A program made the position numbers and the translations under genes. The notes under the pieces are model-generated. The model was not told where the DNA came from, did not search any database, and worked only from the letters and a program-made list of their open reading frames with translations. DNA of 63,136 bases, from positions 1 to 63,136 of the forward strand of contig JAUMUT010000009.1 of the NCBI GenBank assembly GCA_030530525.1. The letters are read 5' to 3'. Below, piece by piece: positions 1 through 63,136 of this stretch. The DNA is from Capnocytophaga sp. (lineage in GTDB: Bacteria; Bacteroidota; Bacteroidia; Flavobacteriales; Flavobacteriaceae). The stretch's first letter is position 1. Every line of letters begins with the position of its first letter.

Positions 1-120
1 ATTCCCCCTTTGGATGGGGGTAGGTGAGAGGTTCTTTAACAATATACTTATAAATAATATTATTTTATTATATCTTATAGTTATGTATTCCCCCTTTGGA
101 GGGGGGTAGGGGGGAGGTAA
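1..120 (-). repeat. Two copies of a G/C-run intergenic repeat, left edge
   Basis: CCCCCTTTGGA followed by runs of G occurs at positions 4-31 and 90-117, 86 bp apart, with AT-rich DNA between. The same core, reverse complemented, occurs three times at the right end of the window (from 62929). The second copy has four G runs (GGA, G6, TA, G6, AGG), so a G-quadruplex is conceivable. Unlike the right-hand copies, these have no T-run after the palindrome. The window may begin inside a longer array. Confidence 0.75.
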
Positions 121-183
121 TTTAATAAAAAGTACTAATTAAAAAAATAATTAATGGATTAAATAATATAAAACGTGGAAAAA

Positions 184-975
184 ATGGAAACAATTAAAGA
201 TGTAAAGACCATTAGGTTAGAAAAACTAAGTATAGGCGAATATACGCAGTTTTTAAAAGCAGTAATCAGCTTAGTAGAAAAAGCAACTATCGAGAAAGTA
301 GGTATCTCTACCGACTTATTTACGAGGTTGCAAAAACAAACAGAGTTACTAACGGAAATCATCGGACAGAGCTACATAAGCCAAGAGACGAAAGAGTTAG
401 CAACGATTGATAAGGAAAGGAGTAAATTATCTGTATTTTTACTCTCTACGTTTAGGGTAAGCCGTAACGATGCCGATACTAAAAAGAAAAACGCAGCAAC
501 AGTGTTGTATAATGTTTGTAAAAATTATGTTGGCTTGCAGTCTTTGCCTGTACGTACCAAAACGCAGTTTATCAGTAGTATGCTCAACGACCTGAATAAG
601 CCAGCAAACAAAACACATATAGAAACACTTGGCGTTACCGCATCTTTAACGGTCTTAGAAAAAGAAAACCAAGCCTATCTAAAACTCTCCGAAGGACGAG
701 CAGAGAGCCAAGTAGCGAATACTTTTGTTAGCTTCAAAGAAGTAAAAAAAGAAAGTAATAACTTATATAAGGTATTGACCAAATATGCTTTTGCTACCAA
801 CTTGCTCCACCCAACCGAAGAGAGTAATAATTTTATTACTTTGCTAAACAAACTCATTGAAGATACTCAAAACGCAAATAAACAGCGTTTGGCGCAGTCG
901 GTAGTAAATAAAAAAGGTAGCAAACCAGAAGAAACTAAGCCCACAGAAGAAGAAGTAAATACACCAACCGAATAG
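184..975 (+). CDS. DUF6261 family protein
   Basis: A 263-residue soluble protein with no signal peptide or membrane segment, which I recognise as the DUF6261 family of Bacteroidota; its function is unknown. It is mostly helical with many Lys, Glu, Leu and Asn residues, and it ends in a low-complexity acidic tail rich in KPEE and PTEE (about residues 245-263). The ATG at 184 is preferred over an in-frame GTG at 175 because both lie in the same AT-rich leader and ATG is the normal start here. It stands alone: the left-edge repeats lie upstream, and a terminator at 1101 separates it from the lipoprotein operon. The family assignment comes from overall sequence character, not from a catalytic motif. 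Confidence 0.7.
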   Translation: METIKDVKTIRLEKLSIGEYTQFLKAVISLVEKATIEKVGISTDLFTRLQKQTELLTEIIGQSYISQETKELATIDKERSKLSVFLLSTFRVSRNDADTKKKNAATVLYNVCKNYVGLQSLPVRTKTQFISSMLNDLNKPANKTHIETLGVTASLTVLEKENQAYLKLSEGRAESQVANTFVSFKEVKKESNNLYKVLTKYAFATNLLHPTEESNNFITLLNKLIEDTQNANKQRLAQSVVNKKGSKPEETKPTEEEVNTPTE

Positions 976-1100
976 AATGTATCTATTACCAAATATAAAA
1001 ATGGGAATCTACTATTATTTTTATCTATAAAAAAGAAATTTTGTAGAGAACCACAAGGAATAAAAAATTAACATAAAAAAATTTTCTTTAATATTTTATA

Positions 1101-1130
1101 AAGATGAGTGAAATATACTCATCTTTTTTT
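1101..1130 (+). terminator. Rho-independent terminator
   Basis: A perfect 9-bp stem, AAGATGAGT (1101-1109) with ACTCATCTT (1117-1125), has a 7-nt loop and ends in a T-run to 1130. It closes the DUF6261 transcription unit. The rest of the 433-bp gap 976-1408 is AT-rich and, apart from the promoter at 1237-1267, I see nothing in it. Confidence 0.85.
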
Positions 1131-1236
1131 ATGGCTATATATTTTTTATGTATTTGATAGTCAATATTTTTTAAAACTACGTATTTTTTTAACATTTAGG
1201 CATTAGGTTTTTATTTAGAAAAAATAAGTTTAATGT

Positions 1237-1267
1237 TTGGAATAATTCTAAATTTTCTCTAATTTTG
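1237..1267 (+). promoter_or_regulatory. Bacteroidota-type promoter of the six-gene cassette
   Basis: TTG at 1237-1239 and TAATTTTG at 1260-1267 are 20 bp apart, which fits the -33/-7 consensus of Bacteroidota. Transcription would start near 1272, leaving a leader of roughly 135 nt before the first lipoprotein. No other clear promoter is seen in the short gaps down to 9217. Confidence 0.7.
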
Positions 1268-1408
1268 CGTCGTCAAAAACACCCTATTTTAGATTAAATA
1301 AAATTAGAAGTTGTTTTTATCTAAAATACTCTTAAAAAATAGAGTTCAAAAGGGTTAAATATATTAACAAAATTATTATTAATTCATAAAATCCTTATAA
1401 CAAACGTA

Positions 1409-2587
1409 ATGAAAAAAATGTTAATTGGTGTAGTAGCGTTGTTTTCGCTTGCCACTCTTGTAAATTGCCAAAAGGAAGTTATTGAAGACCGCGAAGAAAT
1501 AGAGGAAGGATCTCAAATCCACCGCGGAACGAGCATTCCAAGTGATAGTGACTATAATATAGGCGATTATTACTTTAACGAAAAAACTTCAGAAATCTAC
1601 GGGCCAAAGACAGCAGAAGGCTGGGGAAGCCCAATAAAATTTGGTAAAGAACAAACCGATAATTCCAGAATACATTCGGGTACAGGTGCGCCAGAGCTTA
1701 CCACAGGTACGGAAGGCGATTGGTATATAGACTTGGATACGAAAAAGCTTTACGGACCCAAAACCCAAAACAACTGGGGAGCGGGCATCGTTTTGGGCGG
1801 TAGTTCTTTCTCGGGTACTAACCAAGACCCGGACGCTACATTGCCTAATTATCTCCTCTCTGATGATGGCTTGGAGCTGTTGGTGTGGGCAAACGCCAAA
1901 TCGCAAGTGGTAGATATGACCAAAGACAAAGCCTTGCAACGAGTAGAAAAAATATCTGAAGAAGCCTTTTCTAGAAAACGTGCTTTAACCAAAATAATTC
2001 TTGGAGAGAACGTTGCAGAAATAGGAACTACCGCTTTTGAACAAGATTATTTTTTGAAAACGGTAGAATTTAACCCTTCTAACAATTTAAGAATTATAGG
2101 CGAAGAGGCATTTTTTAGATGTATTAATTTAAAGGAAATGATACTTCCACAAGGGCTAACCGCATTAGCAAAAATGGCATTTAACGAATGTGAAAAATTG
2201 GAGAAAGTAGTTGTGCCTTCTACTTGTGCTGATGTTGGTAACGGAGCTTTCTTTGCTTGTAAAGAGCTGAAAGAAGTAACTTTTGAAGACGGCGTACAGC
2301 GTATTTTCGGAGATGTTTTTCAGAAATGTACTGTTTTAGAAAAAGTAACCTTCCCAAAATCATTAAATCGTATAGGAACATCCTTATTTAAGGAGTCTGG
2401 GGTAAAAGAAGTAACCTTTTTAGGCGAGCCAGCTCTTAATGTGGATGAGTCTGGTGAAATATCTTTGCATCTTACCTTTGCTGAAAGTGCAGTGGAGCGT
2501 ATTTTAGTGCCTTCTCAGCATTTAGAAAAATATCAAGAAGCATTACGAGGAACAATATATGAGCCTATGTTGCAAGTAATTAAATAA
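1409..2587 (+). CDS. Surface lipoprotein with two YGPKT modules and BspA-type leucine-rich repeats
   Basis: A 392-residue lipoprotein. The signal peptide ends in the lipobox LVNC (Cys20), followed by QKE, which resembles the lipoprotein export signal of Capnocytophaga (Lys next to acidic residues), so exposure on the cell surface is likely. Residues 35-135 hold two modules of the form I-H-x-G...G-D-x-Y...Y-G-P-K-T...W-G, a module common in Bacteroidota surface proteins. From about residue 150 to the end there are BspA-like (LRR_5) repeats, with motifs such as IGEEAFFRCINLKEM and ALAKMAFNECEKLEKV. BspA-type repeats in other bacteria bind host proteins; the ligand here is unknown. It is the first gene of the cassette and is followed after 10 bp by a paralogue. 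Confidence 0.85.
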   Translation: MKKMLIGVVALFSLATLVNCQKEVIEDREEIEEGSQIHRGTSIPSDSDYNIGDYYFNEKTSEIYGPKTAEGWGSPIKFGKEQTDNSRIHSGTGAPELTTGTEGDWYIDLDTKKLYGPKTQNNWGAGIVLGGSSFSGTNQDPDATLPNYLLSDDGLELLVWANAKSQVVDMTKDKALQRVEKISEEAFSRKRALTKIILGENVAEIGTTAFEQDYFLKTVEFNPSNNLRIIGEEAFFRCINLKEMILPQGLTALAKMAFNECEKLEKVVVPSTCADVGNGAFFACKELKEVTFEDGVQRIFGDVFQKCTVLEKVTFPKSLNRIGTSLFKESGVKEVTFLGEPALNVDESGEISLHLTFAESAVERILVPSQHLEKYQEALRGTIYEPMLQVIK

Positions 2588-2597
2588 TATACCTTTT

Positions 2598-3797
2598 ATG
2601 AAACATATATTATTAGGAATAGTTACGATTTTATTGCTCTCTATTACAACAAGTTGTAGTAAAGAAGTAACCGAAAAAATTACCGTAAAACGAGGTGCAC
2701 AAATATATATGCAAGCAGGTGAGCCCGCTTTTGACCTTGGTAGTATAGGCGATTTTTGTATAGATAAAGAAACAGGACTTCTTTACGGACCAAAAACCGC
2801 TTTGGGCTGGGGCGAAAATCCTATTTCGTTGGTAGATAATGCCCACATAGGTGAGTCTAACACTATACATACAGGTAACGGGCAACCCGCAAGAACCAAA
2901 GGAAATATTGGCGATTTGTATTTAGATGTAAGTGCCAACCCAACAAGGCTTTACGGACCTAAAAAAATAGAAGGCTGGCCAACAAATTATTTTACATTGG
3001 GCAACCAAAGTAACCTATTAGGAGCAAATGATGAGCCTAATTATGTACTAACCGATGATGACAAAACCTTAGCTGCTTGGGTTAATACTCGTACGGTGTA
3101 TTTGGATATGCGTTTGGATAGCAAATTGGCAAAACTTACTGCCATAGGCGAAGATGCTTTTAGAAATCAAAGTCCGAAAATAACATATTCTGAATATTTT
3201 ATCCTGAAAAATATTATCCTTTCTGAAACCATAGAAACCATAGGAAAACGAGCTTTTCAAGGATTACACTATTTGGAAACGATAACCTTATCCAGAGAGC
3301 TTAAAGAAATAGGAAGAGGAATATTTACAGGTTGCGTTAGGCTGAAACAGGTTAATATCGGTAGAAAAGTAGAGTACATAGGCGAGTTTGCTTTCTCTCG
3401 TCTTCCTTTGGAGACATTAGACCTTCCAAGAAGCGTGAAAGTAATTGATAGAGATGCATTTAACGGCATAAGTATTAAAAAATTAGTTCTACCAGAAGGA
3501 TTGGTAAAATTGGGTTCTAATGCCTTTGCTCATTGTAAAAACCTTACGTGGGTAGAATTACCTGAAAGCCTTCAAGTAATGGGAAATGATTATCCATTTA
3601 ACAACACGCCCAACGTGGAGACATTGGTATTGCATTCTAAATATGTACCCAATTGGCATCCTTCTAATCTTGCGCCTTTCGCCAAGGCTACTATTTATGT
3701 GCCTGATGAAAGTTTGGAAGATTATAAAGCATCTGCTTGGAGCTACTATGTGAAAGATAGGCTAAAACCAATGTCAGAATTGCCAGCAGAAAAATAA
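2598..3797 (+). CDS. Paralogous BspA-like leucine-rich-repeat lipoprotein
   Basis: A 399-residue paralogue of the preceding gene with the same order of parts: signal peptide with lipobox TTSC (Cys20) followed by SKE, two YGPK(T/K)...GW modules (about residues 36-140), a linker containing LTDDDKTLAAW, then BspA-like repeats such as IGKRAFQGLHYLETI and IGEFAFSRLPLETL. The shared domain order points to a tandem duplication followed by divergence. The N-terminal Lys-Glu after the lipid-bearing Cys suggests surface export. It probably acts with its neighbour in binding or adhesion; no catalytic motif is present. Confidence 0.84.
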   Translation: MKHILLGIVTILLLSITTSCSKEVTEKITVKRGAQIYMQAGEPAFDLGSIGDFCIDKETGLLYGPKTALGWGENPISLVDNAHIGESNTIHTGNGQPARTKGNIGDLYLDVSANPTRLYGPKKIEGWPTNYFTLGNQSNLLGANDEPNYVLTDDDKTLAAWVNTRTVYLDMRLDSKLAKLTAIGEDAFRNQSPKITYSEYFILKNIILSETIETIGKRAFQGLHYLETITLSRELKEIGRGIFTGCVRLKQVNIGRKVEYIGEFAFSRLPLETLDLPRSVKVIDRDAFNGISIKKLVLPEGLVKLGSNAFAHCKNLTWVELPESLQVMGNDYPFNNTPNVETLVLHSKYVPNWHPSNLAPFAKATIYVPDESLEDYKASAWSYYVKDRLKPMSELPAEK

Positions 3798-3823
3798 TTT
3801 GTTTCTATCTAAATGGTTAAAAG

Positions 3824-5257
3824 ATGAAAAAAATAATATTAGGAGCTTTAAGCATTCTATCTCTGTTGGTATTCTCTTGTAAAGAAGAAACAAATTGGGA
3901 AGCCGAGCAAAACCCCATTGAGAAAAATATTCTTGGGCAGTGGCGTTTAGAGTCTGTTTTAGAGAATAATAAACAGAAAAAACTTACCGATTGTGATAAA
4001 AAATCGTCTCTTATTTTCTTCCCTGAAAGGAAAATAAAGAAAGTAAATTTTTTGGATAAAAATAAAGATTGTACTTTTGCTCACGAAGATAATGATTTTT
4101 CTATCTCAGAGAACGAAATCGTTATAGGGAAAGATCAAAGCCAAGAAAAATTTACCTATTCTATCGTAAATAATATATTAACACTTACCGCTTCCAACGG
4201 AAATATTATCAAATATAAGAAAAATCCAGATTTTGATGTTACTGTTTCTTTGGAAAAACTCATTATCGGGAAGTGGGATTTGGTTTCGGTTTTAAAAGAT
4301 AAAAAAGAATCCATAACCGATTGCGTCCGAAAGTCTTCCATTATTTTTGATGCGGATAAAGCAAGGCAAATTGATTATAAATCAGGCAAGTATGATTGTT
4401 CTTTCACCTTTGAAGATAAATCGTATTTCTTTTTAGGAAATCAAATTATCTTTCAAAAAGGAAACCAACAAGAAATATATTCTTATGCTTTGAAAAACAA
4501 TGAGTTAGCAATTACTTATCCTAACAGAGATGTTTTTACGTATAAGAAAAATACAGAGTATAATGCAGCAAACGAAACTCCTGAAAAAAATATTGTTGGG
4601 CTATGGCGTTTGATTTCTATTTGGCAAGGAGATGAAGAAGTGATTATACCTAATTGGAGTAGAAAATCGTCGCTTACTTTTACCCAAGACCAAAAAGGCG
4701 AGCGTATCCAATACGTAAAAAATGACAAAGGTACTTCTTCAACGACCGAGAAAATAACGTATTCTATTTCCGAAGAAAAATTGACCATAAACGGAACAGA
4801 AGAGTATTCTTACTCCATCATTGACGGAACTTTAATGCTTACTGCAAGAAATCAGACCATTATTTATAAGAAAAATGTAGAATATGACCCAGCCAAAGAA
4901 CTCATAGGCACTTGGTATATTAATTTCTTAAAATATGATTCGTATGACGATGAGCATACGCTAACTACTTATAACGGTTGTAGAGGGCAAGAAAAAGTTA
5001 TTTTTACAGATACGGACATCACCATTTATCAGTATGCGATAAAAGGAACGGAGTGTAAAGAAATTATCTATTACGGAACTTATGAAATTTCTCCAGATTT
5101 ATCTATCCTTACAGTAACCGCCAAACGCGATAACACGAAAGGACAACGAGAGTTTGAGCTATCAGACGGAGTATTAGTGCTTTACGGAGATAATGGAGGA
5201 AGATTTGAAGAAAAATTCTACCGAAAAGAACAAAAATATAATAAGCAAAAATATTAA
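3824..5257 (+). CDS. Lipoprotein with four tandem lipocalin-like domains
   Basis: A 477-residue lipoprotein; the signal peptide ends in VFSC (Cys19) followed by KEE, a strong match to the surface-export signal. The mature part consists of four tandem domains of about 105-115 residues, each starting with a (L/I)xGxW motif: ILGQWRLESV, IIGKWDLVSV, IVGLWRLISI, LIGTWYINFL. This is typical of lipocalin-like domains in Bacteroidota lipoproteins, and the first three end in a YKKN motif. Domains 1, 2 and 4 carry a pair of cysteines at similar places (TDC...DCTF, TDC...DCSF, NGC...TEC); domain 3 has lost both. The ligand is unknown. It lies in the cassette 26 bp after the second LRR lipoprotein. Confidence 0.8.
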   Translation: MKKIILGALSILSLLVFSCKEETNWEAEQNPIEKNILGQWRLESVLENNKQKKLTDCDKKSSLIFFPERKIKKVNFLDKNKDCTFAHEDNDFSISENEIVIGKDQSQEKFTYSIVNNILTLTASNGNIIKYKKNPDFDVTVSLEKLIIGKWDLVSVLKDKKESITDCVRKSSIIFDADKARQIDYKSGKYDCSFTFEDKSYFFLGNQIIFQKGNQQEIYSYALKNNELAITYPNRDVFTYKKNTEYNAANETPEKNIVGLWRLISIWQGDEEVIIPNWSRKSSLTFTQDQKGERIQYVKNDKGTSSTTEKITYSISEEKLTINGTEEYSYSIIDGTLMLTARNQTIIYKKNVEYDPAKELIGTWYINFLKYDSYDDEHTLTTYNGCRGQEKVIFTDTDITIYQYAIKGTECKEIIYYGTYEISPDLSILTVTAKRDNTKGQREFELSDGVLVLYGDNGGRFEEKFYRKEQKYNKQKY

Positions 5258-5277
5258 ATTAATATAACGAAATTATA

Positions 5278-8200
5278 ATGTCTAAATTTCATTTATTATT
5301 AGTGTGTGTTTTCCTTAGTTGGAGTAATTTGCAAGCGCAAAACTATTGGAAAAGAGACGGACAAACACGGCGAGCAGTTACCCAAGAAGATGGCAAATAT
5401 CTCTATTACTCGCTGGATAAAAAGGCGTTTAACACGGCTTTACACAACGGAACAGCAAGAAGTGCAAGTAATAAAAGAACGATACAAATTCCTGACGGCG
5501 ATGGCAAATTAGAAACCTTTGAGGTGGAAAAAACCAGAGTGCTTTCCGAAGAATTGGCTCAGAAATATCCTCAGATAGAAACGTATTCGGGGTATTCGGT
5601 TTCCAATCCGTCCAAATCCGTTAGTTTTACGTGGTCGCCTTCGGGGCTTTCCGTTATTTTAGAAGATAATATGAAATATACTTTTATGCAACCTACCAAT
5701 ACCACAGGTGTGCAACATAAAGTATATCACCGAAATACAGAGGTAGAAACAATGGAATTTCGTTGTAATACCAAAGAAGACCTAAAAGCAATGCGAACAG
5801 CAGCACAAAATGCTATGGCTCGCAATACTTTTGAAACTACCAATGTGCTTCGTACCATTCGTATAGCTATTGTTACCACTTCCGATTTTACTGCTCGTTT
5901 TGGAAACAAAGCCAATACAATGGCGCAATTAGTTTCTACCGTACAACGTGCCAACCAAGTGTATCGCGCACAAATGTCTATTCAGTTTGAATTAGTTTCT
6001 ACCGAAGATCTTATTTTGGATAACCGAAATACAGACCCTTTCCGAAGAAATTTTAATATGAACTGGAACGGAAGTATTCTTCAAGAATTTTTAGATAAAA
6101 ACTTAGGTACAGAAAAATACGATGTAGGGCACGTGTTCCATCATACCGCACAACCATCAGGGAATGCAGGCTGTATAGGTTGTATCTGCGATGCGAAAAA
6201 TAAAGGTAGAGCGTTCTCGGCGGGGAATATCCGCGAGAATATGGATATGGATTTGTTTGATATTGATTTCTTCTGCCACGAGCTTGGGCATCAAATGGGC
6301 GCAAACCATACGCATAACTTGCAAGATGAGCGTTCTGGCGTACAAATTGAGCCTGGTAGTGGTTCTACCATTATGGGTTATGCGGGTATTACAGGTGCCA
6401 ATGACGTTCAATCGCGCACCGACCCTTATTTTAATCACATTAGTGTAAAACAAATAATGGAGCATATTTCTGCTCAAAGTTGCCCTAAAACGGAAGAAAT
6501 TTCTAATACTCCTCCGCAAATAGGCGAACTAAAAAACTACACCATTCCGCGCGGAACGGCTTATGTGCTTAATAGTTCTGCCACAGATACCGATGGCGAT
6601 GAACTTTCCTATATGTGGGAGCAGGAAGATGCTTCGGGTAGCATTACGGCTAGTGCTTTTTCGTCCAACAATCCTGACGGACCAATGACGCGTTCTCTTC
6701 CGCCTTCCAAATCCACAGAACGTTATATTCCGCGTATGTCGCAAATCCTAAAAGGGAAATTAACCGAAAGAACTCCTAACAAAAGTGATGCGTGGGAAAC
6801 CGTTTCTACCATAAAACGAAAACTCACTTGGGCTTTTGTAGCTATGGATAGAAAAATAGGAAATAGAGCCAACCGAGCTACCGACAAAAATGCAGGACAC
6901 ACCAGTTATGCTCTTGCCGAAATAAATGTTGTTACCGATGCTGGGCCTTTTGTGGTAACTTCTCAACAAGAAAAAACGTATTGGTTTATAAATCAGCCCC
7001 AAACCATCAAATGGGACGTAGCAAATACCGACAAAGGAGAAGTGAATGTACAAACTGTTACTATTTATTTTTCAAAAGATGATGGACAGAATTTTTCTAC
7101 TACCTTAGCAGAAAATATTCCTAATAACGGAACGTATTCTTTTACTCCATCAGCAGATTATACCACCGAGAAAGGTCGTTTTATGATAAAAGCCGATGGA
7201 AATATTTTCTTAGCCGTAAATGCTGGGCAAATTGTCGTAAAACAAGATGAAGACTCCGACGGCGATGGTATTCTGGATAGTAAAGATAATTGTATGTTTG
7301 TCGCAAACCCTGACCAAGCCGATTTTGATAACGACGGCATAGGCGATGTTTGTGATGACGATAAAGATGGAGACAATGTAAGAGATAGTTATGACAATTG
7401 TCCTGATATTCCAAATACAGATCAAAAAGATACCGATGGCGACGGCAAAGGAGATGTTTGTGATGACGATATAGACGGCGATGGCATTCCAAACGCACAA
7501 GATAATTGCCCTACCAAATACAATCCTGACCAAAAAGATACCGATAACGACGGAATTGGCGATATTTGTAGTGGAGATATGGATAATGACAAAGTAATTG
7601 ACGAAAACGATAATTGTCCTCAAACCTATAACCCCGACCAAAAAGATACCGATGGCGACGGAATTGGTGATGTCTGCGATGATGATTTGGACGGCGATGG
7701 CATTCCGAATACGCAAGATAATTGTCCTGAGATTTCAAATCCTGACCAAATAGACACCGATGGCGATGGCAAAGGCGATGCCTGCGATGACGATATTGAT
7801 GCCGATGGTATTCCAAATACAGAAGATAATTGCCCTTACGTACAAAATATTGACCAAGCCGATTTAGATGGCGATGGCATAGGCGATGCCTGTGATGACG
7901 ATTGGGACGGGGATGGTATTATTAACCGAAAAGATAATTGCCCTTACATTTATAATCCTGACCAAAAAGATACCGACAGAGATGGCATAGGCGATGTTTG
8001 TGATGATGATTTGGACGGCGATGGCATAGCAAATACCGATGACAACGAATCGGATACGGTTCTCATTCCTAACGCTTTCTCTCCTAACGGCGATGGTATT
8101 AATGATACATTCTTTATCCACAGAGTACTTCTTTATCCTAAAAATACCTTACAAATATTTAGCCGAGACGGAAGGCTTGTTTATGAGGCAAGAGGATATA

Positions 8201-8322
8201 AAAACCAATGGAAAGGAATAGGAAATAACGGACAAAAAGTGCCACAAGGCTTCTATAATTATAAATTTATTAATAACAAAACCAAAGAAATAAAAGAAGG
8301 TTGGCTTTATATTAATTATTAA
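5278..8322 (+). CDS. Secreted reprolysin-type zinc metalloprotease with TSP3 repeats and T9SS type B sorting domain
   Basis: A 1014-residue exported protein. A Sec signal peptide ends near LQAQ (residue 21). Residues 25-180 resemble a propeptide. The catalytic domain (about 190-410) holds the zinc motif HELGHQMGANH at residues 334-344 and a Met-turn-like STIMGY, as in reprolysin/M12B-like proteases. Ig-like segments follow (about 415-655), then about seven calcium-binding thrombospondin type 3 repeats rich in DxDGDGxxD (about 660-920). The last 90 residues start with IPNAFSPNGDGINDTF and form the gliding motility-associated C-terminal domain (CHU_C), the type B sorting signal of the type IX secretion system. 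The next gene is a PorP/SprF protein 1 bp away, the usual partner of type B substrates. Substrate unknown. Confidence 0.93.
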   Translation: MSKFHLLLVCVFLSWSNLQAQNYWKRDGQTRRAVTQEDGKYLYYSLDKKAFNTALHNGTARSASNKRTIQIPDGDGKLETFEVEKTRVLSEELAQKYPQIETYSGYSVSNPSKSVSFTWSPSGLSVILEDNMKYTFMQPTNTTGVQHKVYHRNTEVETMEFRCNTKEDLKAMRTAAQNAMARNTFETTNVLRTIRIAIVTTSDFTARFGNKANTMAQLVSTVQRANQVYRAQMSIQFELVSTEDLILDNRNTDPFRRNFNMNWNGSILQEFLDKNLGTEKYDVGHVFHHTAQPSGNAGCIGCICDAKNKGRAFSAGNIRENMDMDLFDIDFFCHELGHQMGANHTHNLQDERSGVQIEPGSGSTIMGYAGITGANDVQSRTDPYFNHISVKQIMEHISAQSCPKTEEISNTPPQIGELKNYTIPRGTAYVLNSSATDTDGDELSYMWEQEDASGSITASAFSSNNPDGPMTRSLPPSKSTERYIPRMSQILKGKLTERTPNKSDAWETVSTIKRKLTWAFVAMDRKIGNRANRATDKNAGHTSYALAEINVVTDAGPFVVTSQQEKTYWFINQPQTIKWDVANTDKGEVNVQTVTIYFSKDDGQNFSTTLAENIPNNGTYSFTPSADYTTEKGRFMIKADGNIFLAVNAGQIVVKQDEDSDGDGILDSKDNCMFVANPDQADFDNDGIGDVCDDDKDGDNVRDSYDNCPDIPNTDQKDTDGDGKGDVCDDDIDGDGIPNAQDNCPTKYNPDQKDTDNDGIGDICSGDMDNDKVIDENDNCPQTYNPDQKDTDGDGIGDVCDDDLDGDGIPNTQDNCPEISNPDQIDTDGDGKGDACDDDIDADGIPNTEDNCPYVQNIDQADLDGDGIGDACDDDWDGDGIINRKDNCPYIYNPDQKDTDRDGIGDVCDDDLDGDGIANTDDNESDTVLIPNAFSPNGDGINDTFFIHRVLLYPKNTLQIFSRDGRLVYEARGYKNQWKGIGNNGQKVPQGFYNYKFINNKTKEIKEGWLYINY
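7255..8045 (+). repeat. Tandem repeats of about 108 bp encoding TSP3 calcium-binding units
   Basis: The DNA encoding the TSP3 stalk repeats with a period of about 108 bp (36 codons): GATAATTG(C/T)CCT and GATACCGATGGCGA recur at that spacing. It is more GC-rich than the neighbouring DNA and produces long but meaningless open frames on the opposite strand. Such direct repeats can change copy number by slippage or recombination. Confidence 0.85.
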
Positions 8323-8323
8323 A

Positions 8324-9217
8324 ATGAAAAAATCATATAAAATTTTATTTTCATTAGCAGTGGCATTCTCCGCAAAGTTTATGAATGCACAAACTACGAG
8401 CTTCATTTTTTATAATGAACAGCAAAATATTGTCAATCCTGCGGCAGTAGGCACAGAAAAAGGGCATACCGTTTTGCTAAATCTTCGTAGTCAATGGTTT
8501 AACTCAAATCAGGATAATCCGCAAGTGCAAACACTCAATACCACACACCGAGTTACGGACAGAATTGGGCTTGGAGCTTCTGTGGTAAGTGATAAAATAT
8601 TTTCACAAAGAGAAACCGCTTTTTATGCTGATTTTTCTTATTCGTTACCTATTACAGAAGAGTCTAACCTTTATTTAGGTTTAAAAGCGGGAGGCGACCT
8701 TTATAGCCTTGACGGAAATCGTTTCCGAACCTATAACGAAACTTATGACCCTTATTTACAGAGCCTTTCTGGGAAATTTCAACCCAATGTAGGTGTAGGA
8801 GCATATTACAAAACTCCCAAATTCTATGCAGGAGTTTCCGCTCCCAATCTTTTGGCTTCGGATAAAACCAAAGTCAATAATGAAGTGGTTACTTCCGTTT
8901 CGCAACAGATGGTTTTTTATGCAATGGGCGGTTATTATTTTCGTATTAATCAAGACTTTACAATCGTTCCAAGATTTCAAATGTACTTTGCAAAAAATAC
9001 GCAATATCAGCTTTCGGCTACTGCTTCTGTTCTTTATACCGATTTTATAGAAGCAGGCGTAACTTACCGAACTACACAAGCCTTGAACGGATATTTACTT
9101 TTCAGAGTGCCAAGTTATAATTTTTCCGTAGGATATGGTTTTGAGTCATATTTACAGCCAAAAGTAACATCAAGCCTTAGAAATGTACACGAATTTATCG
9201 TTGCATTACATTTTTAA
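8324..9217 (+). CDS. PorP/SprF family type IX secretion system membrane protein
   Basis: A 297-residue outer-membrane protein of the PorP/SprF family. A signal peptide ends at MNAQ (residue 22), and the mature start has the family signature of TSFIFYNEQQNIVNPAAVG. Alternating beta-strand segments follow up to a C-terminal strand ending in HF, as expected for an outer-membrane barrel. Members encoded next to T9SS type B substrates are needed for secretion or surface attachment of that substrate (SprB-SprF of Flavobacterium johnsoniae is the model). The 1-bp gap to the metalloprotease stop codon implies translational coupling and a dedicated pair. It is the last gene of the cassette; a terminator follows. 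Confidence 0.9.
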   Translation: MKKSYKILFSLAVAFSAKFMNAQTTSFIFYNEQQNIVNPAAVGTEKGHTVLLNLRSQWFNSNQDNPQVQTLNTTHRVTDRIGLGASVVSDKIFSQRETAFYADFSYSLPITEESNLYLGLKAGGDLYSLDGNRFRTYNETYDPYLQSLSGKFQPNVGVGAYYKTPKFYAGVSAPNLLASDKTKVNNEVVTSVSQQMVFYAMGGYYFRINQDFTIVPRFQMYFAKNTQYQLSATASVLYTDFIEAGVTYRTTQALNGYLLFRVPSYNFSVGYGFESYLQPKVTSSLRNVHEFIVALHF

Positions 9218-16331: not shown

Positions 16332-18608
16332 TTAACTTACTAATATTTTTTTGTCATTGACAAATATTTCCAAACTTCCGTGGTCTATTTCTATGTGAGT
16401 GCCAGAATGCGAAACCGAAACGGTAAGAATGTATCCTCTGAAATTAACTTTGAAAGAATATTCTTTCCATTGTTCAGGAATTTGCGGAGTGAAGTGCAAT
16501 TGTCCGTCTTTTATTCGTAATCCTCCGAAACCTTCTACGATGCTCATCCAAGTACCAGCCATTGAAGTGATGTGCAACCCTTCGTGAACTTCTTTGTTAT
16601 AATCATCTAAATCAAGGCGAGAAGTTCGTAAATAGAACGTGTAGGCTTGTTCCATTCTGCCAAGAGATGCAGCCAAAATGCTATGTACGCAAGGCGATAA
16701 AGACGATTCGTGAACGGTTAGTGGCTCGTAAAAATCAAAATGTTTTTCTAATTCTTTTTTAGAGAAATGATCTTCAAAGAAATAAAAACCTTGCAAAGTA
16801 TCGGCTTGCTTAATGTATGGAGAGCGCAAGATTCTATCCCAAGACCAATGTTGGTTGATAGGGCGTTCTTTTTTATCTAATTCCGAAGCTGGTTTTAGGT
16901 CTTTATCTAAAAATCCGTCTTGTTGCAAAAATATGTTAAATTCCTCAGAATAAGGGAAATACATATTTTTAGCTACTTCTAACCATTGTGTAATTTCTTT
17001 GTCAGAAAGGTTTGTTTTTTTCAGGATTTCAGAGTAAAGAGTAGCGTTTTCATTGTGTATTTTATCCAAACATTCTTTGGTATATTCTATACACCATTTG
17101 GCAATGTAATTGGTATAGAAATTATTATTAATATTGTTTTCGTATTCGTTCGGACCAGTTACACCAAGAATTACAAATTTTTGTTTATCCTTAGAGAAAG
17201 AAGCGCGTTGTTGCCAAAAACGAGCAATACCGATAAGGACTTCTATTCCCATTTCTGAAATGTAAGAGAAGTCATTTGTAAATCGGTAATAATTGTAAAT
17301 AGCAAATGCAATAGCTCCGTTTCGGTGAATTTCTTCAAAGGTAATTTCCCATTCGTTGTGGCATTCTTCCCCGTTCATTGTAACCATAGGGTAAAGGGCT
17401 GCGCCGTTAGAAAACCCGAGTTTTTCGGCATTTTCAATAGCTTTTTCTAATTGGTTATAACGATATTTTAAGAGATTTTTGGCTACTTCGGCATTTTTGG
17501 TTACCATATAGAAAGGAAGGCAATAGGCTTCGGTGTCCCAGTAAGTGCTTCCTCCATATTTTTCGCCCGTAAAACCTTTTGGACCGATATTTAGTCGTGG
17601 GTCTTTGCCAGAATAAGTTTGGTTCAGTTGGAAAATATTAAAACGAATGGCTTGCTGTGCTTTTACATCGCCATTGATGGTAATATCTGCCATTTTCCAA
17701 ATTTCAGCCCAATCTTTTTTCTGTTGAGAAAGAAGTTCGTCAAAGCCTAATTGAAGAGCATTTTGGATAACTTTTTCTGTTTCTTCTATTAATTTTTCTT
17801 TATGATGATTGAAAGAAGAAACGTATCCGCCAAATTTCTGAAAACGAACAGTTTCATTTTTATTAACCGAAGCAGAATATACGAAACCGATGTAGTTTTC
17901 TTTTTGGTTTTTCATCTCCATAGGAATGGATTTTCCAGAAATTTCCAATTGATTGCTCATAAATGTACAAACTCGGAAGGCAGTTTTCTTTGTTTCAGCA
18001 ATGATAAATCCGTTATTATTCGAATGTTGTACGCTTAGAGTATTCCAGAATTTTTCTTCCCAATTCGTATCGTGGTTTTCAATGGAACTATCCAAGTACG
18101 ACTCAAACGATATAGTAGCGTTTTGGTTAAGTGGAGTAACCTCATAACGAATAGCTCCAACTTCATCGTATTTCATTGAAAGAAAGCGAGTTGCTTCTAT
18201 TTTTACTTCTATTCCATTGGGTAAAGTAGCAATAAAGGAACGATAATATACGCCTTCTTGCATATTCAAAGTACGCTTAAAATCACGAACGGAAGCCGTA
18301 TTCAAGTCAAGAGGTTCGTTATTAATAATAACATTGATACCAATCCAACTTGGCGCATTTAATACTTTTGCAAAATATTCAGGATAGCCATTTTTCCACC
18401 AGCCCACTTTGGTTTTATCCGGATAATAAACGCCTCCTATGTAGCTCCCTTGAAAGGTTTTGCCAGAATATTGTTCTTCAAAAGTGGTTCGTTGCCCCAT
18501 TGCTCCATTGCCCAAACTGAACAAACTTTCGGACTGCATTACGCGGTCTTTCTCGAAGCCTTCTTCAATGATGCACCACGCATCGGGGATAATATAATTT
18601 TGATTCAT
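16332..18608 (-). CDS. GH65 disaccharide phosphorylase, probably maltose phosphorylase
   Basis: A 758-residue cytoplasmic glycoside hydrolase family 65 enzyme. The catalytic acid is Glu488 in the GPNEYENN motif, at nearly the same position as in characterised maltose phosphorylases. The N-terminal beta-sandwich motif SLGNGAMGQR and the phosphate-site region (GGSTYWDTEAYCLPF) are present. GH65 enzymes on maltose give glucose and beta-glucose 1-phosphate, which fits the next gene upstream, beta-phosphoglucomutase (10-bp gap), and the sugar permease before it. Trehalose or kojibiose phosphorylase cannot be excluded by sequence alone, but the starch context favours maltose. The ATG at 18608 is preferred because the longer frame overlaps pgmB. 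Confidence 0.9.
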   Translation of the reverse strand: MNQNYIIPDAWCIIEEGFEKDRVMQSESLFSLGNGAMGQRTTFEEQYSGKTFQGSYIGGVYYPDKTKVGWWKNGYPEYFAKVLNAPSWIGINVIINNEPLDLNTASVRDFKRTLNMQEGVYYRSFIATLPNGIEVKIEATRFLSMKYDEVGAIRYEVTPLNQNATISFESYLDSSIENHDTNWEEKFWNTLSVQHSNNNGFIIAETKKTAFRVCTFMSNQLEISGKSIPMEMKNQKENYIGFVYSASVNKNETVRFQKFGGYVSSFNHHKEKLIEETEKVIQNALQLGFDELLSQQKKDWAEIWKMADITINGDVKAQQAIRFNIFQLNQTYSGKDPRLNIGPKGFTGEKYGGSTYWDTEAYCLPFYMVTKNAEVAKNLLKYRYNQLEKAIENAEKLGFSNGAALYPMVTMNGEECHNEWEITFEEIHRNGAIAFAIYNYYRFTNDFSYISEMGIEVLIGIARFWQQRASFSKDKQKFVILGVTGPNEYENNINNNFYTNYIAKWCIEYTKECLDKIHNENATLYSEILKKTNLSDKEITQWLEVAKNMYFPYSEEFNIFLQQDGFLDKDLKPASELDKKERPINQHWSWDRILRSPYIKQADTLQGFYFFEDHFSKKELEKHFDFYEPLTVHESSLSPCVHSILAASLGRMEQAYTFYLRTSRLDLDDYNKEVHEGLHITSMAGTWMSIVEGFGGLRIKDGQLHFTPQIPEQWKEYSFKVNFRGYILTVSVSHSGTHIEIDHGSLEIFVNDKKILVS

Positions 18609-18618
18609 TTTTTTATTT

Positions 18619-19248
18619 TTAGAAAAATTTGTTAATTTGTATAAAATCAGGAAAAACTTTGTCGGCTTGTTGTAAAACCTCTGGACAACCAATTCCTATG
18701 GCTTGCATTCCTGCGGTTTTGGCGGCTTGTATTCCTGCTTCGGAGTCTTCAAAAACGACACAATTTTCATTAGGAACGCCTAATTTTTTTGCAGCCAAAA
18801 GGAAGACTTCAGGGTCTGGCTTGGCTTTGGAAACGTCATTCCCATCAACGATAGCATCAAAATAAGAAATAATTCCTATTTTTTCTAAAATAAGACGAGC
18901 GTTTTTGCTGGCAGAGCCTAATGCTATTTTTACATTTTCTTTCTTTGCTTTCTCCATAAACGATTTTACACCTTCTAATATATCGTTTTCGTTCATTTTT
19001 TCCACATAAGAAAGATAGTCGGTATTTTTTCGAGTTGCTAATTCTTCAAATTTTTCAGGGGAAACAGAAACATTTGCCCAATGAAGAATTTTTTTCAAAG
19101 ATTCTACTCGGCTCACTCCTTTAAGTTGTTCGTTTAGTTCGTGAGTGAGTTCAAAATCATATTCTGCACCAATTTTTTTCCACGATAGGAAATGATATTT
19201 GGCGGTATCAACGATAACTCCGTCTAAATCAAATATATAACCTTTCAT
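18619..19248 (-). CDS. pgmB: Beta-phosphoglucomutase
   Basis: A 209-residue HAD-superfamily enzyme converting beta-glucose 1-phosphate to glucose 6-phosphate in the cytoplasm. It starts with FDLDGVIVDT, giving the nucleophile Asp7 and acid/base Asp9. Further HAD motifs are ALGSASKN (motif II), the Lys in KAKPDPE (motif III) and VFEDSEAGIQAA (motif IV). It lies between the permease and GH65 phosphorylase genes with gaps of 24 and 10 bp, so it takes up the phosphorylase product directly. Confidence 0.94.
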   Translation of the reverse strand: MKGYIFDLDGVIVDTAKYHFLSWKKIGAEYDFELTHELNEQLKGVSRVESLKKILHWANVSVSPEKFEELATRKNTDYLSYVEKMNENDILEGVKSFMEKAKKENVKIALGSASKNARLILEKIGIISYFDAIVDGNDVSKAKPDPEVFLLAAKKLGVPNENCVVFEDSEAGIQAAKTAGMQAIGIGCPEVLQQADKVFPDFIQINKFF

Positions 19249-19272
19249 TTTTAGTTTTAATAATGTTAAAAA

Positions 19273-20577
19273 TTAAACATTTTTTTTATTTTCTTTAATA
19301 ATAAATACACAAAAAGCCCCAATGATAAGGAAAACTCCTGCCAAAGTAAGCATCAAAATAGGGCTTCCGCCTAATGCTTTTAGGAAAACTCCACCCAAAA
19401 CTGCCGCTACAATTTGAGGAATACAAATAGTTCCGTTGAATAATCCTAAATATGCGCCCATATTATTTCCTTGCAAAGCATTGGTTAATATGGTAAAAGG
19501 AAGAGCCAGAATAGCAGCCCACGCACAACCAATTAACAAATAAGAAATAAAAAGCAAATAAGCATCTGTGATGAATAATGTAGAAATAAAACCTATTCCG
19601 CCAAGCAATAAACTAACGAAATACGCCATTTTATTCGTTTTGAAGAAAGGCAAAACGATAGCCCATAAAATAGAACCTACTGACTGAACAGCAAATAGTA
19701 CGCCTACCCAATTCCCTGCATTTTGGTATTCCGCAGATTTTGGGTCAGTGGTGTTCCAAACGCTTTCTGCTATTCCGGCGTTGGTGTATGTCCACATATA
19801 CACGAAAGCTGCCCAACAGAAAAATTGCACCAAGCCAACAGACCAAAATACCTTTGGTGCATTTTTTAGTAAAACGAATAAATTGCTAGATGCTTTTTTA
19901 CTTTCGTCAATGTTATGAAAAGCAGCATATTCTTTTGGAGGCATTTCTTTCACATTGAAAATAGTGTAAAGTACGCAGAGAATAAGAATAATTGCCCCAA
20001 CATAGAAGGAATAAATAACCGAATCTGGCACTACGCCATCGGGAGCGGTATTACTAATTCCTATCCAAGTGAAGAGAATAGGGAAAAGAAAACCTACAAA
20101 ATTTCCGGCGTTGCAAACAAAACTTTGTATGGAATATGCCAATTTTTTCTGTTTTTCATTGACCATATCGCCCACCATCATTTTGAAAGGTTGCATAGCT
20201 ACATTAATAGCGGTGTCCAATAACATCAAGGCAATAAGCCCAAAAATCATTGCACTTGCTACGGATAAATGAAAACTTCCTGCATTGGGCAAAAGAGCCA
20301 TAACAATGACAGAGAGAATCGCTCCGATGAATAAATAAGGTATTCTCCTACCGAAGCGTGTCCAAGTGCGGTCGCTGGCTACCCCAACAATGGGCTGAAT
20401 AAGTAGCCCCATCAGAGGAGGAAGAATCCAAAAATAGCTCAAATTGTGAGGGTCAGCTCCCAAAGTGGCAAAAATACGACTATTGTTGGCATTCTGTAAC
20501 GCATATGCAATTTGTACCCCAAAGAATCCAAAATTGATGTTCCAGATTTGCCAAAAACTTAAATTTCTTTTTTCCAT
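19273..20577 (-). CDS. MFS sugar permease, probably maltose:H+ symporter
   Basis: A 434-residue inner-membrane protein with about 12 predicted membrane segments, of the SLC45/GPH-like branch of the major facilitator superfamily found in starch loci of Flavobacteriia. The loop DRTWTRFGRRIPYLF between segments 2 and 3 is the MFS signature motif. As first gene of the permease-pgmB-GH65 operon it most likely imports maltose released in the periplasm. An ACGT-centred stretch at 20603-20612 in its upstream region weakly resembles half of the shared operator described below. Confidence 0.88.
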   Translation of the reverse strand: MEKRNLSFWQIWNINFGFFGVQIAYALQNANNSRIFATLGADPHNLSYFWILPPLMGLLIQPIVGVASDRTWTRFGRRIPYLFIGAILSVIVMALLPNAGSFHLSVASAMIFGLIALMLLDTAINVAMQPFKMMVGDMVNEKQKKLAYSIQSFVCNAGNFVGFLFPILFTWIGISNTAPDGVVPDSVIYSFYVGAIILILCVLYTIFNVKEMPPKEYAAFHNIDESKKASSNLFVLLKNAPKVFWSVGLVQFFCWAAFVYMWTYTNAGIAESVWNTTDPKSAEYQNAGNWVGVLFAVQSVGSILWAIVLPFFKTNKMAYFVSLLLGGIGFISTLFITDAYLLFISYLLIGCAWAAILALPFTILTNALQGNNMGAYLGLFNGTICIPQIVAAVLGGVFLKALGGSPILMLTLAGVFLIIGAFCVFIIKENKKNV

Positions 20578-20717
20578 TTGTTCCTCAATTTAAGGAATAT
20601 TTTTACGTTAAATCATTAAATATTATTTGTAGAATAGTAATAATGAATGATTTAATAAAAAATTCCGAAGGATTAAATTTTTGTAAGTGATGGTAAAATA
20701 TAAGTTTTTAGAAAGAA

Positions 20718-20752
20718 ATAAAAAACAGCCTTTGCAAAAATTATGCAAAAGG
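20718..20752 (-). terminator. Probable terminator of the lacI-type gene
   Basis: CCTTTTGCA (20752-20744) pairs with TGCAAAGG (20736-20729) with one bulge, and T-runs follow after three bases on the minus strand. The rest of the gap 20578-20858 is plain AT-rich DNA. Confidence 0.6.
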
Positions 20753-20858
20753 AATTAGAATAATTTATGTAAAAACTTATATTATTTTGAGAAGAATAAA
20801 GTTTTGAGCCACAAAAATAAAATAAATTTTATTCTTGACCAAATATTTTAGCTTTTAT

Positions 20859-21875
20859 TTATAGATTTTTGGTAGTTTCTCTTAAAATAAGCTCTGTTTT
20901 TATGATTTCTGTACGAAAATTTTTTTCTCGTTTTTCAATAGATTGGATAATCATTTCGGTTGCTGTTTTACCTATTTCTAACGGAAATTGGTTAATAGCA
21001 GTAAGTTTCGGGTAGGCATTTTGGGCTAAAAATCCATCGGCAAAACCAATAACTGAAAGCTCTTGTGGCATTTTAATATTTCGGTTGTGCGCTTGTCGGA
21101 TAGCAGAAAGGGCTAAAAATTCGTTAGCACAAAGAACGGCATCAAAAGAGTGCTTTTCAAAAAAATCAAAGATAAGTTCATCTGAATGAATATCTTCCAC
21201 AGCAAGAATAAGATTTTCATTGATAGGAAGCCCTGCATCGGTAAGAGCATTTTTATAGCCTTGCGTGCGGAGTGCGCCCACGCTGATATAATCGGGAATT
21301 GTGAAAAGTGCAATGTTGTGGCAACCAGTTTCAATAAGGTAATTAGTGGCGTTGTAGCTTGCCATAGCATCATCAATAATTACTTGATTGCAACGAATGC
21401 TATCCACCACGCGGTCAAACATCACTAATGGAATATCTTGGTTGATAACCTCGCGTAAGTGTTGGAAATTTTGTTGCAATTGAGTTTCTTTGGAAATGGC
21501 AATAATAAGCCCATCAATGTTGGTATCAATGAGCATTTCCATATCGTTTATTTCGCGGTCTAATTTTTCGTTAGTAAAACATACCGTAATATTATACCCT
21601 TTTTTATTGGCAATATATTCTATTCCGCTTACTACGTTAGAAAAAAAATCGTGTGCAATTTCAGGAATAATAACTCCAATATTATAGCTTCGTTTGTTTT
21701 TTAGTCGTAAAGCCAAAGTATTGGGTTTATAATTATGAGCTTCGGCAAATGCCTTAATGAGGTCTTTGGTTTCTTTGCTTATTTCGGGGCTGTCATTCAA
21801 TGATTTGGAGACGGTAGAAACAGAAAGATTAAGCTCTTTTGCAATTTGTTTTAAAGTGATTCTTTTTTTTAGCAT
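20859..21875 (-). CDS. LacI family transcriptional regulator of the maltose locus
   Basis: A 338-residue regulator. The N-terminal helix-turn-helix with the LacI hinge is clear: ITLKQIAKELNLSVSTVSKSLND (residues 5-27), then the hinge ending near NTLALRLKNKRS. A periplasmic-binding-protein-like sugar sensor domain (about 60-335) follows. It lies between the leftward permease operon and the rightward sus operon, so it probably senses a malto-oligosaccharide or a phosphorylated product and controls both. Start 21875 is chosen because the longer frame begins inside the -7 box. A 20-bp palindrome sits directly upstream. Confidence 0.93.
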   Translation of the reverse strand: MLKKRITLKQIAKELNLSVSTVSKSLNDSPEISKETKDLIKAFAEAHNYKPNTLALRLKNKRSYNIGVIIPEIAHDFFSNVVSGIEYIANKKGYNITVCFTNEKLDREINDMEMLIDTNIDGLIIAISKETQLQQNFQHLREVINQDIPLVMFDRVVDSIRCNQVIIDDAMASYNATNYLIETGCHNIALFTIPDYISVGALRTQGYKNALTDAGLPINENLILAVEDIHSDELIFDFFEKHSFDAVLCANEFLALSAIRQAHNRNIKMPQELSVIGFADGFLAQNAYPKLTAINQFPLEIGKTATEMIIQSIEKREKNFRTEIIKTELILRETTKNL

Positions 21876-21894
21876 AGTGGATAGTAATATGGAG

Positions 21895-21902
21895 CAAAGA
21901 TA
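21895..21902 (-). promoter_or_regulatory. -7 box of the lacI-type gene
   Basis: TATCTTTG on the minus strand, 19 bp before the start codon; no TTG at the ideal distance upstream. Confidence 0.55.
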
Positions 21903-21905
21903 CAA

Positions 21906-21925
21906 TTTACTATTTAGATAGTAAA
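21906..21925. promoter_or_regulatory. 20-bp palindrome upstream of lacI, candidate autoregulatory operator
   Basis: TTTACTAT and ATAGTAAA form a perfect 8-bp inverted repeat with a 4-bp spacer TTAG. It starts 3 bp upstream of the -7 box and covers the spacer up to the -33 position, where a bound repressor would block polymerase. It differs from the shared 18-bp element. Confidence 0.45.
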
Positions 21926-21999
21926 ATAAAAATAAAAAATTCTTTTCTTTTTTTAAGTTTTTGTTTAGAAAAAAATCATTTTTTTAAAAAGTTATATAC

Positions 22000-22017
22000 A
22001 TTATAACGTTTTCGTAA
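22000..22017 (+). promoter_or_regulatory. 18-bp element upstream of susC, shared with the GH13 promoters
   Basis: ATTATAACGTTTTCGTAA is found here and, reverse complemented and identical over 18 bp, at 31933-31950. It contains the inverted pair ACG-TTTT-CGT. Here it ends 43 bp before the susC -7 box. Likely binding site of the LacI-type regulator encoded next door (inference). Confidence 0.6.
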
Positions 22018-22060
22018 CGATTTGGATTGTATTACATAATGATAATTAATAAAAAAATTC

Positions 22061-22068
22061 TAATTTTG
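22061..22068 (+). promoter_or_regulatory. -7 box of the susC operon
   Basis: TAATTTTG; no TTG at 19-20 bp upstream, which suits a promoter that depends on an activator. The leader to the start codon is about 50 nt. Confidence 0.55.
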
Positions 22069-22121
22069 TACCTGAGAAGAAATAAAGTTATTATTATTGT
22101 TTAACTAAATTTTGATGGATT

Positions 22122-25034
22122 ATGAATAACATAAAATGGTTAGGATTGTTATTTTTTACCTTTATTTCATTGGGAATGAATGCCCAAGTGATAAAAGGAC
22201 GGGTAATAGATGCAACAACCCAAGAACCTTTACCTGGCGTAAATATCCTTATAAAAGGAACATCGCAAGGAACAGCAACCGACCTTGACGGAGAGTATGA
22301 AATAAAGGCTTCGCAAGGGGTGGTTTTAGAATTCAGTTTTATAGGTTACCAAACTCAGGACAAACGAGTTGGTTCCAGCAAAGTGATAAATGTAGCTTTG
22401 CAAGAAGATGCCCAAGAAATTGGTGAAGTGGTAGTTATTGGGTACGGAGTGGCTAAGAAAAAAGACGTTACAGGCTCCGTGAATTTGGTAACTTCCAAAG
22501 ATTTTGGTAAAGGGCAAAGCCTATCCGCTGGCGAATTATTACAAGGGAAAGTAGCTGGGGTACAGATAACCTCTGGTGGCGGTGCTCCTGGTGAAAAACA
22601 AAATATTCGTGTACGTGGAACAGGTTCATTGGTTTTAAATTCGGATCCGCTTGTTGTAATAGATGGGGTTCCGATGAATGATAAAGCCATTGATGGGTCA
22701 AGAAATATCTTAAATGATATTAACCCAGATGATATTGAAAGTATGACCGTTCTTAAAGACGCTTCTTCTACCGCTATCTATGGTTCAAGAGCGGCAAACG
22801 GAGTTTTGATGATTACCACCAAAAAAGGAAGAGCTAACCAAGATACGCAAATCACGCTAAATTCTAGCCTTTCTGTGAGTGAAGTGTATAAATATTTAGA
22901 TTTACTTTCTGCTAATGAATTTCGTAATTTAGTAAATAGCACAGGGAATGCTACACAAAGAGCATTATTGGGCGAAGCAAATACCGATTGGCAAAAACAA
23001 ATCTATCAGTTAGCACCAACTACAAATACCAATGTAGGTATTTCTGGGAATGTAAAATCTATTCCGTATCGTCTTTCCTTAGGGCATACTTATGCAGATG
23101 GTATTTTGAAAACGGATAATTTCCAACGTGGAACAGCAAAATTATCTTTAACTCCTGAGTTTTTTGAAAAATCTCTCAAAGTAGAATTTAACGTTTCAGG
23201 TTCTTACGTAAAAAATAAATTTGCAAACAAAGATGCTATTGGTGCCGCAATACAATACGACCCTACACAGCCTATTTACTCCAATTCTTCTCAGTATGCA
23301 GGCTATCGTTCGTGGCTTTCTTCCAACGGAACACAAAGTAGTACAGCACCTATTAACCCAGTAGCTTTACTTCGTTTGAAAGATGATACTTCTACCGTTA
23401 AACGTTTGATTTCTAACGTAAAATTAGATTATACTCTTCCTTTCTTTAAAGATATTACCGCAACAATTAACGCTGGGGTAGATGTAACCAAAAGTGATGG
23501 CAATAACATTATTGACCCACAAATGCCAAATCCTTCTTCGGATTTTAACGGAACAACAACCGTTTATGGTAACAAAGCCATTAACAGCCTTTTTGATGCA
23601 TATGCCAATTATAACAAAGATTTGGGCAAACACAACATTTCTTTTATGGCTGGGCATTCTTATCAAAAATTTGATTTCACCAATGATACCAAAGTTACAG
23701 AATATTTCCACAGTCAAGATAATGTTTATAAGCCAACTTATGACAGAAGCCGAAATGTTCTGATTTCTTTCTTCGGGAGAGCAAATTATAGTTTTGATGA
23801 CCGATATATGCTAACGGCTACTTTCCGTGCCGATGCCTCTTCTAAACTAAACCCAGATGACCGTTGGGGGTATTTCCCTTCTGTGGCGTTGGCTTGGAAT
23901 GCTAAAAACGAATCTTTCCTAAAAGATAATGAAACAATCAACGATTTGAAACTTCGTCTCGGTTACGGAGAAGTAGGTAACGTTAATGGTTTAGGCGATT
24001 ATCTTTTCATAACTCGTTATACCACAAGTATTAACAATGCAGCGTATTATCAATTTGGTAATCAATATTATTCATTGTTAAGACCAGAGGCTATTAACAA
24101 AAATCTCCGTTGGGAAGTAGGGAATACCTTGAACGTAGGTATTGACTATGGTTTCTGGGAAAATAGAGTTTCTGGTAGTCTTGATCTTTACCGAAAAGTA
24201 ACCAAAGACCTTATTTCGGATAGTAATTTAGCTCCTTTCACCAATTTTGGTAGCCGTATAGCAAGTAATATTGGCGATATGGAAAATAAAGGTATTGAGT
24301 TTTTGGTAAATGTTATACCTGTTCGTACGGACGATTTCCGTTGGACAATTAGCTATAATATTTCTTATAACGAAAATAAAATTACAAGACTTACCAATAT
24401 CCAAAACGTTGGAGGTATTTCTGGTGGGGTAGGAAATAATGTTCAACGTCATCAAGAAGGATATGCGCCTTATACTTTCTATCTATACGAGCAAGTGTAT
24501 GATACTAACGGAAAACCAATTGAAGGCTCTTATGTAGATAGAAATGGAGATGGTGTTATTGATGAAAACGACCGATATATGGGCAAATCACCGTATGCAC
24601 CTGTAACAATGGGGCTTACAACCAATTTTAATTATAAAAGATGGGATTTGAACATCGCTACTCGCGCAAGTTTTGGCAACTATGTTTATAACAACGTTTC
24701 TTCTGCCAATGCATCCTTAGACCGCGTGTATGCCAACGAAATTTTAAGAAACGTTCCTCGTACTTACTACGATACTATGTTACAAACGCAAAGTTCTACT
24801 ACCTTGCTTAGTGATATGTATTTGCAAGATGGTTCTTTCTTCAAAATTGATAATATTACCTTAGGATATACTTTCCCGAAAGATAAAGTAGGTGTTCGTA
24901 TCTACGGAACAGTACAAAACCCTCTTATCGTTACCAAATATGATGGTTTAGACCCAGAAATTTTCGGAGGAATTGATAATAATATATATCCAAGACCAAG
25001 AACCTATTTATTAGGAATAAATGTTAATTTTTAA
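22122..25034 (+). CDS. susC: SusC/RagA TonB-dependent outer-membrane transporter for maltodextrins
   Basis: A 970-residue outer-membrane transporter. Signal peptide to MNAQ (residue 22); carboxypeptidase-regulatory-like domain (VIKGRVIDATTQEPLPGVNILIKGT, residues 23-95); TonB-box region EVVVIGYG; plug domain with LLQGKVAGVQI, IRVRGTGSL and DIESMTVLKDASSTAIYGSRAANGV; then the 22-strand barrel ending in the aromatic residue of INVNF. The following gene is the SusD partner that forms the lid. Together they import oligosaccharides using TonB energy. The neighbouring amylases, GH97 and maltose phosphorylase indicate starch-derived sugars. Confidence 0.95.
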   Translation: MNNIKWLGLLFFTFISLGMNAQVIKGRVIDATTQEPLPGVNILIKGTSQGTATDLDGEYEIKASQGVVLEFSFIGYQTQDKRVGSSKVINVALQEDAQEIGEVVVIGYGVAKKKDVTGSVNLVTSKDFGKGQSLSAGELLQGKVAGVQITSGGGAPGEKQNIRVRGTGSLVLNSDPLVVIDGVPMNDKAIDGSRNILNDINPDDIESMTVLKDASSTAIYGSRAANGVLMITTKKGRANQDTQITLNSSLSVSEVYKYLDLLSANEFRNLVNSTGNATQRALLGEANTDWQKQIYQLAPTTNTNVGISGNVKSIPYRLSLGHTYADGILKTDNFQRGTAKLSLTPEFFEKSLKVEFNVSGSYVKNKFANKDAIGAAIQYDPTQPIYSNSSQYAGYRSWLSSNGTQSSTAPINPVALLRLKDDTSTVKRLISNVKLDYTLPFFKDITATINAGVDVTKSDGNNIIDPQMPNPSSDFNGTTTVYGNKAINSLFDAYANYNKDLGKHNISFMAGHSYQKFDFTNDTKVTEYFHSQDNVYKPTYDRSRNVLISFFGRANYSFDDRYMLTATFRADASSKLNPDDRWGYFPSVALAWNAKNESFLKDNETINDLKLRLGYGEVGNVNGLGDYLFITRYTTSINNAAYYQFGNQYYSLLRPEAINKNLRWEVGNTLNVGIDYGFWENRVSGSLDLYRKVTKDLISDSNLAPFTNFGSRIASNIGDMENKGIEFLVNVIPVRTDDFRWTISYNISYNENKITRLTNIQNVGGISGGVGNNVQRHQEGYAPYTFYLYEQVYDTNGKPIEGSYVDRNGDGVIDENDRYMGKSPYAPVTMGLTTNFNYKRWDLNIATRASFGNYVYNNVSSANASLDRVYANEILRNVPRTYYDTMLQTQSSTTLLSDMYLQDGSFFKIDNITLGYTFPKDKVGVRIYGTVQNPLIVTKYDGLDPEIFGGIDNNIYPRPRTYLLGINVNF

Positions 25035-25094
25035 TTCCAAATAATAAAGGCAAAATATTAACTTTCTTCTTTTGAAGAAATAAAAAAAGAAAAA

Positions 25095-26672
25095 ATGAAA
25101 CATTTTTATAAAAAAATAAAAGTTTTAGGGCTGGCTGTTTTATTATCTTTTTCAAGTTGTATGAAAGATTTAGACCAAGACCCAACAATTGACCCAGATA
25201 GTATTAACCAATCAAGTGTAGATCAAAACCCAGCATCTGCAATATCTGTATTGGCTAAATTATACGCTTCTCTTGCGCTCACTGGACAAAAAGGTCCTGA
25301 TGGCTCTCCTGATGTTTCAGGGATAGATGAAGGTTTCTCTTCTTTTAGCCGTTTGTTATTCTATTTGCAAGAATTGCCTACGGACAACGCTGTTGTTGCG
25401 TGGTCTGACGCAGGTGTGCCCGATTTTACTAATCTTAGCTGGAATGCTGCAAACGGAATTATTGAAGGAATGTATTACCGCTTGGCACAAACTATTTCTT
25501 ACGCCAATTCTTTCATTGAAAATAATCAAAATAAAACCGATGAAGAATTTCGTGTATATGTTGCTGAAGCTCGGTTCATTAGAGCATATGCATATTATTA
25601 TTTGATGGATTTATTCGGAGATACGCCAATTGTTACACAAGTAAAAAGTGAGCTTACTTCTTCCGACCAATCTACTCGTAAGCAAGTATTTGAGTTTATT
25701 GAAGCAGAGCTAAAAGATATTGAAAATACGCTGAAAGCTCCCAAATCCAACGATTATGGGCGCGTAGATAGAGCAGCGGCGTGGGCGTTACTTTCTCGTT
25801 TGTACTTGAATGCCAATGTATATACAGGTACAGAGCGTTATAGTGATTGTATCACATATTCTGAAAAAGTAATCAATTCAGGATATACTTTACACACCAA
25901 TTATGCGCATCTTTTCCTTGCGGATAATGATAGAAACGGAGCGCAAAATGAAAATATTTTTACACTAAATATTGACGGTGTTCACTCTCAAACTTGGGGA
26001 GCTTCTACATTCTTAATTCACGCAGCTATTGGCGGTACAATGAAAGTGGAAGACTTCGGGCTAAAAGGAGGAGCTTGGGCAGGACTAAGAACCACCAAAA
26101 ACTTAGTGGATAAATTTGGAGGCTCAGGTACAGCACCTACTTCTTGGACAGACGCTCGGGCTATGTTCCATACCAATGAGCAAACCTATGAAATAGAAGA
26201 TGTTACCAAATTCAAACAAGGATATGCAGTTACCAAATTCAAAAACCTAACTTCCACAGGGGAAGCAGGAAAAGACCCATCAGGGCAATTTGTAGATACC
26301 GATGTGGCACTTATTCGTTTGGCAGAAGTATATCTTAACTATGCCGAAGCAGTTGTTCGTGGTGGCGGAGGAAGCACTTCACAAGCATTGCAATATGTAA
26401 ATGCGTTGCGTACTCGTGCAGGTGCAACATCTCTTACAAGCCTTACCGCAGAAAATGTTTTAGATGAGCGTTCCAGAGAGTTATATTGGGAAGGTTTCCG
26501 TCGTACAGACCTTATTCGTTTCGGATATTTTACTTCTTCTTCTTACCTTTGGCCTTTCAAAGGAGGCGTGAAAGATGGTACAGGAACATCAGAATATCGT
26601 AATTTGTACCCAATTCCTACTAATATTATATTAGCATCACAAGGAGTTATTAAACAAAATCAAGGTTATTAA
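25095..26672 (+). CDS. susD: SusD/RagB glycan-binding lipoprotein
   Basis: A 525-residue surface lipoprotein; lipobox SSSC followed by MKDLDQDP, the typical SusD start, with Lys-Asp matching the surface-export signal. TPR-like helices carry the family motif EARFIRAYAYYYLMDLFGDTPIV (about residues 156-178), and the C-terminal part has ALQYVNALRTRAG and RSRELYWEGFRRTDLIRFG. It closes the SusC barrel and binds maltodextrin. It follows susC by 60 bp and overlaps no neighbour; the next gene starts 1 bp after its stop. Confidence 0.95.
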   Translation: MKHFYKKIKVLGLAVLLSFSSCMKDLDQDPTIDPDSINQSSVDQNPASAISVLAKLYASLALTGQKGPDGSPDVSGIDEGFSSFSRLLFYLQELPTDNAVVAWSDAGVPDFTNLSWNAANGIIEGMYYRLAQTISYANSFIENNQNKTDEEFRVYVAEARFIRAYAYYYLMDLFGDTPIVTQVKSELTSSDQSTRKQVFEFIEAELKDIENTLKAPKSNDYGRVDRAAAWALLSRLYLNANVYTGTERYSDCITYSEKVINSGYTLHTNYAHLFLADNDRNGAQNENIFTLNIDGVHSQTWGASTFLIHAAIGGTMKVEDFGLKGGAWAGLRTTKNLVDKFGGSGTAPTSWTDARAMFHTNEQTYEIEDVTKFKQGYAVTKFKNLTSTGEAGKDPSGQFVDTDVALIRLAEVYLNYAEAVVRGGGGSTSQALQYVNALRTRAGATSLTSLTAENVLDERSRELYWEGFRRTDLIRFGYFTSSSYLWPFKGGVKDGTGTSEYRNLYPIPTNIILASQGVIKQNQGY

Positions 26673-26673
26673 G

Positions 26674-27777
26674 ATGAAAAAATTAGCATATTTAATGAGC
26701 TTACTAACAACTGCTTTGTTCGTAAGTTGTGAGAAAGAAGATAAAGCTACCATTGATACCAATTCGGTAACCACTATAAACTCCGAAGTATCTGCCAATC
26801 AGGTAGTTTTAACCAAAGCAAATGCCGACCAAGAAGCCCTAACTATTTCTTGGGATACACCAAGTGTAGGTGTACAAACCGCTTTTGATTATGATATTAT
26901 TTTTCAATACGGAGAAAAAACCAAAACCGTAACTACCAAAACGGCTAAAAAAGTGTTCTCTGTGGCAGAACTTAATACCATTTGTACAGAAGTAGAAATG
27001 CCAATTGAACAAGCCAATGCATTGGCTTTCACTATAAATGCTTTTGTAGGAAATAATAAAGTAAAAGTGGCTTCGGCAACAGCCAAAACAATCACCGTAA
27101 CGCCATACCAAGGCGTGGTAGAATATCCAACTTTCTACCTTGTTGGAGGAGCTTCTTACGTAGGCTGGAATGCAGATAGCGCACAAATACTTTACAAAAA
27201 AGATAATTTGAGCATTATTTACACCTATCTTGAAAATGGAAACTCATTCCGTTTCTTAGGACAACAAAACTGGAATCCAACCAATTACAGCCTTGATGTA
27301 GAAGGTATAAAAGATGCTTATAAATACTTCAAAACGTATTCTTCTAATCTTTCCAAAGATGGAGACGAAAATATCAAATTTTCAGGAGCAACAGGCGTTT
27401 ATAAAATAGAAATTGATGCTACAGAAAGTGTTAAATCTTTAACCGTAACCAAGTCCGATTTAGGTTATGTATATGACAATCTTTATTTAGTAGGTTCTGT
27501 TACTAATAATTGGCAAGTAAATGACGCTATTGCGATGACCAAAACCGCAGAAGGAGTGTTTGAACACACCATTGCCCTTCCTGACGGAGCAGTATTCAAG
27601 TTCTTAGGACAAAAGTCTTGGGGCGATTTGGATTGGGGTAACCTATCGGGAGATGGAAATACAGGCTTCCTTGGTCCAAAAGGAGATAATGGAAACATTT
27701 CCTTTGACGGAGGAGGAAATACTTACAAAATAGTAGTAAATCTGAAAGCTGGAATCTATTCTATCACAAAACAATAA
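26674..27777 (+). CDS. susE: SusE/SusF-type starch-binding lipoprotein
   Basis: A 367-residue lipoprotein: lipobox FVSC (Cys19), followed by EKED, which fits the surface-export signal. Residues 30-140 form the SusE N-terminal Ig-like domain (VVLTKANADQEALTISW). Two carbohydrate-binding modules follow, each starting with a similar strand: FYLVGGASYVGWNADS (about 150) and LYLVGSVTNNWQVND (about 270), containing the Trp and Lys residues used for starch binding in SusE/F. It would concentrate starch at the surface for SusCD. It starts 1 bp after susD and ends the susCDE operon, which a terminator closes. Confidence 0.88.
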   Translation: MKKLAYLMSLLTTALFVSCEKEDKATIDTNSVTTINSEVSANQVVLTKANADQEALTISWDTPSVGVQTAFDYDIIFQYGEKTKTVTTKTAKKVFSVAELNTICTEVEMPIEQANALAFTINAFVGNNKVKVASATAKTITVTPYQGVVEYPTFYLVGGASYVGWNADSAQILYKKDNLSIIYTYLENGNSFRFLGQQNWNPTNYSLDVEGIKDAYKYFKTYSSNLSKDGDENIKFSGATGVYKIEIDATESVKSLTVTKSDLGYVYDNLYLVGSVTNNWQVNDAIAMTKTAEGVFEHTIALPDGAVFKFLGQKSWGDLDWGNLSGDGNTGFLGPKGDNGNISFDGGGNTYKIVVNLKAGIYSITKQ

Positions 27778-27787
27778 TATAATGATG

Positions 27788-27815
27788 AAAGCCATTCTTC
27801 GGAGTGGCTTTTTTT
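27788..27815 (+). terminator. Terminator of susCDE
   Basis: AAAGCCATTC (27788-27797) pairs with GAGTGGCTTT (27802-27811) around a TTCG tetraloop, followed by a T-run. Confidence 0.88.
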
Positions 27816-27845
27816 CTATCAATGCATTATCTAAAATAAAAATAG

Positions 27846-29993
<2,148 letters not shown>

Positions 29994-30005
29994 AAATGAA
30001 CTATA

Positions 30006-30036
30006 AAAAAACGCTCCCAAAAAAGGAGCGTTTTTT
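30006..30036. terminator. Bidirectional terminator between GH97 and GH13 genes
   Basis: A6CGCTCC (30006-30017) pairs with GGAGCGT6 (30025-30036), 12 bp, loop of 7. It serves the two convergent genes. Confidence 0.9.
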
Positions 30037-30041
30037 GTTTA

Positions 30042-31868
30042 TTAAAAAAGTTCTAAAACGAAAGCTGTTTTTGCAGGAATATCCAGTGGTTTTGTAAGTG
30101 AAAATTCTTTTTCAGAAACAACATCTTTCCCTTTGGTATATTTTTGTATTCCTTGTTCAAATCGTTTTAAATCAATACTTTGGCTTTCTTTTTTGTTATT
30201 AATAATAACCATTATGGTTTTATTATCATCATAACGGAAATACGTATATACTTCATTTATTGGTAAATATTGTAATAATTTCCCAGAATGGATAACCGAT
30301 TGATTTTTTCGCCAATTGAATAATTTTGCAGTAATATCAAAATATGTTTTTTGTGTAGCAGTTCGTGTTTTGGGGTCAAAAGCACTTTGTGTATCACTTT
30401 GCCAACCACCAGGGAAATCTTCCCGAATGTAAGCATCACCTTTGCTTTTATCGCCACGCATACCTATTTCGCTTCCGTAATAAAGCTGAGGAATACCGCG
30501 CATTGTAGCCAAAATAGTCATTATTATTTGATAATCTTCTACATTTTGGTAAATTTCATTAATGCGAGAAGTATCGTGGTTTTCAGCAAAAATAAGTAAG
30601 TTTTGTGGGTCTTTGTATAAAAAATCATTAACAAAGTTTTCATAAATTTGTATCATTCCTTTATCCCACGAAGGAGTAGCTTTTAGGGCATCGCCAAAGG
30701 CATCGTGTAGTGTAAAATCCATCACGGCAGGTAGGTGCGTATTGTAGTTTTGTATAGCGGCAATGGGGCTGTCTTTTTGCCAATAGGATATTTGTGCTTG
30801 GTCGTGTAGCCATACTTCACCAACGATATTGAAGTTAGGATACTCTTCCATTACTTTTTTTGTCCATTTTGCTATGCCTTTTTTATCATTATAAGAATAA
30901 GTATCTACTCGATAGCCATCTAAATCAGCAAATTCTATCCACCAAATAGCATTTTGGATAAGATATTGCAAAACAAAAGGATTTTCTTGGTTCAAATCGG
31001 GCATTGAAGGGACAAACCAGCCTTTTTCACAATATTTTTTATCGTATTCGGAGGCATACGGGTCCATTTGCGTACTCATTCGGTATGAACTTTGCGCATA
31101 ACCAGGGAATTGATGAATCCAATCGTACATCGGGAGGTCTTTTATTATCCAATGTTCTGCCCCCCAGTGGTTGGTTACATAATCTTTGATGAGTTTCATA
31201 TTTCTTTTATGAAGTTCATCAGCAAGTTTGCGATAATCTTCATTACTTCCGTATCGGGCATCAATTTTATAGACATCACTCTGTGCATAAGTGTGGTAAG
31301 AATACGTAACATCGTTATCTTCGCATAGAGGCGTACTCCAAATGGCGGTAGCTCCGAGAGATTGTATGTAGTCTAAATTCTGTATAATCCCTTGAATATC
31401 ACCGCCGTGTCTTCCACCTGCTTCGTTTCGGTTGGCTTTTTCGGTGAGGTTAGGAGCGGAATCATTTTTAGGGTTTCCGTTAGCAAATCGGTCGGGCATT
31501 AACAAATAAATAACATCTGAAGTATCAAAACCTTTTCGGTTGGCAGAATTGGCTTTTCTTGCTTTTAGCTCATAGGCTAAAGTTTGTTTCTTTTTGTTAT
31601 TTTCCCACAATGTGATGGAATATTTTTTCGGTGCTTTGCCTTGCGTATTAAGCGTTACGAAAAGATAATTAGGATTTTCAACCCGAGTAACTTCTTGTAC
31701 GGGCAATTCACTTTTTACATCATATTTGCTGATGTTTTTCCCATACAAAAGCACTTGTATTTCGCTGGTTTTCATATCACTCCACCAAAAAGGCGGTTCT
31801 ACTTTTTGCACTTGCCCAAAGGTGAAGGCACTAACCAAAAAGCATAAGAATAGCATACTTTTTTTCAT
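30042..31868 (-). CDS. Periplasmic GH13 cyclomaltodextrinase/neopullulanase-like enzyme (SusA type)
   Basis: A 608-residue GH13 enzyme. The signal peptide ends at TFGQ (residue 19) without a lipobox, so it should be periplasmic. An N-terminal beta domain (about 20-115; PPFWWSDMKTSEIQVLLYG) as in cyclomaltodextrinases precedes the catalytic barrel starting at DVIYLLMPDRFANGN. The catalytic triad is visible: nucleophile Asp322 (DGYRVDTY), acid/base Glu351 (VGEVWL) and Asp432 (AENHDTSR). A C-terminal beta domain follows. It would shorten imported maltodextrins before GH97 acts. It is divergent from the lipoprotein GH13 gene, and the two share the 18-bp element. Confidence 0.93.
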   Translation of the reverse strand: MKKSMLFLCFLVSAFTFGQVQKVEPPFWWSDMKTSEIQVLLYGKNISKYDVKSELPVQEVTRVENPNYLFVTLNTQGKAPKKYSITLWENNKKKQTLAYELKARKANSANRKGFDTSDVIYLLMPDRFANGNPKNDSAPNLTEKANRNEAGGRHGGDIQGIIQNLDYIQSLGATAIWSTPLCEDNDVTYSYHTYAQSDVYKIDARYGSNEDYRKLADELHKRNMKLIKDYVTNHWGAEHWIIKDLPMYDWIHQFPGYAQSSYRMSTQMDPYASEYDKKYCEKGWFVPSMPDLNQENPFVLQYLIQNAIWWIEFADLDGYRVDTYSYNDKKGIAKWTKKVMEEYPNFNIVGEVWLHDQAQISYWQKDSPIAAIQNYNTHLPAVMDFTLHDAFGDALKATPSWDKGMIQIYENFVNDFLYKDPQNLLIFAENHDTSRINEIYQNVEDYQIIMTILATMRGIPQLYYGSEIGMRGDKSKGDAYIREDFPGGWQSDTQSAFDPKTRTATQKTYFDITAKLFNWRKNQSVIHSGKLLQYLPINEVYTYFRYDDNKTIMVIINNKKESQSIDLKRFEQGIQKYTKGKDVVSEKEFSLTKPLDIPAKTAFVLELF

Positions 31869-31919
31869 TGGAAATTTTTTAAATTAGATAGGCTAAATTA
31901 GTTATTTTTTACGGATACA

Positions 31920-31927
31920 CAAAAATA
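31920..31927 (-). promoter_or_regulatory. -7 box of the periplasmic GH13 gene
   Basis: TATTTTTG on the minus strand. The shared 18-bp element starts only 5 bp upstream (31933), covering the -33 region, unlike the two rightward promoters. A weaker alternative, TAATTTAG, lies at 31900-31893. Confidence 0.45.
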
Positions 31928-31932
31928 TTTTT

Positions 31933-31950
31933 TTACGAAAACGTTATAAT
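31933..31950 (-). promoter_or_regulatory. Second copy of the shared 18-bp element, between divergent GH13 genes
   Basis: The minus strand reads ATTATAACGTTTTCGTAA, identical to 22000-22017; the left flank ATATACAT is also conserved apart from a 2-bp shift. It ends 46 bp before the -7 box of the rightward GH13 gene, almost the same distance as at susC (43 bp). Confidence 0.6.
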
Positions 31951-31996
31951 ATGTATATCTTTATATGGTAAATATTAAAAAATGCTAATATTTTTG

Positions 31997-32004
31997 TATC
32001 TTTG
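31997..32004 (+). promoter_or_regulatory. -7 box of the GH13 lipoprotein gene
   Basis: TATCTTTG; no TTG at the expected distance. It rules out the in-frame TTG-type start at 32002 and supports the ATG at 32035. Confidence 0.55.
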
Positions 32005-32034
32005 TTATGGAATTTTAAAAGTAAATCAGCAATT

Positions 32035-33903
32035 ATGAGAAAAATAAACTTATTTTTAATCGTTATTGGGGCTTTTTTGTTAGTACAATGTTATAAAATA
32101 GCAGGAACACAGAACAAAAATAAACCTAATAAAGAAACTACAACGAAGAATAAAATAGTTGTATATCAGATTTTTACAAGATTGTTCGGGAATAAAAACA
32201 CCAACAACATTCCGTGGGGAACAAAAGAACAAAACGGCGTAGGGAAGCTCAATGATATTACCGATACCGCTTTGCAAGAGATCAAAAAGCTTGGTGTTAC
32301 GCACGTTTGGTATACTGGGGTGCCTCATCACGCTTTGGTGGGCGATTATAAACACATTGGCATCTCTGATGACGACCCCGAAGTGGTTAAAGGGCGTGCT
32401 GGCTCTCCTTATGCCGTTAAAGATTATTACAACATTAACCCCGACTTGGCCGTTAATCCCATTCATAGGCTTGCAGAGTACGAACAACTTATACAACGTA
32501 CTCACCAGAACGGATTACAAGTGATAATGGATATTGTACCGAACCATATTGCTAGAAAATATGAAAGTATTTCTGCTCCAAAAGGTGTTATTGGTTTCGG
32601 GCAAGAGGATAATACTTCAGTGGAGTTTGATGTGGATAATAATTTCTATTATGTGCCTAATCAATCGTTTGTATTGCCTACATATGAGAATGGTTATCAG
32701 CCATTGGGAGGCGATACACATTCCCTTATAGATGGTATGTTTAATGAAAATCCTGCTAAATGGACAGGGAACGGCGCAAGAAGTCCGCAACCGAAGTTTG
32801 ATGATTGGTATGAGACTGTTAAGCTAAACTTTGGTGTTTCTCCTGATGGGAAAAAAGAATTTCCATCCTTGCCAAAAGAGTTAGAAAAGGCTTCTTTTGA
32901 AGCTCATTATCAATTTTGGAAAGATAAAAAAGTGCCAAATACTTGGTTGAAGTTCAAGGAAATAGCTTTGTATTGGTTGGATAAAGGTGTAGATGGTTTT
33001 CGGTACGATATGGCAGAGATGGTGTCTGTGGAGTTTTGGAGTTATTTAAATTCTGCTATAAAAATGAAGAATCCGAAAGCATTTTTGCTCGCTGAAATAT
33101 ACAATCCGAAGGCTTATAGAGATTATATTTACCAAGGAAAGATGGATTATTTATATGATAAAGTACAATTGTATGACACATTACGAAATATTGTACAACA
33201 TCATCATTCTACAGATGGTATAGTCCCTGTTCAGGAAGATTTGCAAGACATTTCTTCGCATATGCTTCATTTTTTAGAGAACCACGATGAGCAACGTATT
33301 GCTTCACCCGAATTTGCAGGCATACCAGAAAACGCATTGCCCGCTATGGTAGTTTCTCATACCATTTCAGATGCTCCTACGATGATTTACTTCGGGCAAG
33401 AAGTGGGAGAGAAAGGCGCAGAGAAGGGAGGCTTCGGAAGTCCTTCGCGCACATCTATTTTTGATTACGTTGGAGTTCCTGCACATCAGCAATGGATGAA
33501 CAATGGGAAGTTTGATGGTGGTCAATTGTCGCATTCGCAAAAAGAATTAAGACGTTACTATCAGAAGTTGTTAAATATAGATGTACAAGGAACGTATAAA
33601 GATATACATTTGTACAATCGTAAAAGCACTTCGGGCTATACGGATAAGATTTATTCTTTTGTAAGAGGAGAAAAAGAAGGTAATAAATACGTGATAGTAA
33701 GTAATTTTTCCCCTTCGGAGAGTTTTACTTTCTCTTTACAAATACCAGAAAGCGTGGTGAAAGATTGGCAACTATCGGAAGGTAATTATACCCTAACGGA
33801 TAAACTTTTTGGTAGTAGTTCTTCTCTTCTGATAAAGGATAAAAAAGGAACAATAAAGATGAAACTAAACCCATTAGAATCTTTTATTTATGAAATACAA
33901 TAA
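32035..33903 (+). CDS. GH13 alpha-amylase lipoprotein
   Basis: A 622-residue GH13 lipoprotein with lipobox LVQC (Cys19). The catalytic residues are Asp325 (GFRYDMAEM), Glu354 (LAEIYNP) and Asp418 (LENHDEQR). The barrel starts at IVVYQIFTRLFGNKN and includes MDIVPNHIARKY (conserved region I). It would be the SusG counterpart that opens starch at the cell surface. However, the residues after the lipidated Cys (YKIAGTQNKNK) lack acidic residues, so the Capnocytophaga-type surface-export signal is not evident and a periplasmic face cannot be excluded. It ends the maltose locus and is followed by an exceptional terminator. Confidence 0.92.
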   Translation: MRKINLFLIVIGAFLLVQCYKIAGTQNKNKPNKETTTKNKIVVYQIFTRLFGNKNTNNIPWGTKEQNGVGKLNDITDTALQEIKKLGVTHVWYTGVPHHALVGDYKHIGISDDDPEVVKGRAGSPYAVKDYYNINPDLAVNPIHRLAEYEQLIQRTHQNGLQVIMDIVPNHIARKYESISAPKGVIGFGQEDNTSVEFDVDNNFYYVPNQSFVLPTYENGYQPLGGDTHSLIDGMFNENPAKWTGNGARSPQPKFDDWYETVKLNFGVSPDGKKEFPSLPKELEKASFEAHYQFWKDKKVPNTWLKFKEIALYWLDKGVDGFRYDMAEMVSVEFWSYLNSAIKMKNPKAFLLAEIYNPKAYRDYIYQGKMDYLYDKVQLYDTLRNIVQHHHSTDGIVPVQEDLQDISSHMLHFLENHDEQRIASPEFAGIPENALPAMVVSHTISDAPTMIYFGQEVGEKGAEKGGFGSPSRTSIFDYVGVPAHQQWMNNGKFDGGQLSHSQKELRRYYQKLLNIDVQGTYKDIHLYNRKSTSGYTDKIYSFVRGEKEGNKYVIVSNFSPSESFTFSLQIPESVVKDWQLSEGNYTLTDKLFGSSSSLLIKDKKGTIKMKLNPLESFIYEIQ

Positions 33904-33954
33904 ATAGAATATCTAATACAATGGAATAGGTATTTATATCTATAAAAAATAGAT

Positions 33955-34015
33955 ACGTTTTATAAGTTTTTACATAATAGTATATATTATTAAAAACTTA
34001 TAAAACGTTTTTTTT
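33955..34015 (+). terminator. Very long nested-hairpin terminator
   Basis: A perfect 18-bp stem (33955-33972, ACGTTTTATAAGTTTTTA, with its complement at 33991-34008) encloses an 18-nt loop that itself forms a 6-bp stem (ATAATA 33974-33979 with TATTAT 33985-33990). A run of eight T starts at 34008. It ends the GH13 transcript; a 21-bp repeat array begins directly behind it. Confidence 0.9.
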
Positions 34016-34044
34016 ATATATTTGTTTTTTTGTAGTTTTTATAT

Positions 34045-34296
34045 ATATTTTTAGAATATATTAGTTAGTCAAAATAATATTTTAATAAGTCATAAAGATA
34101 TATTAGTAAAACAAATAAATATATGAATAAGTCATTAGTTGATATTAGTAGGTTATTATTATGTTTGTGTTGGTCATTAGAAGATATTGATAAGTCATTG
34201 TGAGATATTAGTAAGTTGTCATAAGATATGAATTAGTCAAATATAGATTTTAGTTAGTCATTATAAAATATGAGTAGAATATTATAAAATATAGAA
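34045..34296 (+). repeat. Degenerate AT-rich array of twelve 21-bp units
   Basis: Unit starts fall exactly every 21 bp from 34045 to 34276 without any insertion or deletion. The consensus is roughly (A/T)AG-TCA-TTA-nnn-GAT-ATT-AGT. Read in the one plus-strand frame set by the units, most copies give heptads such as KSLVDIS, WSLEDID, KSL-stop-DIS, KLS-stop-DMN and stop-SL-stop-NMS, with L/I at positions 3 and 6. About nine in-frame stops show it is not translated now. A further weak unit may lie at 34024-34044. It fills the gap between two convergent terminators; there is no other gene in 33904-34423. Confidence 0.8.
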
Positions 34297-34345
34297 AATA
34301 TTTCTTTGTATATAAAAAGAAGTTTTTTAAATATAAATGAAATAT

Positions 34346-34381
34346 ATAAAAGAAAAGAGGACGTTTATTAATGCCCTCTTT
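34346..34381 (-). terminator. Terminator of the N-glycan locus
   Basis: On the minus strand AAAGAGGGC (34381-34373) pairs with GTCCTCTTT (34362-34354) with one G-U pair, followed by a T-rich tract. It lies 43 bp behind the GH18 gene. Confidence 0.75.
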
Positions 34382-34423
34382 CCATTAACTAACAATGGAT
34401 TAAAAAAATATACAATTTAGGTT

Positions 34424-35824
34424 TTAGTTATCTTTTGGTCCTTTATGATATTTTCCGTTGAATATCGTTTCTTCGCCATAAAATAACATTGTTGCTTTAC
34501 TTAAATTCGTAGCAGTAGAGCCGTCTTTTATATGTTCGCCATTGATGTTGAATATCATTAGCATTCCAAAGCAATTTTCAAGATTATGATTAGCGAAATA
34601 ATCTGCATACGACATAGACCAACCCCAATTAGCCTCAATAGAGAATGATCCATAGCGTTCATCAGGTATATCAGAAAAAGATCCGTGATTTTCGTTGTAA
34701 TTAGCCCAACTATAATCTACATAATCAGATACGTGTTTGCCAAGTTCATCTACGCTATCTCTTTGTAAGCCGTGATCATAGTCATAAAGAGTTAAGAGTT
34801 TGTCAGGCATTACTTCCTTCATAGCACGCATAAACCAGAATACAGATTGGCTACCTTTTCGAGGCTTGGAAGGGAGTTTGTAGTACTCGGCATATTCTTC
34901 GTCAATGTCATAGCCATCTAAGCCCAATTTATCTGCCCATATTTTACATTCGGTAGCAAATTCGCGCGCCTCTTCGTAGTTTTGGAAGTTGAAATAACCT
35001 ACTCCTTGGTGGTTAGGAAGGATAGTAGCTAAAACTTTTATTCCTCTGTCTTTCAGTGGCTTAATGTACTTATCAGGATCATTAACAATAGGTTGTAGTT
35101 TTTCGTTAAAGAAAAGCGTTCTTTTACCTGTTTGTGTATTGTAATTCATATTCGGAGCGAAAAGAATAACTATATCAAAGACAGGTTTTTTGCTATCTTT
35201 CAGGATAAATTGTCCCATATTGCGGATATCCCAGTCGTTAGTCTCTACGTAAGCTACCATCTTCATTGGCTCAGTACGATTGTTGCAAGAATAGGTTGCA
35301 GGAGGCATAGGCTTTTTAGAAGTTTCCGTAATGGGGCTATATTCACTATCTTTGTTAAGTATAACTAAGTGAAACATTTCTTGCCCTGCCATTGTAACCT
35401 TTAAAGGGAGCAAATAATCGCCATATGCAAGAGAAGAAAAATTCTTGATGGTTAATTTTGCTTCTGCTTGGGTGTCTCCTGCGTTATAGGTGTTCCCTTC
35501 GAAGGAATAATAATTATTTGGCAAGAGAGAGAAGTCTTTTACTCCTTTAAAAGTGTTGTAATTATTCACAATTTTAGCCATTTCGGTAGTATTCAAGAGA
35601 ATGTTTCCGCTTTCTGAGGCTGCTTTTCCTATTTTGGCAACGAATGTATATTCGCCATCGTTGGCTAATCTTGTAATTTCTTCGGTTGGTTTTTCTTTAT
35701 AATAAAAAGAACTTTCTTGAAAGGTAGAAGTATTATTCTGTGGCTGAGTGAGTTCCAGCTTTTCTTTCTCACAACCCAAAAGGAAGGCGCAGAGAACACT
35801 TGCTATAATATATTTTGTTTTCAT
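34424..35824 (-). CDS. GH18 endo-beta-N-acetylglucosaminidase lipoprotein (GpdG-like)
   Basis: A 466-residue lipoprotein; lipobox LLGC (Cys18) followed by EKEKLE, a good surface-export signal. Residues 45-160 look like a DUF1735 (BT_3987-like) domain. The rest is a GH18 barrel with the full active-site motif DGYDIDEE at residues 303-310, giving the catalytic acid Glu310. Enzymes of this kind cleave the chitobiose core of N-linked glycans. It is the last gene of a SusC-SusD-lipoprotein-lipoprotein-GH18 operon, the order I recall for the Gpd locus of Capnocytophaga canimorsus, where the GH18 enzyme (GpdG) deglycosylates host glycoproteins. Substrate by analogy only. Confidence 0.88.
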   Translation of the reverse strand: MKTKYIIASVLCAFLLGCEKEKLELTQPQNNTSTFQESSFYYKEKPTEEITRLANDGEYTFVAKIGKAASESGNILLNTTEMAKIVNNYNTFKGVKDFSLLPNNYYSFEGNTYNAGDTQAEAKLTIKNFSSLAYGDYLLPLKVTMAGQEMFHLVILNKDSEYSPITETSKKPMPPATYSCNNRTEPMKMVAYVETNDWDIRNMGQFILKDSKKPVFDIVILFAPNMNYNTQTGKRTLFFNEKLQPIVNDPDKYIKPLKDRGIKVLATILPNHQGVGYFNFQNYEEAREFATECKIWADKLGLDGYDIDEEYAEYYKLPSKPRKGSQSVFWFMRAMKEVMPDKLLTLYDYDHGLQRDSVDELGKHVSDYVDYSWANYNENHGSFSDIPDERYGSFSIEANWGWSMSYADYFANHNLENCFGMLMIFNINGEHIKDGSTATNLSKATMLFYGEETIFNGKYHKGPKDN

Positions 35825-35830
35825 AAGTAA

Positions 35831-37024
35831 TTAATTTTCAATAGTAACATCGGTAGATTCGTCGTGAATAGAAATTTCTAAACGAGATTTATCTTTTTGT
35901 TTTTTCAAGATAAGAGGTCTTCCATTGCCAGAGGCATCAGGAATTTGATTATTTTTCACTTCATTCATTTTCCAATATGCATAAAGCCCTGTGGAAGTTT
36001 CCGAAGTTTTGTACATACTTTCTTTTATTTGAGCACCTGAACGTGCTACTGACCAAAGGCGAAGCTCGCTGAAACGCGCCACGATACCACGATTGTCGTT
36101 ATAACTTCTTCCGATGAAAAACTCGCCCAAGCTACCTCCTTTGTTAAATTCGCCTACTTTTTCGCCGTTGATGTAGCCGTAGCATTTATTGCCTTCTACC
36201 ACAAAAGCCACGTGATACCATTTGTCGGTTTTTAGGCTAACAGGCAATTCTGTTCCTTGTCCGTTGGGTTGTATTCTGTCAGGGAGGTTACCGTGGTCGC
36301 CAAAACGGAGTAGCGTATGGCCTTCTGTACCCATAAAAGTAGAAATTTTGGCATTGCCAGGGTCGTCATCACTACGGAATTTTTGTACATTGATAAGCCC
36401 TTCCAGAGTAAATGTAGTTCCTATATCGCTTACATTGGAATTGTTTTTGTCAATTTCAAAATATTGGTCGCGAGTGATGGCAAATGTTTTTCGTATGCCT
36501 TCTTTGGTAATTTTCATTCCTACCAAAAGGGTTTTATTATCTTCTATAATGCTTATATTATTTCCGATAGAAGTGATTCTAAGAGCAAACATATAAGGCG
36601 TATTTTCTTGCAAATCAGAAGCGATTTGTATTTTTGCGCTAGCTTCTTTGGAAGAAATGTCGCCTGCTTTTATTTCTAAAGAATTGGTAAAAGAGATATA
36701 TTTTTCAGGGAGAATTTGATAAGACTCGCCGTAAGTGGAGTTATATTTTTCTACCTGAGAATTATCCAAAGCCAAAGCAATGTTTATGTTTTGGTTATTT
36801 TCTTTGATTAGTTGTACTTGGTATTTTATTTCTTTTTCTGAGCCAACATCATCAGAGGTTACAGAAAGAGCCACAGGCGAATAAAAACTAACCGCTTTAT
36901 TATCTATTTTTTCTATAAAAGAAGCCGTTTGTTCCATTTTTTCGCCTCCTTGTACATCTTCTTCGGGGGCACAGGCTACTCCAAGAGTAAGGAGCGTTCC
37001 TAATAGGAAATATGATTTGTTCAT
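35831..37024 (-). CDS. DUF1735 plus LamG/concanavalin-like lipoprotein (GpdF-like)
   Basis: A 397-residue lipoprotein: lipobox VACA-type with Cys18 in GVACAPEEDV; the acidic cluster after Cys resembles the surface-export signal but lacks the Lys. Residues 40-165 resemble DUF1735 (ENNQNINIALALDNSQVEKYNSTYG type). Residues 180-385 form a LamG/concanavalin A-like jelly roll, with the family pieces FTLEGLINVQKF, WYHVAFVVEGNKCYGYINGEKVGEF and FSELRLWSVARS. No catalytic motif is present, so a glycan-binding role within the N-glycan complex is likely. It lies 6 bp upstream of the GH18 gene and 4 bp after the preceding one. Confidence 0.82.
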   Translation of the reverse strand: MNKSYFLLGTLLTLGVACAPEEDVQGGEKMEQTASFIEKIDNKAVSFYSPVALSVTSDDVGSEKEIKYQVQLIKENNQNINIALALDNSQVEKYNSTYGESYQILPEKYISFTNSLEIKAGDISSKEASAKIQIASDLQENTPYMFALRITSIGNNISIIEDNKTLLVGMKITKEGIRKTFAITRDQYFEIDKNNSNVSDIGTTFTLEGLINVQKFRSDDDPGNAKISTFMGTEGHTLLRFGDHGNLPDRIQPNGQGTELPVSLKTDKWYHVAFVVEGNKCYGYINGEKVGEFNKGGSLGEFFIGRSYNDNRGIVARFSELRLWSVARSGAQIKESMYKTSETSTGLYAYWKMNEVKNNQIPDASGNGRPLILKKQKDKSRLEISIHDESTDVTIEN

Positions 37025-37028
37025 AACT

Positions 37029-38072
37029 TTATTTTTTTGCTTGTAGTTTGTTAATAATGCTTCGGAGATTTTTGTACGTATTTTTTCCTGCGAGATTATG
37101 GAAATCTTTTTCTATGTGGTACAAGGCAACTCCTTTTTTGTTAGAGGCTGTCCAGTAGAGAAGTCCCGTAGTTCGTGGATATTTTCCGTTTTTGCCATCA
37201 GGGTCAAAGGCGGTACTATCAGAAAATCCGTCAATGAGTGTTTCTTCGGAAAAATCGGTAGAAGGTAAAAATCTACTAAGTGTGAATTTTTGTGCCAAGT
37301 CTGAAAAACTTTTGTATAGTTCATTATTTTTTTTGTAATAAACTATCCAATCGGCAGCATCAATGGGTTTAACATCTGAGGTAAAACCACGTTCGCCGTA
37401 AGGATTTTCAACAACTAAAAGCAAATTTCCTTTATTAGCAACTATATTAGCGAGCATACCATTGAAATTTTCTTCATTAAAAGGGTCTTTAAGCACCATA
37501 GGAAATTCAATACTTATGCCATTAAAGCCATTATTTTTTGCTATTTGAAGAATATTTTCTCCTTGTTTGGCAATATTTTCTTTGGCAATAGCCGAAAGCC
37601 TTTCGGTGATTTCAGAAATAGCAGCATTAATTTGTTTTTCTTTCTCTTCGGGAGTTGTTAAATTTTTGTTAGCTTCTATTTCCTTTTGTTTATTTGCTAT
37701 TTCGGTTTCTTTTTGCGTTTCGTATGCTTTGGCAATAGCGTCCATATTTAGCCCAACGAGCACTTTGGTTGCTTTTTTCTGTTGTACGGCTTGTAGGTCA
37801 TTTTTTTGTGTTTCCGAAATATTTTCATAACTATCTTTTAGTACGATAACGTCCAAACTATCGGGAGTACGCATCAGGAAGCTACCTGTTTCATTCGTCC
37901 AATTATATAACATTCCCATCGTGATATTTCTGTTATGTAAATTGGCTTTGTATTGCGTAAGTGCTTGTGTATCTATTTCTCTCTGAGGAACAGAAATTTC
38001 TATCGGTTCTACTTTGTAACACGCAGAGGCGGTAAGGAGAGAAATGCCGAGTATTATTTTTTTTGTATACAT
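37029..38072 (-). CDS. Catalytically dead GH18-like lipoprotein (GpdE-like)
   Basis: A 347-residue lipoprotein with lipobox TASAC (Cys18), followed by YKVEPIE. The fold of the second half resembles GH18: NNGFNGISIEFPM aligns with the DxxDxDxE strand, but the four acidic positions read Asn184, Ser187, Glu189 and Pro191, so the catalytic acid is gone. Residues 95-165 are a charged helical segment with heptad character (KEKQINAAISEITERLSAIAKENI). Such dead GH18-fold proteins in Bacteroidota glycan loci act as surface glycan-binding proteins. It lies between the SusD gene (44-bp gap) and the LamG lipoprotein. Confidence 0.78.
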   Translation of the reverse strand: MYTKKIILGISLLTASACYKVEPIEISVPQREIDTQALTQYKANLHNRNITMGMLYNWTNETGSFLMRTPDSLDVIVLKDSYENISETQKNDLQAVQQKKATKVLVGLNMDAIAKAYETQKETEIANKQKEIEANKNLTTPEEKEKQINAAISEITERLSAIAKENIAKQGENILQIAKNNGFNGISIEFPMVLKDPFNEENFNGMLANIVANKGNLLLVVENPYGERGFTSDVKPIDAADWIVYYKKNNELYKSFSDLAQKFTLSRFLPSTDFSEETLIDGFSDSTAFDPDGKNGKYPRTTGLLYWTASNKKGVALYHIEKDFHNLAGKNTYKNLRSIINKLQAKK

Positions 38073-38116
38073 AATTTATTTTTTGATTGGAAAGATAAAT
38101 TTTGTTTATCAATGAA

Positions 38117-39679
38117 TTATTTTTTTACCCACCAAAGGTCGGTAGCGCCATTATCTGCTCCGTTTAAATATCCGATAGCGATGTTTTTGTAGGTGGGGTT
38201 TTGGGTGGTTTCTTTGGAAGAGAACGGAAGTCTTCGCATTGCGCCTTTGTCTTTTCCGTTTTCTCGGGTAATGTTCGCCACGATGCCACCGCTTTTGTTG
38301 TCTATAATAGGCATAAGATTTGGGTAACCTGTTCGTCTCCATTCTGCCCACGCTTCTTGTGCGCCATAAGGGAACATAGCTATCCATTTTTGAGTGATGA
38401 TTCGTGCCAATTGCTTTTCTTTGTCATTACCAGCATCTGCCCAACTAACAGAAATAGGAGAGGAGAAGGTAGTGTTGTAAGCAGTTTGTTTCTCATCTGT
38501 GAAGTTGCCTCGTGTGTTGGTGTTGGTTAAATATTGGTCAGCACCAGAAGCTCCCCATTGTTCAAAGGATAATGTAACTCCTTGTTTATAAAGGTCTTCG
38601 GCTGTTTCAGAGATAAAACTCCAACCCTTCAAAGCGGCTTCGGCTTTAAGGAAAGCAACTTCGGCAGCGGTAATCCAATAAATATCGGAATCGGTTTTCA
38701 AATTTGGCATAGAATAATTAGAAAACGCAGGTTGCGAAATACTTTTGTCAGACACTCCTGAGCGTAGCCCAAAGAAAGTATTACCACTTCGGCTGGTAAC
38801 GGAAGTAAGCATTTTTTCACGACGAGGATCAGAAAAGGCGTTCATATATTCTACAAAATCTGCTCCTGCACAAGAATTTACCCAAGTGGTAGAAACCTTA
38901 AAGGCTGGGTTGTCATTCGTTTTTAATTTGGCATTATCAGCATTGGAAGTAATAACACCGTTACTGATGGCGTACTGGGCGTATTCTTTGGCTTTTTCTT
39001 CATTAACATCAGACATACGAATGGCTATTCTTAACAGAAGAGAATTGGCGTATTTTGTCCATTTGGTCATATCGCCTTCATAAACTATATCATAATCCCG
39101 ATATTGTCGGTCATCTGCGGAAATCGTTTTAATTACCTCAATAGAAGATTTTAAATCTTCACAGAGTTGTATATACAAATCGGATTGTTTGTCGTAAGGA
39201 ACTTGTTGTTTTCCTTGTTCCATTTGAGAGTAAGGAAGTGGTCCGTAAGAGTCTGTAATCCAATGTGTAATAGCCACTCTTAGGATAGTTCCCCACGCAA
39301 AGAAAGGCTTGCTAATATCGTCTTTGGCATTTCTTTTTAAGTTAAAATAAGGTAAATAAATTTTTGGATAAGTATCATCAAAAATATAATCTACCCAAGC
39401 TGTACGAGGGTTGTATCCTGCATAATCTTCTTGAAACCTTTGTATTTGTGCGCCATATCCGGATAGTGGAGTTGCAGGAAGGTCAAAACACATTTGGTAA
39501 GAATTTTCTTGTTGCGGTACTACTAATTTTTGTAGCGACAGAAGATCTTGCCCTCCTACGGGTATTCGTTCTAATTCTTTATCTGTTATACCATAAGTGC
39601 TTTTGTTCATTTCGGCAAAATCTTTGGTACAACTTGCCCCAGCTAATAGGGCTATTATTGGTATAATAAATTTTTTCAT
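38117..39679 (-). CDS. SusD-like lipoprotein of the N-glycan locus (GpdD-like)
   Basis: A 520-residue SusD/RagB-family (SusD-like_2 branch) lipoprotein; lipobox AGASC (Cys17) followed by TKDFAEMNK, with Lys-Asp matching the surface-export signal. Family motifs include FFAWGTILRVAITHWITDSYGPLPYSQ (about residues 128-154), WTKYANSLLLRIAIRMSDV, and near the C-terminus LARIITQKWIAMFPYGAQEAWAEWRRTGYP. It would form the lid of the SusC transporter encoded 10 bp upstream and bind released N-glycans. Confidence 0.93.
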   Translation of the reverse strand: MKKFIIPIIALLAGASCTKDFAEMNKSTYGITDKELERIPVGGQDLLSLQKLVVPQQENSYQMCFDLPATPLSGYGAQIQRFQEDYAGYNPRTAWVDYIFDDTYPKIYLPYFNLKRNAKDDISKPFFAWGTILRVAITHWITDSYGPLPYSQMEQGKQQVPYDKQSDLYIQLCEDLKSSIEVIKTISADDRQYRDYDIVYEGDMTKWTKYANSLLLRIAIRMSDVNEEKAKEYAQYAISNGVITSNADNAKLKTNDNPAFKVSTTWVNSCAGADFVEYMNAFSDPRREKMLTSVTSRSGNTFFGLRSGVSDKSISQPAFSNYSMPNLKTDSDIYWITAAEVAFLKAEAALKGWSFISETAEDLYKQGVTLSFEQWGASGADQYLTNTNTRGNFTDEKQTAYNTTFSSPISVSWADAGNDKEKQLARIITQKWIAMFPYGAQEAWAEWRRTGYPNLMPIIDNKSGGIVANITRENGKDKGAMRRLPFSSKETTQNPTYKNIAIGYLNGADNGATDLWWVKK

Positions 39680-39689
39680 TTTTTTCTAT

Positions 39690-42600
39690 TTAAAAATTAG
39701 CTTTAATGTTAATACCAAAACTTCTTAAACTTGGCATCATAAAATAATCTAATCCTTGTGCATAATTTCCTGTGGAAGAAACTGCTTCGGGGTCAAAAGG
39801 AGCTTTAGCATAAATCATTAACAAATTACGACCTACCAAAGAAAGCGTTAAATCCATATGATTATTAAGTAATTTGCGAGGTAATTTATAAGAAATATAT
39901 GCTTCTTGCAAACGGAAATTGGTAGCAGAGTAAGTATAATATTGAGGAACTAAGCCTTTTCCGCGAGCAGTGTAGTATTTTTCGGGGTCAATTTTAGTTC
40001 CGTTGTCAAAAACTCCGCCAGCATTACGAGCATCGGCAGAGGCTTTGGAAACACCAAAATTATCCAACGCACCTTGCGTCATAGAAACTACAATTCCGCC
40101 TATGCGCCCTGCAATCATTGCTCCAATATTGAAGTTTCCGATAGAAAAATCGTTGCGCCAACCCAAGTTATAATCAGGCAATACGCTACCCAATTTTTTA
40201 TAATCAGAAACATTTTGGAAGTCGTCAATATTAACATTTCCGTTGGCATCGGTCATTATATTTCCATCGGCATCTCTTCGGAAATCGTTTTTGGTATATA
40301 CATCGCCAAGCGTTCCGCCTGTTCTAAGTAGGTAAGTAAGCCCTCCGAGTCCGCCTTTTTCTAAATAATCTTTATCATAAGTGCGCCCTGTGGTAGGGTC
40401 TATTTCATTTTCAATGAGTTTCATTATTTTGTTTTGGTTGTAACTCATTGTAAAATAGCTATTCCAGTGTATTTTTTCAGATATTTTCATATCATATCCT
40501 AAGCCAATTTCATATCCTCGGTTACGAACATCTCCCGTTTGTGCGTAAGAGCCTGTATGGCCCGAAGAAGCAGAGCTTTTCACGAAAATAGTTTGGTTGT
40601 ACGTATTGGTTTGGTATATGGTAGCATCTAAGGTTAATTTTCCTTTAAGCCATTTGGTAGCCAAACCTACTTCGTAAGAGTCTGTTCTTTCAGGATAAAG
40701 TTGCCCTATCGGGAAATGTGATTCTGGTTTCCAAGTTTTGGAATTATTATCAAATTTATAGGTAGGAGAAGTTAAACCTCTTTGGAAAGGCGAACCAACA
40801 GAACTGAAAGCCAAACGAACTTTCATAAACGAAAGTACAGGATTCCATTTTGTTTTTGTTTCCGTAGAAATCATATCTGTAACTACCGTAGAAAGCCCCA
40901 CAGAAGGGTAAAAGAATGATTTTTGAGGAGAATTGGCAAGTTGCGAAGCCCAGTCGTTTCTTCCTGTTAAGGTAAGGTATAACCAACTATTATAGCCAAC
41001 TTCTACGCTACCAAAAATAGATTGGGTTTGTTCTATATAACCTGTTTGCGAGCCGTATGTTTTTTTTCCGCCATTTTCAATTTGGAAATAATTAAAAACA
41101 TTGGGTATCCCAGAGGGAAGAAGCCCGCCTTGGTAGTAAGAATCATCATAACGAACATCTTGCAAAGAAGCACCAATATTGGCAGTTAGAGAGAAACGCC
41201 CTACATTTTCCCAATTCAAATATCTGGTAAGGTTAGTAAGTACGTCCAAATACGTTTGTCGTTCTATTCCATTCCCCAATTTGAAGAATCCTGTTGGGCT
41301 CATATCCAAAGTAGATAGAGTAGAAGCATAACGTTTGTCGGTATCTGTAAAGTGAGTGTTATCGGTACGTACGCGTGCTGCAATGTCCCATTTTTCGGTG
41401 TCAGACCATTTTTTCAAATCATAAGAAATTCCTAAGGACATTATATTTCGTTCTCTTTTCATTTCTCGTAAATTACGATACGCTACCCAATAAGGGTTTT
41501 GTAGTGAATATTCCTTAGAAAAATCACCAGAGAAGGTTCCGTCTGCACCAGCAGCTAAGTCGCCCCAATTTTGTTCATAAATATGTTTATCAGGGTTGTA
41601 TTTTTCAAAACGTCTTGCTCTGGAAAGTCCATAACCACGAGGCATCAGGTAAGCACCAACTAATGGGTTCATATATTCCCCTTGGTTTATCATATTCATA
41701 TGATTTTGAATAATATAACTTGCAGAAGCATCTATTCGTAATCGGTCATTAAGCAAGTGCGAAGTGTTTCTTAGGTTAAAATTGTATCGGTTATAAGAGT
41801 TATTTGGAATAATGCCCACTCCATTGGTAGAAGCAGCAGAAAAGTAAGTTTGATTTTTCTCTGAACCACCAGAAACGGATAGAGAATTGTTCAACGTGTA
41901 TGCCGTTTGGAAAAAATCTCTAACATTGTATTTTTCCGCTCCCTCAGGAAGTTTTCTTCCCCACGAAGTAACGCGCCCATCACTTCCGTAAGTATTCTGC
42001 ATCTCTGGGAGAATGAAAGGACTTCCTACCTCCGTACCAGAAGAAAAAGCTACGCTTAACTTGCCTTCTTTACCTTTTTTGGTAGTAATTAAAATAGCTC
42101 CGTTTGCCGCTGCCGAACCATAAAGAGCCGCTGCCGAAGCCCCTGTAAGTACCGTCATACTCTCAATATCTTCTGGGTTTATATCCGCAATACCTTCGGT
42201 AGAACCACCAGAGCTAAATTGCCCTTCTCCTTGTGAGTGGCTAAGAGAAAGCATTGGCACGCCATCTATTACGTATAGGGCATTATTACTTTTTTCAATA
42301 GATTTTTGCCCTCGCATTACCACTTTGGTAGCTCCACCAATTCCTGAAGAACTTCGGTTGATAGTTACCCCAGCTACTTTACCGCTTAATGAATTGATAA
42401 AGTTAGCGTCTTTCACTTTGGTTAATTCTGCGGAATTGACCTGTTGTACATTGTAACTCAATGCTTTTTCTTCCCGTTTGATACCCAAAGCCGTAACAAC
42501 AACTTCGCCAAGTTGTTGAGTTTGTTCTTTGAGTACAATGTTGATAACCAACGGATTACCACTTCCTGTGAGTTTTTTCTCTTGGGAAGAAAAACCAATA

Positions 42601-42821
42601 GAGCTATACACAAGTACTTCGCCCGTATTGGCTTCCATTTGGTATTTACCATCAAAATCCGTAGAAGTACCACGCGAAGTGCCTTTAATTATTACACTTA
42701 CGCCAGGTAGCCCTAAGCCGTCTGCGTCAGTAACTTTACCGGTTACTGTTTTTTTCTGTGCCAACAATATGCCACTGCACATCATAAAAAATAGCATCAG
42801 AAAACTAATTTTCTTATTCAT
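39690..42821 (-). CDS. SusC-like TonB-dependent transporter of the N-glycan locus (GpdC-like)
   Basis: A 1043-residue outer-membrane transporter. Signal peptide to LLAQ (residue 21); carboxypeptidase-regulatory-like domain (VTGKVTDADGLGLPGVSVIIKGTSRGTSTD); TonB-box region EVVVTALGIKREEKALSYNVQ; plug with SLSGKVAGVTINRSS, VVMRGQKSI, DIESMTVLTGASAAALYGSAAANGAI; then the barrel ending in INIKANF. It is the first gene of a five-gene operon with SusD, two binding lipoproteins and a GH18 endoglycosidase. It would import the glycan released from host glycoproteins. Confidence 0.94.
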   Translation of the reverse strand: MNKKISFLMLFFMMCSGILLAQKKTVTGKVTDADGLGLPGVSVIIKGTSRGTSTDFDGKYQMEANTGEVLVYSSIGFSSQEKKLTGSGNPLVINIVLKEQTQQLGEVVVTALGIKREEKALSYNVQQVNSAELTKVKDANFINSLSGKVAGVTINRSSSGIGGATKVVMRGQKSIEKSNNALYVIDGVPMLSLSHSQGEGQFSSGGSTEGIADINPEDIESMTVLTGASAAALYGSAAANGAILITTKKGKEGKLSVAFSSGTEVGSPFILPEMQNTYGSDGRVTSWGRKLPEGAEKYNVRDFFQTAYTLNNSLSVSGGSEKNQTYFSAASTNGVGIIPNNSYNRYNFNLRNTSHLLNDRLRIDASASYIIQNHMNMINQGEYMNPLVGAYLMPRGYGLSRARRFEKYNPDKHIYEQNWGDLAAGADGTFSGDFSKEYSLQNPYWVAYRNLREMKRERNIMSLGISYDLKKWSDTEKWDIAARVRTDNTHFTDTDKRYASTLSTLDMSPTGFFKLGNGIERQTYLDVLTNLTRYLNWENVGRFSLTANIGASLQDVRYDDSYYQGGLLPSGIPNVFNYFQIENGGKKTYGSQTGYIEQTQSIFGSVEVGYNSWLYLTLTGRNDWASQLANSPQKSFFYPSVGLSTVVTDMISTETKTKWNPVLSFMKVRLAFSSVGSPFQRGLTSPTYKFDNNSKTWKPESHFPIGQLYPERTDSYEVGLATKWLKGKLTLDATIYQTNTYNQTIFVKSSASSGHTGSYAQTGDVRNRGYEIGLGYDMKISEKIHWNSYFTMSYNQNKIMKLIENEIDPTTGRTYDKDYLEKGGLGGLTYLLRTGGTLGDVYTKNDFRRDADGNIMTDANGNVNIDDFQNVSDYKKLGSVLPDYNLGWRNDFSIGNFNIGAMIAGRIGGIVVSMTQGALDNFGVSKASADARNAGGVFDNGTKIDPEKYYTARGKGLVPQYYTYSATNFRLQEAYISYKLPRKLLNNHMDLTLSLVGRNLLMIYAKAPFDPEAVSSTGNYAQGLDYFMMPSLRSFGINIKANF

Positions 42822-42848
42822 ACATATATAATGTTATAATTAATAAAG

Positions 42849-42856
42849 CAAATTTA
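42849..42856 (-). promoter_or_regulatory. -7 box of the N-glycan operon
   Basis: TAAATTTG on the minus strand, 28 bp before the SusC start. The palindrome TTACGTAA (42854-42861) overlaps it. No TTG at the ideal distance. Confidence 0.5.
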
Positions 42857-42861
42857 CGTAA

Positions 42862-43064
42862 TTATTGTGAATAAAAAAATATATTTAGTTAATAAATGTG
42901 AAATAAAAAAAATGCTATTTTTTAAGAATAATAAGAGAAAATAAGCTAAAAATAAGCGTTAAAAATATTTTTCCTTTTTATAAAAAAAAGAATTTTTAAA
43001 CAAAGTAGATTTCGTGTTTTTTACTTTTCATTTAAAATAATGTAATAATAAAGCAAAAAAGCGC
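42862..43064. other. AT-rich spacer, nothing recognised
   Basis: This is the remainder of the 431-bp gap between the N-glycan operon promoter and the dut terminator. It consists of A- and T-runs without an open frame, hairpin or repeat that I can support. Confidence 0.6.
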
Positions 43065-43088
43065 AAAAAAGCACTCATAAAGAGTGCT
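43065..43088 (-). terminator. Terminator behind dut
   Basis: AGCACTC and GAGTGCT (7 bp) with a 5-nt loop, followed by six T on the minus strand. Confidence 0.8.
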
Positions 43089-43252
43089 AAGTTTTACATT
43101 TTTAATAATAGATTTACAAGGTATATTTTTGTTAAAAAAATATTGCATTACTAATAACGATAAGAAAAATTATTTAAAAAATAGATAATAAAGAAAAAAT
43201 TTTCTTATCATAATTTATGTTATTGAAATATAGAGAGAAATAAATAAATTAA

Positions 43253-43690
43253 TTATTCCTTTCCTGTACTTCCAAAACCTCCTGCACCTCTTTCTGTTGA
43301 GGAAAGTATAGAAACTTCTTCCCATTGGGCGGTTTCGTGTTTGTTTATTACCATTTGTGCAATACGTTCGCCGTTTTTTATAATATATTCATTTTCAGAA
43401 AGATTGATGAGAATAACTCCTATTTCCCCTCTATAATCGGCATCAATAGTTCCTGGCGTATTTAGCACTGTTATGCCGTGTTTTAAAGCTAAACCACTGC
43501 GCGGACGTATTTGGGCTTCGTAGCCTTCGGGGAGCTCTATAAAAAGCCCTGTTTTTACTAAAACTCGTTGGAAAGGTTTTAGCGTAATATCTTCATTTAT
43601 AGAGGCTTTTATGTCCATTCCTGCGGATAATTCCGTTTGATAAAAAGGTAAAGAATGATTGGATTGATTGATAATTTTTATAGAAATCAT
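43253..43690 (-). CDS. dut: dUTP diphosphatase
   Basis: A 145-residue trimeric dUTPase that removes dUTP and supplies dUMP. The five conserved motifs are visible: AGMDIKASI (1), [11 protein letters not shown] (2), [17 protein letters not shown] (3), GERIAQMVI (4) and the C-terminal [10 protein letters not shown] (5). Its length is normal. It follows the flippase gene by 4 bp, a pairing often seen in Flavobacteriia, so the two are co-transcribed. Confidence 0.97.
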
Positions 43691-43694
43691 ACGT

Positions 43695-45173
43695 TTATTT
43701 CTTTTTTCTTGCTGTTTTTAAAATATATAATAATTCTTTTCGTTCCAAATAAAAAATCATTGTCATAAAAAGAAGAACAAAAATAGTTCCTACAATAAGA
43801 TTTTTTCCTAAAATATAAAAATTGATGCAAGTAAGAGCCGTACTGGTAAGCAAATACATCAGAATTTTCTTCAAATTATAAGGAATTGGATATTTTTTTT
43901 GTCCAACCCAAAAAGAAATAATCATCATACTTCCGTAAGCTAAAAGTGTAGCTAAGGCAGAGCCGAAATATCCCATAACAGGGATAAGCAAAAGGTTGGT
44001 AATGATCGTAATTATCCCGCCAATGATAGAAATATATGCGCCATACCAAGTGCGGTCGGTTACTTTATACCAAACCGATAAACTATGGTAAATGCCCAAA
44101 CAAAAATTGGATAATAAAATGACAGGAACAATATCCAACGCTTTCCAATAGGAAGGATTAGGAATTAATAAGTGCTTGATAACGTGAGTATAAGACCCCG
44201 CAAAAAGAAAAATTAAAGAACCAAAAATAATGAAATATTGGGTTACTTTTGCGTACGTTTCGGGGGCATATCTGTTTGTTGCTGTACTGAAAAAGAAAGG
44301 TTCTACGCCAAGTTTATAAGCCGTGATAAATAATGACATAAAAACGCCCAATTTGTAACAACCAGCATACATTCCTACAACAGTATCTGCCTCATCGGCT
44401 GGGTATAACGCACGAATGAAAATTCTATCAAAACCTTCATTAATAGAAAATGCCACACCTGCCACCAACACAGGAAAGGCATAAACAAACATTTGTTTCC
44501 AAGAAGAAAAACAATACGCAAAACCTATTTTTATATATAAAGGAATTAAACTGATTAAAGTTAATAAGCTGGCTATCAGGTTAGAAATGAAAATATAATG
44601 TACTTTATCTTCCATAATAAGCCAATTCCACATCGCAGGATTTTCTTTTGCTAAATGAGGCAAACAAAGGAAGAAAAATAAATTTAAGAATAAATTAACA
44701 AAAACATTTCCTACTTTTATAATAGTATAATGTATAGAACGCCCTTTGGCTCTGCACCACGCAAACGGAATAGCTGCTAAAGTATCCAGCGCAAGAATCA
44801 CCACCGCATACTCTACAAAAGCCACTTCATAGCCTACCCAACTTGCTATTTGGTGACGTAACAGAAATGCAAAAATAACAAAAATAGAAGTTGTAGTAAA
44901 AAGGGAAGTTAAGGCGGTAGCTTGTACAATTTTTTTGACCGCAACGCTAGATTGTTTATTTATAAATCGGAAAAAAGCCGTTTCCATTCCATAGGTAAGC
45001 AATACATTTCCCATTATCATATACGCAAAAAGCCCCTGATAAATGCCGTATTGGGTAGTAGATAAATTTTCCGCACTGGTATGTAAAGGCGTGAGTATCA
45101 GGTTTAAAAGGCGTGGTAAAATAGTTGCTATACCATAAATGGCTGTATCTTTGAATAAATGGCTTATTTTCAT
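43695..45173 (-). CDS. Oligosaccharide flippase family protein (Wzx/MATE-like)
   Basis: A 492-residue inner-membrane protein with about 14 hydrophobic segments, of the polysaccharide biosynthesis/oligosaccharide flippase family. The N-terminal segment [22 protein letters not shown] and the inner motif [15 protein letters not shown] are typical. It would flip a lipid-linked saccharide across the inner membrane for O-antigen, capsule or glycoprotein assembly. No glycosyltransferase cluster is adjacent, as is usual for this dut-linked version. Substrate unknown. Confidence 0.85.
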
Positions 45174-45233
45174 AATAGACTTAAATGGTCAGCAAAATTA
45201 AAACTTTTCATAAAAATAAACAACAAAAACCAT

Positions 45234-45263
45234 AAAAAAAGACTATCTTGCGATAGCCTTTTT
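45234..45263. terminator. Second terminator downstream of tRNA-Gln
   Basis: GGCTATC and GATAGTC around a GCAA tetraloop (minus strand), with T-runs on both sides so it can work in either direction. Confidence 0.75.
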
Positions 45264-45324
45264 CCAATTAATTTTAAATTTATATAAAATGAAAATAAAT
45301 AAGTTCAATTTGAGAAGTTTTAGT

Positions 45325-45354
45325 AAAAAAAGCAATCTTTTACGACTGCTTTTT
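45325..45354. terminator. First terminator downstream of tRNA-Gln
   Basis: AGCAATC (45331-45337) and GACTGCT (45344-45350) pair with one mismatch, flanked by A6 and T4, so it is bidirectional. Confidence 0.7.
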
Positions 45355-45416
45355 CTAATAATAACTTTAAACTATAATAATATGATTAACCCAATTCAGA
45401 AGAAACCTCCAAATCG

Positions 45417-45487
45417 TTGGTCTACAGGGACTCGAACCCCGAATAACAGAACCAAAATCTGCTGTGTTACCATTACACCATAGACCA
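45417..45487 (-). tRNA. tRNA-Gln (anticodon TTG)
   Basis: A full cloverleaf on the minus strand: acceptor TGGTCTA with TAGACCA, D arm TGGTGTAATGGTAACA, anticodon loop TTTTGGT with anticodon TTG, and a T arm ending in GGGTTCGAGTCCC. The discriminator base is A and CCA is not encoded. A consensus promoter lies upstream and two hairpins downstream. Confidence 0.95.
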
Positions 45488-45503
45488 TTGCTTAATTGCG
45501 GTG

Positions 45504-45533
45504 CAAAGGTACGACTTTTTTTTAAACCTGCAA
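45504..45533 (-). promoter_or_regulatory. Consensus promoter of tRNA-Gln
   Basis: On the minus strand, TTG (45533-45531) and TACCTTTG (45511-45504) are 19 bp apart, a perfect Bacteroidota -33/-7 pair, 16 bp before the tRNA. Confidence 0.75.
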
Positions 45534-45633
45534 ATTTTTTTTGCATTTTTTTTAAAAATATTTTTTTATTACTTTTTATTAGGTTGATTAACTGAATATT
45601 CGTATCTTCGCTCCCGATTTTGAAATACAGAAA

Positions 45634-48600
45634 ATGATAACACAAAAAGAGTTTCATAAGTATAACCTTATTATAGGTTGGAGTGTTTTTTTTATTGCGT
45701 TAATTACCTATATTCTTACCGTAGAGCCTACCGTAAGTTTCTGGGATTGTGGAGAGTACATTTCTACTTCTGCGAAATTGCAAGTAGGGCATCCGCCAGG
45801 AGCGCCTTTCTTTCAAATGGTAGGAGCATTTTTTGCTACCTTTGCGCCATCGGCAGATAAAATTGCACTTTTTGTGAATTACGTTTCGGTATTTTCAAGT
45901 GCTTTTACTATTTTATTTCTATATTTTATTATTATAAATCTTACCAAAAAGATAGCAAAACCGCAAGGCGAAACATTTTCCAAAGGGGAAGCTATCGCTA
46001 TTTATGGTAGCGGAATGGTAGGAGCGTTGGCTTATACCTTCTCCGATAGTTTTTGGTTCAATGCCGTAGAAGCCGAAGTGTATGCGATGGCTATGCTATT
46101 TATGGCGGTAATGTTTTGGCTTGGTTTAAAATGGACAGATAATTTGAACTCTCCAAGAGGAGATAAGTGGTTGTTGCTTATTTCATTGATTGTTGGGCTG
46201 TCTTTCGGGGTTCATTTTATGGCACTTTTAACTATTCCTGCCATCGGGATGATGTATTTTTTCAATTCTAAATATGAAAAAAATATAAGAAATTTTATTT
46301 TAGCAAATATTATTTCTATTACCATATTATTATTAATATTTAAATTGATTTTGCCTTATACGTTGGCGTTTTTTGGTAATTTAGAAATATTTTTTGTCAA
46401 TAGTTTAGGAATGCCGTTTAATTCGGGAACTATTTTCGCAGGATTGGTTTTGGTGGTGTTTTTTGTTGCAATGTTTTATTTTGCAAAAAAGAAGCAAAAG
46501 CCTGTATTACAAACAGCTACACTTTGTTTGTTGTTCATTTTTGTAGGATTTTCTTCGTGGTTGATGCTTCCTATACGTGCCAATGCAGGAACGGTTATTA
46601 ATGAAAATGATCCGTCCGATGCACGCTCCTTATTAGCGTATTACAATTTGGAACAATACCAAAAAACATATTTGTTCTATGGACCAATGTACACAGACCA
46701 ATATGCAGGTTTAAATTCTACAGATCCTTATACAGACGAAAAGCCAAAATATGAAAGAGACTATAAATCAGGCAAATACATTATCGTAAATCATTATAAA
46801 AATGCAATTCCTACTCCAAATAAAGACCAAGAAGGGATATTACCACGTATGTGGAGTAGAGAACACGCCGCAAATTATATGTTGCTTACTCGCCCTGTAA
46901 GTTTTACTTTGAAAGAAAAATACCAACATATGGAAGAAGCGCAGAAAATTGCAACCAATATAAAAATGCAATTGATGCAAGGGCAAATAACATTGGAGCA
47001 ATACACCAAAATTCTTTCGCAATATAAAGAAATTTTGGAAGTAGAAAAACCTTCCTTTTTTGATAATTTGGAATATTTCTTTACCTACCAAGTGAAATAT
47101 ATGTATTTCCGTTATTTTATGTGGAATTTTGTAGGAAGACAAGATGACGAGCAAGGCAAAATGTTCAACAATCACGGTAATTGGATTTCAGGAATTACTC
47201 CAATAGATAATCTTTTATTGGGTGCTCCACAAACCAATTTGCCATCAGATGTGGAGAATAATAGAGGGCGAAATACGTATTTCTTCTTACCATTATTATT
47301 AGGTATAATTGGGCTTGTGTATCATTTCGGAAAAAGCCAACGAATGTGGTGGGTAGTAACTGTGCTTTTTCTTTTTACAGGAATTGCCTTAAAGGTATAT
47401 CTTAACGAAAAACCTTTTGAGCCACGTGAGCGAGACTATGCCTTAGTAGGGTCTTTCTTTACTTTTTGTATTTGGATAGGAATGGGTGTTTTTGCTTTGT
47501 TTGATACATTAAAAGAAAAACAAAAAAGTAAAATAGCTTCTGTTGGTATTACACTATTTTGTTTATTGAGCGTTCCTGTGTTGATGGCTTCTCAGAATTG
47601 GGATGACCATTCTCGTGCTGGCAAATATACCGCTCGTGCTTTAGCGAAAAGCTATTTGGATTCGGTATCCAAAGACAATGGTGCAATTATTTTCTCTATC
47701 GGAGATAATGATACTTTTGGACTTTGGTATATGCAAGAAATTGAAGGCTATCGTACCGATGTGCGTGTTGTCAATACTTCCCTTTTAGGAACAGATTGGT
47801 ACATTGACCAAATGAAATGCAAGGCTTACACCAGCGACCCTATTCCGTCAGAACTCACACACGACAAATATGCTTACGGCGTTCGTGATGCTATTTATTA
47901 CACCGAATTAGTAGATAAAACTTGGAATATCAAAGACTTAATGAAGTGGATAGCCAGCGAAGACCTCAAAACGAAGATAGATTATGAAATAGAAGGAGAA
48001 AAAATTTATAATTCTACCTATCCAACCAATAAAATCCGTATTCCTGTAAATAAGGAAAATGTATTAAAAAGCGGCGTAGTAAAGCCCGAAGATGCTGACA
48101 AAATCGTAGAGTATATTGATATTACTTTACCACAAACAGGCTTCGGAAAAAATAGACTTCTGATGCTTGATATTATTGCAAATAATGATTGGAAACGTCC
48201 TATCTATTTTACAGGCGGAAGTATGAGTGCCGAAGAATATATCTGGATGAAAGATTATCTACAACTCGATGGGCTTACCTATAAATTAGTACCTATTTAT
48301 ACCCCTATTGATAAAGATAATCCTTATGATATGGGAAGAATAGATGCGGATTTAATGTATAATATTGTAAAAAGTTGGGATTGGCAAGACTTGGATAAAC
48401 CAAATATTTATCACGATCCTGAAACTCGTAGAAATAGTATCGTCTTCCGTGGCAATTTGGCTCGGCTTACCGAAACTCTCATCGCAGAAGGGAAAACGGA
48501 AAAAGCAAAAGACATTATTGACCTTTCCGTAACACGTATTCCTTTGGATAGTTATGGTTACTATTTTACTATTGAACCATTTATTGACGGCTATTATAAG

Positions 48601-48900
48601 GTAAAAGAAGTTGAAAAAGCACAAAAATTACTAAAACAAGTAGCCAACAAATACCAGCAAGAGTTAGATTATTATCTCAACTTTTCACCAGAAGATTTTT
48701 ACCGTTGGTCAGACCAAATAGAGTATTCAATTAGGCGATATGCGCAATTAATTTCTATTGCTTCGGACAATGAAGATACAGAATTTGCCTCTCAACAAGA
48801 AGAAATTTTTAATAATTATATAGGTAAAATGGTGAAATTAACAGGAGCACAAAAGCAACAAACCTCAATAAAAACAAGTGCTGACAGCATTCCTGAATAA
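45634..48900 (+). CDS. DUF2723 membrane protein, TMEM260-like protein O-mannosyltransferase family
   Basis: A 1088-residue protein. The first half is a multi-pass membrane region of about 10-12 helices beginning GWSVFFIALITYILTVEPTVSFWDCGEYI, the DUF2723 signature, in which the Asp-Cys-Gly-Glu turn is typical of membrane glycosyltransferases using lipid-linked sugars. The second half (from about residue 670) is soluble, with GDNDTFGLWYMQEIEGYRTDVRVVNTSLL and C-terminal helical repeats (about 960-1080). The human relative TMEM260 is a protein O-mannosyltransferase; a role in the general protein O-glycosylation of Flavobacteriia is plausible. A TATCTTCG box at 45603-45610 may be its -7 element. 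Confidence 0.88.
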   Translation: MITQKEFHKYNLIIGWSVFFIALITYILTVEPTVSFWDCGEYISTSAKLQVGHPPGAPFFQMVGAFFATFAPSADKIALFVNYVSVFSSAFTILFLYFIIINLTKKIAKPQGETFSKGEAIAIYGSGMVGALAYTFSDSFWFNAVEAEVYAMAMLFMAVMFWLGLKWTDNLNSPRGDKWLLLISLIVGLSFGVHFMALLTIPAIGMMYFFNSKYEKNIRNFILANIISITILLLIFKLILPYTLAFFGNLEIFFVNSLGMPFNSGTIFAGLVLVVFFVAMFYFAKKKQKPVLQTATLCLLFIFVGFSSWLMLPIRANAGTVINENDPSDARSLLAYYNLEQYQKTYLFYGPMYTDQYAGLNSTDPYTDEKPKYERDYKSGKYIIVNHYKNAIPTPNKDQEGILPRMWSREHAANYMLLTRPVSFTLKEKYQHMEEAQKIATNIKMQLMQGQITLEQYTKILSQYKEILEVEKPSFFDNLEYFFTYQVKYMYFRYFMWNFVGRQDDEQGKMFNNHGNWISGITPIDNLLLGAPQTNLPSDVENNRGRNTYFFLPLLLGIIGLVYHFGKSQRMWWVVTVLFLFTGIALKVYLNEKPFEPRERDYALVGSFFTFCIWIGMGVFALFDTLKEKQKSKIASVGITLFCLLSVPVLMASQNWDDHSRAGKYTARALAKSYLDSVSKDNGAIIFSIGDNDTFGLWYMQEIEGYRTDVRVVNTSLLGTDWYIDQMKCKAYTSDPIPSELTHDKYAYGVRDAIYYTELVDKTWNIKDLMKWIASEDLKTKIDYEIEGEKIYNSTYPTNKIRIPVNKENVLKSGVVKPEDADKIVEYIDITLPQTGFGKNRLLMLDIIANNDWKRPIYFTGGSMSAEEYIWMKDYLQLDGLTYKLVPIYTPIDKDNPYDMGRIDADLMYNIVKSWDWQDLDKPNIYHDPETRRNSIVFRGNLARLTETLIAEGKTEKAKDIIDLSVTRIPLDSYGYYFTIEPFIDGYYKVKEVEKAQKLLKQVANKYQQELDYYLNFSPEDFYRWSDQIEYSIRRYAQLISIASDNEDTEFASQQEEIFNNYIGKMVKLTGAQKQQTSIKTSADSIPE

Positions 48901-48935
48901 AGTTATTAACAAAAAATAATTTTTTTTCAAATAAA

Positions 48936-48966
48936 TTGCAATTATATAAAAAAAATAGTAACTTGC
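48936..48966 (+). promoter_or_regulatory. Promoter of gldJ
   Basis: TTG at 48936-48938 and TAACTTGC at 48959-48966 are 20 bp apart; the -7 box is off by one base from TAnnTTTG. The start codon is 35 bp downstream. Confidence 0.5.
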
Positions 48967-49000
48967 GACCCAAATTAAGCAAGGAAAATTTTGTTTAGAA

Positions 49001-50698
49001 ATGAATATACGAAGTTTTAAAAAATCACTTTTAGCTTCCGCTTTGGTAGCTACATTTATCGTAGGTTGTGGTAAGAAGAATTCAGACAGAAATACTTCAA
49101 GTGCCACAGGGTGGAAAATCAATTCCAAAGAAGGAGGTTTTCAATACAATACCGATTTTAAAGACCAAGAAACAGGTCCCGGATTGGTATTCGTAGAAGG
49201 TGGTACTTTTACAATGGGGAAAGTACAAGACGACCCTATGCACGATTGGAACAATACGCCAACAGCGCAACACATTCAGTCTTTTTATATGGACGAAACA
49301 GAGGTAACCAACAAGATGTATATGGAATTTCTTGATTGGACGAAACAAGTATTCCCTCCAGAAGACAAAGAAGGACACTATAAAAATATATATTTAGGAG
49401 TTCTTCCTGATACTTTGGTATGGCGTAGCGAGCTTAGTTCAAACGAAACAATGGTTTCCAATTATCTTCGCCACCCAGCTTATGCAGAATATCCTGTGGT
49501 AGGGGTCAATTGGGTACAAGCAGTTCAGTTTAGCCAATGGCGTACTAACCGTGTAAATGAAGGAATTTTAGAAAGAGAAGGCTATATAGAGAAAAATTCG
49601 CGCTACCAAGTAGATGCAGAAAGTACTTTTAGTACAGATACATACTTGAATACTCCTGAAAATTCTTATGGAAGAAAAGTTTCTGAATTTGCAGGAAAAA
49701 AAGCAGTTGATAAAGAAGGAAATCCTACCTATGCAAAACAAACAAGTGGTATTCTTTTGCCAGAATATCGTCTTCCTACCGAAGCAGAATGGGAATATGC
49801 TGCCAAATCTCTTAGCGGAATACGTGAGTACAATAGCGTAAGAGGACGTAAAAAATATCCTTGGAGTGGTCGTTATACACGTTCTGCTAAACGAAGAGAT
49901 ATTGGTAATCAATTGGCTAACTTTAAACAAAATAAAGGAGATTATGGCGGGGTAGCAGGTTGGTCTGATGACCAAGGAGATATTACTGTAAAAGTAAAAA
50001 CATATCCTCCTAATGACTTTGGTTTGTACGAAATGGCTGGTAACGTAGCAGAATGGGTAGCCGATGTATATCGTCCTATTATTGATGACGATCTTAGTGA
50101 TTTCAACTATTATCGTGGAAACGTTTATACTAAAAACAAAATAGGTGAAGACGGAAAATTAGTAGTAGTAGATGCACAAACAATTACTTATGATACTCTA
50201 AGTAATGGACGTATTATTGCTAGAAATTTACCAGGGCAATTAGCTACTGTTCCTGTTGATGAACAAGAGACTTATTTGCGTTACAACTTTAATCGTAGTG
50301 ATAACCGAAATTACCACGATGGTGATAGAGCTTCTAGTAAAGAATTTGAAAAAATGACTCTACAAGTAGATGGAGAAGCAGTAGGAGCGGTAAGAAGTGC
50401 AAGTGAAAGAGCTAATATTTCTCGCACAATGTATGACTCTCCAAATCAGAAAATTATCAATAACGGAGAAGGCGGAATTATCAGAGAATATGATAAATCT
50501 AATGACAGAACAACTCTTATTGATGACGAGGCAAGAGTGTATAAAGGAGGTTCTTGGCGAGATAGAGCTTATTGGTTAGACCCAGCACAACGTAGATATT
50601 TACCTCAATATAGCGCAACTGATTATATCGGTTTCCGCTGTGCAATGAGTCGTGTAGGCTCAAAAGCTAAAAAGAATAAAACATCACGTGGTGTTTAA
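49001..50698 (+). CDS. gldJ: Gliding motility lipoprotein GldJ
   Basis: A 565-residue lipoprotein essential for gliding and for a stable type IX secretion motor in Flavobacteriia. Lipobox IVGC (Cys23) followed by GKKNSDRN, without the acidic surface signal, which agrees with the periplasmic location of GldJ. The body is an FGE-sulfatase (SUMF1-like) domain with GGTFTMG, YMDETEVTNKMYMEFLDW, YRLPTEAEWEYAAK, YEMAGNVAEWVADVY and, at the C-terminus, VYKGGSWRDRAYWLDPAQRRY...IGFRCAM. The gldJ-murF order is conserved in the group. It marks the organism as a T9SS user, which fits the metalloprotease cassette. Confidence 0.96.
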   Translation: MNIRSFKKSLLASALVATFIVGCGKKNSDRNTSSATGWKINSKEGGFQYNTDFKDQETGPGLVFVEGGTFTMGKVQDDPMHDWNNTPTAQHIQSFYMDETEVTNKMYMEFLDWTKQVFPPEDKEGHYKNIYLGVLPDTLVWRSELSSNETMVSNYLRHPAYAEYPVVGVNWVQAVQFSQWRTNRVNEGILEREGYIEKNSRYQVDAESTFSTDTYLNTPENSYGRKVSEFAGKKAVDKEGNPTYAKQTSGILLPEYRLPTEAEWEYAAKSLSGIREYNSVRGRKKYPWSGRYTRSAKRRDIGNQLANFKQNKGDYGGVAGWSDDQGDITVKVKTYPPNDFGLYEMAGNVAEWVADVYRPIIDDDLSDFNYYRGNVYTKNKIGEDGKLVVVDAQTITYDTLSNGRIIARNLPGQLATVPVDEQETYLRYNFNRSDNRNYHDGDRASSKEFEKMTLQVDGEAVGAVRSASERANISRTMYDSPNQKIINNGEGGIIREYDKSNDRTTLIDDEARVYKGGSWRDRAYWLDPAQRRYLPQYSATDYIGFRCAMSRVGSKAKKNKTSRGV

Positions 50699-50727
50699 CG
50701 ATAAAAACAGATTTTTCATAGAAGAAA

Positions 50728-50757
50728 AAGGCTTCAACTTTGGTTGGGGTCTTTTTT
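50728..50757 (+). terminator. Terminator between gldJ and murF
   Basis: AAGGCTTCAAC (50728-50738) pairs with GTTGGGGTCTT (50743-50753), with several G-U pairs and a 4-nt loop, and then a T-run. murF probably depends on its own start or on read-through. Confidence 0.7.
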
Positions 50758-50773
50758 ATTTAAAAAATAAATT

Positions 50774-52057
50774 ATGGAAATAGAGAATATTTATAAAAAA
50801 TTTCAAGAATGTAAAGGCATAGCTACGGATACTCGCAAAGAAGTGGAAGACAAAATGTTTTTTTGCCTTAGTGGAGATAATTTTAATGGAAATCAATTTG
50901 CTCAATTGGCAAGTGAAAAAGGCGCAAAATATGTTATAATTGATAATCCTGATTATCAAGATGATAAGACTATTTTAGTAGAAAACACTTTGACAACTTT
51001 ACAGCAATTAGCTACTTTTCATAGGGAAAAATTAGGAACGCTTATTCTATCTCTTACAGGTAGTAATGGGAAGACAACCACTAAGGAGCTTATTTTCAGT
51101 GTATTAAGTCAAAGTTTTGAGGCAAAAAAAACAGAAGGAAACCTGAATAATCATATTGGTGTGCCTCTTACATTGTTATCTTTAACCCCCGAAACAGAAA
51201 TTGCTATTGTAGAAATGGGCGCAAATCACCCGAAAGAAATAGAATTTTTATGTCAAATAGCCCAGCCTGATTTTGGCTATATTACCAATTTTGGAAAGGC
51301 TCACTTGGAAGGCTTTTTGTCCTTAGAAGGTGTGATTAATGCAAAAAGCGAATTATATCAATACTTAATGAAAAATAATAAGCGAATATTTTTTAATCAA
51401 GATAATGATATTCAAGCAGATAGGCTGAAAAACTATTCAGAAAAATATTCATTTTCATTATTTCAAAATCCATTAGCCAATGTACAGATTTCCTTAGAAA
51501 ATACCCAGCCTTTTTTAGGTTTTAGAATTGGAGAAACAGCAATTTCTTCTCATTTAGTAGGGAAATATAATGCCGATAATGTAGCGGCAGCAATAAGTAT
51601 TGGGAAATATTTTAAACTATCCGAACAAGCCATAAAACGCGGGATTGAAAGTTATATTCCTAATAATAATCGTTCGCAAATAATTGAAAAACAGAATAAT
51701 ATAAAAATATTATTAGACGCTTATAATGCCAATCCAAGTAGTATGCAAGCTGCTATTGATAATTTTACTTTGTTAAATTATCCTAAAAAAACACTTATTT
51801 TAGGTGATATGAAAGAATTGGGTTTGGAAAGTGAAAAAGAACACCAAGCAATTGTAGATTATATTCAAAAATTTCATTGGGAAAAAGTGTTTTTGATAGG
51901 AGAAAATTTCAGTAAAACAAAAACAAGATTTGCTAAATTTCCAAATACATTGAGTTTTATAGAATATTATTCGGATAAAATAGATAAAAATACCTTTTTT
52001 CTTATAAAAGGATCCAGAAGTATGGGAATGGAAAAAATTTCAGATATTTTTAATTAA
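50774..52057 (+). CDS. murF: UDP-N-acetylmuramoyl-tripeptide--D-alanyl-D-alanine ligase MurF
   Basis: A 427-residue ATP-dependent Mur ligase that adds D-Ala-D-Ala to the peptidoglycan precursor in the cytoplasm. The N-terminal substrate domain contains TDTRKEVEDKMFFCLSGDNFNGNQFA. The ATP site is GSNGKTTTK (residues 96-104), followed by NLNNHIGVPLTLL, AIVEMGANHPKEIEFLC and the C-terminal NANPSSMQAAI and LILGDMKELG. Length and domain order are normal. Confidence 0.97.
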   Translation: MEIENIYKKFQECKGIATDTRKEVEDKMFFCLSGDNFNGNQFAQLASEKGAKYVIIDNPDYQDDKTILVENTLTTLQQLATFHREKLGTLILSLTGSNGKTTTKELIFSVLSQSFEAKKTEGNLNNHIGVPLTLLSLTPETEIAIVEMGANHPKEIEFLCQIAQPDFGYITNFGKAHLEGFLSLEGVINAKSELYQYLMKNNKRIFFNQDNDIQADRLKNYSEKYSFSLFQNPLANVQISLENTQPFLGFRIGETAISSHLVGKYNADNVAAAISIGKYFKLSEQAIKRGIESYIPNNNRSQIIEKQNNIKILLDAYNANPSSMQAAIDNFTLLNYPKKTLILGDMKELGLESEKEHQAIVDYIQKFHWEKVFLIGENFSKTKTRFAKFPNTLSFIEYYSDKIDKNTFFLIKGSRSMGMEKISDIFN

Positions 52058-52096
52058 TATTTTTTCTAAAAAAGGAGAAAAAAGTAAAAGTTTTTT

Positions 52097-52126
52097 TTGA
52101 AAAGACAATAATTATTTTTATTTTTG
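52097..52126 (+). promoter_or_regulatory. Consensus promoter of tig
   Basis: TTG (52097-52099), 19 bp, TATTTTTG (52119-52126). It makes the in-frame TTG at 52124 impossible as a start and supports ATG 52160. Confidence 0.72.
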
Positions 52127-52159
52127 CAAACTGAATTTTTTAGTATCAATTATAACAAA

Positions 52160-53479
52160 ATGAAGATTACCAAAGAGCAAATAGACAATGTAAATGCGGT
52201 ACTTTCCGTATCTATTGAAAAGGCAGATTATAGCCAAAAAGTAGAAAATGCCCTAAATAATTACAGAAAAAATGCAAGCATACCAGGTTTCCGTAAAGGT
52301 CATATCCCAATGGGAATGATAAGAAAACAATACGGAAGAGCCGTGCAGGTAGATGAAATAAATAAACTATTGCAAGAGGCAATTCATAATTATATTACTT
52401 CGGAAAAATTAGATATTTTAGGAAATCCTCTGCCAAAACAAACCGATGTAGATTGGGAAGCGGAAACGCTTACATTCAATTTTGAATTGGGGTTAGCTCC
52501 AAAATTTGAGCTAAATCTTGCTCCAAAAGACGGATTTACTCTTTATGAAATCACTCCAACAAAAGAAGACATTGAAGAGCAATTAGAGCGTATCCTTACC
52601 GAGCAAGGCGATTTAATTCCTGCTGAAAAAATTAGCAAAAACAGCCAAATAACAGGAACTTTCTTCAATGAAGCTAAAAATATAGATAAAAATTATTCTT
52701 TTGATGCACATCAACTTTCTCAGCAAGGATTTAAAGCATTGGAAAACAAGCAAGTAGGAGATCAAATCCAATTGCAAACCAAAGATTTATTCTCCGATGC
52801 TCATATGCTAATGTATGCTTTGGGAGTTTCTCACGACGAGGTGCATCATTTGGAAATTGAAGTTACTTTCACAATTGAAGATATTAAAGATGTGAAATTA
52901 GCCGAAATTAACGAAGAATTTTTCAAAAAAATAGCTCCAAATGGCGAAGTGAAAACAGAAGAAGAGTTAAGAGCAAAAATAGAAGAAGGACTTAAAAATC
53001 AGTACGAAACTTACGCAAATCAGCAATTTTTAGACAATGTTACCAATACTTTGGTAGAAGAAACAACCTTTGAACTACCAGAGGCATTCCTAAAACGTTG
53101 GTTGCGTACCGCAGGCGAAAAAGAATTAACAGAAGAAGAAGCAGAAAAAGAATTTGAACGCTCACAAAAAGGTCTTCGTTATCAACTTATTGAAGGTAAA
53201 ATAGTGAATGAGAATAACTTAAATGTTTCTAATGAAGAATTAAGAGCCTTCACAGAAGATGCCGTAAGAAATTATTTCAGAAATTTTGGCGTTACCGAGC
53301 CAACAGAAGAGCAAGTGAAAAGCTTTACAGCCAATATTTTGAAAAATAATAATGAAGTAGATAGACTTTATAGAGAACTTTTAGGTAAAAAACTATTAGA
53401 TTTCTATAAACAAACAGCTAAAATTAACAAAAAAGCAGTTACTTTTAAAGAATTTGAAGAAATTGAACTTTCAAAGTAA
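52160..53479 (+). CDS. tig: Trigger factor
   Basis: A 439-residue ribosome-associated chaperone. The ribosome-binding signature PGFRKGHIPMGMIRKQYG lies at about residues 36-53. A middle FKBP-like region (about 150-250) is diverged, as is usual in Bacteroidota where the peptidyl-prolyl isomerase domain is weak. The C-terminal helical arms are rich in Glu and Lys (EELRAKIEEGLKNQYETYANQQF). It precedes clpP and clpX, the classical tig-clpP-clpX order, but a terminator separates it from clpP. Confidence 0.95.
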   Translation: MKITKEQIDNVNAVLSVSIEKADYSQKVENALNNYRKNASIPGFRKGHIPMGMIRKQYGRAVQVDEINKLLQEAIHNYITSEKLDILGNPLPKQTDVDWEAETLTFNFELGLAPKFELNLAPKDGFTLYEITPTKEDIEEQLERILTEQGDLIPAEKISKNSQITGTFFNEAKNIDKNYSFDAHQLSQQGFKALENKQVGDQIQLQTKDLFSDAHMLMYALGVSHDEVHHLEIEVTFTIEDIKDVKLAEINEEFFKKIAPNGEVKTEEELRAKIEEGLKNQYETYANQQFLDNVTNTLVEETTFELPEAFLKRWLRTAGEKELTEEEAEKEFERSQKGLRYQLIEGKIVNENNLNVSNEELRAFTEDAVRNYFRNFGVTEPTEEQVKSFTANILKNNNEVDRLYRELLGKKLLDFYKQTAKINKKAVTFKEFEEIELSK

Positions 53480-53501
53480 TCATTTCTAAATAAAAAGAAA
53501 T

Positions 53502-53538
53502 AAAAAAAGCGTGAAAATTCAATGTTTTACGCTTTTTT
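53502..53538 (+). terminator. Terminator between tig and clpP
   Basis: A7GCGTGAAAA (53502-53516) pairs with TTTTACGCT6 (53525-53538), with a single bulged G. Confidence 0.85.
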
Positions 53539-53598
53539 ATTATAAAAAAATAAATATTTCTTTTCTAAAAATATAAAACTATTTTTAAATAATAAAAT

Positions 53599-54261
53599 AT
53601 GGATTATTCAAAAGAATTTAAAAAATTTGCTACTTCCAAAAAAGGGATTAATAGTATGTATTACGACAAAATCGTAAGTAGTATGACGCCTTATATTATG
53701 GAAGAAAGACATCTGAATGTTACCCAAATGGACGTATTCTCTCGTCTTATGATGGATAGAATTATCTTTTTAGGAACAGATGTTAATTCTCAGGTAGCCA
53801 ACATTATACAAGCACAATTATTGTTTTTGGAAAGCGTAGATGCGCATAAAGATATTCAAATTTATATCAATTCACCAGGTGGCGAAGTCTATTCAGGATT
53901 AGGTATTTACGATACAATGCAGTTCATAAAACCCGATGTGGCTACCATCTGTACAGGGCTTGCTGCTTCTATGGCGGCGGTGTTGCTTTGTGCGGGCGCA
54001 AAAGGAAAACGCTCTGCCTTACCTCACTCTCGGGTGATGATTCATCAGCCACTCGGAGGAGCACAAGGGCAAGCAAGCGATATTGAAATCAACGCTCGTG
54101 AAATATTAAAAATCAAAGAGGAATTATCACAAATTATTGCAAATCATTCAGGGCAACCAATAGAAAAAGTTACCCAACAAAGCGACCGCGATTATTGGAT
54201 GATTGCCAGCGAAGCAAAAACCTTTGGAATGATTGATGAAGTTCTTGTACGAGGGAAATAA
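53599..54261 (+). CDS. clpP: ATP-dependent Clp protease proteolytic subunit
   Basis: A 220-residue serine peptidase that forms the tetradecameric proteolytic chamber. The catalytic triad is Ser124 (GLAASMAA), His149 (MIHQPLGG) and Asp198 (QQSDRDYW); the spacings of 25 and 49 residues equal those of E. coli ClpP. An N-terminal extension of about 15 residues relative to E. coli is normal for Bacteroidota. clpX starts 2 bp after its stop, so the two are co-translated. Confidence 0.97.
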
Positions 54262-54263
54262 TT

Positions 54264-55511
54264 ATGAGTAGAAATGCAAATGAATGTTCGTTCTGTGGGA
54301 GAATAGGAGGAAGAGATGTTTTTTTAATATCAAGTGCTTTATATACAGATACTTGTATTTGTAATTATTGTGTAGAACAAGCCTACAACATTTGGATGGC
54401 AGAAATGGAAAGCCAAAAAAAAGCAACTGGCGAAGCCCTTGATGATGATATTTTATTAAAAAAACCTCTGCAAATAAAGGAATTTTTAGACCAATACGTT
54501 ATCGGGCAAGAATATACCAAAAAAGTACTTTCGGTAGCCGTGTATAACCACTACAAAAGGTTGCTACAACACCAAGATGAAGAAGACATCGAGATACAAA
54601 AGAGCAATATTATAATGGTGGGGCAAACAGGTACAGGAAAAACCCTAATGGCTCGTACCATAGCCAAGATGCTCAACGTACCGCTTGCCATTGTAGATGC
54701 AACAGTGCTCACCGAAGCAGGTTATGTTGGTGAAGATGTAGAAAGTATTCTTACGCGCCTTTTGCAAGCTGCCGACTACGATGTAGAAAGAGCCCAAAAA
54801 GGTATCGTTTTTATTGACGAAATAGATAAAATAGCAAGAAAAAGCGACAATCCATCTATAACACGAGATGTTTCAGGGGAGGGAGTGCAACAGGCATTAT
54901 TGAAGTTATTAGAAGGCTCTATCGTTAATGTACCGCCGAAAGGAGGTAGAAAGCACCCTGACCAGAAGTATATAGAGATAAATACCGAACACATCTTATT
55001 CATAGCTGGTGGAGCGTTTGACGGCATAGAGCGCATTATTTCTCGAAGGATAAACCAGCAGTCCGTAGGGTACACGTCTTCCATAGAAAATAGGGTAGAT
55101 GACAAAAATATCCTGCAATATGTAACCCCAAAAGACCTGAAAGACTTCGGGCTTATACCTGAAATTATTGGGCGATTACCTGTCTTGACCTATATGAATC
55201 CTTTGGATAAAGAAACCCTCCGAATGATACTAACGCAACCAAAGAATGCTATTATTAAGCAGTATAAAAAGCTATTCGCTATGGACCACATAAACTTGGA
55301 AGTTACCGAAGATGCCTTAGATTATATCGTTGATAAAGCATTAGAGTATAAATTGGGGGCAAGAGGGCTACGTTCGCTATGCGAAAATATCTTAACCGAT
55401 GCAATGTTTGAGCTACCAAGTTCCGAAGCTACCGAACTGATAGTAGATAAGGCATACGCCGAAGATAAGATTAATAAATCTAACCTGAATAAGGAGTTTA
55501 TTACGAAGTGA
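54264..55511 (+). CDS. clpX: ATP-dependent Clp protease ATP-binding subunit ClpX
   Basis: A 415-residue AAA+ unfoldase. The N-terminal zinc-binding domain has CSFC (residues 8-11) and CNYC. Walker A is GQTGTGKT (120-127); Walker B is IVFIDEID with Asp185-Glu186. Sensor and arginine-finger regions ([16 protein letters not shown]) are present. The loop that contacts ClpP reads VGY (in QSVGYTSS) instead of the IGF of E. coli; I believe this is usual in Bacteroidota. It delivers unfolded substrates to ClpP encoded directly upstream. Confidence 0.97.
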
Positions 55512-55532
55512 ATTTAATGTTATAAAAGAGGA

Positions 55533-55567
55533 AAAGAGGCTGTCTGAAAAGGCAGTCTCTTTTTTTT
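55533..55567 (+). terminator. Terminator of clpPX
   Basis: AAAGAGGCTGTCT (55533-55545) pairs with AGGCAGTCTCTTT (55550-55562), 13 bp with two G-U pairs and a GAAA loop, followed by T-run. Confidence 0.9.
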
Positions 55568-55591
55568 GTATAAAAACACTACATTACCAAT

Positions 55592-55626
55592 AAAAAAGCT
55601 ACCAAAATGTGGGTGTTGCCATAGCT
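55592..55626 (-). terminator. Possible terminator of the PH-domain gene
   Basis: AGCTA (55626-55622) and TAGCT (55601-55597) with a partly paired interior, followed by six T on the minus strand. The stem is short. Confidence 0.4.
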
Positions 55627-55641
55627 AAAAATAAAATTAGC

Positions 55642-56136
55642 TTATATTTCCTTATGGGTATTTACAATTTCTATAACTTTATCTCTTTGCTCACAGCTAA
55701 AAACATACTTCTTATTCTTTTTAGTTATTATCATAAATGATTGTTTATGGTTTCCTATAAAAGCAGTATATCTCCCTACTTTCCTATTATAAAAAATACC
55801 AATAAAGCCAAACAAACCACCCGAACCAAATAGCCTAAGACTATTTAAAGTAGCATCACACTTTTGTATATCCGCTATATTAGTATAAGGAATATATATT
55901 TTACCAATTATTTTGGTTAATAAAATTCCTTGCTCATTGATAGTGATAGATATAGGAGCATTAACTAAACAAAGTACAAAAGTAACTATAATGAATATAG
56001 CAATATATAATGTAAGGTGTTCATTTTGGTTAATGAAGATATCTAAACATTTTATTACTACAAAAAATAATAGAGGGCTTATAATTAAAGTAATTAATTT
56101 TACAGAAAATCCCCAAGAGACATTAAATTTTTTCAT
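55642..56136 (-). CDS. Small membrane protein with bacterial PH-like domain
   Basis: A 164-residue protein. Two hydrophobic segments (about residues 13-30 and 39-58) form an N-terminal hairpin in the inner membrane. Residues 60-160 look like a bacterial pleckstrin-homology domain of the bPH_5 kind, with IYIPYTNIADIQKCD, LRLFGSGGLFGFIGIFYNRKVGRYTAFI and MIITKKNKKYVFSCEQRDKVIEIV. The role is unknown. It stands alone; the upstream gap (56137-56428) holds a 21-bp-period repeat array and no clear promoter. Confidence 0.75.
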   Translation of the reverse strand: MKKFNVSWGFSVKLITLIISPLLFFVVIKCLDIFINQNEHLTLYIAIFIIVTFVLCLVNAPISITINEQGILLTKIIGKIYIPYTNIADIQKCDATLNSLRLFGSGGLFGFIGIFYNRKVGRYTAFIGNHKQSFMIITKKNKKYVFSCEQRDKVIEIVNTHKEI

Positions 56137-56223
56137 ATCAAATTATATTTAAGAATTATTTTTAATAGATTTTATTTGTTTTATTGGATAATATAGATGG
56201 AATACAATAGATTAAAAATTTTT

Positions 56224-56433
56224 TAGCTATAAAAATATATTTTAAATTATATCTAAAATATTTTTTAGTTGCAATAATAGATTGTGAATTATATCTAAAA
56301 TATTTTTTATCTATAAGAATTAGCAAGAAATTATATATAAAATAATTTTAAGTTATAAAAATAGGTTAGAAATTATACATAAAATATTTTTTAGGTTATT
56401 TATATTAACAAAAATAATAGCTAATAATAAAAA
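56224..56433 (-). repeat. Degenerate AT-rich array, 42-bp (2 x 21) period
   Basis: AATTATA(T/C)(C/A)TAAAATA recurs at 56245, 56287, 56329 and 56371, exactly 42 bp apart, with a second, more diverged 21-bp half after each. On the minus strand, one frame gives alternating heptads: KNILCII, KIILYII, KNILDII, KNILDII and, between them, variants such as SNLFL-stop-L and HNLLLQL; FLLLAII precedes them at 56433-56413. The KNILDII heptad resembles KSLVDIS of the 34-kb array, and here too the array begins at the T-run of a nested-hairpin terminator. Several stops exclude translation. The rest of the gap to 56137 is AT-rich without recognisable content. Confidence 0.75.
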
Positions 56434-56483
56434 AAAGACTAAAATACAGCTATTGAATATAGCTATGATTTATTTTAGTCTTT
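56429..56483 (-). terminator. Long nested-hairpin terminator of the AmpG-like gene
   Basis: A perfect 13-bp stem, AAAGACTAAAATA (56434-56446) with its complement at 56471-56483, encloses a 24-nt loop holding a second 6-bp stem (AGCTAT 56448-56453 with ATAGCT 56459-56464). Eight T follow on the minus strand. Confidence 0.88.
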
Positions 56484-56516
56484 GTAATAGATTTATTTTT
56501 ATAAATATAATTTTTT

Positions 56517-57794
56517 TTAGCTGTTTTTTACTTTGTCATCAGGGTGCGCAAATGGTACGAACCACGTCATAAGCAGTGCTGGAATAGTGCAAATCATTAC
56601 CAAGAGGAAGAAATGCTTATATCCTAATAATGTACTAAGCTCGCCACTTATCATTCCTGGTACGGCAACCCCCAAATTCATTAAGCTGTTGGCAAAAGCA
56701 TAGTGTGTCATCTGGTAATTTCCTGGCGCAATCTGTTGCATCATAAATAATGTAAGCCCAACAAACCCGAAGCCATAGCCAAAGTATTCGAAGACAATCC
56801 CTGTACTAATGAACCATAAATTATCAGGCTGGATATAAGCAAAAATTAAATATACCACAAAGGGAATGTTAAAGGCACAAGCCAAAGTAAATAGAGACCT
56901 CTTTAATCCTAAGTGTGAAACGAAGTACCCCGCAGCAATAGACCCTATAATGAAGGCAAGCGCACCGAATGTACCATATACTAACCCATAGGATTCGTTG
57001 CTTAAACCTATTCCGCCTTTTTCTATCCCAGCTTTGAGGAACAATGGGGCAACTTTCATTGCCAATCCTTCTGCAAGCCGATATATTATGATGAATAAAA
57101 GATAATAGAGAATATATTTTTTCTTAAAGAAATCAGCAAAAATAGCTATTAGGTTGTTTATCTTGTCCGAGAAAGTACCTGTCATTTTCTGGTGCTTATC
57201 TTTCGGCACCGCAAAGATATGATAAAGACCAACAAGCCCCAAGATAATGGCGCAGATACCAATTATTACTTGCCAAGACTCCACAACACTGAACCCTTGT
57301 GCACGTACTAGCCAGCCAGCTAAGAAAACCAAACCTCCGTTTGCCAGCACCTTAGCCAAGTTGTAGAAAGCACCTTGCCACCCCGAGTAAATACTTTGTG
57401 TAGAGGTGTCCAATTGTTCCATATACACCCCATCGCCAGCTATATCGTGCATAGAACCACTAAACGCAATGAGCCACATCAAGGTTAAGCATATAGGAAA
57501 GAAGTTGGGCAAGGGCAAAGAAAAGACAACAAGCCCAAACAGCACAGCCGAAAGGATTTCTGTTAAAATAATATACTGTCGCTTCGTCCCGAAAAGTTCC
57601 ATTATAATACTAAGAAGTGGTTTAAATGACCACGTTAAGGTAATTAAGGAAGTCCAAAACGTAATAGATTTGTCAGGAATGCCCATATCTTGTAAGAAAA
57701 TAGGCGCAACCAACGAAAGCATTATATACGGAAGCCCCATAGCAAAATAAACACTTGGCACCCACAAAATAGGAGATTGTTTTGTCTTTTTCAT
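56517..57794 (-). CDS. AmpG/SLC33-like MFS transporter
   Basis: A 425-residue inner-membrane transporter with about 12 hydrophobic segments. The N-terminal segment SPILWVPSVYFAMGLPYIMLSLVAPIFLQDMGIPDKSITFWTSL has the character of AmpG muropeptide permeases and the SLC33 branch, as does the region AFSGSMHDIAGDGVYMEQLDTSTQSIYSGWQGAFYN. Import of a peptidoglycan fragment or of an amino-sugar conjugate is plausible but not shown. The ATG at 57794 is preferred over an upstream in-frame start at 57824, which lies in the -7 box. Confidence 0.8.
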   Translation of the reverse strand: MKKTKQSPILWVPSVYFAMGLPYIMLSLVAPIFLQDMGIPDKSITFWTSLITLTWSFKPLLSIIMELFGTKRQYIILTEILSAVLFGLVVFSLPLPNFFPICLTLMWLIAFSGSMHDIAGDGVYMEQLDTSTQSIYSGWQGAFYNLAKVLANGGLVFLAGWLVRAQGFSVVESWQVIIGICAIILGLVGLYHIFAVPKDKHQKMTGTFSDKINNLIAIFADFFKKKYILYYLLFIIIYRLAEGLAMKVAPLFLKAGIEKGGIGLSNESYGLVYGTFGALAFIIGSIAAGYFVSHLGLKRSLFTLACAFNIPFVVYLIFAYIQPDNLWFISTGIVFEYFGYGFGFVGLTLFMMQQIAPGNYQMTHYAFANSLMNLGVAVPGMISGELSTLLGYKHFFLLVMICTIPALLMTWFVPFAHPDDKVKNS

Positions 57795-57821
57795 AAAGAT
57801 TTTTTTTAGAAAATAATAGTG

Positions 57822-57829
57822 CAAAAATA
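57822..57829 (-). promoter_or_regulatory. -7 box of the AmpG-like gene
   Basis: TATTTTTG on the minus strand, 27 bp before the start codon; no TTG upstream. Confidence 0.5.
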
Positions 57830-57964
57830 CTAATTTTTTCAGACTTTTCTAAGAGAATTATAGATAAAATTAAGAGTAATGTATTGTTTTTTTGTAAAAA
57901 GAAAGAAAATAAAAAAAAGACAAAAAAATATTATTTAAAAGGCAAATATATTCTCAAAAAATAG

Positions 57965-57972
57965 TATTTTTG
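57965..57972 (+). promoter_or_regulatory. -7 box of the IPExxxVDY-pyk operon
   Basis: TATTTTTG, 35 bp before the start codon of the first gene; no TTG at the ideal spacing. Confidence 0.5.
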
Positions 57973-58007
57973 CACCCAAGATAAAATAACGGAAATGGTA
58001 TAGCTAA

Positions 58008-58541
58008 ATGAAGTTTGTTTTAGAGTTTGATGAAGATTTTGAAGAGCGAGAATTGTTCATTGCTATACATTCTCCTGCCGAGCCTCATAGGTTGGCGTAT
58101 TGGTTCAATAGAATGTCTCAGGTGCGCTTTGTACGAGCCTTAGAAGATTTTTATGACAAAGAAAGTGAGCAATATTTCCCGTTTTTCCATTGGGAAAACG
58201 ATGCCGAACAATGGTTTTTAATAGCAAATAAGCGAATAGAAATAAGCCAAGGCGAGGGGCTTTTTTATGAAATAGAAAAACGATTTTTCTTGCTAAAAGA
58301 ATTTCCAAAAGTAGATTATTTCTTACGAATTTCTAATTATTCCGAAAAGGAAAATTATCTATCATTGTTAAAAAAAATACAATGGATTGATTATTTTTTT
58401 GAAATAGAAGAAAATCTATCCGAAAAAGAAAGCACGAAAACAAAAAATAATATAATAAAATTAAAAACAAAATTAACTTTTGAATATGTTAAGGACGAAA
58501 AAAACCAAAATTGTAGCAACACTTGGGCCAGCTACCGATAA
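58008..58541 (+). CDS. IPExxxVDY family protein
   Basis: A 177-residue cytoplasmic protein of the IPExxxVDY family, which precedes pyruvate kinase in many Bacteroidota. The signature is seen as LKEFPKVDYFLRI (about residues 96-108), where LKE replaces IPE. No enzymatic motif is known. Its 3' end runs 56 bp into pyk in another frame, so the two are translationally coupled; the last 18 residues (after about 160) are encoded by the overlap. A regulatory or structural link to pyruvate kinase is only a guess from this conserved order. Confidence 0.85.
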   Translation: MKFVLEFDEDFEERELFIAIHSPAEPHRLAYWFNRMSQVRFVRALEDFYDKESEQYFPFFHWENDAEQWFLIANKRIEISQGEGLFYEIEKRFFLLKEFPKVDYFLRISNYSEKENYLSLLKKIQWIDYFFEIEENLSEKESTKTKNNIIKLKTKLTFEYVKDEKNQNCSNTWASYR

Positions 58542-59919
58542 TCCTGAGATACTTAGAAAAATGATTCAGGCAGGAGCAAACGTTTTCCGAATCAATTTCT
58601 CTCACGCCGATTATGAAGAAGTAATCAGCCGTATAAAAATGGTTCGTTCCATCAGTGAAGAAATAGGAACAAACGTTGCTCTTTTAGCAGACTTGCAAGG
58701 TCCTAAGCTCCGTGTAGGCGTAATGGAAGATAACGTTTTTGTAAATGATGGCGATACGATAACTTTTGTTACAGGCGAGCCTTTCGTGGGCGACCAAACT
58801 CGGGTGTATATGAATTATACTCAATTTCCAAAAGACGTAAAAGAAGGCGAACGCATTTTGCTTGATGACGGAAAATTAATCTTTGAAGTAGTTTCTTCTA
58901 ACCAAGAAGATGAAGTGGTAGCCAAAGTAATACAAGGTGGAGCTTTAAAATCTAAAAAAGGAGTAAATTTACCAAATACAGATATTTCTTTGCCTGCACT
59001 TACAGAAAAAGATATTCGTGATGCTGTTTTTGCTATCGGGCAAGAAGTAGATTGGATTGCGCTTTCTTTCGTTCGTCACGCCAAAGATATTGAAGATTTA
59101 CGAAAACTTATTCAAGAAAATACAGAGCTAAAAATTCCTATTATCGCTAAAATAGAAAAACCAGAAGCATTGGCAAATATTGACGAAATTATCGCTAATT
59201 GCCAAGGACTTATGGTAGCTCGTGGCGACCTTGCCGTAGAAACTCCTGCACACGAAGTACCGCTAAGACAAAAAGAATTGGTTAGCAAAGCGAAAAAAGC
59301 AAGAATACCGGTTATCATTGCTACGCAAATGATGGAAACAATGATTGACAGCCTTACACCTACTCGTGCCGAAGTAAATGACGTAGCCAATTCGGTTATT
59401 GATGGAGCTGATGCCGTAATGCTTTCTGCGGAAACTTCAATGGGGAAATATCCTGTACAAGTAATTGAAAGAATGGCTAAAATAGTTGCCAGCGTAGAAA
59501 ATTCGGAATTTGTGAGCGTACCAAAAGTTCCGCCTATCCCAAGTAGCGATGTAGAACGTTATGTAACACGCTCTATCTGTTATAGCGCATCTGTAATGGC
59601 TACGGATATGAAAGCCAAAGTTATTTCTACCCTTACCAATAGTGGTTATACAGCGTTTCAAATTTCCGCATTGCGCCCAGATGCACATATATTAGTATTT
59701 ACTTCTAATAAAAGATTACTTTCTAAACTTAGCCTTTTGTGGGGGGTAACTACTTATTTTTACGATAGATATGTTTCCACAGACCAAACCGTGGAAGATA
59801 TTAACCAAATAGCTTGCCAGAAAGAACACGTAGAGAGTGGAGATATTATCATTAGTCTTAGCTCTATGCCTGTACAAGCAAAAGGGCAAGTTAATACCAT
59901 CCGAGTAACTCGTATTTAA
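58486..59919 (+). CDS. pyk: Pyruvate kinase
   Basis: A 477-residue glycolytic enzyme converting phosphoenolpyruvate and ADP to pyruvate and ATP. It begins LRTKKTKIVATLGPATDNPE. Active-site pieces include FRINFSHADYEE, ADLQGPKLRVG, ALSFVRHAKDIEDL, IAKIEKPEAL, GLMVARGDLAVE, ATQMMETMIDSLTPTRAEVNDVANSVIDGADAVMLSAETSMGKYP. The C-terminal allosteric domain starts near 350. ATG 58486 is preferred over the TTG at 58480. The gene overlaps the preceding one by 56 bp. Confidence 0.97.
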   Translation: MLRTKKTKIVATLGPATDNPEILRKMIQAGANVFRINFSHADYEEVISRIKMVRSISEEIGTNVALLADLQGPKLRVGVMEDNVFVNDGDTITFVTGEPFVGDQTRVYMNYTQFPKDVKEGERILLDDGKLIFEVVSSNQEDEVVAKVIQGGALKSKKGVNLPNTDISLPALTEKDIRDAVFAIGQEVDWIALSFVRHAKDIEDLRKLIQENTELKIPIIAKIEKPEALANIDEIIANCQGLMVARGDLAVETPAHEVPLRQKELVSKAKKARIPVIIATQMMETMIDSLTPTRAEVNDVANSVIDGADAVMLSAETSMGKYPVQVIERMAKIVASVENSEFVSVPKVPPIPSSDVERYVTRSICYSASVMATDMKAKVISTLTNSGYTAFQISALRPDAHILVFTSNKRLLSKLSLLWGVTTYFYDRYVSTDQTVEDINQIACQKEHVESGDIIISLSSMPVQAKGQVNTIRVTRI

Positions 59920-59962
59920 TTTTCTTTGCCATAGGGAAAATAGTATATAAGTGAATGAAAAG

Positions 59963-59993
59963 CACGAATTGTAATTATACGATTCGTGTTTTT
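59963..59993 (+). terminator. Terminator of pyk
   Basis: CACGAATTGTA (59963-59973) pairs with TACGATTCGTG (59978-59988) around ATTA with one G-U pair, then T5. Confidence 0.88.
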
Positions 59994-60027
59994 ACTTTTT
60001 ATACTGGAAAATTAAGAATAAATTTCG

Positions 60028-60035
60028 TATCTTTG
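60028..60035 (+). promoter_or_regulatory. -7 box of the small membrane protein gene
   Basis: TATCTTTG, giving a leader of about 65 nt before ATG 60106. Confidence 0.5.
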
Positions 60036-60105
60036 CCTGAAAATCAAAACGTGAAAAAGAATTACGGAAAAGTTTTTTCTCCGTTCCAAAATTTCCTTTA
60101 AAATA

Positions 60106-60336
60106 ATGAAAAAAGTAGATAATAAAAATAATTTCTATAAAATAAGCCTTGCCGAATGCTGTTGTTTCGTAGGCTTGTTTTATTTTTTTGCTTCTTTTTT
60201 CCTATATTTTTATTTTTGGAAAGATGTAGAAATCCTTTTATATCATTTATTTCGGAGTAGTATTATATTCTTGATAGGGTTATGTATCCTTTTAGGAAGT
60301 TATATTCTTGAAAAAAATTCCTTTATAAAGAAATAA
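60106..60336 (+). CDS. Small two-helix membrane protein, unknown
   Basis: A 76-residue protein with two hydrophobic segments (about residues 17-37 and 48-67), separated by a short loop (FWKDVEILLYHLFRS). Both ends are basic (MKKVDNKNN and EKNSFIKK), and the first helix begins with a cysteine cluster (ECCCF). The -7 box, ATG in an AT-rich context and clean stop support it as a gene; I do not recognise a family. It lies between pyk and the GH2 gene and may be transcribed alone. Confidence 0.6.
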   Translation: MKKVDNKNNFYKISLAECCCFVGLFYFFASFFLYFYFWKDVEILLYHLFRSSIIFLIGLCILLGSYILEKNSFIKK

Positions 60337-60375
60337 AAATGATAATGCCTCTTATGGCTTTTTAACTAAAAATTA

Positions 60376-60383
60376 TACATTCG
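60376..60383 (+). promoter_or_regulatory. Possible -7 box of the GH2 gene
   Basis: TACATTCG, one base off TAnnTTTG, 23 bp before the start codon. A weak GCC/GGC hairpin lies just upstream. Confidence 0.35.
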
Positions 60384-60406
60384 AATAAAATTTTAATTAT
60401 TTTATA

Positions 60407-62884
60407 ATGAAAAAAATATTTGTATCTTTATTCCTTCTTGGAATGCCTATGATTAATTTTGCTCAAACTAAGCAAACGCTCCAAAAGAATTGGAAATTCA
60501 CGCGGGAAGATAATTCTTCGTTTGCTCAACCAAATTTTAATGATACCAAGTGGCAAAGCATTTCCATTCCTCACGATTGGGCTATTTATGGTCCTTTTGA
60601 TATGGAAAATGATATCCAAAGAACTGCTATAAAGCAAGACGGACAAAAGGAAGCCATTGAACACGCAGGGCGAACAGGCGGATTACCATTTGTAGGCACT
60701 GGCTGGTACAGAACAAGTTTTGACGTGCCCGATTTGGCTACCAACAAAAAAGTTTTTATTCAGTTAGATGGCGCTATGAGCAACCCCGAAGTATTTATAA
60801 ACGGGAAAAAAGCAGGCGAATGGCACAACGGCTACAATACTTTCTTTTTAGATATTTCTTCTTTGGTAAAAAATAAAAACAATACCCTTGCCGTGCGTTT
60901 AAATAATCTTACTCAAATGTCGCGTTGGTATCCTGGGGCGGGGCTTTACCGAAATGTTCATATTATTACCAAAAACGAAACGCATATCCCTATCTGGGGC
61001 GTGCATATTACCACTCCCGAAATTCAATCCAAATTTGCAAAAATTGATATAAAAACCGAATTTGTTAGCCAAAATAATTCTGATTTGGAAGTAGAAACCG
61101 AAATTTTTAACCCAAAAGGAGAAAAAGTAGGACAAAGTAGAACAAAAACTAACCAATATACTTCTAATAACACTATTCCGCAAGAGATTTTTATTGATAA
61201 TCCACAATTGTGGGATATTCAGCAACCAAATTTATATAAAGCAATAACCAAATTATATAAAAATGGACAGCTGAAAGACCAAACAGAAACTACTTTCGGT
61301 ATCCGCTCGATAGAAACAAAACCCAATGATGGTCTTTACCTAAACGGAAAGAAAATTAAACTAAAAGGAGTGTGTCTTCACCACGATTTGGGCGCACTTG
61401 GTGCAGCGGTAAATGAAGCAGCTATCCGTAGGCAAATTCGTTTAATGCAAGAAATGGGGGCGAATGCAATTCGTACTTCGCACAATATGCCTGCGCCAGA
61501 GTATGTAAAAATAGCCGACGAAATGGGTATGTTGCTTGCTGTGGAAAGTTTTGACGAGTGGGCGATAGCAAAAGTACAAAACGGTTATCATCTATACTTC
61601 AAAGATTGGGCAGAAAAAGATTTGACTAATTTAGTAAAGCATTACCGCAATAATCCGAGCGTAATTATGTGGTTTATCGGCAATGAAGTAGAAGAACAAA
61701 GTAATATAGAAGGTTCGCGTGTGGCGCGTTTTCTTCAAGATATTATTCGTCGATATGACGGCACTCGCCCAATATCCAACGGAATGGACAGGCCAGATGA
61801 TATCCTCCGAAATAATATGGCCGCAACAATGGATTTAGTTGGTTTCAACTACCGACCATTCAAATACGAAGAAGCTTATAAAAAACTACCGCAACAATTA
61901 TTACTTGGAAGTGAAACTGTATCCACCATCAGCTCGCGCGGGGTATATAAATTTCCAGTAGAACGAAAAGCGATGCCAAAATACCCAGACCAACAAACTT
62001 CTTCATATGATGTGGAACACTGCGGTTGGTCTAACTTACCCGAAGATAATTTTATGTACGACGAGGAATTACCTTATATGATAGGTGAATTTATTTGGAC
62101 AGGGATAGATTACCTTGGCGAACCTACGCCGTATTATGTAGAGTGGCCTGCTCACAGTTCATATTTTGGGGCTGTCGACCTTGCAACTTTACCAAAAGAT
62201 AGATTTTATTTGTACCGCTCGCACTGGAATAATTCCGAAGAAACGTTGCACATATTGCCGCACTGGAATTGGGAAGGAAGAGAAGGAGAAGTAACGCCAA
62301 TTTTCGTATATACTAATTACCCAACAGCCGAATTGTTTATAAATGGTAAGAGCCAAGGCAAACAAACAAAAGATGTAAGTATTCCGCTAAGAGAAACAGA
62401 AAACGAAGAATCGCAGAAGACTTTCCAACGACAAAAACGTTATCGCCTGATGTGGATGAATACTAAATATGAGCCAGGTTCTGTTAAAGTAGTTGCTTAT
62501 AACGATAAAGGGCAAGCGGTGGCAGAAAAAGAAATACACACTGCAGGCAAACCTTACGAACTTAAACTCACCGCAGACAGAAGTCAAATAAAAGCCGACG
62601 GACAAGACCTTGCCTACATTACGGTAGAAGTAGTGGATAAAGACGGAAATATATGCCCAAATATAAATCAATTGGTGCAGTTTGAGGTTAAAGGAGCGGG
62701 AAAATTCCGTGCATCGGCGAATGGTGATGCTACCTCGTTAGATTTGTTCCACCTACCTAAAATGCATCTTTTTAACGGAAAATTAGTAGCGATAGTACAA
62801 GCAGGCGAGAAGGCAGGCGAAATTACTTTCCAAGCAAAAAGCAAAAACCTAAAAACTAATTCCGTGAAAATACAAGTGAAATAA
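60407..62884 (+). CDS. Secreted GH2 glycosidase, probably beta-galactosidase
   Basis: An 825-residue glycoside hydrolase family 2 enzyme. The signal peptide ends at NFAQ (residue 20) without a lipobox or a T9SS C-terminal domain, so it is periplasmic. Jelly-roll N-terminal domain (WQSISIPHDWAIYGPFD, FVGTGWYRTSF), Ig-like middle domain, TIM barrel with LKGVCLHHDLGALGAA and RTSHNMPAPEY. The acid/base is Glu427 in FIGNEVEE and the nucleophile Glu503 in LLGSETVST. A DUF4982-like region and a C-terminal bacterial Ig-like domain (LKLTADRSQIKADGQDLAYITVEVVDKDG) follow. The GSET-type nucleophile motif is common in beta-galactosidases; it could trim galactose from N-glycans imported by the 34-43 kb locus. 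Substrate inferred. Confidence 0.9.
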   Translation: MKKIFVSLFLLGMPMINFAQTKQTLQKNWKFTREDNSSFAQPNFNDTKWQSISIPHDWAIYGPFDMENDIQRTAIKQDGQKEAIEHAGRTGGLPFVGTGWYRTSFDVPDLATNKKVFIQLDGAMSNPEVFINGKKAGEWHNGYNTFFLDISSLVKNKNNTLAVRLNNLTQMSRWYPGAGLYRNVHIITKNETHIPIWGVHITTPEIQSKFAKIDIKTEFVSQNNSDLEVETEIFNPKGEKVGQSRTKTNQYTSNNTIPQEIFIDNPQLWDIQQPNLYKAITKLYKNGQLKDQTETTFGIRSIETKPNDGLYLNGKKIKLKGVCLHHDLGALGAAVNEAAIRRQIRLMQEMGANAIRTSHNMPAPEYVKIADEMGMLLAVESFDEWAIAKVQNGYHLYFKDWAEKDLTNLVKHYRNNPSVIMWFIGNEVEEQSNIEGSRVARFLQDIIRRYDGTRPISNGMDRPDDILRNNMAATMDLVGFNYRPFKYEEAYKKLPQQLLLGSETVSTISSRGVYKFPVERKAMPKYPDQQTSSYDVEHCGWSNLPEDNFMYDEELPYMIGEFIWTGIDYLGEPTPYYVEWPAHSSYFGAVDLATLPKDRFYLYRSHWNNSEETLHILPHWNWEGREGEVTPIFVYTNYPTAELFINGKSQGKQTKDVSIPLRETENEESQKTFQRQKRYRLMWMNTKYEPGSVKVVAYNDKGQAVAEKEIHTAGKPYELKLTADRSQIKADGQDLAYITVEVVDKDGNICPNINQLVQFEVKGAGKFRASANGDATSLDLFHLPKMHLFNGKLVAIVQAGEKAGEITFQAKSKNLKTNSVKIQVK

Positions 62885-62925
62885 TTTTTAGTTTATTTTA
62901 TATAGAATAATTAATAATTATAAAA

Positions 62926-63136
62926 CCTCCCCCTTTCCCCCTCCAAAGGGGGATTTTTTTATTTTTACCATTTTATTTGTTATAAGCATACGAATAATTT
63001 ATAAAACACTCCTCCTTTTACCCTCCAAAGGGGGATTTTTTTTATTTTTACCATTTTATTTGTTATAAGCATACGAATAATTTATAAAACCTCCCCCTTT
63101 CCCCCTCCAAAGGGGGATTTTTTTATTTTTACCATT
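62926..63136 (+). repeat. Tandem 82-bp repeats carrying the G/C-run palindrome, right edge
   Basis: CCAAAGGGGGATT occurs at 62943, 63025 and 63107, exactly 82 bp apart. Each unit includes the C-rich/G-rich hairpin, a T-run, TACCATTTTATTTGTTATA and AGCATACGAATAATTTATAA. The middle copy has base changes in its C-run; copies one and three are identical across the core. The array runs off the end of the window. The reverse complement of its core is found at 1-120. Confidence 0.88.
62929..62960 (+). terminator. Terminator formed by the first right-hand repeat copy
   Basis: CCCCCTTT (62929-62936) pairs with AAAGGGGG (62945-62952) around an 8-nt loop, followed by ATTTTTTT. This genomic repeat thus supplies the terminator of the GH2 gene. 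Confidence 0.8.

Follow-up and report, generated by a model that had tools for sequence, protein, structure and literature searches.

Between two convergent genes of a Capnocytophaga genome lie 252 bp that can be read as twelve 21-bp units in a row. This locus raises the questions of what kind of element it is, and of what holds its period constant. The window analyzed here is the whole stretch of 63,136 nucleotides that contains the array; its genome (G000; 2.29 Mb, 76 contigs) belongs to the genus Capnocytophaga. The best reading of the array is as a member of a dispersed family of noncoding minisatellites that occurs in Capnocytophaga and in at least one other genus of the Flavobacteriaceae.

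The array and its neighbours

The features of the window are the following.

32035..33903, + strand: alpha-amylase (GH13) family gene, upstream of the array (PF00128, 1.3e-23)
33955..34015, + strand: terminator-like hairpin with an 18-bp stem (33955-34008) and then a T-run, behind the amylase-family gene and just before the array (-22.0 kcal/mol, z -6.0, 0/200 shuffles as good)
34045..34296, no strand assigned: array of 12 AT-rich 21-bp units, consensus AAGTCATTATAAGATATTAGT (autocorrelation, shuffles, TRF, leave-one-out scoring)
34352..34383, - strand: terminator-like hairpin that follows the convergent gene and flanks the array on its other side (-14.7 kcal/mol, z -3.9, 0/200 shuffles as good)
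34424..35824, - strand: convergent gene, last of a SusC/SusD-type locus, with a BT_3987-like N-terminal domain and an EndoS-type TIM barrel match below the cut-off (Pfam)
56213..56394, no strand assigned: second noncoding array with another unit, period 42/84, without a 21-bp sub-period (TRF, lag analysis)

An earlier note on this DNA had described a 21-bp period kept over 252 bp without an indel. This was borne out, as the 12 units align gap-free. Identity within the array (A+T 0.81) is 0.589 at lag 21 versus 0.353 in dinucleotide shuffles (z 7.7), stays between 0.58 and 0.65 at lags 21, 42, 63, 84, 105 and 126, and is at background at lags 20 (0.33) and 22 (0.27). The highest z at any lag in 2000 dinucleotide shuffles was 4.6, compared to 7.9 (lag 42) and 7.7 (lag 21) in the array; the period, which the note had set against shuffled DNA, lies far above it. 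Lags 7 and 14 are at background identity, and no 7-bp sub-period was found in the array. When each unit was scored by a model built from the others, 8/12 exceeded the shuffled threshold individually, so four of the units are weak; all seven spacings among the former were multiples of 21. TRF recovers the array only piecewise (34055-34150 and 34260-34302). The array is a real, noncoding 21-bp array.

Both convergent genes end in terminator-like hairpins, so that the array occupies space beyond both of them; the hairpins were found by folding against 200 shuffles, and a simple terminator scan listed neither. The nearest orthologue of the amylase-family gene shares 71% protein identity with it. 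Elsewhere in the genus, the amylase locus of G003 is identical to that of C. canis CcD38 over 4788 bp, and that of G011 to C. periodontitidis p1a2 over 4734 bp. The SusC/SusD-type locus (34424-42821) contains two BT_3987-like N-terminal domains, a Laminin_G_3 domain and the EndoS-type TIM barrel match below the Pfam cut-off, and it possibly serves N-glycan use. Further repeats of the window, as listed by TRF, are an 83-bp tandem repeat with CCTCCCCCTTTCCCCCTCCAAAGGGGG (2.8 copies, 62913-63136, running to the window end) and a 108-bp repeat (5.9 copies, 7396-8027) with an Asp/Gly-rich coding look by eye.

Several element classes were considered for the array and set aside. Its units are contiguous and have no unique spacers, as opposed to a CRISPR array. 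Its five neighbouring genes are the amylase-family gene and the SusC/D-type locus, with no replication initiator as would accompany a plasmid-type iteron array. A structured RNA element was rejected: two Rfam matches lay below the gathering score, neither of them within the array, and the array has no unusually stable fold (z -0.63 and +1.35). A head-to-tail minisatellite dispersed in intergenic DNA is what the array and its relatives amount to.

Distribution, placement and noncoding periods

GTCA-type arrays were found by pattern search at six places or more in G000, three of them contig ends; long arrays may therefore have broken the assembly. The places are as follows.

C56:65979-66190: related array
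C25:10061-10197: related array
Window 34045-34296: array described above
C14:9632-9676: contig end inside an array
C39:1-77: contig end inside an array
C49:1-117: contig end inside an array

A two-copy pattern with a 21-bp step gave 26 matches in this genome, and the reversed pattern two. Of 34 pairs of AGTCA followed by RGTCA at steps of 13-29 bp, 20 have a step of exactly 21, a single pair has 20 and no pair has 22. Five of the 20 stand alone and could be due to chance; with the reversed control pattern, 26 matches were obtained over all steps. Several distinct unit families can occur together within one genome.

Three RGTCA motifs at 21-bp steps are present in 13/20 Capnocytophaga genomes, a mixed set in which G007, G008 and G013 have 7-bp-based repeats by eye and the single matches in G010, G014 and G016 could be coding or due to chance. 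The same triple at 20-bp steps was found in 0/20 genomes and at 22-bp steps in 1/20 (G008); the reversed control matched in 4/20 (G007, G008, G011, G018) at 21-bp steps and in two (G001, G004) at 22. Across the wider family the triple pattern occurs in 19/149 genomes, two of these Capnocytophaga, and the listed matches include many 7-bp repeats as well as matches to the reversed pattern. G100, from a second genus of the Flavobacteriaceae, has two long arrays between convergent genes, one with 19 GACTTCGGGGTGAGGAGATAT units and the other with at least 23 units of GGAGTCAGAAAAGTCAAGTGC type, neither with an indel:

L278:1710-2109: long 21-bp array of G100
L279:900-1413: long 21-bp array of G100

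Other 21-bp units were listed for G053, G083 and G119; these may be coding. A literature search (titles, open-licence PMC) returned no paper about 21-bp arrays in Capnocytophaga.

The arrays are mostly located at the 3' ends of genes. Among 25 with two neighbours, 11 lie between convergent, 13 between tandem and one between divergent genes; a 26th is at a contig edge. With orthologous loci counted once, by a grouping of our own, 7/21 are convergent versus 11/104 long gaps (p 0.013), and 1/21 divergent versus 28/104 (p 0.043). As the arrays were partly found by pattern, this bias is a lean and not a law.

In noncoding DNA, lag spectra have maxima at 21, 42 and 84 for samples of G000 and of G005 and G006 combined, which were partly picked because arrays lay there, and also in a sample of G019, which was not; the latter has further peaks at 126 and 187. 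G002 gave little signal, G008 gave 21 and 42 beside 22, 33, 14 and 44, and G010 gave 22, 33, 44 and 14. In 77 loci from other genomes, nearly all Bacteroidota, no peak at 21, 42 or 84 was seen. Tandem repeat periods were then tallied from TRF in stretches not selected for arrays, that is, omitting the window array and five stretches of its own genome chosen for arrays (overlapping rows merged with the best score kept; noncoding defined by a crude longest-ORF mask). For G000, G002 and G019 together, 4/16 periods were exact multiples of 21 (P 0.006) and 8/16 were within one base of one (P 0.0008). For five genomes the exact count was 7/37 (P 0.0016) and the near count 18/37, including six 22-bp arrays; for other genomes the counts were 0/4 and 1/4. 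The quantization of noncoding periods in multiples of 21 is real, not exclusive, and the exact enrichment is moderate. Besides the second array of the window at 56213, arrays with period 42 or 84 and no 21-bp sub-period were found in G006 (L239) and G019 (L189).

Register and turnover

Register was scored in 14 arrays out of 27 with leave-one-out units, a flank of 210 bp on each side being scanned in all registers. Here 155/158 spacings were multiples of 21 over an estimated ~697 substitutions; the three others (141, 176 and 106) are all isolated outlying matches. Six arrays added later (contig ends, orthologous duplicates and G014) gave 27/28 over ~165 substitutions, the exception being a step of 44 in G014, where TRF reports 6% indels. 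The remaining seven of the 27 either repeat mainly at 42 or 84 or are ragged, as is L240:14469-14736 of G006; the G006 array behind the amylase gene contains at least one slip of 1 bp. Pooled over 20 arrays from two genera, independently scored units lie a multiple of 21 apart in 182/186 spacings. This count leans towards register, since the array boundaries were drawn by eye around in-register stretches and several of the arrays are homologous to one another. At an indel:substitution ratio of 0.05, the low end for bacteria in general and not a value from these genomes, dozens of slips would be expected.

Comparison of orthologous loci shows how the arrays change: they acquire, lose and replace units in whole 21-bp blocks, their sequence evolves rapidly, and the register seldom slips. 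At locus A, beside an HlyD-like gene (named by eye), four genomes (G002, G003, G004, G005) are 97-99% alike next to the array. With G002 as the reference, G005 shows two gaps (42 and 21 bp), G004 a single one (21 bp) and G003 none. At locus B, G005 has one gap of 21 bp and G003 again none. Gaps of 1 to 3 bp between these near relatives all lie outside the arrays at both loci. The gene beside the locus B array starts with a 21-bp in-frame repeat of Asn/Gln-rich heptads by eye (L245:4019-4087), a coding neighbour of a noncoding array.

At locus D one orthologous spacer between convergent genes contains three different units, all of them 21 bp. G005 has units of GGTCAGAATTCATTTCCTGCT type there, G019 has units of GTTGCTAATTCATTTCTGCAA type, and in G006 two units alternate. 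The units of G005 and G019 may be related, judging from the AATTCATTTC that they have in common. Five other orthologues have a short spacer and no array, and the locus is cut by a contig end in G000. Behind the amylase gene, spacers of more than 450 bp are present in 4/20 orthologues (G000, G005, G006, G016); the first three contain arrays of differing sequence with periods in multiples of 21, and G016 has a weak 62/63-bp signal only. At locus C, G006 has an array upstream of a conserved gene, and no clear counterpart was seen in nine other orthologues examined (of 17 genomes matched), which indicates that arrays come and go.

At loci A and B, and at locus D in G005 by a single unit, the GTCA arrays are organized around an ACCGGT centre, from which the units face away and across which they remain in register. 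Where outer units have decayed, they still keep one register around this centre, and the inverted decayed units at locus A do likewise. Off-register matches near the threshold in this analysis include L101:1420, L261:1110 and L271:1024. In G019 at locus D the GTCA unit model finds no row.

Explanations for the constant period

The earlier note had read one frame as heptads close to K-S-L-x-D-I-S with about nine stops, and had suggested the recent decay of a coding repeat. Nine stops are present in that frame; x, however, is itself a stop in the consensus (K-S-L-stop-D-I-S, by eye), and the stop is thus not a later lesion. The suggested decay is contradicted by this consensus stop, by 3 to 16 stops in every one of the six frames, so that none is open, and by column conservation without a period-3 signal (0/13 arrays below 0.05, Fisher p 0.52). 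The array also sits between two open genes. Its origin as the remnant of a coiled-coil heptad repeat is therefore highly improbable, even though 21 bp are seven codons and some arrays in other genomes have open frames; such frames are expected of a 21-bp unit that has no stop in one frame, and the 'heptad' is simply 21 divided by 3. Phased bent DNA, a curved segment that would act by shape alone, was the role for which the note had proposed a curvature prediction. A unit of two helical turns would let any bend add up, and the array is rich in A+T, but a proxy for a full curvature model, computed for 20 arrays, gave no excess phased at 10.5 bp of A-tracts or AA/TT/AT steps over column-permuted units (1/20 arrays below p 0.05, Fisher p 0.12). 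W/S power at 10.5 bp in the same comparison gave nothing, and a 10.5-bp periodicity of column conservation nothing firm (Fisher p 0.089); bending alone is very unlikely to account for the period. We also regard as improbable that the arrays are minisatellite cores of a mobile MITE with conserved ends, spread by transposition in the manner of BrickBuilt of Porphyromonas gingivalis. In the part of its description used here, BrickBuilt is a minisatellite/MITE with 19 dispersed intergenic copies in one strain, head-to-tail units without spacers, one 23-bp unit sequence, and inverted-repeat leader and tail ends (PMC4596501). The arrays resemble it in being dispersed, intergenic, of the Bacteroidota, and made of head-to-tail units of similar size; they differ from what that part describes in a unit of 21 bp, in many unit sequences and in flanks with nothing found in common. 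Between the flanks of 11 arrays no shared leader or tail was detected, the best between-locus result being a single 15-bp match (E 7e-4), and the loci compared yielded no clean pair of filled and empty sites.

Two readings of the register then have to be weighed. It is quite possible that ancient 21-bp arrays spread and then evolved as neutral satellites, in which in-register unequal exchange or slippage inserts and deletes whole units; any unit carrying an indel would misalign and be lost, and the period would persist without a function. Consistent with this are the fact that near relatives differ in length by whole units and have their units scrambled, the higher-order 42- and 84-bp repeats, the variable presence of arrays between species, and their scarcity in divergent, promoter-bearing spaces (1/21 versus 28/104, p 0.04), where extra DNA would be costly. 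On the other hand, units that are only ~0.6 identical should resist homogenization, yet they do not slip; the decayed inverted units at locus A are still in register; and at locus D the unit sequence turns over and the length does not. The reading we prefer by a narrow margin, although we hold it to be slightly short of probable, is selection for a two-turn register that would provide a row of docking sites on the same face for a putative architectural protein at the 3' ends of genes. As 21 bp correspond to two turns of B-DNA, every unit lies on one face of the helix, and the register would be kept for this reason. An abundant architectural DNA-binding protein could then occupy successive units in a row, meeting the same face each time; at gene 3' ends, its binding could keep transcription units apart or constrain supercoils. 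Selection on length or phase, as the earlier note had it, is supported by the 21- and 42-bp gaps, the pooled spacings and the one spacer with different 21-bp units, and is not proven by them; what is conserved is the length of the unit and not its sequence. The preference of the GTCA-type cores for 21-bp steps, the indel-free arrays of G100 and the register kept across ACCGGT centres speak for this reading as well. Several unit families in one genome argue against a single sequence-specific protein, and it counts against the selection reading that in-register turnover alone would also remove slipped units. The slips in some arrays, the moderate enrichment of exact multiples of 21 and the absence of a firm 10.5-bp signal in A-tracts or column conservation weigh against it too. 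As a whole, the fuller proposition of a satellite system that conserves helical register instead of sequence, with phased 21-bp arrays at gene 3' ends as docking sites for a putative architectural protein and units that drift while the two-turn spacing holds, is rather doubtful.

Intergenic repeats of bacteria usually take their names from their sequence. In these arrays the sequence is replaced from one sister species to the next while the two-turn period persists, both at an orthologous site and in two genera. Should selection maintain the register, the arrays would be a readout of a chromosome-organizing protein in a group with little-known nucleoid biology; otherwise, they would offer a clean bacterial model of how satellites evolve by in-register exchange. 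Eukaryotic satellites, alpha satellite among them, combine a fixed monomer length with fast sequence turnover and higher-order repeats. All three traits recur here, although the arrays are bacterial, have 21-bp units and are a few hundred bp long. Plasmid iterons are direct repeats about two helical turns apart that are read by a protein on one face; the present arrays differ in having no replication gene among the neighbours tested, many chromosomal places and an unconserved unit sequence. The heptanucleotide tandem repeats (STRR) of cyanobacteria are degenerate noncoding tandem repeats, a trait shared with the arrays; the window array differs in its missing 7-bp sub-period. Heptameric repeats are, by its title, the subject of PMC4692102. 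G013 and other Flavobacteriaceae contain RGTCANN heptamers, and 3 x 7 is 21. Many noncoding arrays of 11-, 22- and 7-bp units were seen in other Capnocytophaga species, namely G010 (L219-L238) and G008 (L199-L218); 11 bp are about one helical turn.
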